Positions 1 to 64,000 of a stretch of 64,000 nucleotides of DNA are shown here, piece by piece. The notes under the pieces are model-generated. The model saw only the letters and a program-made list of their open reading frames with translations. It was not told the origin of the DNA and searched no databases. The DNA is taken from the NCBI GenBank assembly GCA_019352035.1, contig JABBNZ010000006.1, positions 8,052-72,051 on the forward strand, given 5' to 3'. The translations under genes and the position numbers were made by a program. Numbering within the stretch: the stretch's first letter is position 1; every line of letters begins with the position of its first letter. The stretch comes from Pseudomonadota bacterium (GTDB lineage: Bacteria; Pseudomonadota; Gammaproteobacteria; Steroidobacterales; Steroidobacteraceae).

Positions 1-10
1 CGGTGAGCGG

Positions 11-1906
11 GTGATTGCCGCTCAGCGCTGGCGCACGCGCACGGCGAGTCCGCTCTTCGATGCGCTGTTCGCGATGGCGCAGGAGGATCTGGAAAAGGAT
101 TCCGTCAGCGCCATCACCGATGCGGCATTCAACCACGGCCGGCCCATTCCGTGCCGCTGCTTCATCGCGGGCAAGAAGTGGCCGTTCGTCTGGACGCGCG
201 ATGTCTCGTACTCCACCGACCTGGGTCTGTGGAGGCTCCATCCGGCGCGCGCCCGGGCTTCGCTTCTCTTCAAGATCTCGCCGCCGCGGGATAACTTGGC
301 GCCGCGCGGTCTTTACGTGATGCAGGACACGGGCTCGGGCGGTAGTTGGCCGGTCAGCACCGATCGGGTGGTCTGGTTCCTCGGTGCGCGCCATCTCCTC
401 GGCGATCGGGCCTTCGCGGACACTGTATACCGGGCGCTGACCGACACGCTCGCCCAGGACCGGCAGTATGTGTTCGATCGGCGGGTCGGGCTGTACCGGG
501 GCGAGACGTCCTTCCTCGACTGGCGCCAGCAGACCTATCCGGCCTGGACCGCGCACAACGTCGTCTTCATCGCTCAGTCCTACGCACTGTCGACCAACGT
601 GCTGCACTATCAGGCGCTGCGCCTCGCGGCCGCGATGGCGGCCCAGCGCGGCGGCCGGGCGGCCGCGGCGCGCTATGCGCGCGAGGCCCGCGCCCTCAAA
701 CAGGCGATCAATGCCCGCTTCTGGAGTCAGGAGCGCGGCCTCTACATGAGCTATATCGGCGGACCGGTCCATGTCGGGCGCTTCGACGCCCATGACCTGC
801 TGAGCCTCGATCTGGCGATCACCAGCGGGGTCGCCGACCCACGGCGGGCGGCCGCGATCCTGGAGCATTATCCCGCGTGGCCCGCGGGCAGCCCCGTGAT
901 CTGGCCGCAGCGGCGCGGCGAGCCGATCTACCACAACCGGGCGATATGGCCGGTCGTGAGCGAGTACACCCTGCGCGCGGCCCGGCGGGTCGGCGATCCG
1001 TGGCTGATCGCGCTCGAGGTTCGCTCGCTCATGCGGGGGGCGGCGCTGAACGCCTCCAACATGGAGAACTACTCCCTGCTCTCCCAGTCGACACACGTTC
1101 CGGGCAAGCTCGGCGGACCCGTGGTCGACTCTCCGCGGCAGCTCTGGTCCGTCGCGGGCTACCTCGACATGGTCGTGCGCGGCATATTCGGGCTCCAGAG
1201 CGACGAGCGCGTCGCGCCCGAGCTCCCGGCATCGCTGGTGCCGATGCTGTTCGGCGCCGGACGGCGGATCAGCCTCTTTCTGGATGGGCGCGTCATCGTC
1301 CTCGAGCGGCCCCCGAGTACCTCGGGCCCGCTCCTGGTCGCGGGCCGCATTCAGCATCAGGGGAATCTCACCGATGTCGAGCTCGTCTCGGCCGCGGCCC
1401 GAGCCACCCCGCCGCCGATGAACGCACCTTTGTATTCGGGCCGGCTGCCGCCCGCACCGCATCTGCGGGGCGCGCCCGGCCTGGGAGCGGCAGCCTCGGT
1501 AGCGGGGCCGTGGCCGAGGCACTGGCGTGCGCCGCGCCGCGGCGAGTATCTCGCCTGGCTTCGTTACTCCAATTCCAACGGCCCCATCAACACCGGCATC
1601 ACCGCCGCGGTGAAGCGGCTCGAGGTCCGCTGCGCCGGGAGCGCCCCCCAGCTCCTCCCCATCGTGATGCCCCAGAGCGAGGGCTGGCAGGATTCGACCA
1701 CCGTGCGCTTCGCAGCCCGCCGCCGCGCATCCTGCACCTTCACGATGCCGCAGGGCTTCAACATGAGCGACCTGGCGCGATTTTCGCTCTATGACGGCAA
1801 CGGCGGCGCCGCCGGTCCGCTCAACAGCGCCCGCCTCGGCGCACTGCGCATTGCACGGCTCCACGCGAGCAGGCTGCCGCCGGGATCCGCCTCGGCGCGT
1901 CACTAG
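11..1906 (+). CDS. Six-hairpin glycosidase-like protein (possibly 5' truncated by window edge)
   Basis: Long + ORF with (alpha/alpha)6-type motifs (WTRDVSYSTDLGLW, ETSFLDWRQQTYPAW, YHNRAIWPVVSEYTLRAA); N-terminus sits at the window edge. Confidence 0.65.
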   Translation: MIAAQRWRTRTASPLFDALFAMAQEDLEKDSVSAITDAAFNHGRPIPCRCFIAGKKWPFVWTRDVSYSTDLGLWRLHPARARASLLFKISPPRDNLAPRGLYVMQDTGSGGSWPVSTDRVVWFLGARHLLGDRAFADTVYRALTDTLAQDRQYVFDRRVGLYRGETSFLDWRQQTYPAWTAHNVVFIAQSYALSTNVLHYQALRLAAAMAAQRGGRAAAARYAREARALKQAINARFWSQERGLYMSYIGGPVHVGRFDAHDLLSLDLAITSGVADPRRAAAILEHYPAWPAGSPVIWPQRRGEPIYHNRAIWPVVSEYTLRAARRVGDPWLIALEVRSLMRGAALNASNMENYSLLSQSTHVPGKLGGPVVDSPRQLWSVAGYLDMVVRGIFGLQSDERVAPELPASLVPMLFGAGRRISLFLDGRVIVLERPPSTSGPLLVAGRIQHQGNLTDVELVSAAARATPPPMNAPLYSGRLPPAPHLRGAPGLGAAASVAGPWPRHWRAPRRGEYLAWLRYSNSNGPINTGITAAVKRLEVRCAGSAPQLLPIVMPQSEGWQDSTTVRFAARRRASCTFTMPQGFNMSDLARFSLYDGNGGAAGPLNSARLGALRIARLHASRLPPGSASARH

Positions 1907-1937
1907 AGCCGGACGACCCCATTGAGCGCCAAGCCCG

Positions 1938-2075
1938 AGCTGCAGTGATCCGCGCTCGCTCGCCTACAACACGGGCGCCAATTGGGTTGGCGTTCTCTTT
2001 GCCGCCAGCAACGGCTTCCTCATCGCGGGCGCCCTGGTCATCCCGCTCATGGTGCGATGGCTGGGCCTGCGCTGA
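1938..2075 (+). pseudogene. Fragment of an MFS-type (sugar) transporter
   Basis: In-frame stretch SDPRSLAYNTGANWVGVLFAASNGFLIAGALVIPLMVRWLGLR* without start codon; looks like a transmembrane segment pair of an MFS protein; flanks non-coding. Confidence 0.45.
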
Positions 2076-2234
2076 AGCCACCTCGTGAGTCTCGCGGGCG
2101 GCTGGCGGAGCCGGAGCCCGCGAAAGCGGCCTCTCCGTCGGCGGCCGGCGCCTGAGAGCCCCGGGGCGCGCCCGAACGCGTGGCCCGGCGCCGGCCCGCG
2201 AGCCCGCTGCGGCGGCTTCCGGTATGCTCGCGCC

Positions 2235-3026
2235 ATGCTCATCGAGCGCGTCTGGTCCGCCAACCCCTACCGCAACTTCCACTATCTGATCGCCTGCCCC
2301 GAGACCGGGGAGGCGCTGGCGATCGACCCCCTGGAATGGCGGCTGTGCCTGGATGCGGCGCAGGCCAAGGGATGGCAGATCACCCAGATCCTCAATACCC
2401 ACGAGCATCGGGACCACACGGGGGGTAATGCGGGCCTCGTGGGCGCCACGGGCGCCAAAGTCCTGGCTCACGCCGCGGCGGCGAGCCGCATCGGCGGCGT
2501 CGACCGCGGGCTCGGCAAAGGCGACATCGTGCGGGTCGGGCGGACGGTCGAGCTCGAATGCCTCGATACCCCCGGTCATACCCTGGCCCATATCTGCCTG
2601 CTCGCCCGCAGCGATCAGCCAGCCCTCTTCTGCGGCGATACCCTCTTCAACGCGGGCGCCGGCAACTGCCACAACGGCGGCCATCCCCAGCAGCTCTACG
2701 AGACTTTCGTGACGCAGCTCGCGCGGCTGCCGGAGCAGACGCGGGTCTTCCCCGGACACGAGTATCTGGCGCGCAACCTGGAGTTCACGCTCGATCGGGA
2801 GCCCGACAACGCCGCGGCCCGACACCTCCTCCAGAGCGCTCGCGGACAACAACCGGCGCAGACGGCGATCACGACCCTCGCCGAGGAAAAACGAATCAAC
2901 ACGTTCTTCCGTCTGCAGAGCCCCACGGTCATCGCGCGCCTGCGGGAGGCATTTCCCGACATCGGTGAGCAGCCGGATGCGCGCACCGTGTTCCTGAAGT
3001 TGCGGGAGCTGAGGAACGGGTGGTGA
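2235..3026 (+). CDS. gloB: Hydroxyacylglutathione hydrolase (glyoxalase II)
   Basis: MLIERVWSANPYRNFHYLI start; metallo-beta-lactamase motif THEHRDHTGGN; FPGHEY. Confidence 0.9.
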   Translation: MLIERVWSANPYRNFHYLIACPETGEALAIDPLEWRLCLDAAQAKGWQITQILNTHEHRDHTGGNAGLVGATGAKVLAHAAAASRIGGVDRGLGKGDIVRVGRTVELECLDTPGHTLAHICLLARSDQPALFCGDTLFNAGAGNCHNGGHPQQLYETFVTQLARLPEQTRVFPGHEYLARNLEFTLDREPDNAAARHLLQSARGQQPAQTAITTLAEEKRINTFFRLQSPTVIARLREAFPDIGEQPDARTVFLKLRELRNGW

Positions 3027-3412
3027 GCGAGTCGTCCCCTCGCGTCCTTTACGTCGACGACGAGCCCACGCTGGTATTCCTGATCACCCGCGCGCTGGAG
3101 AAGCTCGGCATCGCGGCGAAGGGTTTCGCGAGCACGGACGAGGCGCTCGCGGCGTTCGGGCGGGAACCGCGGGGCTTCACGCTGGTGCTGACGGATCTCT
3201 CCATGCCCGGAGGCATGAGCGGCCTCGAGTTGGCGCAGGCGGTGCTCGCCATTCGTCCTGACACCCATGTCGTGATCGCCAGCGGCTGCATCGATCCGGC
3301 GGACGTGCGGCGCGCGGCGGACATCGGTGTGCGCACCGTCATCCAGAAGCCCGCGAAAGTGGCCGAGATGGCCCAGCTCGTGAGCGGGCTGCTGCGCGAC
3401 CTGCGATCCTGA
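3020..3412 (+). CDS. Stand-alone response-regulator receiver domain protein
   Basis: VLYVDDEP, LTDLSMPGGMSG, QKPAK motifs; GTG start overlaps gloB stop. Confidence 0.85.
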   Translation: MVSESSPRVLYVDDEPTLVFLITRALEKLGIAAKGFASTDEALAAFGREPRGFTLVLTDLSMPGGMSGLELAQAVLAIRPDTHVVIASGCIDPADVRRAADIGVRTVIQKPAKVAEMAQLVSGLLRDLRS

Positions 3413-3421
3413 GGGCACCCG

Positions 3422-4480
3422 ATGATCTATTCCGGGTTCTATCGCCGCACCTTCTTCATCGCGACCGCCGCGGTCCTGGCGTATCTGCTGCTCGCCCTGC
3501 TGGCGCCGCTCAAGGGCGCGCTCGGCTGGGCGATCGTGCTCGCGTTCCTCCTGCATCCCCTGCACGAGCGGCTCTCGCGGCGCCTCAAGGGCCGCAGCGT
3601 GCTTTCCGCGGGCATCATCACCGGTCTCACACCGTTCCTCGTGCTCGCGCCGCTCGCCGTACTCGGCGTGGTGTTCGCCGGCCAGGTCGCCAGCCTGATC
3701 GGCCAGTTCCGCGGCGAGAGCTTCGGCTATCCGCAGCTGCTCGCGCGCTTCGAGAGTTATCCGCTGCTCGGGAACGTGCTGCGCTGGGCGAGCGCCAATG
3801 TCCCGGTGAGCGCGGCTCACGTACAGGAATGGATCACGGGCGGGATGCAGACGATGTTGAAGTCCGCCGCCTCGGCGGGCGGCAGTCTCGCGCTCGGCGT
3901 CTTCGGCACCGTGATCGGCTTCTTCATGATGCTCTTCCTGCTCTTCTTCCTGCTGCGGGACGGGCGCGCGATTCTCGATCACCTGACACGGCTGATTCCG
4001 CTCGAGTCGGCGCGCCGCGAGCGGCTGCTCGATTACCTGGGACGGGTCACCCGCGCCGTGGTGTTCGGGTCGACCGCAACCGCGCTGATTCAGGGGATTT
4101 TCGTCGCCGTCGGGTTCGAGCTCGCGGGCCTGCCCTCGCCCGTGGTCTTCGGCGTCGTCGGCACCATCGCAGCCCTGCTGCCCGCCGGAGCGGCCGTCGT
4201 GCTGGCGCCGGCGGTGCTCTATCTGGCGGTGAGCAGCCACTGGGTCGCGGCGGTCTTCCTCGCCGTCTGGAGCGGCCTGCTCGCGGTGGTGGAAAACGTG
4301 GCGCGGCCGCTCCTCACCGCGCACCGTGCCCACGTATCGACGCTGGCGGTTTTCGTAGGTGCGATCGGCGGCGTTTCGGCGTTTGGTGTGCTGGGACTGG
4401 TGATCGGACCGGTCTTGCTGAGTTTCGTGGTGGCGCTGGTCAGGTTCACGACGGAGGTACGCGGCGCCACGGCGCCTTGA
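3422..4480 (+). CDS. AI-2E family transporter / PerM-like permease
   Basis: 352 aa multi-TM ORF; AI-2E_transport family features (FLLHPLHERLSRRLKGR, FFLLRDG, GxxxGPVLLSFVVAL). Confidence 0.85.
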   Translation: MIYSGFYRRTFFIATAAVLAYLLLALLAPLKGALGWAIVLAFLLHPLHERLSRRLKGRSVLSAGIITGLTPFLVLAPLAVLGVVFAGQVASLIGQFRGESFGYPQLLARFESYPLLGNVLRWASANVPVSAAHVQEWITGGMQTMLKSAASAGGSLALGVFGTVIGFFMMLFLLFFLLRDGRAILDHLTRLIPLESARRERLLDYLGRVTRAVVFGSTATALIQGIFVAVGFELAGLPSPVVFGVVGTIAALLPAGAAVVLAPAVLYLAVSSHWVAAVFLAVWSGLLAVVENVARPLLTAHRAHVSTLAVFVGAIGGVSAFGVLGLVIGPVLLSFVVALVRFTTEVRGATAP

Positions 4481-4705
4481 CATCCTCCCCCGGCGTGAAA
4501 CTCGGAGATTCCTACGGCGCAGCGTCTGTTGCAGCGCCTGCGAGCGCACCCGCGACAGCCACGTCCTCCCGGCGCGCCACGCGGTCAGTTCCTTGCGGGG
4601 CCCGGCGTAGCCGAGCTCCCTCTCGCCGCGCTCGTAGCGCGCTTTCTGCAAGGCGAGCGCGCGGTTGTAGACGTAGCGGCACGAGCCCGCGAACCGGCGC
4701 ATCAT
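4477..4705 (-). pseudogene. tnpB: Relic of IS200/IS605 (IS1341-type) tnpB: N-terminal fragment plus right-end hairpin
   Basis: Minus-strand MMRRFAGSCRYVYNRALALQKARYERGERELGYAGPRKELTAWRAGRTWLSRVRSQALQQTLRR = TnpB/OrfB N-terminal HTH region; then directly TTGACATCCTCCCCCGGCGTGAAACTCGGAGATTCCTAC (+ strand) = typical right-end hairpin. Confidence 0.85.
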
Positions 4706-4745
4706 GCCGGAGCTTTCCGCGCATCCTGGTAAAATGCGCCCCCTC

Positions 4746-6968
4746 ATGAATCTCGACCCCATCTTGAACCCCCTGAACGAGGCTCAGCGCGCCGCCGTCT
4801 CGGCGCCGCTCGTCCCGGTGCTGGTGCTGGCGGGCGCGGGCAGCGGCAAGACACGCGTGCTCACCCACCGCATCGCCTGGCTGATCCAGGCGGAGCATGC
4901 CTCTCCCTACTCCATCCTGGCCGTCACTTTCACCAACAAGGCGGCCGGCGAGATGCGCGGCCGGGTGGAGCAGATCCTCGGCGCTCCGCCCGGAGTGCTC
5001 TGGATCGGCACTTTCCATGGCATCGCCCACCGCCTGCTGCGCCTGCACTGGCGCGAGGCGGGGCTCCCCCAGGGGTTCCAGATCCTCGACTCGGACGACC
5101 AGCAGCGCCTGGTGAAGCGGATCATTCGGGCCAACGACCTCGACGAGTCCCGCTGGGAGCCGCGCGAGGTGCAGTGGTTCATCAACTCCAACAAGGACGA
5201 GGGCCGCCGGCCGAAGGACCTGAAGTCGGGCAACGATCCGACCCGCGCGCAGATGATCCGGCTCTATGGCCTTTACGAGGAGGCTTGCGCCCGCGCGGGC
5301 GTGGTCGACTTCGCCGAGCTGCTGCTGCGCGCCTATGAGCTCTGGCGCGACGGTCCGGAGCTGCTCGCGCACTACCGCCAGCGTTTCCGGCACGTGCTGG
5401 TGGATGAGTTTCAGGACACCAATTCCATCCAGTACGCCTGGCTGCGCCTCATCGCGGGCCCCGACGGCCACCCCTTCGCGGTGGGCGACGACGACCAATC
5501 GATCTACCGCTGGCGCGGCGCGCGCGTCGAGAACCTGCAGCAGTTCCGCCGCGACTACCCCACCGCAAAGCTGTACCGTCTGGAGCAGAATTACCGCTCC
5601 ACGGCGGCGATCCTGGCCGCCGCCAACGGTCTCATCGGGCACAACTCCGGCCGCCTCGGCAAGACGCTGTGGACGAACGGGGAGCCGGGGCTGCCCATCC
5701 AACTCTATGCGGCGTTCAACGAGCGCGATGAGGCGGAGTTCGTCGCGCGCCGGGTCGCTGACTATGTGGCCGGCGGCAACCGCCGCGGCGACGTCGCGGT
5801 GCTGTACCGGTCCAACGCCCAGTCGCGTGCGTTCGAGGAAGCCTTCATCGCGGGGCGCATTCCGTACCGGGTCTACGGCGGCCTGAGGTTCTTCGAGCGC
5901 GCGGAGATCAAGGACTCGCTCGCGTACCTGCGGCTGCTGTCGAATCGCGACGACGACGCCGCCTACGAGCGTGTGGTCAATCTGCCGACGCGGGGCATCG
6001 GCGAGCGCACCATCGAGGGGCTGCGCGAGGAGGCGCGCAACGCCGGCATCTCGCTGTGGAAGGCGGCCACGGCCCGCAGCGATGCGCAGGGCGGCAGGAC
6101 CGCGAACGCGCTGCGCGGCTTCCAGGACCTCATCGACAGGCTGGCGCGCGAGACCGCCGGCCTGGCCCTTCACGAGCAGATCGATCACGTGCTCAAGGAG
6201 AGCGGTCTCATCGAGCATCACGGCCGGGAGAAGGCTCAGGACTCCCCGCGCGAGGGCCGGGGTGAGATGGCCCGCAGCGAGGCGCGCCTGGAGAACCTCG
6301 CGGAGCTGGTCAGCGCCGCCCGCAGCTTCGGCACCGAGAGCACCGACCTCGAGCTGCCGCCGCTCGAGGCGTTCCTGGCTCACGCCGCGCTGGAATCCGG
6401 CGAGAGACAGTCCGACGCCGGCGAGGACGGCGTGCAGATGATGACGCTGCACATGGCAAAGGGGCTCGAATTCAGGTTCGTGTTCCTCTGCGGCATGGAG
6501 GAAGGGCTCTTCCCCCACAATCGCTGCATGTCGGATCTCGAGGCGCTGGAGGAAGAGCGCCGCCTCTGCTACGTCGGCATGACGCGCGCCATGAAGCATC
6601 TCTATCTCACCTACGCGGAGCAGCGCCGCGTGCACGGCATGGATACGCATCCGGCGCCTTCACGCTTCATCAAGGAAGTGCCCCAGGACATCGTCGCCGA
6701 AGTCAGGCCGCGGGTGCAGGTCGCCCGCGCCGTCACGGCCGCCCGGATGCGGCGCGAGCAGCCGGCCGCGCCCGCCATCCGATTCCGGTCCGAGGAGCCG
6801 CCGCCGCCCGGGATGCGGCTCGGAGCCCGGGTGCGGCACGGCAAGTTCGGCGAGGGCGTGGTGTTGAACGTCGAGGGCAGCGGCCCCCACGCGCGCGTGC
6901 AGGTGAGCTTCGAGCAGCAGGGCACGAAGTGGCTCATGATGCAATATGCCAACCTCGAACCCCTCTAG
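4746..6968 (+). CDS. uvrD: DNA helicase II
   Basis: LNEAQRAAVSAPLVPVLVLAGAGSGKTRVL, VDEFQDTN, DDDQSIYRWRGA, MTLHMAKGLEF; C-terminal UvrD extension. Confidence 0.95.
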   Translation: MNLDPILNPLNEAQRAAVSAPLVPVLVLAGAGSGKTRVLTHRIAWLIQAEHASPYSILAVTFTNKAAGEMRGRVEQILGAPPGVLWIGTFHGIAHRLLRLHWREAGLPQGFQILDSDDQQRLVKRIIRANDLDESRWEPREVQWFINSNKDEGRRPKDLKSGNDPTRAQMIRLYGLYEEACARAGVVDFAELLLRAYELWRDGPELLAHYRQRFRHVLVDEFQDTNSIQYAWLRLIAGPDGHPFAVGDDDQSIYRWRGARVENLQQFRRDYPTAKLYRLEQNYRSTAAILAAANGLIGHNSGRLGKTLWTNGEPGLPIQLYAAFNERDEAEFVARRVADYVAGGNRRGDVAVLYRSNAQSRAFEEAFIAGRIPYRVYGGLRFFERAEIKDSLAYLRLLSNRDDDAAYERVVNLPTRGIGERTIEGLREEARNAGISLWKAATARSDAQGGRTANALRGFQDLIDRLARETAGLALHEQIDHVLKESGLIEHHGREKAQDSPREGRGEMARSEARLENLAELVSAARSFGTESTDLELPPLEAFLAHAALESGERQSDAGEDGVQMMTLHMAKGLEFRFVFLCGMEEGLFPHNRCMSDLEALEEERRLCYVGMTRAMKHLYLTYAEQRRVHGMDTHPAPSRFIKEVPQDIVAEVRPRVQVARAVTAARMRREQPAAPAIRFRSEEPPPPGMRLGARVRHGKFGEGVVLNVEGSGPHARVQVSFEQQGTKWLMMQYANLEPL

Positions 6969-7015
6969 ACCGAGAGCATGAAACAGGCCGCGAAATTGAT
7001 AGGGCGCGTCGAAGC

Positions 7016-8389
7016 ATGAAGATTCTCATTCTCGGCGCCGGCCAGGTCGGCCGCACCGTCGCCAGGCACCTCTCGCGGGAAGAAGCCAACGAAGTTACCG
7101 TCGTCGACGTCAGCGAGGACGTGCTGCGCGACCTCCAGGACCGCCTCGACGTCCATACGGTCGTCGGCAACGCCGCCCACCCGCCCGTGCTCGAGGCGGC
7201 CGGCGCCGCGGAGGCCGAGATCGTGGTCGCCCTCACCAACAGCGACGAAGTCAACATGATCGCGTGCGAGGTGGCGTTCACGCTGTTCCGCACCCCCACC
7301 AAGATCGCCCGCATCCGCGCGGCCGAGTACACCCAGCGGCCGGAGCTCTTCAGCGAGCAGGCGATCGCGGTCGATGTCTTCATCAGTCCGGAGCAGCTCG
7401 TCACGGAGTACATCACGCGCCTGATCCGCCACCCCGGCGCGCTGCAGGTGCTCGACTTCGCGGCCGGCAAGGTGCGCCTGGTGGGCGTCCGTGCCGTCAG
7501 CGGCGGCCTGCTGGTGGGACACTGCCTGCGGGAGCTGCCGGAGCATCTCGCCCGTATGGAGGCGCGCGTGGTCGCCATCTATCGCCGCGGCCGCAACGTG
7601 CCGCCCGAGGGATCGACCGTCATCGAGGAAGGCGACGAGGTGTTTTTCCTGGCGGCGAGCGATGACATCCGCCGGATGATCGGCGAGCTGCGCAAGGAGA
7701 ACAACCGGGTGCGCCGGATCGTGATCGCGGGCGGCGGCAACATCGGCTTCCGGCTCGCCCGGTCGCTGGAGAAGACGAGCCAGGTGAAGCTCATCGAGCG
7801 GGACCCGCGCCGGGCCCGCTGGGTGTCGGAGCAGCTCGAGAACACCATCGTGCTCGGAGGCGATGCCGCGGACGAGGAGCTGCTGATCGAGGAGAACATC
7901 GATAGCGCGGATGTCTTCGCCGCCCTCACCAACTCGGAGGAGGCGAACATCCTCTCGGCCATGCTCGCCAAGCGGCTGGGCGCGCACAAGGTCATGGCGC
8001 TCATCAACAAGCCTTCCTACGCCGACCTCATCGAGAGCGGCAGCATCGATGTCGCCATCTCGCCGCAGAGCATCACCATCGGCTCGCTGCTCGCCCACGT
8101 GCGCCGCGGCGATGTGGTGCGCGTGCATTCGCTGCGCCGCGGCGCCGCCGAGGCCATCGAGGCGATCGCGCACGGAGATGAGCAGAGCTCACGCGTGGTG
8201 GGCAGGGCCGTGGGCGAGATCCCGCTTCCGGAAGGGGCATCCATCGGCGCCATCGTGCGCGGCGAGCAGGTGATCATGGCGCATCACGACACCTTCGTGC
8301 AGTCGGGCGATCACGTGATTCTCTTCCTGGCCGATCGCCGCCACATCGAGGCGGTGGAGCGACTCTTCACGCGCGCCATGCGCACGTGA
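7016..8389 (+). CDS. trkA: Trk potassium transport regulatory protein TrkA
   Basis: Duplicated TrkA_N (GAGQVGRTVA, GGGNIGFRLA) and TrkA_C domains. Confidence 0.95.
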   Translation: MKILILGAGQVGRTVARHLSREEANEVTVVDVSEDVLRDLQDRLDVHTVVGNAAHPPVLEAAGAAEAEIVVALTNSDEVNMIACEVAFTLFRTPTKIARIRAAEYTQRPELFSEQAIAVDVFISPEQLVTEYITRLIRHPGALQVLDFAAGKVRLVGVRAVSGGLLVGHCLRELPEHLARMEARVVAIYRRGRNVPPEGSTVIEEGDEVFFLAASDDIRRMIGELRKENNRVRRIVIAGGGNIGFRLARSLEKTSQVKLIERDPRRARWVSEQLENTIVLGGDAADEELLIEENIDSADVFAALTNSEEANILSAMLAKRLGAHKVMALINKPSYADLIESGSIDVAISPQSITIGSLLAHVRRGDVVRVHSLRRGAAEAIEAIAHGDEQSSRVVGRAVGEIPLPEGASIGAIVRGEQVIMAHHDTFVQSGDHVILFLADRRHIEAVERLFTRAMRT

Positions 8390-8411
8390 GCCCGGTCTAG
8401 GCGCACAGTCG

Positions 8412-9866
8412 TTGCTCGGCATCGTCTATTTCCTCGGGCTCATTCTCTCCGCCTTCGGGCTGGCCTATCTGCTGCCGATCGGCTGCTCGCTCGCCACCGG
8501 TGATGGGCTCTGGCCGCAGTTCCTGCTGGCGGCCGGCATCACCGTCGCCGCCGGCGCCGCGCTCGCCGCGGCCACGTTCCGGTACCGCCGCGAGCTCAAG
8601 GCGCGCGACGGCTTCCTGCTGGTGACGCTCGGCTGGGTGCTCCTCGCCGCCTCCGCCACACTGCCGCTGCTCCTCACTCTCCCCGGGCTCAGCTTCACCC
8701 GCGCGTTCTTCGAGACGATGTCGGGGCTCACGACCACCGGCTCGACGGTGCTCGACGGGCTCGATGCGCTCCCGCCCTCGATCAACTTCTGGCGCCAGTC
8801 GCTCATCTGGCTGGGCGGTCTCGCCGTCATCGTGGTGGCGGTCGGGGTGACGCCGCTTCTCGGGGTGGGCGGGATGCAGCTCTCGAAACCCGAGGCGCCC
8901 GGTCCGGTCAAGGACGAGAAGCTTGCCCCGCGCATCACGGAGACCGCGCGCTCATTGTGGCTGGTCTATGCCCTGCTCACGCTCGGCGGCATTCTGGCGC
9001 TGCGGGTCTGCGGCATGACGTGGTTCGATGCGATCTGTCATGCGTTCTCCGCCGTCTCCTTGGGCGGCTTCTCGACCCACGACGCCAGTATCGGGTACTT
9101 CCACTCGGCGGCGGTCGAGTTCGTGCTCATCGTGCTGATGCTGATCTCCGCGCTCAACTTCGCGCGGCACTTCGCCGCACTGCGGCGGCTGTCGCTGAAG
9201 CCTTACCGCCACGACCCGGAGCTCAAGGCGATCGCCGTGCTGCTCGCCGCCAGCGTGGTGTTCATCGCGGGCCTCCTGACGTGGAACGGCGTCTACCCTA
9301 CGTTCGACACTTCACTGCGTTATGCCGCATTCAACGTGGTGTCCATGGCCACGACCACGGGCTGGGTGACGGTGGGGAAGTCGGGTTTCGCGGGCTGGCC
9401 GGTGTTCGCTCCCATCTGGATGCTCTTTCTCTCCGGAATCACCTGCAGCACCGGCTCCGCCGGCAGCGGCACGAAGATGTTCCGCACGCTGGTGCTCGCG
9501 CGTCAGGCCGGGCGGGAGCTCAAGCTCCTCGTGCATCCGAGCGCCATGGCGCCGGTGCGCGTCGGCGGCAGGCCCGTGCCGGAGCGGGCGGCGGACGCGG
9601 TGCTGGCCTTCGTCTTCCTTTACTTCATGACGGTGTCGCTTCTCACCTTCGCGATGCTGCTCACGGGCATGCACTTCGGCGACTCCTTCCGGGTCGTGGT
9701 CGCCTCCATCAACAACACCGCTTACGGCCTGCCCGGTCATACCGTCTGGAACCTGCATGCGCTGACGCCGCCGCAGACCTGGATCTGCACGGCGGCGATG
9801 CTCCTCGGACGCCTGGAGATCTTCAGCGTGATCGTGCTCTTTACCAGGACGTTCTGGAGGAAGTAG
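8412..9866 (+). CDS. trkH: Trk potassium uptake protein TrkH
   Basis: 484 aa multi-TM; MSGLTTTGST, HAFSAVSLGGFSTHD, CSTGSAGSGTKMFR selectivity-filter-type motifs; TTG start. Confidence 0.93.
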   Translation: MLGIVYFLGLILSAFGLAYLLPIGCSLATGDGLWPQFLLAAGITVAAGAALAAATFRYRRELKARDGFLLVTLGWVLLAASATLPLLLTLPGLSFTRAFFETMSGLTTTGSTVLDGLDALPPSINFWRQSLIWLGGLAVIVVAVGVTPLLGVGGMQLSKPEAPGPVKDEKLAPRITETARSLWLVYALLTLGGILALRVCGMTWFDAICHAFSAVSLGGFSTHDASIGYFHSAAVEFVLIVLMLISALNFARHFAALRRLSLKPYRHDPELKAIAVLLAASVVFIAGLLTWNGVYPTFDTSLRYAAFNVVSMATTTGWVTVGKSGFAGWPVFAPIWMLFLSGITCSTGSAGSGTKMFRTLVLARQAGRELKLLVHPSAMAPVRVGGRPVPERAADAVLAFVFLYFMTVSLLTFAMLLTGMHFGDSFRVVVASINNTAYGLPGHTVWNLHALTPPQTWICTAAMLLGRLEIFSVIVLFTRTFWRK

Positions 9867-9876
9867 CGGATCGCGC

Positions 9877-10305
9877 TCAGCTGTGGATGTAGGTCTCCAG
9901 CTGCTCGATCGTCTGCTGCTGCTCTTCGATGACGGCCTTCACCAGGTCCCCGATCGAGATCATGCCGACGACGCGCCTGCTTTCCAACACCGGCAGATGG
10001 CGGATACGCCGCTCCGTGACGACCCGCATGCAGTCCTGCACGGAGTCACCGAGTGACACGGTGATGACCTGGGCGGTCATGATCTGCCAGACGGGGGTCT
10101 CGGCCGATGAGCGGCCGAGCAGCACGACCTTGCGGGCGTAGTCGCGCTCCGAGACGATGCCGGCCAGCTCGGTGCCGCGCATCACCAGGAGCGCGCCCAC
10201 GTGCCGGTCCGCCATCAGCCGGATCGCCTCGAGCACGGGATCCTCGGGCTCGACGCTGAAGAGCGCCCGACCCTTGCGGTCGAGCAGGTGACGCACGGTA
10301 ATCAT
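9877..10305 (-). CDS. CBS-domain pair protein
   Basis: MITVRHLLDRKGRALFSVEPEDPVLEAIRLM...; two CBS repeats. Confidence 0.88.
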   Translation of the reverse strand: MITVRHLLDRKGRALFSVEPEDPVLEAIRLMADRHVGALLVMRGTELAGIVSERDYARKVVLLGRSSAETPVWQIMTAQVITVSLGDSVQDCMRVVTERRIRHLPVLESRRVVGMISIGDLVKAVIEEQQQTIEQLETYIHS

Positions 10306-10427
10306 GGTCTGACCTCCACTGGCTCGAACAGGCCTGCGGCCGTTGGAGCGAGCGCGCCGAATGACCCTTCCCAACCCGCGGGCCTGCGCCCGCCGATCCA
10401 TTCGCGTTCAATCGTCCGCAGGACAGC

Positions 10428-11156
10428 CTAGCGCTTCGCGGGAGCAACTTCCACTGTCAGGCTGACGGTGGCGTTTACGGCGATCGCCCCGGCCTCGATC
10501 GGGGTTCGGGGAGCCGCCGGGGCGGCCGCAAATCGTTCGGCCTGCAGGTAAATGGGGCGTGGCATGACAGCCGGGCTCTGCTCATCCACTCTCAGCACCC
10601 GGACGATTCTCAGGCCGAGGGCCTGCGCCAGCGCCTGGGCATCCTGCCGCGCGCTCACCGCCGCTTTGCGCAGCGCCTCGGTCCGCGGCGCCTGTTCATC
10701 GCGCACGGCGAAGCGGATGTCCCGTACGTTGTTGGATCCCTCCCGCGTTGCGGCATCGAGAACGGCGCCGATCGTGCGCAGGTCATCCAGCCTGACCCGC
10801 ACCACGTTGCTCGCCGTATAGCCCACGATGGCGGGCGCGCCATGCGGCGGATAGCTGTAGTCGGGGCTGATGGAATATTCCGTGGTGGTGAGCTGCGCGC
10901 CTGGGCCCGCCGCGCGCTTCAGGGCACTGATCACCGTGGAGAGCTGCCGCGCATTGCGCGAGGCGGCCGTCTCGGACTTGCGCGCCCGGGTCGTCACGCC
11001 GATATCGATGTAGACTCGATCGGGCGTTTCCGACACCTTGGCCTCCGCCGTCACCTGGAGGGTGGCCGGCGGCGGCCCCGGCGGTACGGGCGCGGCCGCC
11101 TGCGCTTGTGCCCACGAGGAGGCGGCGATCAGCGCCGCGGCGAGGAGTATTCGCAT
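10428..11156 (-). CDS. SIMPL (DUF541) domain periplasmic protein
   Basis: Signal peptide then LQVTAEAKVSETPDRVYIDIGVTT; typical SIMPL organisation. Confidence 0.85.
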   Translation of the reverse strand: MRILLAAALIAASSWAQAQAAAPVPPGPPPATLQVTAEAKVSETPDRVYIDIGVTTRARKSETAASRNARQLSTVISALKRAAGPGAQLTTTEYSISPDYSYPPHGAPAIVGYTASNVVRVRLDDLRTIGAVLDAATREGSNNVRDIRFAVRDEQAPRTEALRKAAVSARQDAQALAQALGLRIVRVLRVDEQSPAVMPRPIYLQAERFAAAPAAPRTPIEAGAIAVNATVSLTVEVAPAKR

Positions 11157-11177
11157 GAGATTATTCTACACACCCGC

Positions 11178-11624
11178 ATGGTGAAAATCGGACACGCCGT
11201 GACGCTTCCGAATCATCTCCGTGCGGCGCTGCAGGCCGTCCTCGGGGAGGCGGTGTCCCAGGTTCGCATCGTGGAGTACTCGCTGTACGCACGCCTGCAC
11301 CCGCGCGCCATCGCCACGACGCGGCGCCGGCGCATCTACCTGCGCGGCTCTTCCCGGGAGCTGTTCGAGAATCCCTGGCTGATGTTGCACGAGTACTGTC
11401 ATGTGCTCAAACAATGGGAGCCGGGCGATCTGACCGTCGCACGGTATTGCCTCGAGTGGCTGCGCCGCGGCTACTGGAACAACCGCTTCGAGGTCGAGGC
11501 CCGCGCTTTCGCGGACAGACATTGTGAAGCGCTGCAAGCGGATCTTGACGGGTTCGCCAGGGGGCGAGCCCCGCGCGAACAGCGGCGCCGCGCGCCGCGC
11601 ACTCTGCCGGGGCAGCGGCGATAG
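11178..11624 (+). CDS. Small putative zinc metallopeptidase-like protein (HExxH)
   Basis: Motif [13 protein letters not shown]; resembles DUF4157-type proteins. Confidence 0.6.
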
Positions 11625-11938
11625 CCGAACGCCGCACGCACCCGGTCGAGGTCACGCACGGCGAGGCTGGTGGTGGAGAGCCGAAAGCATGCGCGCGCAG
11701 CATTTTCAGGGAGCGCTGCGGCCGCAGCGCGCCTAGATCAGCGTCAGCTCCGGCGCAGCTCGCAGGGACAGGGCGCGAGAGGGCCGGCTGCCAGGGCGGC
11801 GCGGCCGGCAGCCGGGAGTGCGGCGGCCAGACAGGAGAGCCGCAATGCCGTGCGCAGGCTCACTCGAGCGGGAGGCTAAGGCATGAGCCGTGGCAAAGGC
11901 TTCCCTGGAGAGCCCCCGAGCCCTCTACAATATTGTCG

Positions 11939-13864
11939 ATGCGCTTTTCCCAACCTTTCGACGTGGTCGTCATCGGCGGCGGTCATGCCGGCACGGAAGC
12001 CGCCCTGGCGTCCGCGCGCATGGGTGCGCGCACATTGCTCCTCACCCAGAGCATCGAGACGCTGGGTCAGATGAGCTGCAATCCCGCCGTGGGCGGCATC
12101 GGCAAGGGACATCTGGTGCGCGAGATCGACGCGCTCGGCGGCGCCATGGCGCGCGCCACGGACCGCGCGGGCATCCAGTTTCGGACCCTGAACGGCAGCA
12201 AGGGTCCCGCGGTGCGCGCCACGCGCGCCCAGGCGGACCGCCAGCTCTACCGCAAAGCGATCCGCGCGCTGCTCGAGGCCGAGCCGCATTTGTCGATCTT
12301 CCAGCAGGAGGCGGCTGACCTCCTGGTCGAGGGCGAGACGGTCAAGGGCGTCGTCACGGTGACCGGCATTGCCTTCGAGGCGCCGGCGGTCGTGCTCACC
12401 GTGGGCACCTTCCTCGGCGGGCGAATTCACGTGGGTCTCGATCACTACCAGGGCGGCCGCGCCGGCGATCCGCCGTCGAACCGATTGGCGAGCCGTCTGC
12501 GGGAGCTGCCGCTGCGGGTCGGGCGCCTCAAGACCGGCACACCGCCGCGGTTGGACGGCCGGACGCTCGATTTCTCGGTCATGACCCGCCAGACCAGCGA
12601 CGCCCCGTTGCCGGTGTTTTCGTTTCTGGGGCGAGCCGCAGAGCACCCTGAACAGATCGATTGTTTCATTACGCATACCAACGAGCGAACTCACGACATC
12701 ATCCGCCGGGCTGCGGACCGCTCTCCGATGTTTACGGGCGTGATCGAGGGAGTGGGTCCCCGCTACTGTCCTTCCGTGGAAGACAAGGTTTTTCGCTTCG
12801 CGGACAAGACCTCGCATCAGATCTTCGTCGAGCCCGAGGGTCTGGAGACCCATGAGATCTACCCCAACGGCATTTCGACCAGCCTGCCGTTCGACGTCCA
12901 GCTCGAGCTCGTGCACAGCATTCCAGGGTTCGAGAGGGCGCACCTGACGAGGCCCGGGTATGCGATCGAGTACGACTACTTCGATCCGCGCGACCTGCAC
13001 CCCTCACTCGAAACCCGGGAGCTGCACGGCCTCTTCTTCGCCGGGCAGATCAACGGCACGACCGGCTACGAGGAGGCTGCGGCGCAGGGCATCGTGGCGG
13101 GCATCAGCGCGGCGCTCGGCTGGCGCGGGCAAGATCCCTGGGTGCCAAAGCGCAGTGACGCCTACCTCGGCGTGCTCATCGACGACCTGACGGCCCGGGG
13201 AACCCGGGAGCCGTACCGCATGTTCACCAGCCGCGCGGAGCATCGCCTGCTGCTGCGCGAGGACAATGCCGATCTGCGCCTGACGCCGGTGGGCCGCGAG
13301 CTCGGCCTCGTGGACGATGAGCGTTGGCGGCTTTTCGAGGCGAGGCAGCGCCTGTCGGACGAGGAGACGGCCCGCCTGCGGAGCGTGCGCGTGCGCCCCG
13401 GCGAGGTCCCGGAGGAATGGTCGCAGCGAGTGCTCGCGGGACCGCTGGCGCGCGATACATCGGCATTCGAGCTGCTGCGCCGCCCGGAAGTGAGTTACGA
13501 CACCCTGCTCGAAGTGGCAGGCACGCCGGACTGGCTGGCGGGTACGCCCGAGCCGGACGACCGAGTGCCGCCCCAGGTGCGCATAGAGGTCGAGGCCCGC
13601 GCGAAGTACGCCGGCTACATAGAGCGCCAGCGCGAGGAGATCGAGCGACAGCGCCGCAACGAGGAGACGAAGCTGCCCGAGGACACCGACTACCACCAGG
13701 TGGCAGGACTCTCGCACGAGGTGCGCGGCCTCCTTGCGGAGTATCGCCCGGCCACGGTCGGGCAGGCCGGCCGTGTCCCGGGCGTGACACCGGCCGCGGT
13801 CACGCTGTTGCTGGTGCACCTGAAGAAGCGCAGCCTGGCGGCCGAGCGCGCCCGCACCGCATGA
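11939..13864 (+). CDS. mnmG: tRNA uridine-5-carboxymethylaminomethyl modification enzyme MnmG
   Basis: [67 protein letters not shown]. Confidence 0.96.
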
Positions 13865-14694
13865 CCGCTTTCCTGGCACAGCTCACCGGGTCCTGGGCGC
13901 GCAGCAACTCGCTGGTCTGCGTCGGCCTCGACCCGGAGATCGAGCGCTTCCCCCCGCAGATCGCCGATCACCCCTCGCCGATCTTCCAGTTCAACAAGGC
14001 CATCGTCGATGCCACGGCGGATCTGGTCTGCGCGTACAAGCCGCAATTCGCGCATTACGCGGCCTACGAGGCCGAGGATCAGCTCGAGCGCACCATCGAA
14101 TACATTCATCGCACCTACCCCGGCGTGCCGGTGATTCTCGATTCCAAGCGGGGCGACATCGGCAACACCGCGGAGCGCTACGCGATCGAGGCCTTCGAGC
14201 GCTACGGAGCCGATGCCGTCACCGTGAATCCCTACCTCGGCGGCGATTCGCTCGAGCCGTTCCTGCGGCGCGAGGATCGCGGCGTCGTGGTGCTCTGCCG
14301 CACTTCCAACCCCGGCGCCCGCGACTTGCAGGACCTCACGGTCGGCTCGGACGGCCGGCGCCTCTATCACGTCGTCGCGCAGATGGCGGCCACCCGGTGG
14401 AATACCCGCGGCAACTGTCTGCTGGTCGTGGGCGCCACCTACCCGCGGGAGCTGGCCGAGATCCGGCAGATCATCGGCGAGATGCCGCTGCTCGTGCCCG
14501 GCGTCGGCGCGCAGGGAGGCGATGTCGCCGAGGTGGTGCGCAACGGCCAGACTGCCGCCGGTACGGGACTGCTCGTCAGTTCCTCGCGAAGCATTCTCTA
14601 CGCTTCCGCGGGAGAAGACTTCGCTGCCGCGGCCCGGGCGGCGGCGCTCTCGCTGCGGGATGAGATCAATGCCCATCGCTCGGCCGCCGCGTAG
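13861..14694 (+). CDS. pyrF: Orotidine 5'-phosphate decarboxylase, type 2
   Basis: [51 protein letters not shown] overlap with mnmG. Confidence 0.92.
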
Positions 14695-14703
14695 CCGAAC
14701 CTG

Positions 14704-16332
14704 ATGCGAAGGCTCACACCCGCGCTGCTGGTTGGCCTGGCGGCGGTCGCGGCGGTCGGCGGCTGCTCGCACTCGCCGAACGGCGCCTCGCGGGGCGCCA
14801 AGGCGCACCCGGCCGCGATTCTGCTGCGCGGCCTCGGGGCGGAGCCCGACTCTCTCGATCCGCAGAAGGCGCGCTCCGTCGAGGCGCAGCGGGTGCTGCG
14901 GGACATCTGCGAGGGACTCACCACGCTCGACAAGTCGGGCGGCGTGGCTCCCGGCATCGCAAAGCAGTGGCAGGTCAGTGCGGACGGCAAGACCTACACC
15001 TTCACCCTGCGGCATGACGCCCGATGGTCCAACGGGCAGCCCGTCGTCGGCGCGGATTTCGTGGCTGGCCTGCGCCGCCTGGTCGATCCGGCGACCGGCT
15101 CGCAATATGCGGAGGTCGTCAACGCCATCGTCAACGCCAGTGACATCGTCGCGGGACACAAGCCTCCCGAGAGCCTCGGTGTGTCAGCTCCGGGTCCCTA
15201 CACGGTCATCGTGCGGCTGCGCAATCCGGCGCCGTACCTGCCAGCGCTGCTGGCGCATCCCAGCACCTGCCCCGTGGAGCCTGTCACCCTGGCCAACGAC
15301 AGGGAGGCGTACGCGCGTCCAGGCAACCTCCCATCCGACGGCGCTTTCATATTGTCGCAGTGGGTCCACGGGTCCTACATCTACCTGAGGAGGAACCGGT
15401 ACTACTGGGACAACAGCGCCACGCGCCTGGATGGGGTGAAGTATGTGATCTCCTCCGACGAGAATTCAGAGCTGACGCTCTATCGTGCCGGGCAGCTCGA
15501 CATCACCGACGTGATCCCGCGTGCGCAGTACGGCTGGATCCGCTCGCATCTTGGAAACCAGCTGCACATCACGCCGGAGCTCGGTGTCTATTTCTACGGC
15601 TTCAATCTGCAGCGCGCGCCGTTCAAGGACGACGCGAAGCTGCGCCGCGCGCTCTCCATGGTGGTCGACCGCGACAAGCTCGTGCACCTCGTGCTGCGCA
15701 CCGGGGAGCTGCCAGCCTACGGCTGGGTGCCTCCGGGCGTGGCGGACTACGCGCCGCAATCGCCGTCCTGGCGCCGGCTTGCCATGGCCCAGCGCATCGC
15801 CGAGGCGCGGCGGCTTTACGCCGAAGCCGGCTACTCCGCGGCGCGGCCGCTGCGCTTCGTGTTGCGGTACAACACGGGCGAGGTGCATTCGGAGCTGGCG
15901 ATCGCGATCGCCTCCATGTGGCGTCAGGCGCTCGGGGCGCGGGTGACCCTCAGGTCGGAGGGTTTCACGTCCCTGCTGCAGGACATCAACCGGGGCAACG
16001 TGCAGATGTTTCGCTCCAGCTGGATCGGCGATTACAACGACGCCTACGGCTTCGCCCAGTACTTCAAGAGCGACTTCGGCATCAACCTCACCCACTACGA
16101 CAACCCCGCCTACGACGCCCTGCTCGACCGCGCCGCCGCCGAGGTCGACCCCGCGAAGCGCCGCGCGCTTCTCGAGCAGGCGGAGCGGGTGATGCTGCAC
16201 GATGCGCCGGTGATCCCGATCTACTTCTACGCGAGCAAGCACCTCGTCAAGCCGCGCGTCACGGGCTGGTACAACAACATCATGAACGTCACGTACAGCA
16301 GGTACCTGGGCCTGCGGGGCGTCTCGCGGTGA
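14704..16332 (+). CDS. Peptide/oligopeptide ABC transporter substrate-binding lipoprotein (OppA-like)
   Basis: Lipobox-like VGGCSHS; SBP_bac_5 motifs (LGAEPDSLDPQKA, ARWSNGQPVVGADF, YYWDN). Confidence 0.88.
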   Translation: MRRLTPALLVGLAAVAAVGGCSHSPNGASRGAKAHPAAILLRGLGAEPDSLDPQKARSVEAQRVLRDICEGLTTLDKSGGVAPGIAKQWQVSADGKTYTFTLRHDARWSNGQPVVGADFVAGLRRLVDPATGSQYAEVVNAIVNASDIVAGHKPPESLGVSAPGPYTVIVRLRNPAPYLPALLAHPSTCPVEPVTLANDREAYARPGNLPSDGAFILSQWVHGSYIYLRRNRYYWDNSATRLDGVKYVISSDENSELTLYRAGQLDITDVIPRAQYGWIRSHLGNQLHITPELGVYFYGFNLQRAPFKDDAKLRRALSMVVDRDKLVHLVLRTGELPAYGWVPPGVADYAPQSPSWRRLAMAQRIAEARRLYAEAGYSAARPLRFVLRYNTGEVHSELAIAIASMWRQALGARVTLRSEGFTSLLQDINRGNVQMFRSSWIGDYNDAYGFAQYFKSDFGINLTHYDNPAYDALLDRAAAEVDPAKRRALLEQAERVMLHDAPVIPIYFYASKHLVKPRVTGWYNNIMNVTYSRYLGLRGVSR

Positions 16333-16338
16333 GATAGA

Positions 16339-16446
16339 GCGCTGGATCCGGGCATTGCGCTGCGCAGTCCCTGCTCCGCGCAAGCCCGGGTGTCCATCCA
16401 TGGTCACCCGTGCGACGCATGCGTCGCACCCTGCCCGGCCCAGCGC
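16339..16446. repeat. Extragenic palindromic element, copy 1
   Basis: GCGCTGGATCCGGGC ... TGCCCGGCCCAGCGC arms around an interior containing a 20-bp perfect palindrome GTGCGACGCATGCGTCGCAC (16410-16429). Confidence 0.7.
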
Positions 16447-16474
16447 AGCAACGGCATGGATCCGCCGCGGCGGC

Positions 16475-18013
16475 TCAGATCTCCGCCACCGTCGAATGCT
16501 CCCCGCTCGGTACGCCGGATCGCCCCTTGAACACGACGAGCAGCGGGATCACCGCCAGGGTCGCGATCATCAGGAACTTGTAGTCATCGTTGTAGGCGAT
16601 GATCTGCGCCTGCCGGGTAATCAGGGCATCGAGCGCGGCGCGGCCGGTGGCGGTCAGGGGATTCAGGGCCTGGGCGACGATGGGGTTTTGGAACCGCGGG
16701 TTGGCGGCCGTGACATACTGCGTGATGTCCGCGTGGTTGGCCTGGGTGGCGCGCGCCAGGAGCGCGCCCACGATGGAGATGCCGACGCTGGAGCCGACGT
16801 TGCGCGCCAGGTTGTAGAAGCCAGCGCCTTCAGGTCGGACGCCGGGCGGCAGCGTCGAGAGCGACACCACGCTGAGCGGCGTGAAGAGAAATCCCAGGCC
16901 CACGCCCTGGATGATGCCGATCCAGATGACGGTCCAGCTCGATACTTCCGGCGTCCAGCCGGTCATCAGGTAGAAGGACCACGCCGAGAGGCCCAGGCCA
17001 ATCCCCAGGAGCAGGCGTGTGTCGGCGCGGCCGATCAGCTTGCCGACGACCATCATGGCCGCCATGGTGCCGAAGCCTCTCGGGCCCATGACGAAGCCGG
17101 CCGTGATGACCGGGTAATTCATCAGGTCCTGCAGGTAAGGCGGCTGCAGCGCGAGCGAGGCGTAGAACGTCAGCCCCACGATCGCGACGAAAATCACCCC
17201 GGCGGTGAAGTTGCGGTCGCGGAAGAGCGCGGGCCTCAGGAAGGGCTCGCGCGCCGTGAAGGTGTGCACCAGGAAGACGTAGAACGCCGAGCCTGCGATG
17301 ATCGCCTCGATGACGATCTGCTTCGAGCCCAGCCAGTCGAGCTCCTGGCCCCGATCGAGCATCATCTGCAGCGCCGCGATGGCGATGCTGAGGCTCACGA
17401 ATCCAGTCCAGTCGAGCCGGGCGTCGCTGCGCCGCCGCCCCTCGGGAAGGAACACGGTCATGCCGATGAAGGCGAGCACGCCGATCGGCAGGTTGATGTA
17501 GAACACGTACCGCCAGCTGTAGTCCTGGGTCAGCCAGCCGCCGAGGACCGGCCCCAGGATGGGGGCCGCCATGACCGCCATGCCCCACGCCGCCATCGCC
17601 GAGCCCTGCCGCTCGGGCGGATTGATGTTGAGGAGCACGGTCTGCGACAGCGGCACCAGGGCCGCACCGAAGAGGCCCTGCGCCCAGCGGAAGATCACGA
17701 TCTCCGTCACCGACTGCGCCATGCCGCACAGCATGGAGGCCACGGTGAAGCCGATGACGGAGATGATGAAGAGTCTTTTGAGGCCCAGGCGCGCCGTCAG
17801 GAAGCCGGTGAGCGGGGTCGCGATCGCCGCGGCCACGATGTAGGAGGTGAGCACCCAGTCGATCTGGTCCTGGCTCGCCGCGAGGCTCCCCTGCATGTGC
17901 GGCAGCGCCACATTGGCGATCGTCGTATCGAGCGACTGCATGAGGGTCGCCAGCATCACGCACATCGTGATGCCGCCGCGGTTTGGAGTGCTCGGGCTCA
18001 GCTCCTCGTCCAT
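16475..18013 (-). CDS. emrB: DHA2-family multidrug MFS transporter (EmrB/QacA type)
   Basis: LATLMQSLDTTIANVALPHMQGSL; ~14 TM; next to HlyD-type partner. Confidence 0.9.
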   Translation of the reverse strand: MDEELSPSTPNRGGITMCVMLATLMQSLDTTIANVALPHMQGSLAASQDQIDWVLTSYIVAAAIATPLTGFLTARLGLKRLFIISVIGFTVASMLCGMAQSVTEIVIFRWAQGLFGAALVPLSQTVLLNINPPERQGSAMAAWGMAVMAAPILGPVLGGWLTQDYSWRYVFYINLPIGVLAFIGMTVFLPEGRRRSDARLDWTGFVSLSIAIAALQMMLDRGQELDWLGSKQIVIEAIIAGSAFYVFLVHTFTAREPFLRPALFRDRNFTAGVIFVAIVGLTFYASLALQPPYLQDLMNYPVITAGFVMGPRGFGTMAAMMVVGKLIGRADTRLLLGIGLGLSAWSFYLMTGWTPEVSSWTVIWIGIIQGVGLGFLFTPLSVVSLSTLPPGVRPEGAGFYNLARNVGSSVGISIVGALLARATQANHADITQYVTAANPRFQNPIVAQALNPLTATGRAALDALITRQAQIIAYNDDYKFLMIATLAVIPLLVVFKGRSGVPSGEHSTVAEI

Positions 18014-18029
18014 CGCTCCCTCTTGACAG

Positions 18030-18235
18030 GCGCTGGATCCGGGCTCGTGCCCGGCCCAGCGCTGCGCAGTCCTGCTTCGCGCACGTCCCGGGTCCCACCG
18101 GGCCGGCCTCGGGTGTCCATCCGCGGACGCCCGCGCGGCGCAGCGAAGCGATGCTTCGCTGGAAGGCACCGCCTCGCCCCTGTGCCTGGGGCATGCGCTC
18201 GTACTTCGTGATTCGGGATCGACATGAGTCGATGG
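18030..18235 (-). repeat. Extragenic palindromic element, copy 2 (full length, ~205 bp)
   Basis: Hairpin GCGCTGGATCCGGGCTCGTGCCCGGCCCAGCG at one end, ATCGACTCATGTCGAT (reverse strand) at the other; homologous along its length to 51082-51255 in opposite orientation. Confidence 0.75.
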
Positions 18236-18236
18236 G

Positions 18237-19856
18237 CTAGAAGAGGGACCAGCCGCGCGCATGGCCGGTGTCGATGCTGACCTCCGCGCTCATCCCGGCG
18301 CGCAGCGGCGGCAGGCTGCGATCGCTCGTGTCGATGGCGATGCGCACGGGAATGCGCTGCACCACCTTCACCCAGTTGCCGCTCGTGTTCTGGGCCGGCA
18401 GGAGCGAGAACTGCTGCGCCGCCGCCGGGCTGATGCTCGCGACGGTGCCGTGCCAGGTCTCCCCGGGATAGGTGTCGACCGTCACGGTGACGGCCTGTCC
18501 GGGCCGCACGTAGGTGAGCGCGGTCTCCTTCGGGTTGGCGCGCACCCACACGTGGTCGGTGTCGATGAGGTAGAACGCGGTGATGGAAGCCCCGAGATAA
18601 CTGCCCGGCTGGATGGAGGGCACGCTGGTCACAATGCCGTCGAACGCCGCCCGCACGACGGTGTGGGCCAGCTCGCGCGCGGCCTCGTTGCGTGCGGCCA
18701 GTGCGCTCTGGTATTGCGGATACTGCTCGACCGGACCGGTCGGATGACCGTTGAGGTTGGCGCCGATGCCCGCGAGCTGCTCGTTGAGCGAGGCCACCGT
18801 CTGTTGGGCGCTTTCGAGGTCCCGGTGCGCGGTGTCGTAGCCGGTGCGCGAGACGATGTTCACCCGCGCGAGATTGGTGGCGCGGTGAAATTGCACCTGG
18901 CTGTAGCCCAGGTTGTACTTCGCCTGCGCGATCTGGGTCTGCATCTGCCGGTAGCTCGCCTGCATCGCGAGCAGGTTGTCGCGCACGGCGACCAGCTGCG
19001 CGGTGGCGCGATCCAGGGCGTAACGGTACTGCCGGTGCCGCAGCGTGTAGAGAATCTGGCCGCGCGTGACGGGTTGATTCTCCCGGACGTATACGCGCCC
19101 GACGATCCCGGAAACGTCCGTGGAAACGCCGACTGTGTTGGCTTCGACGTACGCGTTGTCGGTGGCGACGGTTCCTCCCCCGAGGGCGTAGATGACGAAC
19201 CCGATGATCAGGATCAGCGGCAACAGCACGAAGAGCACGACACGCAAGCGGTGCCGGGAGGACGGCAGGGGCGCGCGCGACGGTGGCGGCGTGGCGGACG
19301 GGGCATGCACCACAGGCCCACGGCCGGGATCCGAGGTCATCGTGGCAGCCGCGGGCTGCGCCAGCTCGGCGCCGGAATGAGCGGCCGCCGGGCTCTGCGC
19401 CAGCAAGGCGGCGAAGTGCTCATCGTCGATGACGTTCCGACATACCAACAGGCTGCAGCGGATGTGGTCGCTCAGGTAGGCTCCCGTCGCCCCCGACCAC
19501 CAGCGCCCGAGCGCACTCAGGCGGCGATGGCCGACCACGACCAGATCGGCGTTCACCTGCTCGGCGTAGGCGGCGATCTCTCGTGCCGGCTCGCCGATGA
19601 CGAGCTTGCCCGTGGCCTGGAAGCCAAGTGCCGTGAGCCGTGCCATGCCGTCCTGCAGCACGCGCTCGTATTCCACCCGCTGCTGGGCGATGCCGCCGCC
19701 GCCGACTCCCTCGCCCAGCTTCGCGCCCGCCGTCTCGGGGATGACCGAGAGCACGAACACCTGCGCGCCGTGCCGCCTCGCCAACAGCGCCCCTTCGCGC
19801 AACGCGGTACGTCCCTCTATGGAGCCGTCGTAGGCCAGGAGAATTCGCTGGTACAC
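18237..19856 (-). CDS. UspA-domain / HlyD-family membrane fusion protein (EmrA-like) single ORF
   Basis: GTG start (M)YQRILLAYDGSIEGRTAL...VVVGHRRLSALGRWWSGATGAYLSDHIRCSLLVCR = UspA; then linker, TM VVLFVLLPLILIIGFVIYAL, then HlyD/EmrA domain; no stop between. Alternative internal ATG at 19340 would give HlyD alone. Confidence 0.8.
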   Translation of the reverse strand: MYQRILLAYDGSIEGRTALREGALLARRHGAQVFVLSVIPETAGAKLGEGVGGGGIAQQRVEYERVLQDGMARLTALGFQATGKLVIGEPAREIAAYAEQVNADLVVVGHRRLSALGRWWSGATGAYLSDHIRCSLLVCRNVIDDEHFAALLAQSPAAAHSGAELAQPAAATMTSDPGRGPVVHAPSATPPPSRAPLPSSRHRLRVVLFVLLPLILIIGFVIYALGGGTVATDNAYVEANTVGVSTDVSGIVGRVYVRENQPVTRGQILYTLRHRQYRYALDRATAQLVAVRDNLLAMQASYRQMQTQIAQAKYNLGYSQVQFHRATNLARVNIVSRTGYDTAHRDLESAQQTVASLNEQLAGIGANLNGHPTGPVEQYPQYQSALAARNEAARELAHTVVRAAFDGIVTSVPSIQPGSYLGASITAFYLIDTDHVWVRANPKETALTYVRPGQAVTVTVDTYPGETWHGTVASISPAAAQQFSLLPAQNTSGNWVKVVQRIPVRIAIDTSDRSLPPLRAGMSAEVSIDTGHARGWSLF

Positions 19857-20011
19857 GGAGATGCCTTTCTGGAGGCCGCAGTCGAGGGCGACCGAGGCCC
19901 GCAAGCTTTGCCGGGGGGCCGCGCCCGCAATGGACGGGCCCGGCAGGGCCGTATGATAGCGGGATCGCCCCCGGGATCCGCACAAGCTCGGGGAAGAGCC
20001 GGCGCCAGCCG

Positions 20012-21364
20012 CTACTTGCCGATGCAGAAGCTGCCGAAGATCCGGCCCAGGAGGTCCTCGCTGGTGAAGTCCCCGGTGATCTCGTTGAGCGCCTGACTGG
20101 CCCCGCGCAGCTCCTCGGCGACCAGCTCGCCGGCGCGGCTCTCGCGCAGCCGCCGCTGCGCCTCCGCTATCTGCCGCCGCGCACGATCGAGCGCATCGAT
20201 ATGCCGCTGCCGGGCGGAAATGGTTCCGGCATCGACCGTCTGATATCCCATGCACGACTTCAGGTGGGCGCGCAGCGTGTCCAGCCCCTGCCCGGTGAGG
20301 GCTGACAGAGCCACCCGCGGCGGACCCGCCAGGGTGTCGGCGACCGGAAGTCCCCGGGTCAGGTCGCACTTGTTGAGCACCAACGTCACGGGGACCTCGG
20401 GCGGCAATCGGTCTTTTTCCTCGCCGTACGCCGCCGCGCCGGGATCCTCGGCGGCATCGACGACGAAGAGCACGCGATCCGCGCGCCGCATCTCCTCATG
20501 CGCCCGCCGGATGCCTTCCGCTTCTACGACATCCGCATCCTGCCGCAATCCGGCAGTGTCGAGCACGTGCAGAGGCATCCCGTCGATGTCGATCCGCTCA
20601 CGGACGATGTCCCGCGTCGTCCCTGGGATGGGCGTCACGATGGCCGCGTCGTATCCGGCGAGGCGGTTGAGCAGGCTCGACTTGCCCGCGTTGGGCCTGC
20701 CCGCGATCACGACCGTCATGCCCTCGCGCAGCAACCGGCCCTGCCGCGCGCTCTGCTCGACGGCGGTGAAGTGCGTGTGCACCGCCTGGAAGCGCTCCTC
20801 GAGCTCCCGGTCGGCGAGGAAATCGATCTCTTCCTCCGGAAAATCGATGGCCGCCTCGACGTAAGTGCGCAGGTCGATCACCGCCTCGGTGAGCCCACGC
20901 ACCATCGCGGAGAACTCTCCCTGGAGCGAGCGCATGGCCGCACGTGCCGCCTCGCGCGAGCCGGCATCGATGAGATCGGCAATCGCCTCGGCCTGCGTGA
21001 GATCCAGCTTGTTGTTGAGGAAGGCGCGCTGCGTGAACTCGCCCGGCAGGGCTCTTCTGCCACCCAGCTCCACCACCCGGGCCACCAGCGCCTCGAGCAC
21101 CAGCGGTCCGCCGTGGCCATGCAGCTCCAGGATGTGCTCGCCGGTATAGGAGTGCGGCCCGGGAAAGAAGAGGGCGAGACCGGCGTCGATCGGCTCCTGC
21201 GCGGCATCGAGAAAGCGGGCGAATCCGGCCCGGCGCGGCAACGGCAGCTCCCCGAGCAGCACAGCGGCGATCTCGGGTGCCCGTGGGCCCGATACCCGTA
21301 CGATCCCGATCCCGCCCCTTCCGGGCGGGGTGGCCGCCGCCACGATGGTATCCGTGCGGCTCAT
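20012..21364 (-). CDS. mnmE: tRNA modification GTPase MnmE
   Basis: DTIVAAATPPGRGGIGIVRVSG; GRPNAGKSSLLNRLAG; C-terminal FCIGK. Confidence 0.96.
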   Translation of the reverse strand: MSRTDTIVAAATPPGRGGIGIVRVSGPRAPEIAAVLLGELPLPRRAGFARFLDAAQEPIDAGLALFFPGPHSYTGEHILELHGHGGPLVLEALVARVVELGGRRALPGEFTQRAFLNNKLDLTQAEAIADLIDAGSREAARAAMRSLQGEFSAMVRGLTEAVIDLRTYVEAAIDFPEEEIDFLADRELEERFQAVHTHFTAVEQSARQGRLLREGMTVVIAGRPNAGKSSLLNRLAGYDAAIVTPIPGTTRDIVRERIDIDGMPLHVLDTAGLRQDADVVEAEGIRRAHEEMRRADRVLFVVDAAEDPGAAAYGEEKDRLPPEVPVTLVLNKCDLTRGLPVADTLAGPPRVALSALTGQGLDTLRAHLKSCMGYQTVDAGTISARQRHIDALDRARRQIAEAQRRLRESRAGELVAEELRGASQALNEITGDFTSEDLLGRIFGSFCIGK

Positions 21365-21486
21365 GTTCGTGAGGCTACCGCCGCCTTGGCGCCGGTTGAA
21401 GAGCCGGGCCAGCCGTCCGTCGACGACTCCGTCGCAAGCCTCTCAACCGTTCCACTGATGGAGCAGCCGTGTCACTTGGCTTTCAA

Positions 21487-21519
21487 GCGCTGGATCCGGA
21501 CATCCTGCCCGGCCCAGCG
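21487..21519. repeat. Extragenic palindromic element, copy 3 (arms only)
   Basis: GCGCTGGATCCGGACATCCTGCCCGGCCCAGCG, same arms as copies 1 and 2. Confidence 0.7.
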
Positions 21520-21614
21520 TCCGTGGAGGGAATAAATGTGGCGTTTCGCTCATCGTCCGCCGCCTGCGGCGCCCCGGGCCGTCCTGTGCCTGTGCCCGAG
21601 CGGGCTCGGGAGCG

Positions 21615-23324
21615 TCAGGCCTTCTGGGGCGCCGTACCGACGCCCAGCCGTCGATTGATGTTCCACTGCTGGGCAACCCCGAGAATGGTATTCGTGACGT
21701 AGTACAGCACGAGGCCCGCGGGAAAGAACGCGAACATCGCCGACATGACGATCGGCATGATCATCATGACCTTCGCCTGCGTGGGGTCGGGCGAGGTGGG
21801 ATTGAGCTTGTACTGCACGAACATGGCCACCGCCATGATGGCCGGCAGGATGAAGTAGGGATCGCGCGCCGACAGATCGTGGATCCACAGCACGAACGGC
21901 GCCTGGCGCATCTCGGCGCTGTAGAGGAGCACCCAGTAGAAGGCGAGGAACACCGGGATCTGCACGATCATCGGCAGGCAGCCCGAGACCGGGTTCACCT
22001 TCTCGCGCTTGTAGACTTCCATCATGGCTCGGCCGAGCTTCTCCTTGTCGTCCTTGTAGGTCTCCTGGATGTTCTTGATCCGGGGCCCCAGCGCTTTCAT
22101 CTTCGCCATCGAGCGCCCGCTCGCTTCCGACAGCGGGTAGAGCACGAGCTTGAGCAGGAACGTGACCGCGATGATCGCGACGCCCCAATTGCCGGTGATC
22201 GAGTGAACCTTGCTGAGCAGCCAGAAGAGCGGCCCGGCGAGAATGGTCAATATGCCGTAGCCGACGACGTAAGTAAGGCTTGGCTCGATCTTCGCGAGCT
22301 GGGCGTGCAGCATCGGCCCGACGAAGAGCGTCTGGCGGATCGTTGCCGTGTCGCCGGGCGCGATCGTCTGCTGGGGACCCATGGCCGTCAGGAGGTAGTA
22401 GGACCCCGAGACCTCGGACGTGAAGCGGTAAGGCGCGCCCTTGGGCGGCACGACGGCGCTCACGAAATCATCCTGCGTGGCGGCGATCCAACCGTCGGTC
22501 ACCATCCTGGAGTAGTGCTGATACTCGGTCTTCGAAGGATGGAGCACCACGTATTTCTTGCCGTTCCAGATCGCGGGGCCGTGATACGCGTAGGTGTTGG
22601 GATGGAAGTAGCTTCGGCCGGTACGGGGATCGTCGCGATAGAGCTGCGCGTAGGGCGAAGCCTGCCATGCTCCCGTGCCGTGGTTCTGGATGGAGTACTC
22701 GAGGCTGATGCCGTAGGAGCCCTTGGTGAAAACGTATGTCTTCGTGACCGTGATGCCGCCACTGCTCCAGGTGAGCGGCACGCGCAGCTGCTGCGCGCCG
22801 TCCATCTCGTAGCGCTGCTGCGGCGCCGTGTAGGTCGCGGTGTGATTGGGGTACGGACTGCCGCCGGGGCCCGTGAGACCGCTCTGCAACAGATACACGC
22901 TCTGCGGGCCGGCGTCGTTCTCGAGCTCGACGCGGGGCGGCTTGCCCTTGACCTGCGCGTATTTGAGCAGCCGCACCTGCTCCAACGTGCCGCCCCGGGT
23001 ACTGATGGCGATGTCGTAAACATCGGTGCGAACGTGGATCAGCGGCGCGGCTGCGGATGCCGCAGGCGTCACGGCGGGAATGCCCGCGGCAGCGGGCGCG
23101 GGAGGCGGTGGCGCGGGTGTCGCAGCGGCTGGCTGGCTGGCTGCCGTGGCGGGCGGCTGCGTGTCGGGAATGCTGTTGGCCAGCGAGCCGGGGTGTCCGG
23201 CTGCTGTTTGGCTCGAGGCCGCGGGCGCGGCGTTGGGCGGGAACTCGGTCTGCCAGGCCCGGTAGTTGAGCCACAGGACCGCGGCGAGCGCGAGCCAGAG
23301 GTAGAAGCGCAGATTGTTATTCAT
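21615..23324 (-). CDS. yidC: Membrane protein insertase YidC
   Basis: [26 protein letters not shown]-terminal 60KD_IMP domain; position next to yidD/rnpA. Confidence 0.96.
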
Positions 23325-23565
23325 GAAGGTGGCCAGAAGAGCGCGGATTGCCGCCGGCAGGCACTGGGTCGAAGCCGCCGGGGTGCCAGGGATGGCAGCG
23401 CCCGATGCGCTTGAGGCCGAGCCAGCCGCCCCGCAGCAGGCCGAACCGGCTGACGGCCTCGAGAGTGTACTGCGAGCACGAGGGGTGGAATCGGCAGCAG
23501 GGGCCGAGGAAAGGGCTGATCGTCCACTGGTAGCAGCGGATCAGCAGGATGGCGAGGAGGCGCAT
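23317..23565 (-). CDS. yidD: Membrane protein insertion efficiency factor YidD
   Basis: [33 protein letters not shown]. Confidence 0.95.
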
Positions 23566-23909
23566 CGCTCAATCACCTTCTTCCACAGGCCAACCAGGCT
23601 GGCGTGCAGTTCCGTGCCTGCCACTGCGCGTGCCTTCGGCCTCGCGCTCACGACGAGATCGACAGACGGAAGCGCTTCCTGGTGCAGTCGGAACGATTCC
23701 CGGACTATGCGGCGGATGCGGTTGCGCTCCACTGCATTGCCCGCCGTGCGGACGGCAACCGCCATGCCGAGGCGCGCGCCCTTCTTGTCGTTGCTGATAG
23801 CCGTCACCCCGAAGAATCCGTTGCCTAAGCGCCAGCCGCGCGCATACGCGGCGTCGAACTCCGACTTGCGCAGCATGCGCTTGTGCGCCGGGAAACCGAG
23901 CCGGTGCAT
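23541..23909 (-). CDS. rnpA: Ribonuclease P protein component
   Basis: [13 protein letters not shown]..., [13 protein letters not shown]; position between rpmH and yidD. Confidence 0.95.
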
Positions 23910-24023
23910 AGTCTATAAGCTGAAGCCGGCCGTGGAGCCGATTCAGCAGACCTCCGCCGGCCCATGCGCGCAGCGTAAGGCCGAAAGTGGCAACCTTGAA
24001 GTCGGAGCCTTCTTCGGAGCCTG

Positions 24024-24158
24024 TTAAGGGATCAGCTTGCGCCGGCCCTTGGCGCGGCGGCGGGCCAGCACTTTACGACCGTTCTGGGTCGCCATGCGCG
24101 CTCGGAACCCGTGCGTACGCTTTCGGCGCAGCTTGCTCGGCTGGTAGGTACGCTTCAT
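24024..24158 (-). CDS. rpmH: 50S ribosomal protein L34
   Basis: Translated by hand: [44 protein letters not shown]; absent from the supplied ORF track because of its length. Confidence 0.97.
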
Positions 24159-24371
24159 ACCGAAGGCTCCCGGGGATCCGTGGGTTCCAAAAAAGGGGCG
24201 GCAAGGCTAAGCCGTTGAGTGCCAAGGTGTCAATATTTATTCGGCGGATCTTTCGCGGCCCCGCGGATTCGGATGCGGCGCCGCGGGCAGCGCAACACCT
24301 TCAGCGCTGACGCTCTAGGGTATAGACTCCGCAGCCCTTTCCCCGTCGAATTGGTCGCGGAGGCTTGCCGC

Positions 24372-25724
24372 GTGGAAGCATCGCTTTGGGCTCGGTGTAA
24401 ATGTGCTTTGGAGACCGAGCTCCCGGAGCCCCAGTTCAATACCTGGGTGCGGCCTCTTCAAGCGGTGGAAGGTGCCGGCGCGCTCAAGCTCCTCGCACCC
24501 AACCGTTTCGCGGTCGAGTGGATCAACGAGCACCTGCTGCCGCGCATCGGGGAGCTGCTGCGCGCGGAAAGCACTGGCGATGCGCCCATCGTCACGGTCG
24601 AGGTCGGCTCGCGCCCCGCATCGCGCGCCGCCGTGGCACCAGTGGCGCCGCCGGGCGCCTCCCTGCCGCTCCAGCGGCCTCGCCGGGCGGAGGGCCTCGT
24701 GGTGGGCGCGCGCATCAATGCGGACTCCACCTTCGGCACCTTCGTCGAGGGCAAAAGCAACCAGCTCGCCAAGGCCGCATCTTTGCAGGTGGCTGAAAAC
24801 CCGGGCCGTGCCTATAACCCGCTGTTTCTCTACGGCGGTGTTGGGCTCGGCAAGACGCACCTGATGCATGCCATCGCGCACCTCATCAAGGAGCGGGATG
24901 GCGAAGCGCGCATCGCCTACGTTCACTCGGAGCGATTCGTTGGCGACATGGTGCGTGCGCTGCAGCACAACACCATGAACGAGTTCAAGACGGCCTATCG
25001 CTCGCTCGATGCGCTGCTCATCGACGACATCCAGTTCTTCGCCGGCAAGGAGCGCTCGCAGGAGGAGTTCTTCCACACCTTCAACGAGCTGCTCGAGGGC
25101 CAGCACCAGGTCATCCTCAGCTGCGACCGTTACCCGAAGGAGGTCGATGGGCTGGAGGAGCGCCTGAAGTCGCGTTTCGGATGGGGATTGACGGTGGCCA
25201 TCGAGCCGCCGGAGCTCGAGACCTGCGTCGCCATCCTGATGACCAAGGCGCAGCACGCGGGCTCCCATCTGCCGGAGGAGGTGGCATTCTTCATCGCCAA
25301 GCGCATCCGCTCCAATGTACGCGAGCTCGAAGGCGCGCTGCGGCGCGTGATCGCCAACTCACGTTTCACCGGGCATGCCATCACCCTGGACTTCACCCGC
25401 GAGGCGTTGAAGGACCTGCTGTCCCTGCAGGCGAAGCTCGTCACCATCGAGAACATCCAGAAGACGGTGGCGGACTACTACAAGGTCCGCATGGCGGACC
25501 TGCTCTCCAAGCGGCGCAGCCGCTCGGTGGCACGGCCGCGCCAGGTCGCCATGGCGCTCTCCAAGGAGCTCACCAGCCACAGTCTGCCGGAGATCGGTGA
25601 CGCCTTCGGCGGTCGCGACCACACGACGGTGCTGCATGCCTGCAAGCGGATCAAGGAGCTGCGCGGCTCCGAGGTCCGCATCAGCGAGGACTACTCAAAC
25701 CTGTTGAGAACCCTGACGGGTTGA
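24372..25724 (+). CDS. dnaA: Chromosomal replication initiator protein DnaA
   Basis: (GTG)[60 protein letters not shown]. Track ORF start at 24219 is probably too long. Confidence 0.95.
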
Positions 25725-25939
25725 TGGGGAAAAGCCTGTGGATTTTCTGTGAGCGTCCGAGGGGGTAAAGTTACGCACAGGGCGCGCACAGTTGCCGCGC
25801 AGGTGGTGCCACAAGGCTTGGGGCGGGATGGACGGGCCAAGCTGTTGATCCTGTGGGGCGGAAACGGTTGTTCCCGCTATCCCCAGGCTCTATAGCTACT
25901 ACAATCTGATCTCTAAGATTCTCAAGAAAGAATATAGAT
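25725..25939. other. oriC: Candidate oriC (dnaA-dnaN intergenic)
   Basis: DnaA-box-like sequences TGTGGATTT (25737-25745), TTACGCACA (25771-25779), CTATCCCCA (25877-25885), followed by an AT-rich stretch up to dnaN in an otherwise GC-rich window. Confidence 0.55.
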
Positions 25940-27034
25940 ATGAAGCTGACGGCGACGCGCGAGGATCTTCTCGCTCCCTTGCAAAGCGTGATCGGCGTGG
26001 TCGAGCGGCGGCAGACGATGCCGGTCCTCGCGAACGTATTGCTGTCGGCACGCGACAATCGGCTGGCCATCACGGGGACGGATCTCGAAGTCGAGCTCGT
26101 CGCCGCGAAGAAGGTCGGGGTCGAGCAGCCGGGCGACGTGACGGTCCCGGGACGCAAGCTCCTCGACATCTTCAAGGCACTGCCGGACGGCGTGAACATC
26201 ACGCTGAGCACGGAAGGGGAACGTGTGATCGTGCGGGCGGGCCGCAGCCGTTTCACGCTGTCCACCCTGCCGGCGGCGGAGTTTCCGGTGCTCGAGGAGA
26301 TCAACGCGGCACAGACGCTCTGCGTGGCGCAGGGAGAATTCCGGCGGCTCATCGACAAGACGCACTTCTCGATGGCCCAGCAGGACGTCCGCTATTACCT
26401 CAACGGCCTTTTGCTGGAGACGCAGGAGAGCGTGCTGCGCGCCGTGGCGACGGATGGCCACCGCCTGGCGGTGTCGGAGATGGCGCTGTCCTCCCCGGCG
26501 AAGCCTGGACAAGTGATCCTGCCGCGCAAGGGCGTGCTCGAGCTGCAGCGTATCCTGGGTACCGAGGGGGAGATCGAGCTGGCGATCGGCACCAATCACG
26601 TTCGCGCCCAAGTGGGTGACATTCGATTCAGTTCGAAGCTGATCGATGGCCGTTTCCCGGAGTACGGACGGGTCATCCCGAGCAATCCGAGCAAGCGGGT
26701 CGAGGCGGATCGGGAGCTTCTGCGGCACGCATTGCAGCGCACGGCAATTCTGTCGAACGAGAAGTACCGGGGGGTCCGGTTGGGAGTGAAGACGGACCTG
26801 CTCACAATCCAGGCCCACAATCCTGAGCAGGAGGAGGCTGAGGATCAGGTGGAGGTCGTCTACGCGGGGGACGAGGTGGAGATTGGCTTCAACGTCAATT
26901 ACCTGCTGGATGCATTGAGCGCGATCGAGGGAGATAAGGTCGAGATCGGGCTTACGGATGCCAATAGCAGCTGCTTGATTCACGCGCCGGGGCTGACGCA
27001 GACCCGGTACGTGGTCATGCCGATGAGGTTGTAA
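25940..27034 (+). CDS. dnaN: DNA polymerase III subunit beta
   Basis: MKLTATREDLLAPLQSVIGVVERRQTMPVLANVLL; C-terminal YVVMPMRL. Confidence 0.97.
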   Translation: MKLTATREDLLAPLQSVIGVVERRQTMPVLANVLLSARDNRLAITGTDLEVELVAAKKVGVEQPGDVTVPGRKLLDIFKALPDGVNITLSTEGERVIVRAGRSRFTLSTLPAAEFPVLEEINAAQTLCVAQGEFRRLIDKTHFSMAQQDVRYYLNGLLLETQESVLRAVATDGHRLAVSEMALSSPAKPGQVILPRKGVLELQRILGTEGEIELAIGTNHVRAQVGDIRFSSKLIDGRFPEYGRVIPSNPSKRVEADRELLRHALQRTAILSNEKYRGVRLGVKTDLLTIQAHNPEQEEAEDQVEVVYAGDEVEIGFNVNYLLDALSAIEGDKVEIGLTDANSSCLIHAPGLTQTRYVVMPMRL

Positions 27035-27144
27035 CCGCATATCGTCCCGATTCGGTACGATGGGTCAGGGAGCGACTGCACGATGAGCCCTGGCCGCATT
27101 ACCATCAGGCACTCCGCTCCGTACCTTCCGTGGTGGTAAGTCGC

Positions 27145-27201
27145 CTGGCCCGCGCGGTCCGGCGCGGGCGGCCGCCGCATGCGGCGGCCCCTGCAGGCCA
27201 G
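27145..27201. other. Three-way-junction-forming palindromes in dnaN-recF spacer
   Basis: Outer CTGGCC/GGCCAG; inner CCCGCGC-N6-GCGCGGG; inner 20-bp perfect palindrome GGCCGCCGCATGCGGCGGCC (27170-27189). Confidence 0.55.
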
Positions 27202-27401
27202 CGGATCGCGTTTTTGCCTCCCGCGGTCCTGTTCGGGACAAAAAGTCGTGGTGCAACTGAGCTGCCGGGATCAGTGAGCGGCCGGGGAGGCCGATAGCCG
27301 TATCCATGCATCTCCCAGCGGCAGCTCCCTTTGCAAGTGAGACCCGCGGTCCGAATGTCAAAATACCTGATCGTCAGCATCGACTCGTCCGCAGCGAACT
27401 C

Positions 27402-28478
27402 ATGATCCTCGGCGAGCTCACCGTTCGCGATCTTCGCTGCATCGAGCAGGCGGAGCTTTCCCTGCATCCTGGCCGGAATCTCGTTTGGGGCGGGAACGGG
27501 TCGGGGAAGACCTCGCTCCTCGAAGGGATTTTTCTGCTGGGCCGGGGCAGGTCGTTTCGCACGCGCAATTCGGAGCGGCTGGTTCGGCATGGGCAGGAGC
27601 GGCTGGTGGTGTTCGGGAGAACGGAGGGAGCGGGCATTCAGGGGAGTGGGTGGGTGCATGCCGTTGGGGTGGAGGTGCATCGACGGGAGGGGACGCGGGC
27701 TCGGCTGGATGGGTCGCCCGTGGGCTCCCTGGCGGATCTCTCGAGAGTGTTTCCGGTGCAGGTGATCGACCCGGAGATTCACAAGCTCATCGAGGAGGGC
27801 GGAAGGCGACGGAGGCGCTGGCTCGACTGGGCGGTGTTCCACGTGGAACCTCGGTTTGCCGACTGGTGGGTCCGGTACGGGCGGGCCATGCGGCAGAGGA
27901 ATGCGGTGCTGCGAACGCGCAGCGGCGCGACGAAGCCCTGGGACGTGGAGCTCACGGCTCTCGGGGAAAGGATTTCCGAGGCGCGACGGGCGGTGTTGGA
28001 GCAAATGCAGCCCCACTGGCACGAAGTGGCTGCTGCGCTCGATTGCCCGGCGGCCGAGTTGCAGTACTTCAGGGGCTGGGGGGCTCAGCACTCGCTGGCG
28101 GAGGCACTGGAGAGCTCGCGGCCACGGGACGAGGCTCGTGGCGTGACCCACGCGGGGCCACATCGCGCGGATGTCCCGATCCGGGTGGACGGCAAGCTCG
28201 CGCGCGAGGTGCTCTCACGCGGCCAGCAGAAGCTCATGGCGGTGGCGCTGACGCTGGCACAGTTGCGGCTGCTGAAGGAGGTCTCGGAGACGACTCCAAC
28301 CCTGCTTCTGGATGATCCGGCCGCCGAGCTCGATTCCGAGCACTTGGGATATTTCGTCGAGCAGATCGCGCGACTTGGATGCCAGCTGGTCATTACCTCC
28401 CTGCAGCCAGAAACATCCGCCTTTGGGGCCCCCGATCGGGTGTTTCACGTGGAACAGGGCAGGGTGGGCCCGGTATAA
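27402..28478 (+). CDS. recF: DNA replication and repair protein RecF
   Basis: MILGELTVRDLRCIEQAELSLHPGRNLVWGGNGSGKTSLLEGIFLLGRGRSFRT. Confidence 0.95.
   Translation: MILGELTVRDLRCIEQAELSLHPGRNLVWGGNGSGKTSLLEGIFLLGRGRSFRTRNSERLVRHGQERLVVFGRTEGAGIQGSGWVHAVGVEVHRREGTRARLDGSPVGSLADLSRVFPVQVIDPEIHKLIEEGGRRRRRWLDWAVFHVEPRFADWWVRYGRAMRQRNAVLRTRSGATKPWDVELTALGERISEARRAVLEQMQPHWHEVAAALDCPAAELQYFRGWGAQHSLAEALESSRPRDEARGVTHAGPHRADVPIRVDGKLAREVLSRGQQKLMAVALTLAQLRLLKEVSETTPTLLLDDPAAELDSEHLGYFVEQIARLGCQLVITSLQPETSAFGAPDRVFHVEQGRVGPV
27835..27850. promoter_or_regulatory. parS: parS-like ParB-binding site 1 (inside recF)
   Basis: TGTTCCACGTGGAACC; perfect 14-bp palindrome GTTCCACGTGGAAC; matches the bacterial parS core TGTTNCACGTGNAACA except the last base. 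Confidence 0.8.
28441..28456. promoter_or_regulatory. parS: parS-like ParB-binding site 2 (3' end of recF)
   Basis: TGTTTCACGTGGAACA, full match to the parS consensus TGTTNCACGTGNAACA. Confidence 0.88.
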
Positions 28479-30923
<2,445 letters not shown>

Positions 30924-31030
30924 CACCAGATCGCGGGAGATCGCGCTTGGCCTGAAGCTCATCCCGCGGCGGAGCGAAGTTTTCCTGCGCGCTCAGCGAC
31001 ATACGTGAGCGGTGACTGCGCGGTTTCTGT

Positions 31031-31281
31031 CTACGCGGCGATCTGCTCGATCCGCTCCAGGGCGCGGCGCCGTTTTGCGGTGGGCGTGGGATGAGATCGA
31101 AGGTGCCGGAGCGCTCGACGGGGCCGGGAGTGCGGCAAGCGTGCGCACGATGGTGGAGAGATCCTTGCAGGGTGCGGAAGCTGTGTGCGGGAGTGCCGTC
31201 GGGGAGGGTGTGCGTGAGGACCTTCTGTAACGCCTGCTCGGAGCGCTTCGCGGGGGCCACCGTTATAGTTTCTGACGGCAT
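31031..31281 (-). pseudogene. Frameshifted C-terminal relic of an IS transposase
   Basis: Minus-strand pieces ...LPDGTPAHSFRTL.. and, in another frame, ..TPTAKRRRALERIEQIAA*; resembles C-termini of IS1634-like transposases (HSFRTLLADLATLTRN...TPTPLQRRAL). Confidence 0.5.
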
Positions 31282-31392
31282 CGGCCGCTGACACGCGCTT
31301 CTTCGGGACTGCGGTGCGCATCACATTGCGATGGACTTTTAAACCAGCGTCAAAACCGCCTACGTTGCGCCGTAGCCGCGCCGCGGTGGCAG

Positions 31393-32499
31393 GTGGCTGA
31401 CAAAGTAGATTGCGTCGTCATCGGCGCGGGCGTGGTCGGCCTGGCGGTCGCGCGCGCCCTGGCCCTGCGTGGCCGGGAGACGATGGTCCTCGAGGCAGAG
31501 GGGGCCATCGGCACGGGCACCAGCTCCCGCAACAGCGAGGTGATCCACGCGGGGATCTACTACACGCCAGGTTCCGCGAAAGCGAGCCTCTGTGTCCGCG
31601 GCAAACACCTTCTCTATTCCTACTGTGAGGCGCGGGGGGTGGAGCACCGCCGGTGCGGCAAGCTGATCGTCGCCTCCGACCCGGAGCAGGTGCAGGCGCT
31701 GCAGAAGATCGAGGCGACTGCGCGCGCGAATGGCGTCACCGACTTGCGCTGGCTCACCGCCGCCGAGACGAAGGCCATGGAGCCGGCCCTGAGCTGCGTG
31801 ACTGCGCTGCTGTCGCGGTCCACCGGCATCGTGGACAGTCATGGCTTCATGCTTGCATTGCAGGGCGACTTCGAGGACGCCGGCGGCACGGTCGCCTTTC
31901 GATCGCCCGTGAGAGGCGGGCACCGCGGCCGGGACGGCATCATTCTCGAGGCGGGCTCGGATGAGATCACCGAGCTCGAAGCGCAGGTCGTCGTCAACAG
32001 CGCGGGGCTGCAGGCCCAGGCGCTGGCGCGGCGGATCGAAGGCGTTGCGCAGGAGACTATTCCCCCCTCAACCTACGCCAAGGGCAACTACTACGTATTG
32101 CAGGGGAAGGCGCCCTTCCGCCATCTTGTCTATCCAGTTCCGGAGCCCGGCGGCCTCGGGGTGCATCTCACGCTCGACCTCGCCGGCCAGGCGAGGTTCG
32201 GACCGGATGTCGAGTGGGTCGAGAAGTTGGACTACACCGTTGATCCTGCCCGTGCCGAGCGCTTCTATCGCGCCATCCGCCGCTACTGGCCGGGGCTGCC
32301 GGACGGCTCTCTGCACCCGGGCTATGCAGGCATCCGCCCCAAGCTCGCCGGGCCGGGCGCCGCCGCCGCCGATTTCCTCATCCAGGGACCGCAGGCCCAT
32401 GGCGTGCGCGGCCTCGTCAATCTCTACGGCATCGAGTCGCCGGGACTCACCGCCGCATTGGCCATCGCAGAGTACGTTGCGGATGCGGTTCCGCGCTAG
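31393..32499 (+). CDS. FAD-dependent oxidoreductase, L-2-hydroxyglutarate oxidase (LhgO)-like
   Basis: [52 protein letters not shown]. Confidence 0.85.
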
Positions 32500-33262
32500 T
32501 GCCCGTGTATGGACCGCCTTGGTGCTCTGCACCTGCGCGGCGCTCTCTCGCAGCGCGCATGCAGGGCCGCCGTTCCAGACCGACGACCCTGATCCGGTGC
32601 CGCTTGGCCATTACGAATTCTATGTGTTCTCCGGCGCCGACGGCACACCGATCGAGACCGACACGGTGGGACCCGCCTTCGAATTCAACTGGGGCGCTTT
32701 GCCCAACATGCAACTGCACGTGGTGGAGAGCTTCGGCGCCTCGATGCCCGCCGATGGCCCCACGACGTACGGCCTGCTGGACACAGAGCTAGGGGTCAAG
32801 TACCGATTCATCACCGAGACCGCTACCCGGCCCGAGGTCGGCATCTTCCCGATGGCGGAGCTGCCGACCGGAAACGCCTCCCGCGGTCTCGGCGTCGGCA
32901 CGACCTGGTACCGCGTGCCGCTGTGGATCCAGAAGGACTGGGGCCCATGGACGACCTACGGTGGCGGCGGCTATGAGATCGTGCGCCAGGTGGGCTTTCG
33001 CAGCTTTCCCTTCGCCGGCTGGCTGCTGCAACGGGATGTCGGCGAGAAATGGACTCTGGGTGGGGAGGTTTGGTACCACGGTGCAGCGGGGCCGGTGACG
33101 CCGCAGCGGCGTTACTCCACCATGATCGATCTCGGCGGGTATTATTACTTTCGCAAGCCCGCCTCGCAGCTCCTGTTTGCTCTCGGCCACACGGCCTTCG
33201 GTCAGCCGGCGACATACGCCTACCTCGGACTCTATTGGACCTGGGGAGGCGAGCGCCGGTGA
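32483..33262 (+). CDS. Putative outer-membrane/transport protein with signal peptide
   Basis: Signal peptide ending ...[17 protein letters not shown]; beta-rich alternating sequence; ends in aromatic-rich strand. Confidence 0.6.
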
Positions 33263-33337
33263 GACCTGCGCGTTCGCGGTGCAATTGTCTGCAAAAGCCC
33301 CCAGGTATCGAATGTAGGCCTTCAAAATTGGGGGGTC

Positions 33338-33668
33338 TTTACGGAAGGCGCCGCGACCGCCCTCGAAACCGTCCTTCGCGACGCCCAGCCATGGCGGCAT
33401 GACAAGAGAATGGGGCGCGACCTGCACTTGCCCAGACTGCACGCCAGCCTGATCTCCTGGGATCCTCCAGCGCTGTCATCCAAACCGTTCCGCTATGGCA
33501 ACACGCATACTTTGCGCGGGCCACGCCAGGCCGGAAAGACAACAACGTTCAAGCGTCTCATCCAGCGACTCGTTCAACAGGGCGAATCCGGGATTCCCTA
33601 CCACTCGTTCGATCTCGGCGGCACCCCGGAAGTCATTCTAATACGGGCCCTCGAGCAACTGCCGGGGG
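33338..33668 (+). pseudogene. N-terminal fragment of an AAA-type ATP-binding protein (DUF4143/AAA_14-like)
   Basis: VLRDAQPWRHDKRMGRDLHLPRLHASLISWDPPALSSKPFRYGNTHTLRGPRQAGKTTTFKRLIQRLVQQGESGIPYHSFDLGGTPEV: Walker A, then homology lost. Confidence 0.65.
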
Positions 33669-33676
33669 GCATCAGC

Positions 33677-34897
33677 TCAGGCCGCGAACCGCACGTTGCG
33701 CCGCTCCGGTCCCAGCAGCGAGAGCACGACCAGGGCGACTGCGATCACCGCGCAGAGGACTGCGAGGGCAAACGCGTAGTCCGGTCGTCCGTCCTGCGCA
33801 CGCGCTGCGGCAATGGCCGCCTGCAGCGTCACATCGAAGGAGGTCAACAGGTTTCCGAGCTGGTAGACCACTCCGGGGAAGGTCGCGCGCAGTCCCTCGG
33901 GTGAAAGCTCGTTGAGGTGCACCGGCACGACACCCCATGCGCCCTGCACCATGAACTGCATCGCGAAGGCCGAGATCGCCAGCGCCACCGGGCCGGTCGA
34001 GTAGGCCCAGAACGGCAGCACGATCAGCGACAGTGCCGCCGCGAGCGCGATCGCGCGCCGGCGGCCGAGCCGGCTCGACAGGGACCCGAACCAGAGGCCC
34101 CCCAGGATGGCGCCGATGTTGTAGACGACCGCGATTGCGGACACCGTCCCCGTGGAGAATCCGCGCTGCTTCTCGAGGAAAGTCGGATAGAGGTCCTGGG
34201 TGCCGTGGCTGAAGGCGTTGAAACAGGTCATCAGCACGATGGCATACAGCGCGAGCATCCAGTGGCCGCGCAGGGCGCCCCAAAGGCTGCGCTGGCCCGG
34301 CTGCGCGCGGCTGGCTTGCCAGGTCCGTGATTCCGGCACCTTGCTGAAGATGTAGAGAACGAGGAGCGCCGGCGCCGCGCCCACGACGAACATCCCGCGC
34401 CAGCCGATGCGATCGAACAGCAATCCATACACCACCGCGGCCACGAGGTAGCCGCAGGGATACCCGGCCTGCAGAATGCCTGAGACCAGGCCCCGGGACC
34501 GGATCGGCACGGTCTCGAACGCGAGGGAAGCGCCGATGCCCCATTCCCCGCCCATGGCGATCCCATAGAGCGCCCGCAACAGGATGAATACCTGCAGCGA
34601 CGGCGAGAAGGCCGTCGCGAGCTCCATGGCCGAGTACAGCAGGATGCTGGCCATGAGCGCCGGCCGGCGCCCGTAGCGGTCGGCGAAGCGCCCGAAGAGG
34701 AAGGCGCCGACCGGGCGCATCGCGAGCGTCGCGCTGATTCCCAGCGTCACGGCGGTGATGTCGGTCTTGAAATCGGTGGCGAGCCGCGGGAGCACGAATA
34801 CGACCAGGAAGAAATCGAACGCGTCCAGCATCCATCCGAGGAAACTCGCCACCACCACGTTGCGGCTTTCCGCAGTCCAAGCCTCGCCTGAGGTCAT
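33677..34897 (-). CDS. MFS transporter (SHS lactate/sialate transporter-like)
   Basis: ASFLGWMLDAFDFFLVVFVLPRLA, RPVGAFLFGRFADRYGRRPALM; 12 TM. Confidence 0.85.
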   Translation of the reverse strand: MTSGEAWTAESRNVVVASFLGWMLDAFDFFLVVFVLPRLATDFKTDITAVTLGISATLAMRPVGAFLFGRFADRYGRRPALMASILLYSAMELATAFSPSLQVFILLRALYGIAMGGEWGIGASLAFETVPIRSRGLVSGILQAGYPCGYLVAAVVYGLLFDRIGWRGMFVVGAAPALLVLYIFSKVPESRTWQASRAQPGQRSLWGALRGHWMLALYAIVLMTCFNAFSHGTQDLYPTFLEKQRGFSTGTVSAIAVVYNIGAILGGLWFGSLSSRLGRRRAIALAAALSLIVLPFWAYSTGPVALAISAFAMQFMVQGAWGVVPVHLNELSPEGLRATFPGVVYQLGNLLTSFDVTLQAAIAAARAQDGRPDYAFALAVLCAVIAVALVVLSLLGPERRNVRFAA

Positions 34898-35079
34898 GCC
34901 GATCTCTCGCCTGCGACAAACTCGAATCATATCGCGCCTCGGCGCCTCGCCCCCGTGCTAACCCGATCGGATTACCTCGACTCCCTGCCCCCCACCGTCG
35001 GCGCCTGGAGACTCTGGCCGCAGCTCATCCGCGGCGTTAAGGTTGCTGCGGATTCCCGCAACCGCGGAGGAAGAGCGCC

Positions 35080-36660
35080 ATGGTGAGACGTCCACTCAGG
35101 GGAAGCGAGCGCGATCCGCTGCCGAATTCCCGGGTCCTGGGACCCGCGGACCCGGAAGAGCGGCTGGAGGTCACCGTCCTCGTTCGGGCGGCTGACGGCC
35201 AAGGCTTGCGGGATCGGCTGCAAAGGCTGGCGCAAGGCGAAGGCGCCGCAGCCCGTCTCTCCCGTGCGCAATTCGCCCGCCGTCACGGCGCCGGCCGGGC
35301 GGACCTGGACGCGGTGCGGGATTTCGCCGAATCGCACGGGCTCGCCGTCGTGGAGGAGCATTCCGGCCGCCGCACCCTGGTATTGGCCGGCACCGTCGCG
35401 CAATTCAACGACGCCTTCGAGGTCGACCTGCGGCGTTACTCGCATCCCGAGGGAACTTACCGGGGTCACCCGGGCCCGGTGCAGATTCCAGCGGAGTTGT
35501 CCGGCATCGTCGAGGCGGTGCTCGGCCTGGACAACCGCCCGCAGGCGAGGCCGCATTTCCGCATGAAGGCCAGCGCTCCGGGACGGCGCTCGCGTCCCGC
35601 GCGCGCGGGGGCGGCTGCGTTCACTCCGGTGCAACTCGCCTCGCTCTACGGCTTCCCGCCGGGCGACGGCAAGGGTGAATGCATTGCCCTCATCGAGCTC
35701 GGCGGCGGCTATCGCCCACGGGACATCCAGGCCTACTTCGCCGGGCTCGGCCTCGCGGCGCCCGCCGTGACCGCGGTATCCGTCGATCATGGCGCCAACC
35801 AGCCCACGGGCAGTCCGAATGGCCCGGACGGGGAGGTCATGTTGGACATCGAAGTCGCCGGAGCCATCGCTCCCGCGGCAGCCATTGCGGTGTACTTCGC
35901 ACCCAATACGGACGCTGGCTTCCTCGACGCCGTGACCGCCGCCATACATGACGATGTGCGCAACCCGTCGGTGATCTCGATCAGCTGGGGCGGGCCGGAG
36001 TCGACGTGGACCCAACAGGCGTTGGCCGCGATGGACCAGGCTTTCCAGGCCGCCGCCGCCATGGGAATCACCGTTTGCGTTGCCGCAGGCGACGGTGGGT
36101 CGACCGATGGCGCCGGCGACGGCAACAACCATGTGGACTTTCCCGCTTCCAGTCCCCACGCGCTCGCGTGCGGCGGCACCAGTCTTCAGGCATCCGGTAC
36201 GACCATCGTGAAGGAGGTCGCCTGGAATGACGGAAATCCGGCAAGCGGCGCCGGCGGCGGCGGTGTCAGCGCGGTCTTCGCCTTACCGAGCTGGCAGCAG
36301 GGACTCGATATCACGGATGCGCAGCGCCGCCGTACGCCCCTCGCCATGCGGGGCGTCCCCGATGTGGCCGGCGACGCCGACCCGCAAACGGGCTACGATG
36401 TCCTGGTGGATGGGACGCGCGCGGTGATCGGCGGCACGAGCGCCGTCGCCCCGCTGTGGGCCGGGCTCATCGCGCGCATCAACTCACTGACAGGGCGCGC
36501 CGCCGGCTTGATGAGTCCCGCCCTGTACGGCCACTCTTCCGCCCTGCGCGACATCACCCAGGGCGACAACGGCGGTTTCGCCGCCTCGCCCGGATGGGAT
36601 GCCTGCACCGGGCTCGGGAGCCCCGACGGCTCCAGGGTAGCCGCCATCCCGGGCCTCTGA
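35080..36660 (+). CDS. S53 family serine-carboxyl peptidase (sedolisin/kumamolisin-like) with prodomain
   Basis: Pro-kumamolisin-type N-terminus; GEVMLDIEVAGAIAP; GGTSAVAPLWAGLIA active-serine motif. Confidence 0.88.
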   Translation: MVRRPLRGSERDPLPNSRVLGPADPEERLEVTVLVRAADGQGLRDRLQRLAQGEGAAARLSRAQFARRHGAGRADLDAVRDFAESHGLAVVEEHSGRRTLVLAGTVAQFNDAFEVDLRRYSHPEGTYRGHPGPVQIPAELSGIVEAVLGLDNRPQARPHFRMKASAPGRRSRPARAGAAAFTPVQLASLYGFPPGDGKGECIALIELGGGYRPRDIQAYFAGLGLAAPAVTAVSVDHGANQPTGSPNGPDGEVMLDIEVAGAIAPAAAIAVYFAPNTDAGFLDAVTAAIHDDVRNPSVISISWGGPESTWTQQALAAMDQAFQAAAAMGITVCVAAGDGGSTDGAGDGNNHVDFPASSPHALACGGTSLQASGTTIVKEVAWNDGNPASGAGGGGVSAVFALPSWQQGLDITDAQRRRTPLAMRGVPDVAGDADPQTGYDVLVDGTRAVIGGTSAVAPLWAGLIARINSLTGRAAGLMSPALYGHSSALRDITQGDNGGFAASPGWDACTGLGSPDGSRVAAIPGL

Positions 36661-37001
36661 TGCCGATCATCGCAACCCACTTCGTACCGGTCGCACGCGC
36701 CGCCGACGTGCCCCGGGGAAGTATGCTCGAAGTGACGGTGGGGCCGCGCAACATCCTCCTCTGCCATACCCGTGACGGTTGGTTTGCAACGGACAACGTC
36801 TGCACGCACGCCTACGCGAAGCTGAGCGAAGGCCGGTTGCGCAAGACCCGCCTCATCTGCCCCTTGCACGGCGGCGCGTTCGATTGCCGCACCGGGGAGG
36901 CAATCGGATCGCCGGCGGTGGCGCCCCTGACAGCCTATGCAGTCAGGGTCACGGGTGAGAACGTCGAAATCGCAGTAGGGGAGCAGTCAGCCGATTCATG
37001 A
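36660..37001 (+). CDS. Rieske [2Fe-2S] ferredoxin-like protein
   Basis: NVCTHAYAKLSEG...LICPLHGGAFDCRTG (CxH...CxxH); ATGA overlap with S53 gene. Confidence 0.9.
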   Translation: MPIIATHFVPVARAADVPRGSMLEVTVGPRNILLCHTRDGWFATDNVCTHAYAKLSEGRLRKTRLICPLHGGAFDCRTGEAIGSPAVAPLTAYAVRVTGENVEIAVGEQSADS

Positions 37002-37164
37002 CCCGTTCAGCCGGCGGCGCCCGGCAGGCCAATATGTCGTCTTGGCGCGACGGCCGCTTCGGTTGGCAAGAGACATCTTCAGCATTCTTCACGCGCCGGC
37101 GCGGGTTCAGCTCATCGCCCTTCGCGTAAGATGACTTCCCTACGCCACTACCGGCCGTTTCAAC

Positions 37165-38484
37165 ATGATGCACGAGTCCCGGCAGCCGGGCCAGTTATGG
37201 ATCTACGCGGTCTACGCCCTGATCGTCACCGGCTGCATCGTCCTCGGCTACTACCAGTTCCACGCCGTCGTGCTGCATGTTCTGAAGATCGCCGAGACGC
37301 GGCACGGGATCCGCGCGCTCGCCTATCCCGCTCTGTTCTGGCTGGGACTCGGCTTTCTCCTCATCGTCGTTCGTACGATCTGCTGGATCCTTTACCGTCC
37401 GGCGTCCGCGGCAACACGGGAGAGCGCGCCGAGTCTCACCGTCATCATCCCGGCCTACAACGAAGGCGCGATGGTGTTGCAGTCCATAGAGTCGGCCGCG
37501 AAGGCGGACTATCCGCACGATCGACTGCAGATCCTGGTCATCGACGACGGCAGCAAGGATGACACCTGGAGTTACATCTCCCAGGCCGCCGAGCGCTATC
37601 CGGGGCTCGTCACGGCTCTGCGCCAGGAGCGCAACTGCGGCAAGCGCGAGGCGCTGGCGCTCGGCTTCAGCCGGGCCCGCGGGGAGATCCTGGTCACGAT
37701 CGATTCCGACAGTGTGATCGAGCGAGGCGCGCTCCTCGCCTTGGCCGGCCCCTTCCGCGACCCGAAGATCGGCGCGGTGGCGGGCCGCGTGGAGGTGTAC
37801 AACCGCTCCCACGGCATCATTCCGCAGATGCTCCACGTACGCTATATGCTCTCCTTCGACTTGCTGCGCGCCACGGAGTCCGTGTATCGCAATGTCTACT
37901 GCTGTCCCGGTGCGCTCACGGGGCTGCGCGCCGCGGCCGTGCGCCAGGTGCTCGACCGGTGGAAGAACCAGCAGTTCCTCGGCTCCCGCTGCACTTTCGG
38001 CGAGGACCGCGCCATGACCAACTATCTCCTCGATAGCGGTTATGACACGGTCTATCAGCGCACCGCGGTCGTGCGCACACTGGTGCCGATCTCGTACGTG
38101 AAGCTCTGCAAGATGCTGCTGCGCTGGGACCGCTCCTACGTCCGTGAAGAGCTTCGCTTCACGCGCATCGTCTGGAAGCGGCCGTGGCCCACGCGCGTCA
38201 TGGCGTTGTTCGACCGCGCGGTCACCAACTTCCGCTACCCGGCGTCCTACTCCAGCCTCGGGCTGGTGCCGATCCTGGTGATGCAGGATCCGACCATCAC
38301 GGTGCCCATGATGGCGAGCATGGGTGCGATGTCGCTCTTCAGCGTGCTCTACTTCCTCCGCAGCGAGCGCTCGATGAACTTCCTGTACGGGGTGTTATAC
38401 ACGTACTACTCGTCCATCGCGCTCTTCTGGATCTTCCCTTACGCCGTCGCGACGGTCCGCTCCCGCAAGTGGATGACGCGCTGA
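37165..38484 (+). CDS. Processive family 2 glycosyltransferase (NodC/hyaluronan synthase-like)
   Basis: LTVIIPAYNEG, VIDDGSKD, TIDSDSV, GEDRAMTN, multi-TM. Confidence 0.85.
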   Translation: MMHESRQPGQLWIYAVYALIVTGCIVLGYYQFHAVVLHVLKIAETRHGIRALAYPALFWLGLGFLLIVVRTICWILYRPASAATRESAPSLTVIIPAYNEGAMVLQSIESAAKADYPHDRLQILVIDDGSKDDTWSYISQAAERYPGLVTALRQERNCGKREALALGFSRARGEILVTIDSDSVIERGALLALAGPFRDPKIGAVAGRVEVYNRSHGIIPQMLHVRYMLSFDLLRATESVYRNVYCCPGALTGLRAAAVRQVLDRWKNQQFLGSRCTFGEDRAMTNYLLDSGYDTVYQRTAVVRTLVPISYVKLCKMLLRWDRSYVREELRFTRIVWKRPWPTRVMALFDRAVTNFRYPASYSSLGLVPILVMQDPTITVPMMASMGAMSLFSVLYFLRSERSMNFLYGVLYTYYSSIALFWIFPYAVATVRSRKWMTR

Positions 38485-38486
38485 GC

Positions 38487-38514
38487 CGCCGGCCCGAGGC
38501 CCGGATCCGGCGCT
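38487..38514. repeat. Extragenic palindromic element, copy 4 (diverged)
   Basis: CGCCGGCCCGAGGCCCGGATCCGGCGCT, fills the 30-bp gap between two convergent stop codons. Confidence 0.5.
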
Positions 38515-39222
38515 TCAGATGATCGCGGCGACGGTCGCCTCGATCCAGTCCTGGATCTCGCGGTTGACCTCGCGGATGTCGCGGCCGGCGGCGGACACGG
38601 GCTCGCCGATCACGACCCGGATGGTCCCCGGCTTCTTGCGCAGGCCGCGCCGCGGCCAGTAGCTGCCGGCGTTATGAGCCACCGGCACGATGAGCTTGCC
38701 GGTTTCCGCGGCGAGCAGCGCGCCGCTGACGCCATAGCGGCGTGTCTCGCCCGGAGGCATGCGGGTGCCCTCCGGAAAGACGATTACCCAGTCGCCTTCG
38801 GCGAGACGCTCGCGGCCCTGCGCGATGACCTGGGATACCGCCGAGTGGCCGGACTTGCGGTCGATGGCGATGGCATGCAGCTGGCGGATTCCCCAGCCGA
38901 CCACCGGGACCCAGAGCAGCTCCCGCTTCAGCACCCACACCTGCCGCGGGAAGACCACGTTCATGGCGAGCGTCTCCCACGAGGAGGAGTGCTTCCACAG
39001 CGCAATGTGATTGCCCGCGGGCAGCCGCTGCGCCCCCTCCACGCGGAAATCCAGTCTGCAGGTCCACTTGAGCGCCGTCAGCAGCACTCGCGCCCACACC
39101 CGCGCCAGTACGAACCGGTACCGGAACGGCAGCAGCAGGCACGCGAGCACGAAGAAGATGGAGTAGCAGAACGTCCAGACGAAGAAGAACGTCGTGAAGA
39201 GGATCGAGCCGATGAGCTGCAT
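38515..39222 (-). CDS. 1-acyl-sn-glycerol-3-phosphate acyltransferase (PlsC-like)
   Basis: NHIALWKHSSSWET (variant HX4D-type region), FPEGTRMPPGE. Confidence 0.85.
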   Translation of the reverse strand: MQLIGSILFTTFFFVWTFCYSIFFVLACLLLPFRYRFVLARVWARVLLTALKWTCRLDFRVEGAQRLPAGNHIALWKHSSSWETLAMNVVFPRQVWVLKRELLWVPVVGWGIRQLHAIAIDRKSGHSAVSQVIAQGRERLAEGDWVIVFPEGTRMPPGETRRYGVSGALLAAETGKLIVPVAHNAGSYWPRRGLRKKPGTIRVVIGEPVSAAGRDIREVNREIQDWIEATVAAII

Positions 39223-39237
39223 GGCTGACCGTGCGGC

Positions 39238-41424
39238 TCAGCCGGGCAGCCGCGACAGGTCCGCAACGCCCGCGAACAGCCCGCGCATCTGGGCCAGAAG
39301 CGCGAGGCGGTTGGCGCGCAGCTTCGGATCCTCGTCCATGACCATCACCTGATCGAAGAATGCATCCACCGCCGGCCGCAGCTGGGCCAGCAACGCGAGC
39401 GAGCCGGCATAGTCCTTCCGCGCCGCCGCAGCGGACACGCCGTCGCGCCGCTGCCGCATCGCATGGAACAGTTCCCGTTCCGCCGGCGCCCGCAGCGCGC
39501 CCTCGTCCACATCCGCCGGAGCGCTTTCGCCCGCTTTGCGCAGGATGTTGGCGACGCGCCTGTTGGCGGCAGTCAGGCTCGCGGCCTCCGGCAAGGTCAT
39601 GAACGAGCTCAGCGCCATGAGCCGTGCATCGAAGTCGAGCGGGGAGGCGGGGCGGGTCGCAAGCACGGCATCGAACATCTCGGTCGTGATCGAAGCGGCC
39701 GCGGTCCCGGAGGCGCCAGGCGTCGCGGCGCCGGCGGCGCGCTCGAGGTAGTAGGCGCGCAGCCGCTCGAGGACATAGTCGTAGACTTCGGCTGCCACAC
39801 TTTCGACCACGAGCGCGGGAGCGGGCTTGCCCGCCGCAGCCGCCGATTTCTCCATGTCTGCGCGTGCCAGGGCGACCGCGAGAGCGAGAAACTGCGCCAG
39901 GTCGAGATCGAGACGCTTCTCGATCGCGATCCGCACGACGCCGATCGACGCCCGCCGCAGCCCGAACGGGTCTTTCGTCCCGGTCGGCTTCTCCCCGATG
40001 GCGAAAATCCCCGCCAGCGTGTCCAGCTTGTCGGCGATCGCCAGCGTGGCGCCGGCATCCGTGGCCGGCAGCTCGTCGCCGGCGCCGCGGGGCAGATAGT
40101 GCTCCCGGATCGCGGCGGCGGCCTCCGGTTCTTCTCCGTCGGCAAGGGCATAGTAGGTGCCCATGATGCCCTGGAGCTCCGGAAACTCTCCGACCATCGC
40201 GGTCAGCAGATCGCACTTGCAGAGCTGCGCCGCACGGCGCGCATGCGGAACGAGATTGGGATGGCGGGCGCCGGATTGGCTCAGGGCCTCGGCGATCTCG
40301 ACCGCCAGCGTGCAGACGCGCCGCGATTTGTCGCCGAGGGACCCGAGCTTCGCCTGGAAGGTGACCTTCGTCAGCCCTTCGGCGCGCGCGGCCAGGGGAG
40401 ACTTGCGGTCCTGATCCCAGAAGAATGCCGCGTCCGCGAGCCGGGGCCGTACGACGCGCTCATTGCCCTCCACGACCTTCGGCGGGTCGCGGCTCTCGAT
40501 GTTGGCTACGGCGATGAAGCAGGGCAACAACCGCCCGTCCGCGCCTTCCACCGGGAAGTAGCGCTGGTGATCCTCCAACGTGGAGATCAGCACCTCTCGC
40601 GGCAGAGCCAGGAAGCGCTCCTCGAAGCGGCCTGCGAGCGGCACAGGCCACTCCACCAGGGCGGTGACCTCATCGAGCAGTGCCTCGCTCACCAGCGCCC
40701 GGCCGCCCAGCTCACCCGCCACGGCCTCGACGCGCTCACGCACGAGCGAGCGGCGCGTCTCGAAGTCCGCGATGACATGACCGCGATTGCGCAGCGTGCG
40801 CTCGTACCCGGCGGGACTCGACAGGCGAAGCGGTTTCGGCGCGTGGAACCTGTGGCCCCGCGTGAGGTTGCCTGACGGCGTGTCGAGAAGCGTTGCGGGT
40901 ACGAGCTCGTTTCCATAGAGCATTGCGATCCAGTGCACGGGCCGGACGAACTGCGCCTCGCCCGCGCCCCAGCGCATGCGCCGCGGAATCGGCAATGCAT
41001 CGAGCGCGCTCTGCACCAGTCCGGGCAAGAGCTCCACCGCCGCCGCCCCGGCTTTGACGCCGATGTAATAGAGGAACGTGCCCTTGCTCTCCTCGCGGCG
41101 CTGCAGGTCCGCCACCGGCGCCTGGCAGCTCGCGGCGAAGGCCTGTGCGGCCCTCGTCGCAAGACCCTCGGCATCGAATGCGGCGTTGAGCGGCGGACCG
41201 CGCCGCTCGATCTTCTGATCCGGCTGGCGCGCTGCCAGCCGGCGAACGAGTATCGCGAGCCGCCGGGGCGTCGCGAACGATCTGAGCTCGCCGTGGGCGA
41301 GGCCCGCCTTCGCCAGGCCGGCGGCGAAGCCGCCGGCGAACGCGCGCTCCAGCAGGCGCAGCGCCTTGGGCGGCAGCTCCTCGGTGCCGATCTCGACGAG
41401 GAAGTCGTGTTTTCCGGGCGTCAT
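39238..41424 (-). CDS. glyS: Glycyl-tRNA synthetase beta subunit
   Basis: [38 protein letters not shown]. Confidence 0.95.
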
Positions 41425-42353
41425 GCGCCGGCCCTTGCGGCAGCAGCGCCGCCGGAAGCGAGCATGGGAAAGCCCAGCGCCTGGCGGCTCTCGTAATAAG
41501 CCTTCGCCACGCCCCCCGCGAGCGCGCGCATGCGCAGGATGTAACGCTGGCGTTCCGTCACCGAGATGGCCCGCCGCGCGTCCAGCAGATTGAAGGTGTG
41601 GGAGGCTTTCAACACCTGCTCGTAGGCGGGCAACGCGAGGCCTGCCGCGAGCAGCTCCTTGCAGACGCGCTCGTGATCGTCGAAATGGCGGAACAGCGTC
41701 GCGACGTCCGCCCGCTCGAAGTCATACCGCGACTGCTCCACCTCGTTCTGGTGGAACACATCGCCGTAAGTCACGCGGCCGAGGGGCCCGTCGGTCCACA
41801 CGATGTCGTAGATGCTCTCCACTCCCTGCAGATACATCGCGAGCCGCTCCAGACCGTACGTGATCTCTCCCGTGACCGGCCGGCAATCGAGGCCGCCGAC
41901 CTGCTGGAAGTAAGTGAGCTGAGTGATCTCCATGCCGTTCAGCCACACTTCCCACCCGAGGCCCCATGCGCCCAGGGTCGGTGACTCCCAGTTGTCCTCC
42001 ACGAAGCGCACATCGTGCACCAGCGGATCGAAGCCGAGGGCCCGCAGGCTCCCGAGGTACTGATCCAGGATGTCGAGCGGTGAGGGCTTGATGACGACCT
42101 GGAACTGGTAGTAGTGCTGCAGCCGGAAGGGATTCTCGCCGTAACGGCCGTCGGCCGGGCGGCGTGAAGGCTGGACGTAGGCGGCGCTCCACGGCTCGGG
42201 CCCGATGGACCTGAGGAACGTTGCCGTGTGAAAGGTCCCGGCCCCGACCTCCATGTCGTAGGGCTGCAGGACGACACAGCCGCGCTCCGACCAATAGCGT
42301 TGCAGCGCGAAGATCAGCTCCTGAAAGGTGCGGGGCGGCGTACCGGTTCTCAT
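41421..42353 (-). CDS. glyQ: Glycyl-tRNA synthetase alpha subunit
   Basis: [48 protein letters not shown]. Confidence 0.97.
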
Positions 42354-42490
42354 CGCGTCGGACTAGGGTGCAAAAGAGCCGCCGATTATAGCCGCCGAAA
42401 GCCGGCGCGGCGGGGCCGCGGCGGCCCGCACCAAAAGGAGGCGGTGCCGCGCCCCCGTGACGGTGGCGGTCAGGCGCGAGGGCTGGTGAT

Positions 42491-42508
42491 TGCACCAATC
42501 TGGTGCCA
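42491..42508 (+). promoter_or_regulatory. NtrC-binding site 1 upstream of glnA
   Basis: TGCACCAATCTGGTGCC matches NtrC dyad TGCACCA-N4-TGGTGCA. Confidence 0.85.
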
Positions 42509-42521
42509 CAATCTTGGCGGC

Positions 42522-42538
42522 TGCACCATTGCGGTGCG
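42522..42538 (+). promoter_or_regulatory. NtrC-binding site 2 upstream of glnA
   Basis: TGCACCATTGCGGTGCG; 31 bp (about 3 helical turns) from site 1. Confidence 0.8.
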
Positions 42539-42588
42539 CGCGTTCCGCCGATCGAGGGCTAAGTCCTTGATCCGCAACACAGCTGCAG

Positions 42589-42605
42589 CTGGCACAGCGC
42601 CTGCA
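42589..42605 (+). promoter_or_regulatory. sigma54 (-24/-12) promoter of glnA
   Basis: CTGGCACAGCGCCTGCA: GG-N10-GC spacing. Confidence 0.8.
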
Positions 42606-42709
42606 CTACCACAGCGCTCCGCCAGGCCCGGGTGACCGCCCCGGTTCTCGGGATCGCACGCACGAGTCCAGCCTCGCCTGGCGGGCACCACCTTTCCTCC
42701 GGAGGAGAT

Positions 42710-44119
42710 ATGACACCGACCGATGTGCTGACGCTGATCAAAGAAAAAGAAATCAAGTTCGCCGACCTGAGATTCACCGACACGCGCGGTAAAGAGCAGC
42801 ACGTGACGATTCCCGCGCGCCTCGTCGACGAGGATCTGTTCCGGGACGGCAAGATGTTCGACGGCTCCTCCATCGCCGGCTGGAAGGGCATCAACGAGTC
42901 GGACATGATCCTCATGCCGGAGGCCAACACGGCGATCATCGATCCGTTCTTCGAGGACGCGACGATCAACATTCGGTGCGATGTCATCGAGCCCGCGACC
43001 ATGCAGGGCTACGAGCGCGATCCGCGCTCGCTCGCCAAGCGCGCCGAGGCATACCTGAAGTCGACGGGCATCGCCGACAACGCGCTCTTCGGCCCGGAGA
43101 ACGAGTTCTTCATCTTCGACGGCGTGCGCTATGGCAACGAGATGCGCGGCTGTTTCTACGAAATCGACTCCGTGCAAGGCGCGTGGAGCTCGGGCACGGA
43201 GTACACCGACGGCAACCGCGGCCACCGCCCCGGCATCAAGGGCGGCTACTTCCCGGTGCCGCCGGTCGATGCCTTCCAGGACATCCGCTCGGCGATGTGC
43301 CTGGCGCTCGAGGAGCTCGGCCTGCAGGTCGAGGTGCACCACCACGAAGTCGCCACCGGCGGCCAGAGCGAGATCGGCGTCGGCGCCGGCACTCTGGTGC
43401 AGAAGGCCGACCAGGTGCAGATCCTGAAGTACGCCGTGCTCAACGTCGCCCACCGCTACGGCAAGACGGCCACCTTCATGCCGAAGCCGCTCGTCGGCGA
43501 CAACGGCAGCGGCATGCACGTCCACCAGTCCCTGCAGAAGGAAGGCAAGGCCCTTTTCGCGGGGGACAAATACGGCGGTCTCTCCGACATCGCCCTCTAC
43601 TACATCGGCGGCATCATCAAGCACGCGCGGGCGCTCAACGCGTTCACCAACGCCGGTACCAACAGCTACAAGCGCCTGGTGCCCGGCTTCGAGGCGCCCG
43701 TGATGCTCGCGTATTCCGCGCGCAACCGCTCGGCCTCGATCCGTATTCCGTGGGTCTCGAACCCGAAGGCGCGCCGCATCGAGGTCCGGTTCCCGGACTC
43801 CAGCGCGAACCCGTACTTCGCGTTCGCGGCCATGATGATGGCCGGTCTCGACGGCATTCAGAACAAGATTCACCCCGGCGATCCCGCCGACAAGGATCTC
43901 TACGATCTGGAGCCGGAAGAGGCCAAGCACATCCCGACGGTCTGCCATTCCCTCGACATGGCCATCGACTATCTCGACAAGGATCGCGAGTTCCTGACCC
44001 GCGGCGGCGTGTTCACCAACGACGTCATCGATGCCTACATCGCCCTGAAGATGCAGGAGATCACGCGGTTCCGCATGGCGACCCATCCGGTGGAGATGGA
44101 GCTGTATTACAGCTGCTGA
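42710..44119 (+). CDS. glnA: Glutamine synthetase type I
   Basis: [52 protein letters not shown] after GGAGGAGAT. Confidence 0.96.
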
Positions 44120-44247
44120 CCGGAGAGCCGTGAAGCCAGTCGCCCCCCCATCCTCCTGCTGCGAAGCGTTCCGGCCCTGCCGCAATCGCTGCGCAGCGGG
44201 GGGGCGCCTGGTTCCTTTGTACCCAATGCGGCATCGGGCTATGCTCG

Positions 44248-44850
44248 ATGCCTATGCGCCCGACTACATTTACCTTAATCCGGCCGGCCCTCGCCCGCAC
44301 GGTCGTGGCGGTTCTCGCGACCCTGGCTGCCGCGGGGCTGGCTTGCGCTGCCGCGCTGGCGGGCAACGGCACCACGACCGTCTACAAGTGGATCGATGCC
44401 AGAGGGGTCGTCCACTACAGCGACCAGCCGCACGCCCACGCGCAGAAACTGGAAATCCAAGGCGCCCAGACTTTTGCGGCGCCGCCGACTCCCCCGACTT
44501 CCTCCGAGTACGCGCCGCAGGGGACCCAGGCTCCGAGTGCCGCGTATCGCACCTGCGAGATCGCCCAGCCCGGCGATCAGCAGATGTTGATGAACGTCTA
44601 CCGCGCGACCGTGGTCGTGCGGACCTCGCCCCCCCTGCGCCAGGGCGACGACATCCGCCTCTTCGTCGACGGCAAGCAGGTTCCGGGCTCCGGCACCACG
44701 TACACCGTCCCCGTCTTTCGTGGCCAGCACTCCGCGCAAGCCATGATCGAGGACAGTACCGGGCAGATCATCTGCGAGACGAGCACGATCACCTTCTACG
44801 TGCACCAGCCCTCGATCCAAAATCCGCACAATCCCGTCCGTCCGCACTAG
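44248..44850 (+). CDS. DUF4124 domain-containing exported protein
   Basis: TVYKWIDARGVVHYSDQPHAHAQ motif after signal peptide; located between glnA and ntrBC. Confidence 0.85.
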   Translation: MPMRPTTFTLIRPALARTVVAVLATLAAAGLACAAALAGNGTTTVYKWIDARGVVHYSDQPHAHAQKLEIQGAQTFAAPPTPPTSSEYAPQGTQAPSAAYRTCEIAQPGDQQMLMNVYRATVVVRTSPPLRQGDDIRLFVDGKQVPGSGTTYTVPVFRGQHSAQAMIEDSTGQIICETSTITFYVHQPSIQNPHNPVRPH

Positions 44851-44912
44851 CTGCGGCCGCGCGGCGGCCCGGGAGGAGCGAGGCCCGGGACGGGCCGAGC
44901 AAATCACTGGCT

Positions 44913-45070
44913 TTCCGCGCGGAGCAGGAAAGCGGGAGCGCGGAAGGCTTTTGCGCCGGCCTTCAGGGGCTCGCCGCGTGCGGCGAACGGCCGCGCGGGA
45001 CCGCGCGGGCCTCTGAGACCCGCGGCCCCGAAGTCGCAAGCGGCACCGGGAGGCGGTGCCCTGCCGTCAG
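44913..45070 (+). other. Cluster of strong hairpins upstream of ntrB
   Basis: TTCCGCGC...GCGCGGAA; GGCACCG-ggagg-CGGTGCC; further GC-rich stems (CCGCGCGG repeats). Confidence 0.4.
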
Positions 45071-45156
45071 GGAGGGCCATGGCGGCGCGCCCGCGGGCGT
45101 TCCCGGAAAATGCCGGTCGAGCGAGACTCCGGAGACCGAAACGAGAGGGACCGGCC

Positions 45157-46247
45157 ATGGCCGCTGAGTACCCCATCCCCTCGGCCCTGTCCCACTTCGA
45201 CCCGGCTGATCTGTTAGATGCACTCTCCACAGGCATCATCGTCCTGGACGCGCAACTCTGCGCCATCTACGCCAACGTCGCCGCCCAGGATCTGCTCGCC
45301 TTCAGCCTCAACAAAGCGCGCGGCCGCCCCTTCCCGGACTTCCTGGTGGACGGCAACGGCCTCACCGCCATCCTCCGCCGTGCGCTCGAAGCCGGCGAAG
45401 GCATCGCCGACCGCGAGCTCACCGTCCGCCCCGCCGGCACCCCCCGCGAGCCGCGCACGCTGGACGTCACCATCACCCCGCTCGAAGGCCAGGTGACCGG
45501 AACCCACCTGCTCCTGGAGCTGGCCGACACCACCCAACGCCAGCGCATCTCCCGCGAGAACGATCTGCTCGCGCGCCTCGACGGCAGCCGCCTCATGGTC
45601 CGCCAGCTCGCCCATGAGATCAAAAATCCGCTCGGCGGCCTGCGCGGCGCCGCCCAGCTCCTCGAGCGCGAGCTGCAAGGCGCCTCGCTGAAGGAATACA
45701 CCCGGGTCATCATCGGGGAGGCCGACCGCCTGGCGGCGCTGGTCGACTCCATGGCGGGCCCGAAGCGCGTGCCGCAGAAGTCGCTGATCAACGTGCACGA
45801 AGTCTGCGAGCACGTGTATCACCTGCTGCGCGCGGAGGCGGGCGCGGCGATCAACATCGAGCGCGACTACGACCCCAGCCTGCCGAACGCCATGCTCGAC
45901 CGCCACCAGATCATCCAGGCGCTGCTCAACGTGGCCCGCAACGCCTTGCAGGCGCTGGGCGCCCGCGGCCGCATCGTGCTGCGCACCCGCGCGCTCTCCA
46001 ATGTCAGCATCGGCCTGGCGCGCCATCGCCTCGTGGCCAGCGTCCAGGTGGAGGACGACGGCCCGGGCGTCCCCGAGGATCTGCGCTCCAGCATCTTCTA
46101 TCCTCTGGTCACCGGCCGGCCCGGCGGCAGCGGTCTCGGTCTCGCGGTCGCGCAGGAGCTGGTGTCCCGCAACGGCGGCCTCATCGAATTCGAGAGCGAG
46201 TCGGGAAGGACCGTGTTCACACTGCTGCTGCCGATGGGAGACGCCGC

Positions 46248-46251
<4 letters not shown>
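45157..46251 (+). CDS. glnL: Nitrogen regulation sensor kinase NtrB (GlnL)
   Basis: PAS-like N-terminus, RQLAHEIKNPLGGLRGAAQLLERE H-box, DDGPGVPEDLR, GGSGLGLAVAQELV. Confidence 0.92.
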
Positions 46252-47690
<1,439 letters not shown>

Positions 47691-47702
47691 CCCGCCCCCG
47701 GG

Positions 47703-48683
47703 TTACCCCGATACCGGCGCGTCCTGCGTTTCCCGGCTGGTGCGCAGGCTCCCGACGAGCTCGCCGACGCTCTCGAAGCCGTTCTCGCGCAGGTACTCCG
47801 CGATTCCCTCGTTCACCTTCCTGCAAACGAAGGGATCGTAGAAGAGCGCCGTCCCGATACCGACCGCCGAGGCGCCGGCAATCAGGAATTCCACGGCATC
47901 GGTCGCCGTGGTGATGCCGCCCTGCCCGATGATGGGCACTCCGTGCGGCTTCGCCACCTCGTACACCTGGTGGACCTTGAGCAGCGCGATCGGCTTGATC
48001 GCAGGGCCGGAGAGGCCTCCCTGGACGTTGCCGATGACGGGCCGGCGCGTCCGCGCATCGATGGCCATGCCCATCATCGTGTTGATCACCGACAGCGCAT
48101 CGGTCCCGGCCTCGATGCATCGCCGCGCATTCTCGCGGATGTCGGTCTGGTTGGGTGAGAGCTTGGTGATGAGGGGCTTCTTCGTCGCGCGGCGGCAGGC
48201 CTCGACCACCTGCGCGGACATCTCAGGATAGTTGCCGAACGCCACGCCGCCCTCCTTCACGTTGGGGCAGGAGATGTTGATCTCGATGGCGTCGATGGGC
48301 GACTGGTCGAACAGGCGCGTGACCTCGGCGTACTCCTCCACCGTGGAGCCGGAGACATTGGCGATGAAGCGCGTCTCGGTGAAATCGAGCTGCGGCAGGA
48401 TGCGGCGCACCACGTGCGCCGCGCCCGGGTTCTGCAGGCCGATGGCATTCAACATCCCGGCGGGCGTCTCATACACACGGTGAGGCGGATTGCCGAGCCG
48501 CGCGGCGAGGGTCGTGCCCTTCAGCACCACCGCGCCCGCATCGCGGTTGGAGAAACCCTCGATCCGCGTGTACTCCTCGCCGAAGCCGACGCAGCCGGAG
48601 AGCAGCACGATGGGCGAGGCGAGCTCCAGTCCGCAGAACTTCAGGCGCAGCGCGCCCGCAGAGCCATTCGTGTCGTGGGTCAT
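47703..48683 (-). CDS. pyrD: Dihydroorotate dehydrogenase, class 1B catalytic subunit-like
   Basis: NISCPNVKEGGVAFG with catalytic Cys; GLQNPGAAHV; IGQGGITTATDAVEFLIAGASAVGIGTALF. Confidence 0.88.
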   Translation of the reverse strand: MTHDTNGSAGALRLKFCGLELASPIVLLSGCVGFGEEYTRIEGFSNRDAGAVVLKGTTLAARLGNPPHRVYETPAGMLNAIGLQNPGAAHVVRRILPQLDFTETRFIANVSGSTVEEYAEVTRLFDQSPIDAIEINISCPNVKEGGVAFGNYPEMSAQVVEACRRATKKPLITKLSPNQTDIRENARRCIEAGTDALSVINTMMGMAIDARTRRPVIGNVQGGLSGPAIKPIALLKVHQVYEVAKPHGVPIIGQGGITTATDAVEFLIAGASAVGIGTALFYDPFVCRKVNEGIAEYLRENGFESVGELVGSLRTSRETQDAPVSG

Positions 48684-48721
48684 GTCGGCACCTTAAAGCA
48701 CAGGCACATGGGCGCGCCCCA

Positions 48722-49099
48722 TCAAAGCTTGCGGACGTGGACGTCTACTCTGCCCCGCGGCCCGATCAGCCACGAGCCGAGCCAGCCCGTGATCCAGACG
48801 ATGAGCGCCGTCGCGAACGCCGACCAGAACCCGCCGTAGATGTGGAATCCGGGCAGCATCCACGCCACCAGCGCCACCATCGCCGTGTTGACGACAGCCA
48901 GGAAGAATCCGAGGCTGAGGATCGTGATCGGCAGGGTGAGGATCACCAGGACCGGCCGCACGACCGCATTGACGATCCCGAGCAGCAGTCCGGCGAGCAC
49001 CAGCGTCCCGGCGTTGTCGATGCGGATCCCATGGACCCATCGCGTCGCGACCCAGAGTCCGACTGCGCTGATCAGCGCCCGCAGCACGAAGCGCGTCAT
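48722..49099 (-). CDS. Phage holin family / small 4-TM membrane protein
   Basis: MTRFVLRALISAVGLWVATRWVHGI...GLLLGIVNAVVRPVLVILTLPITILSLGFFLAVVNTAM. Confidence 0.8.
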   Translation of the reverse strand: MTRFVLRALISAVGLWVATRWVHGIRIDNAGTLVLAGLLLGIVNAVVRPVLVILTLPITILSLGFFLAVVNTAMVALVAWMLPGFHIYGGFWSAFATALIVWITGWLGSWLIGPRGRVDVHVRKL

Positions 49100-49575
49100 G
49101 CTCCCTCCCGCCGCGCGAAGCCCTCGATCAAGGCCTTCAATCGGGTCATCGCCGCCTGCCAGCCGGTTCGCAGCCGCAGATACTGGGCGTCCCACTCCGG
49201 GCCGCCCGGCACGCCGGAGCCCAGGAGACGCAGAATGGTTCCACCCGTGCGGCCCGGCTCCAGGATGAAGTCGTCGATCAGCGCGCTGTCGGCGGGCGGC
49301 AGGGCCGAGCTCGGCAGGTAAATGAGCCGCATCCGGCGGCCAGGCTCGTAGACGTCGATGTGCGCCTCGAGCTCCGTGACCCGATCGACGCACGCGCGAA
49401 ACAGCCCTCCCGCCCGCGGGCGGATCTCGGCCCTCGGGGAGCACCACGTGCTCAGCTGCGCCGGATCGGTCAGCGCCCGCCAGACCGTCGGCACATCGAC
49501 CGCGAGGTCGATCCGGTGGGCATAGCCCCGAGTCTTCTCCTTCATGACCGGTAATTGTGCCTCAATCCGAACCAT
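49096..49575 (-). CDS. SRPBCC/AHSA1 family protein
   Basis: IDLAVDVPTVWRALTDPAQLSTWCSPRAEIRPRAGGLF. Confidence 0.8.
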   Translation of the reverse strand: MVRIEAQLPVMKEKTRGYAHRIDLAVDVPTVWRALTDPAQLSTWCSPRAEIRPRAGGLFRACVDRVTELEAHIDVYEPGRRMRLIYLPSSALPPADSALIDDFILEPGRTGGTILRLLGSGVPGGPEWDAQYLRLRTGWQAAMTRLKALIEGFARREGA

Positions 49576-49630
49576 CGTGGTCCGGCTGCGGTTACGCTAG
49601 ACACACGCGTCGCCTACTTCGGAGGTTCTC

Positions 49631-50026
49631 ATGGCCCTCGTCAACCTGATCGTGGCCCTCGCCCTGCTGCAGTTCTTCGCCTTCGCGACCGCGGTCGGCA
49701 ATGCCAGGGAGAAATACAAGGTCCCCGCCCCCGCGACCACCGGCAACGAGATGTTCGAGCGCCGCTTCCGGGTTCAGATGAACACGCTGGAGCTGCTCAT
49801 CATGTTCGTCCCGGCCATCTGGATGTTCGGCTTCTACGTCAATGCCCATGCCGCGGCAGGGCTCGGCGCGCTCTACATCATCGGGCGCTGCATCTATTAC
49901 TTTTCCTACGTGAAAGACCCGAGCAAGCGGTCCCTCGGCTTCGGACTGTCCGCCGGTCCCGTCGCGGTGCTCGTCATCGGCGCGCTCGTCGGCGCCGCCG
50001 CCGGTGTCATTCACGGCCTCCGCTGA
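49631..50026 (+). CDS. MAPEG family membrane protein
   Basis: FERRFRVQMNTLELLIMFVPAIWMFG; YVKDPSKRSLGFGLS. Confidence 0.88.
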   Translation: MALVNLIVALALLQFFAFATAVGNAREKYKVPAPATTGNEMFERRFRVQMNTLELLIMFVPAIWMFGFYVNAHAAAGLGALYIIGRCIYYFSYVKDPSKRSLGFGLSAGPVAVLVIGALVGAAAGVIHGLR

Positions 50027-50036
50027 TCCGGGCGAT

Positions 50037-51056
50037 TCAGTCCGACTCGGATTTGATGGGCCGGGTCATGAGCATCCGCACCGCGTCCCGCGCCGCGACG
50101 TGCTCGTAGAGCACCTGGTAAACCCCCTCGCAGAGCGGCATCTCCACCCCCGCGCGTGCGGCGACCCCATGCAGCGCCTTGGCTGCGGGGTATCCCTCCA
50201 CCACCTGCCCGATGTCCGCGAGCGCCTGGCTCGGCGTCTTGCCTGCCGCCAGCTCCAGGCCGAAGCGCCGGTTGCGCGACTGATCGTCCGTGCACGTGAG
50301 CACCAGGTCCCCCAGGCCCGCCAATCCCATGAACGTGTCGCGCTGCGCGCCGAGCGCCACTCCGAGCCGCATCATCTCCGCCAGGCCGCGCGTGATCAGC
50401 GCCACTCGAGTGTTGGCGCCGAAGCCGAGTCCGTCGGACAAGCCGGCCCCCACGGCCAACACGTTCTTCACGGCGCCGCCGACCTCGACACCGACGATAT
50501 CCGTCGATGTATAGGCGCGGAACTGCGAGGAGGAGAGATCCTGCGCCAGGCTCTTGGCGAACGCGGCATCGGACGACGCTATCGTCATTGCCGTAGGCAG
50601 GCCTGCGCCGACCTCGCGTGCGAAGGTCGGTCCCGAGAGCACGGCCAAGGCCCGCTGGGGGCCGAGGATTTCGCGGGCCACCTGGTGGGGCAGCAGCCCG
50701 GAGGGAAGCTCGAACCCCTTGGTCGCCCAGGCGAGCCGCATTTGCGGCGAAAGAAGCGGCTTGATCTGCCCGAGCAACGGGCGCAAGGCGTGGCTGGGCA
50801 CGGCGATGAGTACGTCGCACGTGCCGCGCAGCGCCTCCACCAGCTCGGGCTCCACGGCCAGCGCCGGCGGGAACGCGCCCGCGGCAAGGTAGCGGTCGTT
50901 ACGCCGCTCCCGCGCCATGGCCGCCAGGCGCTCGCGGTCGCGGCCCCATAGCCGTGTGGGCCGGCCGCTGCGCGCGAACTGGATGGCGAGCGCCGTTCCC
51001 CAGGAGCCCGCGCCCAGCACGGTTACGTGCGAGTCCCTCCGGGCGATGACGCTCAT
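50037..51056 (-). CDS. gpsA: Glycerol-3-phosphate dehydrogenase [NAD(P)+]
   Basis: VTVLGAGSWGTALAIQFARSGRPTRLWGRD; GLAGLGDLVLTCTDDQSRNRRFG. Confidence 0.95.
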   Translation of the reverse strand: MSVIARRDSHVTVLGAGSWGTALAIQFARSGRPTRLWGRDRERLAAMARERRNDRYLAAGAFPPALAVEPELVEALRGTCDVLIAVPSHALRPLLGQIKPLLSPQMRLAWATKGFELPSGLLPHQVAREILGPQRALAVLSGPTFAREVGAGLPTAMTIASSDAAFAKSLAQDLSSSQFRAYTSTDIVGVEVGGAVKNVLAVGAGLSDGLGFGANTRVALITRGLAEMMRLGVALGAQRDTFMGLAGLGDLVLTCTDDQSRNRRFGLELAAGKTPSQALADIGQVVEGYPAAKALHGVAARAGVEMPLCEGVYQVLYEHVAARDAVRMLMTRPIKSESD

Positions 51057-51081
51057 GACCTCACCTTGCCGGTTAGTGCCC

Positions 51082-51255
51082 GTCGACGCATGTCGAGCCC
51101 GAATCACAAAGCCGCACGCGAGCACGCCCCAAGGCGCAGGGGCGAGGCGGGGCTTTCGCCGCAGCACTGCTTCGCTCCGCCGAGCGAGCCGCGCTCAAAA
51201 GCCACGCCTTTTGCTCGAGGCGCGCTGGGCCGGGCACGAGCCCGGATCCAGCGCT
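51082..51255 (+). repeat. Extragenic palindromic element, copy 5 (full length)
   Basis: GTCGACGCATGTCGAGCCCGAATCAC ... CGCTGGGCCGGGCACGAGCCCGGATCCAGCGC; reverse-oriented homologue of 18030-18235. Confidence 0.75.
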
Positions 51256-51261
51256 TCAAAA

Positions 51262-51735
51262 CTAGTTCGTCTGCCCGGGCGGCTGGTTCTGGTTGGCCGC
51301 GTAGAGCGCGTCGAAGTTGACGGGCGGCAGCAGAAACTGCGGAAATCCGCCCTGAGTCACCAGATGCGAGACGGCGGCGCGCGCATAGGGGAACAGGACT
51401 CCCGGGCAGACGCTGCCGATGGCGCGCTTCGCGTCCTCCTCCGACAGGTTCCGCATCAAGAAGATGCCCGCCTGCTTGACCTCCACCAGGAAGATGGTGG
51501 CATCGTTCTGCTTCGCGGAGACGGTCACCGTCAGGACGATCTCACGCACGTCGGCGGCGAGCGCCGCGGCGCCCGTCTGCAGATCCAGGTTGATCTGAGG
51601 ATTCCAGTTGCCGTCCACGCGCGGGCCGTTCGGCGCCTCGTAGGAGCAATCCTTCAGGTACACGCTCTGCAGGGCGAGGACCGGGTCATTGGTGGCCTCG
51701 GGCGCCGGCGCGATGCCGGCAGCTTCATTCGTCAT
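51262..51735 (-). CDS. secB: Protein-export chaperone SecB
   Basis: DPVLALQSVYLKDCSYEAPNGP; FPYARAAVSHLVTQGGFPQFLLPPVNFDALYA. Confidence 0.95.
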   Translation of the reverse strand: MTNEAAGIAPAPEATNDPVLALQSVYLKDCSYEAPNGPRVDGNWNPQINLDLQTGAAALAADVREIVLTVTVSAKQNDATIFLVEVKQAGIFLMRNLSEEDAKRAIGSVCPGVLFPYARAAVSHLVTQGGFPQFLLPPVNFDALYAANQNQPPGQTN

Positions 51736-51738
51736 CTG

Positions 51739-52056
51739 TCACACTCCAATCTGCAAAAGTTTGTCGAGGCCTCCGCGGGCCTCGAGATCGTGGAGATCGT
51801 CGCACCCGCCGACGTGCGTCTCGCCGATGAAGATCTGCGGCACCGTGTGCCGCCCGCTGCGGGATATCATCTCCGTCCGGGCCGCGGGCATGGTCTCGAT
51901 GTCGATCTCCTCGAGCTCGACGCCTTTGTGCTCCAGCAGTTGCCGCGCGCGCGCGCAGTACGGACACCAGCTCGTGGCGTACATCACCACCTTCGGACGG
52001 TTGCGAGGCTCCGTCCCTGCGCCCTCTGAGCCCCGCATCCGCGGGTCGATACTCAT
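51739..52056 (-). CDS. grxC: Glutaredoxin 3
   Basis: VVMYATSWCPYCARARQLLEHKGVELEEIDI; TVPQIFIGETHVGGCDDL. Confidence 0.93.
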   Translation of the reverse strand: MSIDPRMRGSEGAGTEPRNRPKVVMYATSWCPYCARARQLLEHKGVELEEIDIETMPAARTEMISRSGRHTVPQIFIGETHVGGCDDLHDLEARGGLDKLLQIGV

Positions 52057-52070
52057 TGGGAAATCCCTTC

Positions 52071-52192
52071 GGGCCGGCTGCCGCCGTGCATGATCGTTCC
52101 CGACGATTTTGTGCTCGGCCCATCCTGGGCCTCGCCGCTTCGCGGCCGGCTGCCGCCGTCCAAAATCGTTCCTGACGATTTTGTCATCCGGC
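52071..52192 (-). repeat. Tandem ~43-bp repeat carrying hairpins in yibN-grxC spacer
   Basis: GGCCGGCTGCCGCCGT..ATCGTTCC.GACGATTTTGT twice, 71 bp apart; second copy has 9-bp stem CAAAATCGT-N5-ACGATTTTG. Confidence 0.75.
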
Positions 52193-52621
52193 CGCCTTCG
52201 AGCCTTTCTCGAGCGGCAGGTTGTCCGAGCGCCAGGCCGCGAGGCCGCCGCGCAGGTTGAACGCCTGCGTGAACCCCTGAGTCTTCAGCTGCCGGGCGGC
52301 CGATGTTCCCAGCGAGCCCGTCTCGTCATAGACGATGAGCGGCTTCTGGACATACTTCTTCAGCGTCTCGCCAGCCTTCAGGATCTGCTCCCCGTCCATG
52401 CGCCGGGCGCCGGAGAGGTGACCGGCGGCATACTGCTCGGCGGGCCGAAGGTCGATGATCACCGCGCCGCGATTCATCAAACGGATCGCATCCTGCGGCG
52501 AGATCGCGCTGAAACTTTCCGCGCGCGCGCGCATCTCGAACACAATGGCCAGCACCAGCACGACGACGGTCGCGGCGACGAGCCAATGATTCACCTGGAT
52601 GTATTGAGCGAGACGGTCCAT
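52184..52621 (-). CDS. Rhodanese-like membrane-anchored protein (YibN-like)
   Basis: N-terminal TM, then DLRPAEQYAAGHLSGARRM; active-site position VYDETGSLG lacks Cys; neighbours as for yibN. Confidence 0.85.
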   Translation of the reverse strand: MDRLAQYIQVNHWLVAATVVVLVLAIVFEMRARAESFSAISPQDAIRLMNRGAVIIDLRPAEQYAAGHLSGARRMDGEQILKAGETLKKYVQKPLIVYDETGSLGTSAARQLKTQGFTQAFNLRGGLAAWRSDNLPLEKGSKAAG

Positions 52622-52679
52622 GCGGAAGGCACCCGACGACAGCGCCGGCCATAAAAAGGGCGCGCATTATAGCGCTCAA

Positions 52680-53858
52680 ATGCGACTCCTCCGCATCCTC
52701 GGCATCGGGCTGATCACGCCCGTCCTTCTCCATGCGCTCGCCGCTGCCCCGGCGGCAGCGGCGCCGCTCGAGCGCTCCCACGTCAATGCGACCCAGGCGC
52801 AGGCGCAGCTCTCGGCGGTCCGCAATCAGATCGCGCGCATCGCCCGGCAGGTGAGCCGGGGCCAGGCGGAGCGGGACCGCCTCACCCGCCAGCTTCGGGC
52901 GACGGAAGAATCCGTCGGCAAGGCACGGGCCGCACTGGATGCGCTGCGTCAGCAGCGCATGGCCACGGCCGCGCGGCGGGCGCGGCTGAAGGCCCGCAAG
53001 CAGCAGCGCGAGGCCGATCTCGCGCGCAAGCGCAAGGCGCTCGCGGGGCAGCTGCGTGCCGCCTATCTCATCGGGCGGCAAGAGCCGCTGAAGCTCCTTC
53101 TCAACCAAGGCGACCCGGCCCGGGCCGGCCGGATGTTCGTCTACTACAGCTATTTCAGCCGCGCGCGGGCGCTGCAGATCCAGGCCATCGAGGCGGATCT
53201 GCAGCAGATCGGGCAGTTCGATGTCCAGCTGCAGGCGCAGGATGCCAAGCTCGCCGGCCTGCAGCAGGCGCAGCAGGCCCAGGTCTCGACCCTGCAGCAG
53301 GCTCGCACCCACCGCCTGCAGGTGCTGGCGAGCATCTCCGCCCAGACCCGGACCCGCGCTGCGCGGCTCGCCCTCCTGCGGCGGCAGCAGCATGGCCTCG
53401 AGTCGCTGCTGGCGCGGCTGCGTCGGGCCACGGCGAGCCTGCCGGAGGCGGAGCTGGGTAATTATCCCTTCGGCCGCCTTCGCGGCCGACTGCTGCGGCC
53501 GGTGGCCGGCAGGATCATCGCCAGCTACGGCCAGGTGCGTGCCGGAGGCCTGAGGTGGCAGGGCGATCTCTTCGCCACGGCGCGCGATGCGCCCGTGCAC
53601 GCCGTGTCGCAGGGACGGGTCATCTATGCCGACTGGCTCGCCGGCCTGGGCCTCCTCATCATCATCGATCATGGCGGGGGCTTCATGAGCCTCTATGGGC
53701 ACAATGCCCGCCTGTACGAGTCGGTCGGCCAGCACGTCGCCGCCGGCCAGACGATCGCGCAGGCCGGTGACAGCGGCGGCAGCGCCCGGCCGGAGCTCTA
53801 TTTCGAGATCCGCAAGGACGGCGAGCCGCTCAACCCTCAGATATGGCTGAGGCATTGA
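52680..53858 (+). CDS. envC: Murein hydrolase activator EnvC
   Basis: Signal peptide, long coiled coil, degenerate LytM domain (GLLIIIDHGGGFMSLYGHNARL...ELYFEIRKDGEPLNPQIWL). Confidence 0.9.
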   Translation: MRLLRILGIGLITPVLLHALAAAPAAAAPLERSHVNATQAQAQLSAVRNQIARIARQVSRGQAERDRLTRQLRATEESVGKARAALDALRQQRMATAARRARLKARKQQREADLARKRKALAGQLRAAYLIGRQEPLKLLLNQGDPARAGRMFVYYSYFSRARALQIQAIEADLQQIGQFDVQLQAQDAKLAGLQQAQQAQVSTLQQARTHRLQVLASISAQTRTRAARLALLRRQQHGLESLLARLRRATASLPEAELGNYPFGRLRGRLLRPVAGRIIASYGQVRAGGLRWQGDLFATARDAPVHAVSQGRVIYADWLAGLGLLIIIDHGGGFMSLYGHNARLYESVGQHVAAGQTIAQAGDSGGSARPELYFEIRKDGEPLNPQIWLRH

Positions 53859-53994
53859 ACTTGTGAGCGGCTTCAAGCTTTGAATTCGCGGGCGGCGCCC
53901 TTTTGGGCGAACCGCCAACTCGCGCAAGGCCGGCAAGTCCCTCCGGAGGCGACAGTGGCCGCCATTTCTCAAGATCGAAGATGGCTGCCGCGGC

Positions 53995-55887
53995 ATGAGC
54001 CCGCCTCTGGAAGACAAAACGACGCCTGAGACGCGCTCCGGCCGGCCCGAGGGGGCGGCCGGTAAGCCCTCCGAGCCGTGGGGCGGGTTCGAGCCCTATG
54101 CGCAGGTCTTCAGGATGCTTCTGCCGCGCGCGCAGGGCGTATCGATATACGACGCCCGCGGCACGCTGCGCTGGTCGGGCGATGCGGCCCCGGCTGCTGA
54201 AGTGACGTCCGTCGTCGCTGGTGCAGTTGCCGAGGTGCGCCAGGTTTCCGAGAGCGTCGGCGACCTCCATATGCTTCCTGACGGCGCGCCGGCGTACGTG
54301 ATCTGGATTCGGGACGACTCACAGCGCCTGCTCGCGATCGTTGCCGTCGTGTGCGCGCGCGGCGGTGAGGGGGACATCGAGGTCCGCAGCTTCTCGCTCG
54401 TGCACGCATTGCTGCGGCCCGCCCTGGACTGTCTGCGCCGCGACCTGCTCGCGCGCATCGCCATCGGCAGACTCAGGCGCACGGTGGCGGACCTGGACAA
54501 GATGCGCCGGAGCACTCAGGAAGGCAGCTTCGATTCGCTGACCGGTCTCTACACGCGGCCCGCCTTCGAGACGCGCGTGCGGCTCGAGGTGGCCAGCGCC
54601 GAGGACACCTCCAGCTGGGCCTCTCTTTACATCAACGTCGACCAGCTCCACGTCATCAACGACAACTTCGGCATGAGGGTCGGCGACGGCGTGCTGGGCC
54701 AGCTCGGGGAGCTGCTGCGCAGCCGCCTGCCGCCGCGGGCGTTCGCGGCGAGGATCTCCGGCGACCGGTTCGCGCTGCTCGTGCCCGTCCACTTGGACGA
54801 TGCCGAGCGGTTCGGAGAGCTGCTGCGCGAGGCGGCTGAGCAGCTCGGCACCCTGCACGGCAACTCGCGGCTGCGAGTCTCCATCAGCGTCGGTGTGGCC
54901 GAGCTCGACTCCAGAGAGGGCGAGCTGATGCACTCGCTCGCCGCCGCGGAGACCGCCTGCAAGGCCGCCAAGGACCGCGGCCGCAACCGGGTCGAGGTCT
55001 ACCGCGCCAACGATGCCAGCCTGGTGCGAAGGTTCGCGGACATCAACATCGCCGGACGGCTCCACGATGCGATCAGCTGCGGCCGGCTGCGCCTCGATGC
55101 GCAGCTCATCCTGCCCTTCGGCCGGGATTCGGGACTGACGCCCCACTACGAGCTCCTCGTGCGCATGATCGACGAGGACGGCACTGCCGCGGGTCCCGAC
55201 AGCTTCATGTCGGCTGCGATGCGCAATCAGCTGATGCCGAGCATCGACCGCTGGGTGATCGAGGCCGCCATCGAGCGCCTCAAGAGCTACGCCGCCACCT
55301 TCTCCGGCGTACCCATGCGCTTCGCGATCAACTTCTCCGGCCAGTCGCTCAATGACGAGAGCTTCGAGGGCTTTCTCATCGAACGGATCGCCTCGAGCCG
55401 GCTGCCGCCCGAGCTCTTCTGCTTCGAGCTCACCGAGAACGCCACCATCGCGAGCGTCGCGCGGGCCACGGCCCTGATGGGCAAGCTGCGCGCGCTCGGC
55501 TGCGGTATTGCCCTCGATGACTTCGGCACCGGGTTCTCCTCGCTGTCATACCTGCGCCAGCTGCCGGTGACCATGCTGAAGATCGATGGCAGCTTCGTCC
55601 GGGACGTCGTCAGCGACCCGCGCGCCGAATCGATGGTGCGCGCCATAGCGCAGCTCGCGCGCACCATGTCGCTCACGACGGTCGCCGAATACGTCGAGAC
55701 AGAAAGCATCCGCGCGCGCGTCGCGACACTGGGCGTGGATTACGGTCAGGGATACGCGATCTCCAAGCCGCTGCCGCTCGATGATCTGCTGGCCCAGATC
55801 ACCGGGACGCCTCTGGCCGGCGCGCAGAGCCGCTTCACGGACGAGGCCCGCGGCGCGCAGCCCCTGAGCACCGTCCGCAGGGCGTGA
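53995..55887 (+). CDS. GGDEF (degenerate) / EAL domain protein
   Basis: GGDEF position reads RISGDRFALL; EAL domain retains ELLVRM, INFSGQSL, ELTEN, LDDFGTGFSSLSYL, LKIDGSFVRD, VAEYVE. Confidence 0.9.
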   Translation: MSPPLEDKTTPETRSGRPEGAAGKPSEPWGGFEPYAQVFRMLLPRAQGVSIYDARGTLRWSGDAAPAAEVTSVVAGAVAEVRQVSESVGDLHMLPDGAPAYVIWIRDDSQRLLAIVAVVCARGGEGDIEVRSFSLVHALLRPALDCLRRDLLARIAIGRLRRTVADLDKMRRSTQEGSFDSLTGLYTRPAFETRVRLEVASAEDTSSWASLYINVDQLHVINDNFGMRVGDGVLGQLGELLRSRLPPRAFAARISGDRFALLVPVHLDDAERFGELLREAAEQLGTLHGNSRLRVSISVGVAELDSREGELMHSLAAAETACKAAKDRGRNRVEVYRANDASLVRRFADINIAGRLHDAISCGRLRLDAQLILPFGRDSGLTPHYELLVRMIDEDGTAAGPDSFMSAAMRNQLMPSIDRWVIEAAIERLKSYAATFSGVPMRFAINFSGQSLNDESFEGFLIERIASSRLPPELFCFELTENATIASVARATALMGKLRALGCGIALDDFGTGFSSLSYLRQLPVTMLKIDGSFVRDVVSDPRAESMVRAIAQLARTMSLTTVAEYVETESIRARVATLGVDYGQGYAISKPLPLDDLLAQITGTPLAGAQSRFTDEARGAQPLSTVRRA

Positions 55888-55975
55888 GAATACAACCGGC
55901 GGTCGGGCGGCCATTGACCGCCGGGACACGCCGTAGCATCGTTTCATCCTTTGATCCCACGGGGGGATTGCTCAC

Positions 55976-57367
55976 ATGCCGATGCGGTCGCGCACGCTGA
56001 TCGCTCTCGTTACGGGGGCCATTTTCGGCTTTTCCGCCGCTCTCGCGGGCGGCGTGCTGGCGGGCCCGAGTGCCCAGGGTCGCCAGGGCGGCAACACGCT
56101 CGAGACGGTCGTACAGCCCATACAGACGGGGCAGGCTCCAGCGGCCGGTACCAGCGCCGTCCCGTCCACCGACGCTGATGGCCTCCCGTGGCAGGAAGCG
56201 CGCCTCTTCGCGGAGGTCTACGAACACATCAAGCGCGACTACGTCGATCGGATCAGCGACCGCAAGCTGATGGACGCCGCGATCCGCGGCATGGTGTCTT
56301 CGCTCGATCCGCACTCCGCCTATCTGAACAGCCGGGAGTTCGAGGACACCCGCCTGAGCGCCATGGGCTCCTATCCGGGTGTCGGCATCGAGGTGGACGC
56401 GGACGGGTCCGCGGTGAAGATCCTCCACGCCGTGCCCGGCTCCCCGGCGGAGCGGGCAGGTCTGCGCGCGGGTGACGAGATCCTCGCTATCAACGGCAAG
56501 GAGGTTGGCACCAATGTCTCCGGCGCCATCAATCACATGCGCGGTACCTCGGGGAGCACGGTGACCCTCACCATTCACCGCGCGGGCAAGCCCGGCGTGA
56601 TGAATGTCGCCCTGCGCCGCGCGAACGTCGAGGTGCACAGCGTCCTCTACCAGACCTTGAGGCCCGGATACGGTTATGTGCGCATCGAGGAATTCAGCGA
56701 TACCACGCCCGATGAGGTAAATGCGGCAATATCGAGTCTACAGCGCAACAATTCCGGCGGTCTTCGCGGGCTGGTGCTCGACCTGCGCGACAATCCAGGC
56801 GGTGTGCTCGAGTCCGGCGTGGCGGTGGCGGACGATTTCCTCAACAGCGGCGTCATCCTTACCGCCGAGGGCCGCACGACCGACGCCCGGTTCGAGATGG
56901 ATGCCACGCCGGGGGACCTGATGAACGGTGCGCCCATCGTAGTGCTGGTGAACAGCGGCACCGCGTCAGCGGCCGAGATCCTCTCGGCTGCGCTCAAGGA
57001 CCACGGCCGCGCACTGCTGATCGGGCAGAAGACGTATGGCAAGGGCACCGTGCAGACCGTGATTCCGCTGCGGTACGGCGGCGCCGTGAAGCTCACCACT
57101 TCCCACTACTTCACCCCGTCGGGTGGCTCCGTGCAGGGCAAGGGCATCCTCCCGGATATCGTGGTCACCGGCCCGGGCCACCACCAGCCGGCCCCGATCA
57201 TGACCGCCAAGGGCGGCCACTCTCTGCAGTCCCGCGACGCCGAGGTGCAGCTGGCGCTGAATACTCTACGGGCCGAGGTGCGCGGCGGAGAAGGGTCCGC
57301 ACGTCTGGTGAAGACCATGGCGACAGACGTCCCCCCGGCACTCACCGCGGACGACCTGGTGCCATGA
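55976..57367 (+). CDS. S41 family carboxyl-terminal processing peptidase
   Basis: PDZ domain, YGYVRIEEFSDTTPDEV, LDLRDNPGGVLESGVAVADDFL, VNSGTASAAEILSAALKDHGRA, GKGTVQT. Confidence 0.94.
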   Translation: MPMRSRTLIALVTGAIFGFSAALAGGVLAGPSAQGRQGGNTLETVVQPIQTGQAPAAGTSAVPSTDADGLPWQEARLFAEVYEHIKRDYVDRISDRKLMDAAIRGMVSSLDPHSAYLNSREFEDTRLSAMGSYPGVGIEVDADGSAVKILHAVPGSPAERAGLRAGDEILAINGKEVGTNVSGAINHMRGTSGSTVTLTIHRAGKPGVMNVALRRANVEVHSVLYQTLRPGYGYVRIEEFSDTTPDEVNAAISSLQRNNSGGLRGLVLDLRDNPGGVLESGVAVADDFLNSGVILTAEGRTTDARFEMDATPGDLMNGAPIVVLVNSGTASAAEILSAALKDHGRALLIGQKTYGKGTVQTVIPLRYGGAVKLTTSHYFTPSGGSVQGKGILPDIVVTGPGHHQPAPIMTAKGGHSLQSRDAEVQLALNTLRAEVRGGEGSARLVKTMATDVPPALTADDLVP

Positions 57368-57375
57368 ATCCATAG

Positions 57376-57479
57376 GTAAAACGGGCCTGCGGCCGCTTTA
57401 CCCGCGGCATCGTGCCGCTCGGGGCTTCACCCTCGCCCGGCTCCGCGCCGGGCGTTCAAAGTCGCGCTCCTGCGACTTT
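57376..57479 (+). other. Tandem hairpins downstream of the S41 peptidase gene
   Basis: GTAAAACGG/CCGCTTTAC; GCCCGG-N7-CCGGGC; AAAGTCGC-N6-GCGACTTT. Confidence 0.5.
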
Positions 57480-57595
57480 AGTGCGGACCGTGCCTTCGTT
57501 GCCGCGGCAGGCCCGGGGACGCAATCCCTGATAGCCTTCGAGGCCCGCTCCCGCGATCAGCGGGGGCTCTGGGAAACCCTGGAGCGTACTGCAAC

Positions 57596-58249
57596 GTGCT
57601 GTCATGGCTGCTCGATTTCGTGCTGCACCTCGACCGGCATCTGGTCGCATTGGTGGTGCGCGTCGATATCTGGATCTACCCGATCCTTTTTGCCGTCATC
57701 TTCGGGGAAACCGGCCTCATCGTGGCGCCGTTCCTGCCCGGGGACTCGCTGCTCTTCGGCGTGGGCGCCCTGGCTGCCGTCGACACCAGCGGTACGCTCA
57801 AGGCACCGATCCTGTTTCTCGTGCTGGGATCGGCGGCCGTGCTGGGCAACACCGTCAACTACGCGGTCGGCCGGTGGCTGGGTCCGCCCGCCTTCAGCGG
57901 CCGCTATCGTCTGCTCAAGGTGGAGTACCTTCGCCGCACGGAGGGGTTCTTCCGCCGCCACGGCGGCCGGGCGGTCGCGCTGTCGCGGTTCATCCCGATC
58001 ATCCGCACCTGCATGCCCTTCGTCGCCGGTGTCGGCCGCATGCCCTACGCGCGCTTCCAGGGTTACAACCTCTTCGGCGGCTTCGCCTGGGTGGCGCTGT
58101 TTCTCTGGGGCGGCTATCTCTTCGGCAACGTGCCGGTGGTGAAGCGCAATTTCGGCCTCGTCACCATTCTCATCATCGCGGTGTCGCTGATCCCCGTGGC
58201 GGTGGCGTTCCTCAAGCGGCGCCGAGCGACTGCCGACCGGGCCGGCTGA
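57596..58249 (+). CDS. DedA family membrane protein
   Basis: GETGLIVAPFLPGDSLLFGVGALA; FFRRHGGRAVALSRFIPIIRTCMPFVAGVGRM. Confidence 0.93.
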   Translation: MLSWLLDFVLHLDRHLVALVVRVDIWIYPILFAVIFGETGLIVAPFLPGDSLLFGVGALAAVDTSGTLKAPILFLVLGSAAVLGNTVNYAVGRWLGPPAFSGRYRLLKVEYLRRTEGFFRRHGGRAVALSRFIPIIRTCMPFVAGVGRMPYARFQGYNLFGGFAWVALFLWGGYLFGNVPVVKRNFGLVTILIIAVSLIPVAVAFLKRRRATADRAG

Positions 58250-58264
58250 GAAGGAGCCGCCTGA

Positions 58265-58777
58265 CTACGGCGACTCGAGGGTGCGGCCGTACCGCACCGT
58301 GTCCACGCCGACGTTCCAGATCTGCCGCACACGCTGCATCCCATCGCACATCCATCCGTCGCCGCGGTAGAACCGCTCCGCGCGGACATTGCCCGCGACG
58401 ACCCAGAGCACGGCGCGCCTGAGCCCCAACCGGTAAAGCTCGTCCCGGGCCGCCGATACGAGTGCCCGTCCGATGCCCCGGCCCCAGCAGTCAGGCTCGA
58501 CGTAAAGTGCGCAGAGCTCCCCGCAGCCGCGGGCCTCTTCATCGCGGGCCAGTGAGTAGGTGGCGAAGCCGAGGATCGTATCGGCCTCGATGGCCACCAG
58601 CGTTCTGGGCTGCGCCGGATCCAGGCCGGCGAACTCGTAACGCCGCGCCCACTCCTGCGGCCGCAGACCGTCGAGATACGCGCCAGCCAGTACGCCGCGG
58701 TAGGCCGCCTGCCACGCGCGCACGTGAACGCGGGCCACCGCCATCGCATCATCGGGCGCGGCGGGCCGCATATTCAT
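58265..58777 (-). CDS. GNAT family N-acetyltransferase
   Basis: MAVARVHVRAWQAAYRG; LYVEPDCWGRGIGRALVSAARDEL. Confidence 0.9.
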   Translation of the reverse strand: MNMRPAAPDDAMAVARVHVRAWQAAYRGVLAGAYLDGLRPQEWARRYEFAGLDPAQPRTLVAIEADTILGFATYSLARDEEARGCGELCALYVEPDCWGRGIGRALVSAARDELYRLGLRRAVLWVVAGNVRAERFYRGDGWMCDGMQRVRQIWNVGVDTVRYGRTLESP

Positions 58778-58867
58778 CCGATCCTCGGCGCGCGGACTCG
58801 AGCATTCATGCTGGAGAGGAAGGGCTGCCCCCCAATTGGAAATCCCCTCCCTTGAGAGGGGAAGGCA

Positions 58868-59707
58868 TCACATCGCAGCGGCACGGCTTTGCCCGAGCGC
58901 TGCCTCCAGCGCGCTCGTCAGTGGCTTGAGAAAGAACGATTCCTCCGGCATCAGCCGCGCATCGATCCCGTGCCGCCGCAGGGTGTCCGCCACCACGGGA
59001 CCGACCGCGGCCACCAACGTGTTGGCGAGCGCCGATCGGGCGCCATCCTCAGATGCCAGCGAGATCAGCCGCTCGACCTGCGCCGAGCTGGTGAAGGCGA
59101 TGGCATCCACTCCCCCTCCGCGCAGGCGATCCACCAGGCTGAGCACGGCCTGCTCGTCGGCGGCATCGGCATAGACATACGGCGCCACCGCGGACACCTT
59201 CGCGCCGGCGCTCTGCAGGAAATCGATGAGCGGGCGGTTCGGCTCGGTCCCGTAGAGCTGCACGCCCACCCGCCTCTTGCGCAGGTCGAAGCTCCTGAGA
59301 CCGGCGATCACCCCGGCGGTCGTCGGCGGCGCGGCGGCGATGTCCGGCCTCATTCCCAGCTCGCGCAGGGCCTTCGCGGGCTTGGGTCCGCGTGTCATCT
59401 TGCGCAGCCCGGCGAGCGCATCGATGAATCGCGGCTTCAGCGCCGGCTCGTGACGCTCGATGCAGGAAAGAACGCGCCTCAGTCCCTCTCCGGTGAGCAG
59501 GATCAGATCGTCGAAATCACCCGCCGCAAGCCGCCGGCTCCACGCGAGCACGGCCGTCGGATCGGGCGCGTCGCGGATGGAGATGAGCGGACAGCGGATG
59601 ACGCGCGCGCCGCGCCGCTCGAGCAGTGCCGCGAATACTTCGATCTCGCGGCTCTCGGGCAGAGCGATGGTGCGGCCGGCCAGGGAAAGAGCACTCATGG
59701 AGGCCAT
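58868..59707 (-). CDS. hemD: Uroporphyrinogen-III synthase-like protein (HemD)
   Basis: LAGRTIALPESREIEVFAALLERRGARVIRCPLISI; VDAIAFTSSAQVERL; VAAVGPVVADTLRRHGI. Confidence 0.82.
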   Translation of the reverse strand: MASMSALSLAGRTIALPESREIEVFAALLERRGARVIRCPLISIRDAPDPTAVLAWSRRLAAGDFDDLILLTGEGLRRVLSCIERHEPALKPRFIDALAGLRKMTRGPKPAKALRELGMRPDIAAAPPTTAGVIAGLRSFDLRKRRVGVQLYGTEPNRPLIDFLQSAGAKVSAVAPYVYADAADEQAVLSLVDRLRGGGVDAIAFTSSAQVERLISLASEDGARSALANTLVAAVGPVVADTLRRHGIDARLMPEESFFLKPLTSALEAALGQSRAAAM

Positions 59708-59725
59708 CTCCGGGCGTCCCTGGGC

Positions 59726-61027
59726 TCAGCTCGCCGCAGCCGAGGACCGGGTCTGCAGCAGATAAGCTGCCGCGCTGATCACGATCAGCGCCAGGAGACC
59801 GGCGATCTCGGCTTTGGTGGCCAGGAAGATGATGACCAGCATGCCTCCGATGCCGACCGCCGCCGCCGCCCCGAGCCAGCGAAACCCGAGCGGTCTTCCC
59901 GCCAGGGCAACCCCGCGGCGCGCCAGGCGCCAGGCGGCAACGCAGCCGGCGATATAGAGTCCGGCCACCGTGAGCGCGGAGAGCACCGCCAGCTCAACGA
60001 AGGTGCTGCTCAATGCCATCGCGATCTGCACCGTCGCGTAAGTGAGGATCGCCACATGCGGCACGTGCGTGCGCGGGTGCACGCGCGCCAGCGCTCGCGG
60101 CAGCAATCCGTCCCGGGCAATCGCAAACATCATGCGCGGACTGCCGAGAATGTCGCTGCCGATACAACCCAGCATGGAGATCGCCGCGCCGATGTACATG
60201 AGGCCGCGCAACCCCGGTCCGAACTGCGCCATGGCATCCGCCAGCGGCACCTTCGAGGCGGCGAGCGCGGGCCCGAGGATTCCCTGCGCCACGACCTGGA
60301 TCGAAACGTAGAGGAACGCGACGGTGCCCAGTGCCAGGCCCAGCGCGCGCGGAATCGTGCGCGCCGGCTCCACCACCTCGCCGCTCGCGCAGAGCGCGGT
60401 CTCCATCCCGATCAGCGCGAACAGGGCCAGGATGACGGCGCGCCCGGGTGCGATGGCCGTCACCGCGCCCAAGGAGACGAAGTTCGCGCGGTGTATCGCC
60501 GTCGCGCCGACAATGATGAAGATAAAGAGAGGCACCAGCTTCAGCGCCGTCGCGAAGCCGATCAACCGCGCCCCGCTGCGAACGCCCCGCACGTTGATCA
60601 GAGCGACGCCGCCGATGGAGCCAACGATGACGGCCGTGCGCACGACGAGGACCCAACCCGGCGGACTGACGCTGGCCGCGACGTCCGCAAGCGCTGCCGC
60701 CACGCTTGCACCGGACATGAGACTGCCGAACCACTTGAGGGTGCCGGCGACGTAGCCCACGAGAGGCCCCAGCGACACCTCGATGTAACCGTACACTCCG
60801 CCGCTGGTCGCAATCCGGCTGCCGCCCTCGGCGAAGCAGATTCCAACTGCGCCGACCGCCAACGTGCAGGCGAGAAAGGCCAGCGGGGCATAGACCCCTA
60901 TGGCCGCCGCAAGCGCGCCGGGCACGGCGAATATGCCGGCACCGACGATGATGCTGATGACGCTGGCGGCGAGCCCCCATGTTCCAAGTGCTCGCACCAA
61001 GCCGGCATCGCGTGCGTTTGCGGACAT
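59726..61027 (-). CDS. APC family amino-acid permease
   Basis: SVISIIVGAGIFAVPGALAAAIG; 12 TM. Confidence 0.9.
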   Translation of the reverse strand: MSANARDAGLVRALGTWGLAASVISIIVGAGIFAVPGALAAAIGVYAPLAFLACTLAVGAVGICFAEGGSRIATSGGVYGYIEVSLGPLVGYVAGTLKWFGSLMSGASVAAALADVAASVSPPGWVLVVRTAVIVGSIGGVALINVRGVRSGARLIGFATALKLVPLFIFIIVGATAIHRANFVSLGAVTAIAPGRAVILALFALIGMETALCASGEVVEPARTIPRALGLALGTVAFLYVSIQVVAQGILGPALAASKVPLADAMAQFGPGLRGLMYIGAAISMLGCIGSDILGSPRMMFAIARDGLLPRALARVHPRTHVPHVAILTYATVQIAMALSSTFVELAVLSALTVAGLYIAGCVAAWRLARRGVALAGRPLGFRWLGAAAAVGIGGMLVIIFLATKAEIAGLLALIVISAAAYLLQTRSSAAAS

Positions 61028-61057
61028 CGAGGCACTGTATCACGCGTCCGCGGTGCC

Positions 61058-61426
61058 TCACCCGCCCTTGCTGTAGTCGTACCACACCGCCTCGATGTTG
61101 TGTCCGTCCGGATCGTGGACGAACGCGGCGTAGTATCCCGGCCAGTAATCGCGGTATCCCGGGCCGCCGTTGTCCTTGCCGCCGGCGCTGAGCGCGGCCG
61201 CGTGGAACGCCTTGACCTGCGCTTCGCTGCGGACCTCGAACGCGAGGTGCAGCGGCAGCACGGACTGTTTCTTCGCGATCCAGAAATCAGTGTTCTTGCC
61301 GTCGTTGAAACCGGCGGAATCGCCGAATTCCATGTTGTTGCGGTAACCGAGGGGCGCCAACGCCTTGCCGTAGAACGCCTTCGATCTGTGGTAATCGGTG
61401 ACCGGAAGAGTGGTATGCGCAATCAT
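61058..61426 (-). CDS. VOC family (glyoxalase/bleomycin resistance-like) protein
   Basis: MIAHTTLPVTDYHRSKAFYGKALAPLGY; YYAAFVHDPDGHNIEAVW. Confidence 0.92.
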   Translation of the reverse strand: MIAHTTLPVTDYHRSKAFYGKALAPLGYRNNMEFGDSAGFNDGKNTDFWIAKKQSVLPLHLAFEVRSEAQVKAFHAAALSAGGKDNGGPGYRDYWPGYYAAFVHDPDGHNIEAVWYDYSKGG

Positions 61427-61588
61427 GGGCTTGGCCTCCTGGAAGCGAGCGGTCCGGGCAGCTTACCGCCGCCGGAGCGGCCCGGGTCATTCCGTGACCG
61501 GGCACCCCGATGCGGCAATATCGCTGTCGAGTCCACTCCGGCTGCGCTATTCTCGCCGCGGAGGCCGCCGCCGGCGCGGCCCGGGACA

Positions 61589-62596
61589 ATGTACACACGC
61601 ACCGCATCGATCGACGCCGCCGTGGCGCGGCCGCCCCACTGGGGCAGATTGCTTTCGCCCCGATACTGGCCCACCTGGGCCGGCCTCGGCGTACTGCGGC
61701 TGCTCACCTTGCTGCCCTTCCGTCTGCAGCTTGCGATCGGCGCCAGCCTTGGGGCGCTGCTGCGCCGCCTGCCCGTGCGCTTCGTGCGCATCGCCCGGCG
61801 CAACATCGAGCTCTGCCTGCCGGAGCTCGACCCGGCGCAGCGCAGGCGCCTGCTCGACCGTCACTTCACCAGTCTCGGCATCGCGCTCGCGGAGATCGCG
61901 ATGGCTTGGTGGTGGCCCACCGAGCGGCTGAAGACGATCTCGAGCATGGAGGGCATGGAGCACATACGGGCTGCGCTCGAGCGCGGCCGCGGCGCGATCC
62001 TCCTCACGGCGCATTTCACGCCGCTCGAGATCGGCGGCAGGATCGTGGCCGCGGCGACGCCGGTCAACATCATCTACCGCCCGTCGAAGAACCAGGCGCT
62101 GGCTCACGTGCTCAGCCGCTGCCGCAGCCGTAACGGCGGCCGCGCGATACCCCGGGACGACATCCGCTCCATGATCTCGGCCCTCAAGAACAACGAGGTT
62201 GTCTGGTATGCGCCCGACCAGAGCTACCGGAAGAAAGGCGCGCAGAGGGTGTCGCTCTTCGGGATTCCCGCGCCGACCAACACCGCCACTTCGCGGATCG
62301 CGCGGATGACCGGCGCCGCCGTGCTGCCTTACTTCGTGGAGCGGCTGCCTGGGTCGGCGGGCTATCGCGTGGTCATCCAGCCCGCGCTCGAGAATTTCCC
62401 GAGCGAATGTCCGTGCGCCGACGCGGAGCGATTTCACCGCCTGATCGAGGCGCAGGTGCGGGCCGTGCCCGACCAGTACCTGTGGATCCACCGCCGCTTC
62501 AAAGGCATGACCGCGGCGGATCCCGACTACTACGGGCGCGATCTGGCCGCCGCGCTCGCCGCCCGCCAGGCATCCGCCGTTTCACCCGTGGCGTAA
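61589..62596 (+). CDS. LpxL/HtrB-type lipid A lauroyl acyltransferase
   Basis: LTAHFTPLEIGGR, YRPSKNQALAHVLSRCRSRNGG, WYAPDQSYRKKGAQRVSLFGIPAPTNTATSRIARMTGAAVLP; only the 3' third of the 1235-aa track ORF. Confidence 0.92.
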   Translation: MYTRTASIDAAVARPPHWGRLLSPRYWPTWAGLGVLRLLTLLPFRLQLAIGASLGALLRRLPVRFVRIARRNIELCLPELDPAQRRRLLDRHFTSLGIALAEIAMAWWWPTERLKTISSMEGMEHIRAALERGRGAILLTAHFTPLEIGGRIVAAATPVNIIYRPSKNQALAHVLSRCRSRNGGRAIPRDDIRSMISALKNNEVVWYAPDQSYRKKGAQRVSLFGIPAPTNTATSRIARMTGAAVLPYFVERLPGSAGYRVVIQPALENFPSECPCADAERFHRLIEAQVRAVPDQYLWIHRRFKGMTAADPDYYGRDLAAALAARQASAVSPVA

Positions 62597-62743
62597 TCCG
62601 CCGCGGCGGCTGCCTTCTCGGCCGCCCATCGCGGGCCGATGCGCCGACCCGGCCGTGGCGCCAGCCAGATCGAAGGCTGCCACGGTTGGTTCCGGATGAA
62701 AGCCGCGCTATCGTTCGCGCCTCTGCAGCACGGAGACCACCAC

Positions 62744-63655
62744 ATGCCTGCGCCTTTCCCGACCGCTTCGAATACCCCGCCCCGCCGCTTCCCGCTCAAA
62801 CCGTCAGCAGCACTGGGGTTGGCGGCCTTCGCCGCCTTCGCGCTCGCAGGGACGGCCCCGGCCGTTTCCGCGGCAACGCCGCCGGCGGCGCGCCAGGCCC
62901 TGGAGGCGGCCATCCACGGCTCGTGGCGCACTCCCTCCTTCGTCGAGCGCGACAAATTCCGCCATCCGCTGCAGACGCTCGAGTTCTTCGGCATCCGTCC
63001 CGACATGCGCGTCATCGAAGTGCTGCCGGGCGGGGGCTGGTATACCGAGATCCTGGCGCCCTTCCTGCGCGATCACGGCGAGCTGATCGAGGCCACCTCG
63101 CCCGCGGCGGGCACCACCGGCTGGCAGCACCGCTCGGCGCTGCACTACTCCGCGAAGCTCGCCGCCGACCCCGCGGTCTACGGCAAGGTGCGGCTCGAGC
63201 CGTTCGAGCCGCTCAACTATATGCACCTCGGGGCGCCGAATTCCGCCGACATGGTGGTGACGTTCAACAACATGCACGATCTGATGTTCGAGAACGTGCA
63301 CCACGAGGTCACTCCCATCTTCCTCGAGAAGTTCCTGCGCAGCGCGTTTCACGTGCTCAAGCCGGGCGGCATTCTCGGCATCGCGGGCCATCGTTGCGCC
63401 CCCGGCACCCCGCTGCCCGAGTGCTTTCCGTGGGCGCGCCTCCCCCAGGCTTTCGTGATCCACGAGGCGCAGAAGGCGGGTTTCCAGCTCGGTGGAACCT
63501 CTGAGGCGCTCGCGAATCCGAAGGACCCGCGCAACATCCCGGTCTTCGATCTGCCGCCGTCGTTGGCGGACAACAGCGCGGCGGCCCGCAAGCGCTACGC
63601 GGGCATCGGCTATGCCGACGATTATCTGCTGAGGTTCATCAAGCCGGCGACCTGA
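62744..63655 (+). CDS. Predicted class I SAM-dependent methyltransferase with N-terminal signal-like segment (COG4798-like)
   Basis: Hydrophobic ALGLAAFAAFALAGTAPAVSAATP; MRVIEVLPGGGWYTEILAPFL; FNNMHDLMF; AFHVLKPGGILGIAGHR. Start codon uncertain. Confidence 0.8.
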   Translation: MPAPFPTASNTPPRRFPLKPSAALGLAAFAAFALAGTAPAVSAATPPAARQALEAAIHGSWRTPSFVERDKFRHPLQTLEFFGIRPDMRVIEVLPGGGWYTEILAPFLRDHGELIEATSPAAGTTGWQHRSALHYSAKLAADPAVYGKVRLEPFEPLNYMHLGAPNSADMVVTFNNMHDLMFENVHHEVTPIFLEKFLRSAFHVLKPGGILGIAGHRCAPGTPLPECFPWARLPQAFVIHEAQKAGFQLGGTSEALANPKDPRNIPVFDLPPSLADNSAAARKRYAGIGYADDYLLRFIKPAT

Positions 63656-63712
63656 CCCGCAACGTATTCGCCGGCCGGCGCGGTCGGCCGGCGAATTCCG
63701 CACCGGACCGCG

Positions 63713-64000
63713 TCACTCGACGCCGCCCATCAACCGCTTCACCGGCGGTGTGATCAGCAGCATGACGGCGCCGGCGAGGGCGCTCCACCAGAACAGCTTC
63801 AGGTACAGCGCGGGGAGCGTCGCGAGTTGGTGGGCGTTGTAGTCTCCGGACAGCAGACCCGCCAGAAAGCTTCCCAGGGCCAGGGTAAGGAACCACAGCC
63901 CCATGGTCTGGCCGCCGAAGCGCGCCGGCGCCAGCTTGGTCGTCGAGGACAGTCCCACGGGCGAGAGGCACAGCTCGCCGCACGCGTTCAGGAAGTAGGT
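63713..64000 (-). CDS. POT/peptide MFS transporter, C-terminal part (runs off window)
   Basis: YFLNACGELCLSPVGLSSTTKLAPARFGGQTMGLWFLTLALGSFLAGLLSG. Confidence 0.85.
   Translation of the reverse strand, partial: TYFLNACGELCLSPVGLSSTTKLAPARFGGQTMGLWFLTLALGSFLAGLLSGDYNAHQLATLPALYLKLFWWSALAGAVMLLITPPVKRLMGGVE

What the first reader, a model, noticed from the sequence alone, without database searches (positions are those of the whole stretch)
27835..28456. Two parS-like sites embedded in the recF coding sequence
TGTTCCACGTGGAACC and TGTTTCACGTGGAACA lie about 600 bp apart within recF and both encode F-H-V-E. parS consensus TGTTNCACGTGNAACA is established knowledge. Centromere sites inside an essential origin-proximal gene mean the coding sequence carries a dual constraint, and parAB is not in this window. 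The distance to the candidate oriC is only ~2-2.5 kb.
Basis: partly seen in the sequence, partly recalled or inferred. Interest (0 to 1): 0.72.

Follow-up and report, generated by a model that had tools for sequence, protein, structure and literature searches.

The report
Two chromosome centromere sites inside recF
Two 16-letter DNA sites where the chromosome-segregation protein ParB should dock are written into the coding sequence of the repair gene recF; this arrangement is already known in Pseudomonas, but the comparison here shows it is kept codon for codon across most sampled gamma-proteobacterial families and appears to have shaped part of the RecF protein itself.

Summary
Confirmed. TGTTCCACGTGGAACC (27835, one mismatch, last base) and TGTTTCACGTGGAACA (28441, perfect) lie in frame in recF. 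They are the only parS matches with at most one mismatch in the 4.5-Mb genome. A canonical parA-parB pair lies on the same contig, about 50 kb away and outside the window. So the kind is known. New here is its depth. In 270 gamma-proteobacterial recF genes both sites sit at the same codons. In a class sample of 128 genes the parS-fixed codons are the eight most synonymously conserved of 348 scorable columns, while the Phe wobble base, free in parS, is near expectation. All 21 ParB-less genomes have no parS and have lost the motifs; all 29 ParB-positive genomes beside them have parS. Where parS moved elsewhere, the recF copies decayed. In the window's family (Steroidobacteraceae), 51 of 53 recF loci keep at least two sites, and ten that lost one in-frame site gained a replacement nearby. 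The centromere, rather than RecF function, probably fixed part of the motif. ParB binding in this organism is untested.

The parts
27402..28478 (+). recF coding sequence (host gene of both sites)
   Evidence: ORF and homology, up to 85% identity to named Steroidobacteraceae/gammaproteobacterial RecF; start codon ATG 27402 read from sequence
27835..27850 (.). parS site 1, TGTTCCACGTGGAACC (one outer mismatch; letter-identical to P. aeruginosa parS1); codons GTG TTC CAC GTG GAA CCT = V F H V E P
   Evidence: parS1 sequence from PMC4368675
28441..28456 (.). parS site 2, TGTTTCACGTGGAACA (perfect to TGTTNCACGTGNAACA); codons GTG TTT CAC GTG GAA CAG = V F H V E Q, 22 bases before the end of the recF stop codon
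24373..25724 (+). dnaA (start approximate; the mechanical ORF begins at 24219)
   Evidence: ORF with DnaA sequence, gene order
25725..25939 (.). dnaA-dnaN gap, the only AT-rich stretch of the region, candidate oriC by synteny only
   Evidence: AT content; no consensus DnaA box found
25940..27034 (+). dnaN
28506..30923 (+). gyrB

Best explanation
The two 16-mers are genuine chromosomal parS sites of this bacterium's ParABS system and probably its main or only strong centromere sites. They are the positional orthologues of P. aeruginosa parS1 and parS2. Inferred mechanism: the host's ParB (encoded about 50 kb away on the same contig) recognises them through its helix-turn-helix, loads as a CTP-gated clamp, spreads over the dnaA-dnaN-recF-gyrB region, and the complex is moved by ParA and may load the SMC condensin that the genome encodes. 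Because the sites are in frame (xTG TTN CAC GTG NAA CNN), selection for ParB binding fixes synonymous codons and also the amino acids Val, Glu/Lys and a C-initial codon (His/Gln/Pro/Arg) in RecF. Shown: presence, near-uniqueness, cognate ParB with its parS-specificity residues, class-wide codon-exact conservation, decay where ParB or the recF site is dispensable. Inferred: binding, loading and segregation in this organism.
For: Only two matches with at most 1 mismatch in the genome, both in recF. ParA-ParB pair on the same contig; ParB scores 190 bits to TIGR00180 (cut-off 58) and keeps the residues equivalent to R173, G201 and R204 (residue roles from PMC7383237). SMC present at 1060 bits. 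In 233 recF genes of parS-bearing groups, site-1 codons are CAC 218 of 223 His (expected 109), GTG 212 of 214 Val (73), GAA 201 of 204 Glu (94); site 2 is similar, while the Phe wobble base, free in parS, is at expectation at site 2 (TTT/TTC 122/100 against 115/107). In a class sample the eight parS-fixed codons rank 1-8 of 348 columns. Perfect parS in 29 of 29 ParB-positive and 0 of 21 ParB-negative genomes. Silent mutation of parS1-4 in P. aeruginosa gives anucleate cells although protein sequences are unchanged (PMC4368675; PMC5098823).
Against: No binding or segregation data for this organism. The genome is a 95% complete metagenome assembly, so further sites could be missing. Site 1 has one mismatch, though at the outermost base, as in P. 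aeruginosa parS1, which is bound with only slightly lower affinity. Nine two-mismatch matches lie elsewhere (reversed control 2), so weak extra sites are possible.
Confidence: 0.94

Rival explanations
1. The 16-mers only look like parS because RecF needs the peptide F-H-V-E twice; the DNA similarity is a by-product of a protein motif.
For: Phe (and His at site 1) of the motif persist in lineages without ParB (WGxFH, xMFxVE), so part of it is a protein constraint.
Against: Codon choice at H, V and E is almost invariant against gene-specific usage, while Phe wobble is free. V-E at site 1 is absent in all 22 ParB-less genes and in 15 genes of lineages whose parS lies elsewhere. The next residue varies among Pro, His, Gln, Arg and Leu, unified only by a first base C, and Glu/Lys alternate exactly at the free base of parS.
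Confidence: 0.03
2. Relic sites: the sequences are inherited from an ancestor but no longer used, with the working parS elsewhere.
For: Such relics exist: the Vibrionaceae-like family keeps FHVE at site 2 but with core base 8 changed and perfect parS elsewhere; a same-genus relative (G054) has three one-mismatch sites in the dnaN-recF spacer and degraded recF sites.
Against: In the window genome the cores are intact, the single mismatch is at outer base 16, and no other match with at most 1 mismatch exists in the assembly. Relics elsewhere carry core mismatches at positions 7 or 8.
Confidence: 0.03
3. The palindromes serve another DNA or RNA function (regulator binding site for a CACGTG box, or an mRNA hairpin) that happens to share the sequence.
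For: Perfect palindromes in the gene of a transcribed dnaA-dnaN-recF-gyrB cluster.
Against: Presence of the sequence tracks ParB presence across genomes (29 of 29 against 0 of 21), and lost in-frame sites are replaced by the same 16-mer in other frames or in the spacer.
Confidence: 0.01

Closest known systems
Pseudomonas aeruginosa parS1 and parS2 (ParABS, intragenic in recF)
   Same: Two parS about 600 bp apart inside recF; parS1 is TGTTCCACGTGGAACC, identical to site 1 here; parS2 is a perfect parS like site 2; ParB shown to bind; silent mutation of parS1-4 together abolishes accurate segregation (PMC4368675, PMC5521831, PMC5098823).
   Different: P. aeruginosa has parS3 and parS4 nearby plus six weak sites, and parAB about 7 kb from oriC. 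Here the two recF sites are the only matches with at most 1 mismatch, and parAB is about 50 kb away.
Bacillus subtilis/Caulobacter chromosomal parS
   Same: Same 16-bp palindrome and a ParB with the same specificity residues (PMC7383237).
   Different: Not tied to recF; those RecF proteins lack the motif (own knowledge; solved RecF of Thermoanaerobacter-type and Deinococcus lack FHVE at the aligned positions).

Membership tests
Chromosomal parS centromere sites (ParABS) | 16-bp palindrome TGTTNCACGTGNAACA | tested here: met
   Site 2 perfect, site 1 one outer mismatch
Chromosomal parS centromere sites (ParABS) | Few copies, clustered near the origin rather than scattered | tested here: met
   Only two with at most 1 mismatch in 4.5 Mb, both in recF next to dnaA-dnaN; oriC itself not demonstrated
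Chromosomal parS centromere sites (ParABS) | Cognate chromosomal parA-parB present | tested here: met
   parA-parB on the same contig, TIGR00180 190 bits, 60-68% identity to ParB of many sampled relatives
Chromosomal parS centromere sites (ParABS) | ParB carries the parS-specificity residues Arg173 and Gly201 | tested here: met
   Equivalent residues conserved in the alignment to solved ParB (roles from PMC7383237)
Chromosomal parS centromere sites (ParABS) | Selection on the DNA sequence itself | tested here: met
   parS-fixed codons rank 1-8 of 348 recF columns in the class sample; free wobble base near expectation
Chromosomal parS centromere sites (ParABS) | Physical ParB binding and spreading | not testable with these tools
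   Needs ChIP-seq or gel shift
Chromosomal parS centromere sites (ParABS) | Required for segregation | not testable with these tools
   Shown only for P. aeruginosa parS1-4 (PMC4368675, PMC5098823)
Intragenic parS pair in recF (P. aeruginosa parS1/parS2 type) | Two in-frame parS at the same two RecF codon positions | tested here: met
   Same columns in the 270-gene alignment, spacing 600-651 bp, including the Pseudomonas-like unnamed family f144

The most novel reading that the evidence does not exclude
The centromere dictates protein sequence: across Gammaproteobacteria an in-frame pair of parS in recF has been kept since early in the class, fixing not only synonymous codons but RecF residues (Val, Glu/Lys and a C-initial codon), with site number held at about two by turnover into other frames or the flanking spacers, and RecF relaxing once ParB is lost or parS moves.
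Probability: 0.8. Interest if true: 0.65.

Novelty: new member of a known kind. Interest (0 to 1): 0.5.

Why it matters
It gives a well-replicated natural case of a chromosome-maintenance DNA site overriding protein-level selection in a conserved repair gene, with natural deletion experiments built in (ParB-less lineages and lineages with relocated parS). It also allows the main centromere of uncultured gamma-proteobacteria to be located from recF alone, and warns that the conserved FHVE motifs of RecF should not be read as purely functional residues.

Tried and rejected
Livny et al. 2007, the comparative parS survey, is not in the held library, so whether the class-wide recF conservation was noted there is unknown; searches of the held literature found the recF location only for P. 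aeruginosa. DnaA boxes and GC skew did not pin oriC. Chance match, pure protein motif, relic and alternative DNA/RNA function were considered and rejected on the evidence in the rivals. A raw count of sites with at most 1 mismatch was rejected as the test of function, because ParB-less and relocated lineages keep one-mismatch relics; the mismatch position (core 7/8 against outer 1/16) separates them.

Full report
Observation. The window carries TGTTCCACGTGGAACC at 27835-27850 and TGTTTCACGTGGAACA at 28441-28456. Both lie inside recF, in the same codon phase, reading V-F-H-V-E-P and V-F-H-V-E-Q. In the whole assembly (4.5 Mb, 217 contigs, 95% complete) they are the only matches to TGTTNCACGTGNAACA with at most one mismatch. 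Nine two-mismatch matches lie on other contigs, against two for the reversed control; two-mismatch sites of P. aeruginosa were not bound in vivo (PMC5098823).

ParABS partner. The window ends about 14 kb short of a parA-parB pair on the same contig (C176:86417-87364 for ParB), upstream of an ORF that looks like ATP synthase subunit I. ParB exceeds the TIGR00180 cut-off (190 against 58 bits). It aligns to solved ParB structures with the motif GRSR...MGHAR, so the residues equivalent to R173, G201 and R204, which set parS specificity and contact parS, are conserved (roles from PMC7383237). An SMC condensin gene is present. The closest named relatives are Steroidobacteraceae metagenome assemblies.

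Known precedent. In P. aeruginosa parS1 and parS2 lie within recF (PMC5521831; PMC3909081). parS1 is TGTTCCACGTGGAACC, letter-identical to site 1 here, and parS2 is TGTTCCACGTGGAACA (PMC4368675). One of the four oriC-proximal sites suffices; changing all four (the intragenic ones silently) gives the parB-null phenotype with many anucleate cells. The window's sites are therefore members of a known kind.

Depth of conservation. I aligned 277 recF genes (270 distinct) from the family, the class, the phylum sample and named genomes. In the family, site 1 matches parS with at most one mismatch in 52 of 53 and site 2 in 41 of 52. In a class sample of 128 recF genes, roughly one per family, site 1 has at most one mismatch in 112 of 128 and site 2 in 105 of 127. 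Spacing is 600-651 bp. Of 184 class genomes, 121 hold a perfect parS somewhere, usually one to three copies, and 176 hold a ParB.

Synonymous constraint. With gene-specific codon usage as expectation, site-1 His is CAC in 218 of 223 (expected 109), Val is GTG in 212 of 214 (73) and Glu is GAA in 201 of 204 (94). Site 2 gives CAC 200 of 204, GTG 206 of 215 and GAA 176 of 182. The internal control is the Phe wobble base, which parS leaves free: at site 2 TTT/TTC is 122/100 against 115/107 expected; at site 1 it leans to TTC (161 against 112). Ranking 348 columns of the class alignment by excess codon conservation, the eight parS-fixed codons of the two sites are ranks 1-8 (z 8.8-16.0), the Phe codons rank 25 and 30, and the 95th percentile of all columns is 4.0. 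All columns share one tree, so relatedness alone does not explain the ranking.

Amino-acid constraint. The codon after Glu starts with C in 91 of 91 family/named genes and 120 of 128 class genes at site 1, although it encodes Pro, His, Gln, Arg or Leu. The fourth residue is Glu or Lys, the pair reached through the free base of parS. In 21 ParB-less genomes (15 with RecF 76-96% identical to E. coli, hence Enterobacteriaceae; 6 inferred Pasteurellaceae) plus E. coli K-12, none has V at site-1 position 3. The peptides are FHNE, FHHH, FHQH and similar at site 1 and FTVE, FRVE, FAVD and similar at site 2. None of the 21 holds any perfect parS, while all 29 ParB-positive genomes searched beside them do. 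Two ParB-positive families whose perfect parS lie elsewhere (f153, inferred Vibrionaceae, and f165) have FHSE/FHTE/FHSD at site 1. They keep FHVE at site 2, but in 13 of 15 genes as CAT, a core mismatch at position 8. One-mismatch sites in parS-bearing lineages have the mismatch almost always at outer bases 1 or 16. Solved RecF of a Firmicute and of Deinococcus lack the motif.

Turnover. Of 53 family loci, 51 keep at least two sites (at most one mismatch) in recF or just downstream. Of the loci with one canonical site, ten have a replacement: three out of frame within recF (one genus) and seven close after the recF stop. One other locus with a single canonical site is truncated by the contig end. 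The remaining exception, G054 of the window's own genus, has degraded recF sites and instead three one-mismatch sites within 260 bp in the dnaN-recF spacer. Site number near recF thus looks conserved while exact positions can turn over.

Limits. The test of 'parS elsewhere' is partly circular for f153 and f165, but the ParB-less test is not. oriC was not located independently. No binding data exist for this organism. The main comparative survey of parS could not be read, so the novelty of the class-wide pattern is uncertain.

Verdict. A real, functional-looking parS pair in recF; a new member of the P. aeruginosa parS1/parS2 kind. The evolutionary reading, that the centromere fixes part of the RecF sequence across a class, is well supported here and is the part worth following.

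Noticed in passing
L322:1500-1757 (G054:C18:145750-146007): A genome of the window's own genus has three one-mismatch parS within 260 bp in the dnaN-recF spacer while its in-frame recF sites have decayed: a recent centromere shift.
   Followed up: partly
L048, L052, L055 (genus g15), 346 bp before the end of recF: A parS-like 16-mer (TGTTTCACGTGGAACC) in a different reading frame of recF, apparently replacing the lost in-frame site 2.
   Followed up: partly
L088:186-607 (G005:C97): Four perfect TGTTTCACGTGAAACA within 422 bp at the start of a 27.6-kb contig that does not carry recF; possibly a plasmid or chromid centromere.
   Followed up: no
G000:C183:29136-29648 (L006): A second, divergent ParB-domain protein (88 bits) without an obvious parA beside it, next to an ABC transporter ORF.
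   Followed up: no
window 27035-27400: Unusually long, GC-rich dnaN-recF spacer with strong inverted repeats (RNA fold z about -2.2); function unknown.
   Followed up: partly
window 24000-32000: No clean GC-skew switch at dnaA, and no E. coli-type DnaA box (at most 1 mismatch) in the dnaA-dnaN gap; oriC of this lineage may use other boxes or lie elsewhere.
   Followed up: partly
window 11933-13864 and 20012-21364: mnmG (gidA) and mnmE are near dnaA but not next to parAB, which sits by an ORF resembling ATP synthase subunit I: the usual gamma-proteobacterial gid-par cluster is broken up here.
   Followed up: no
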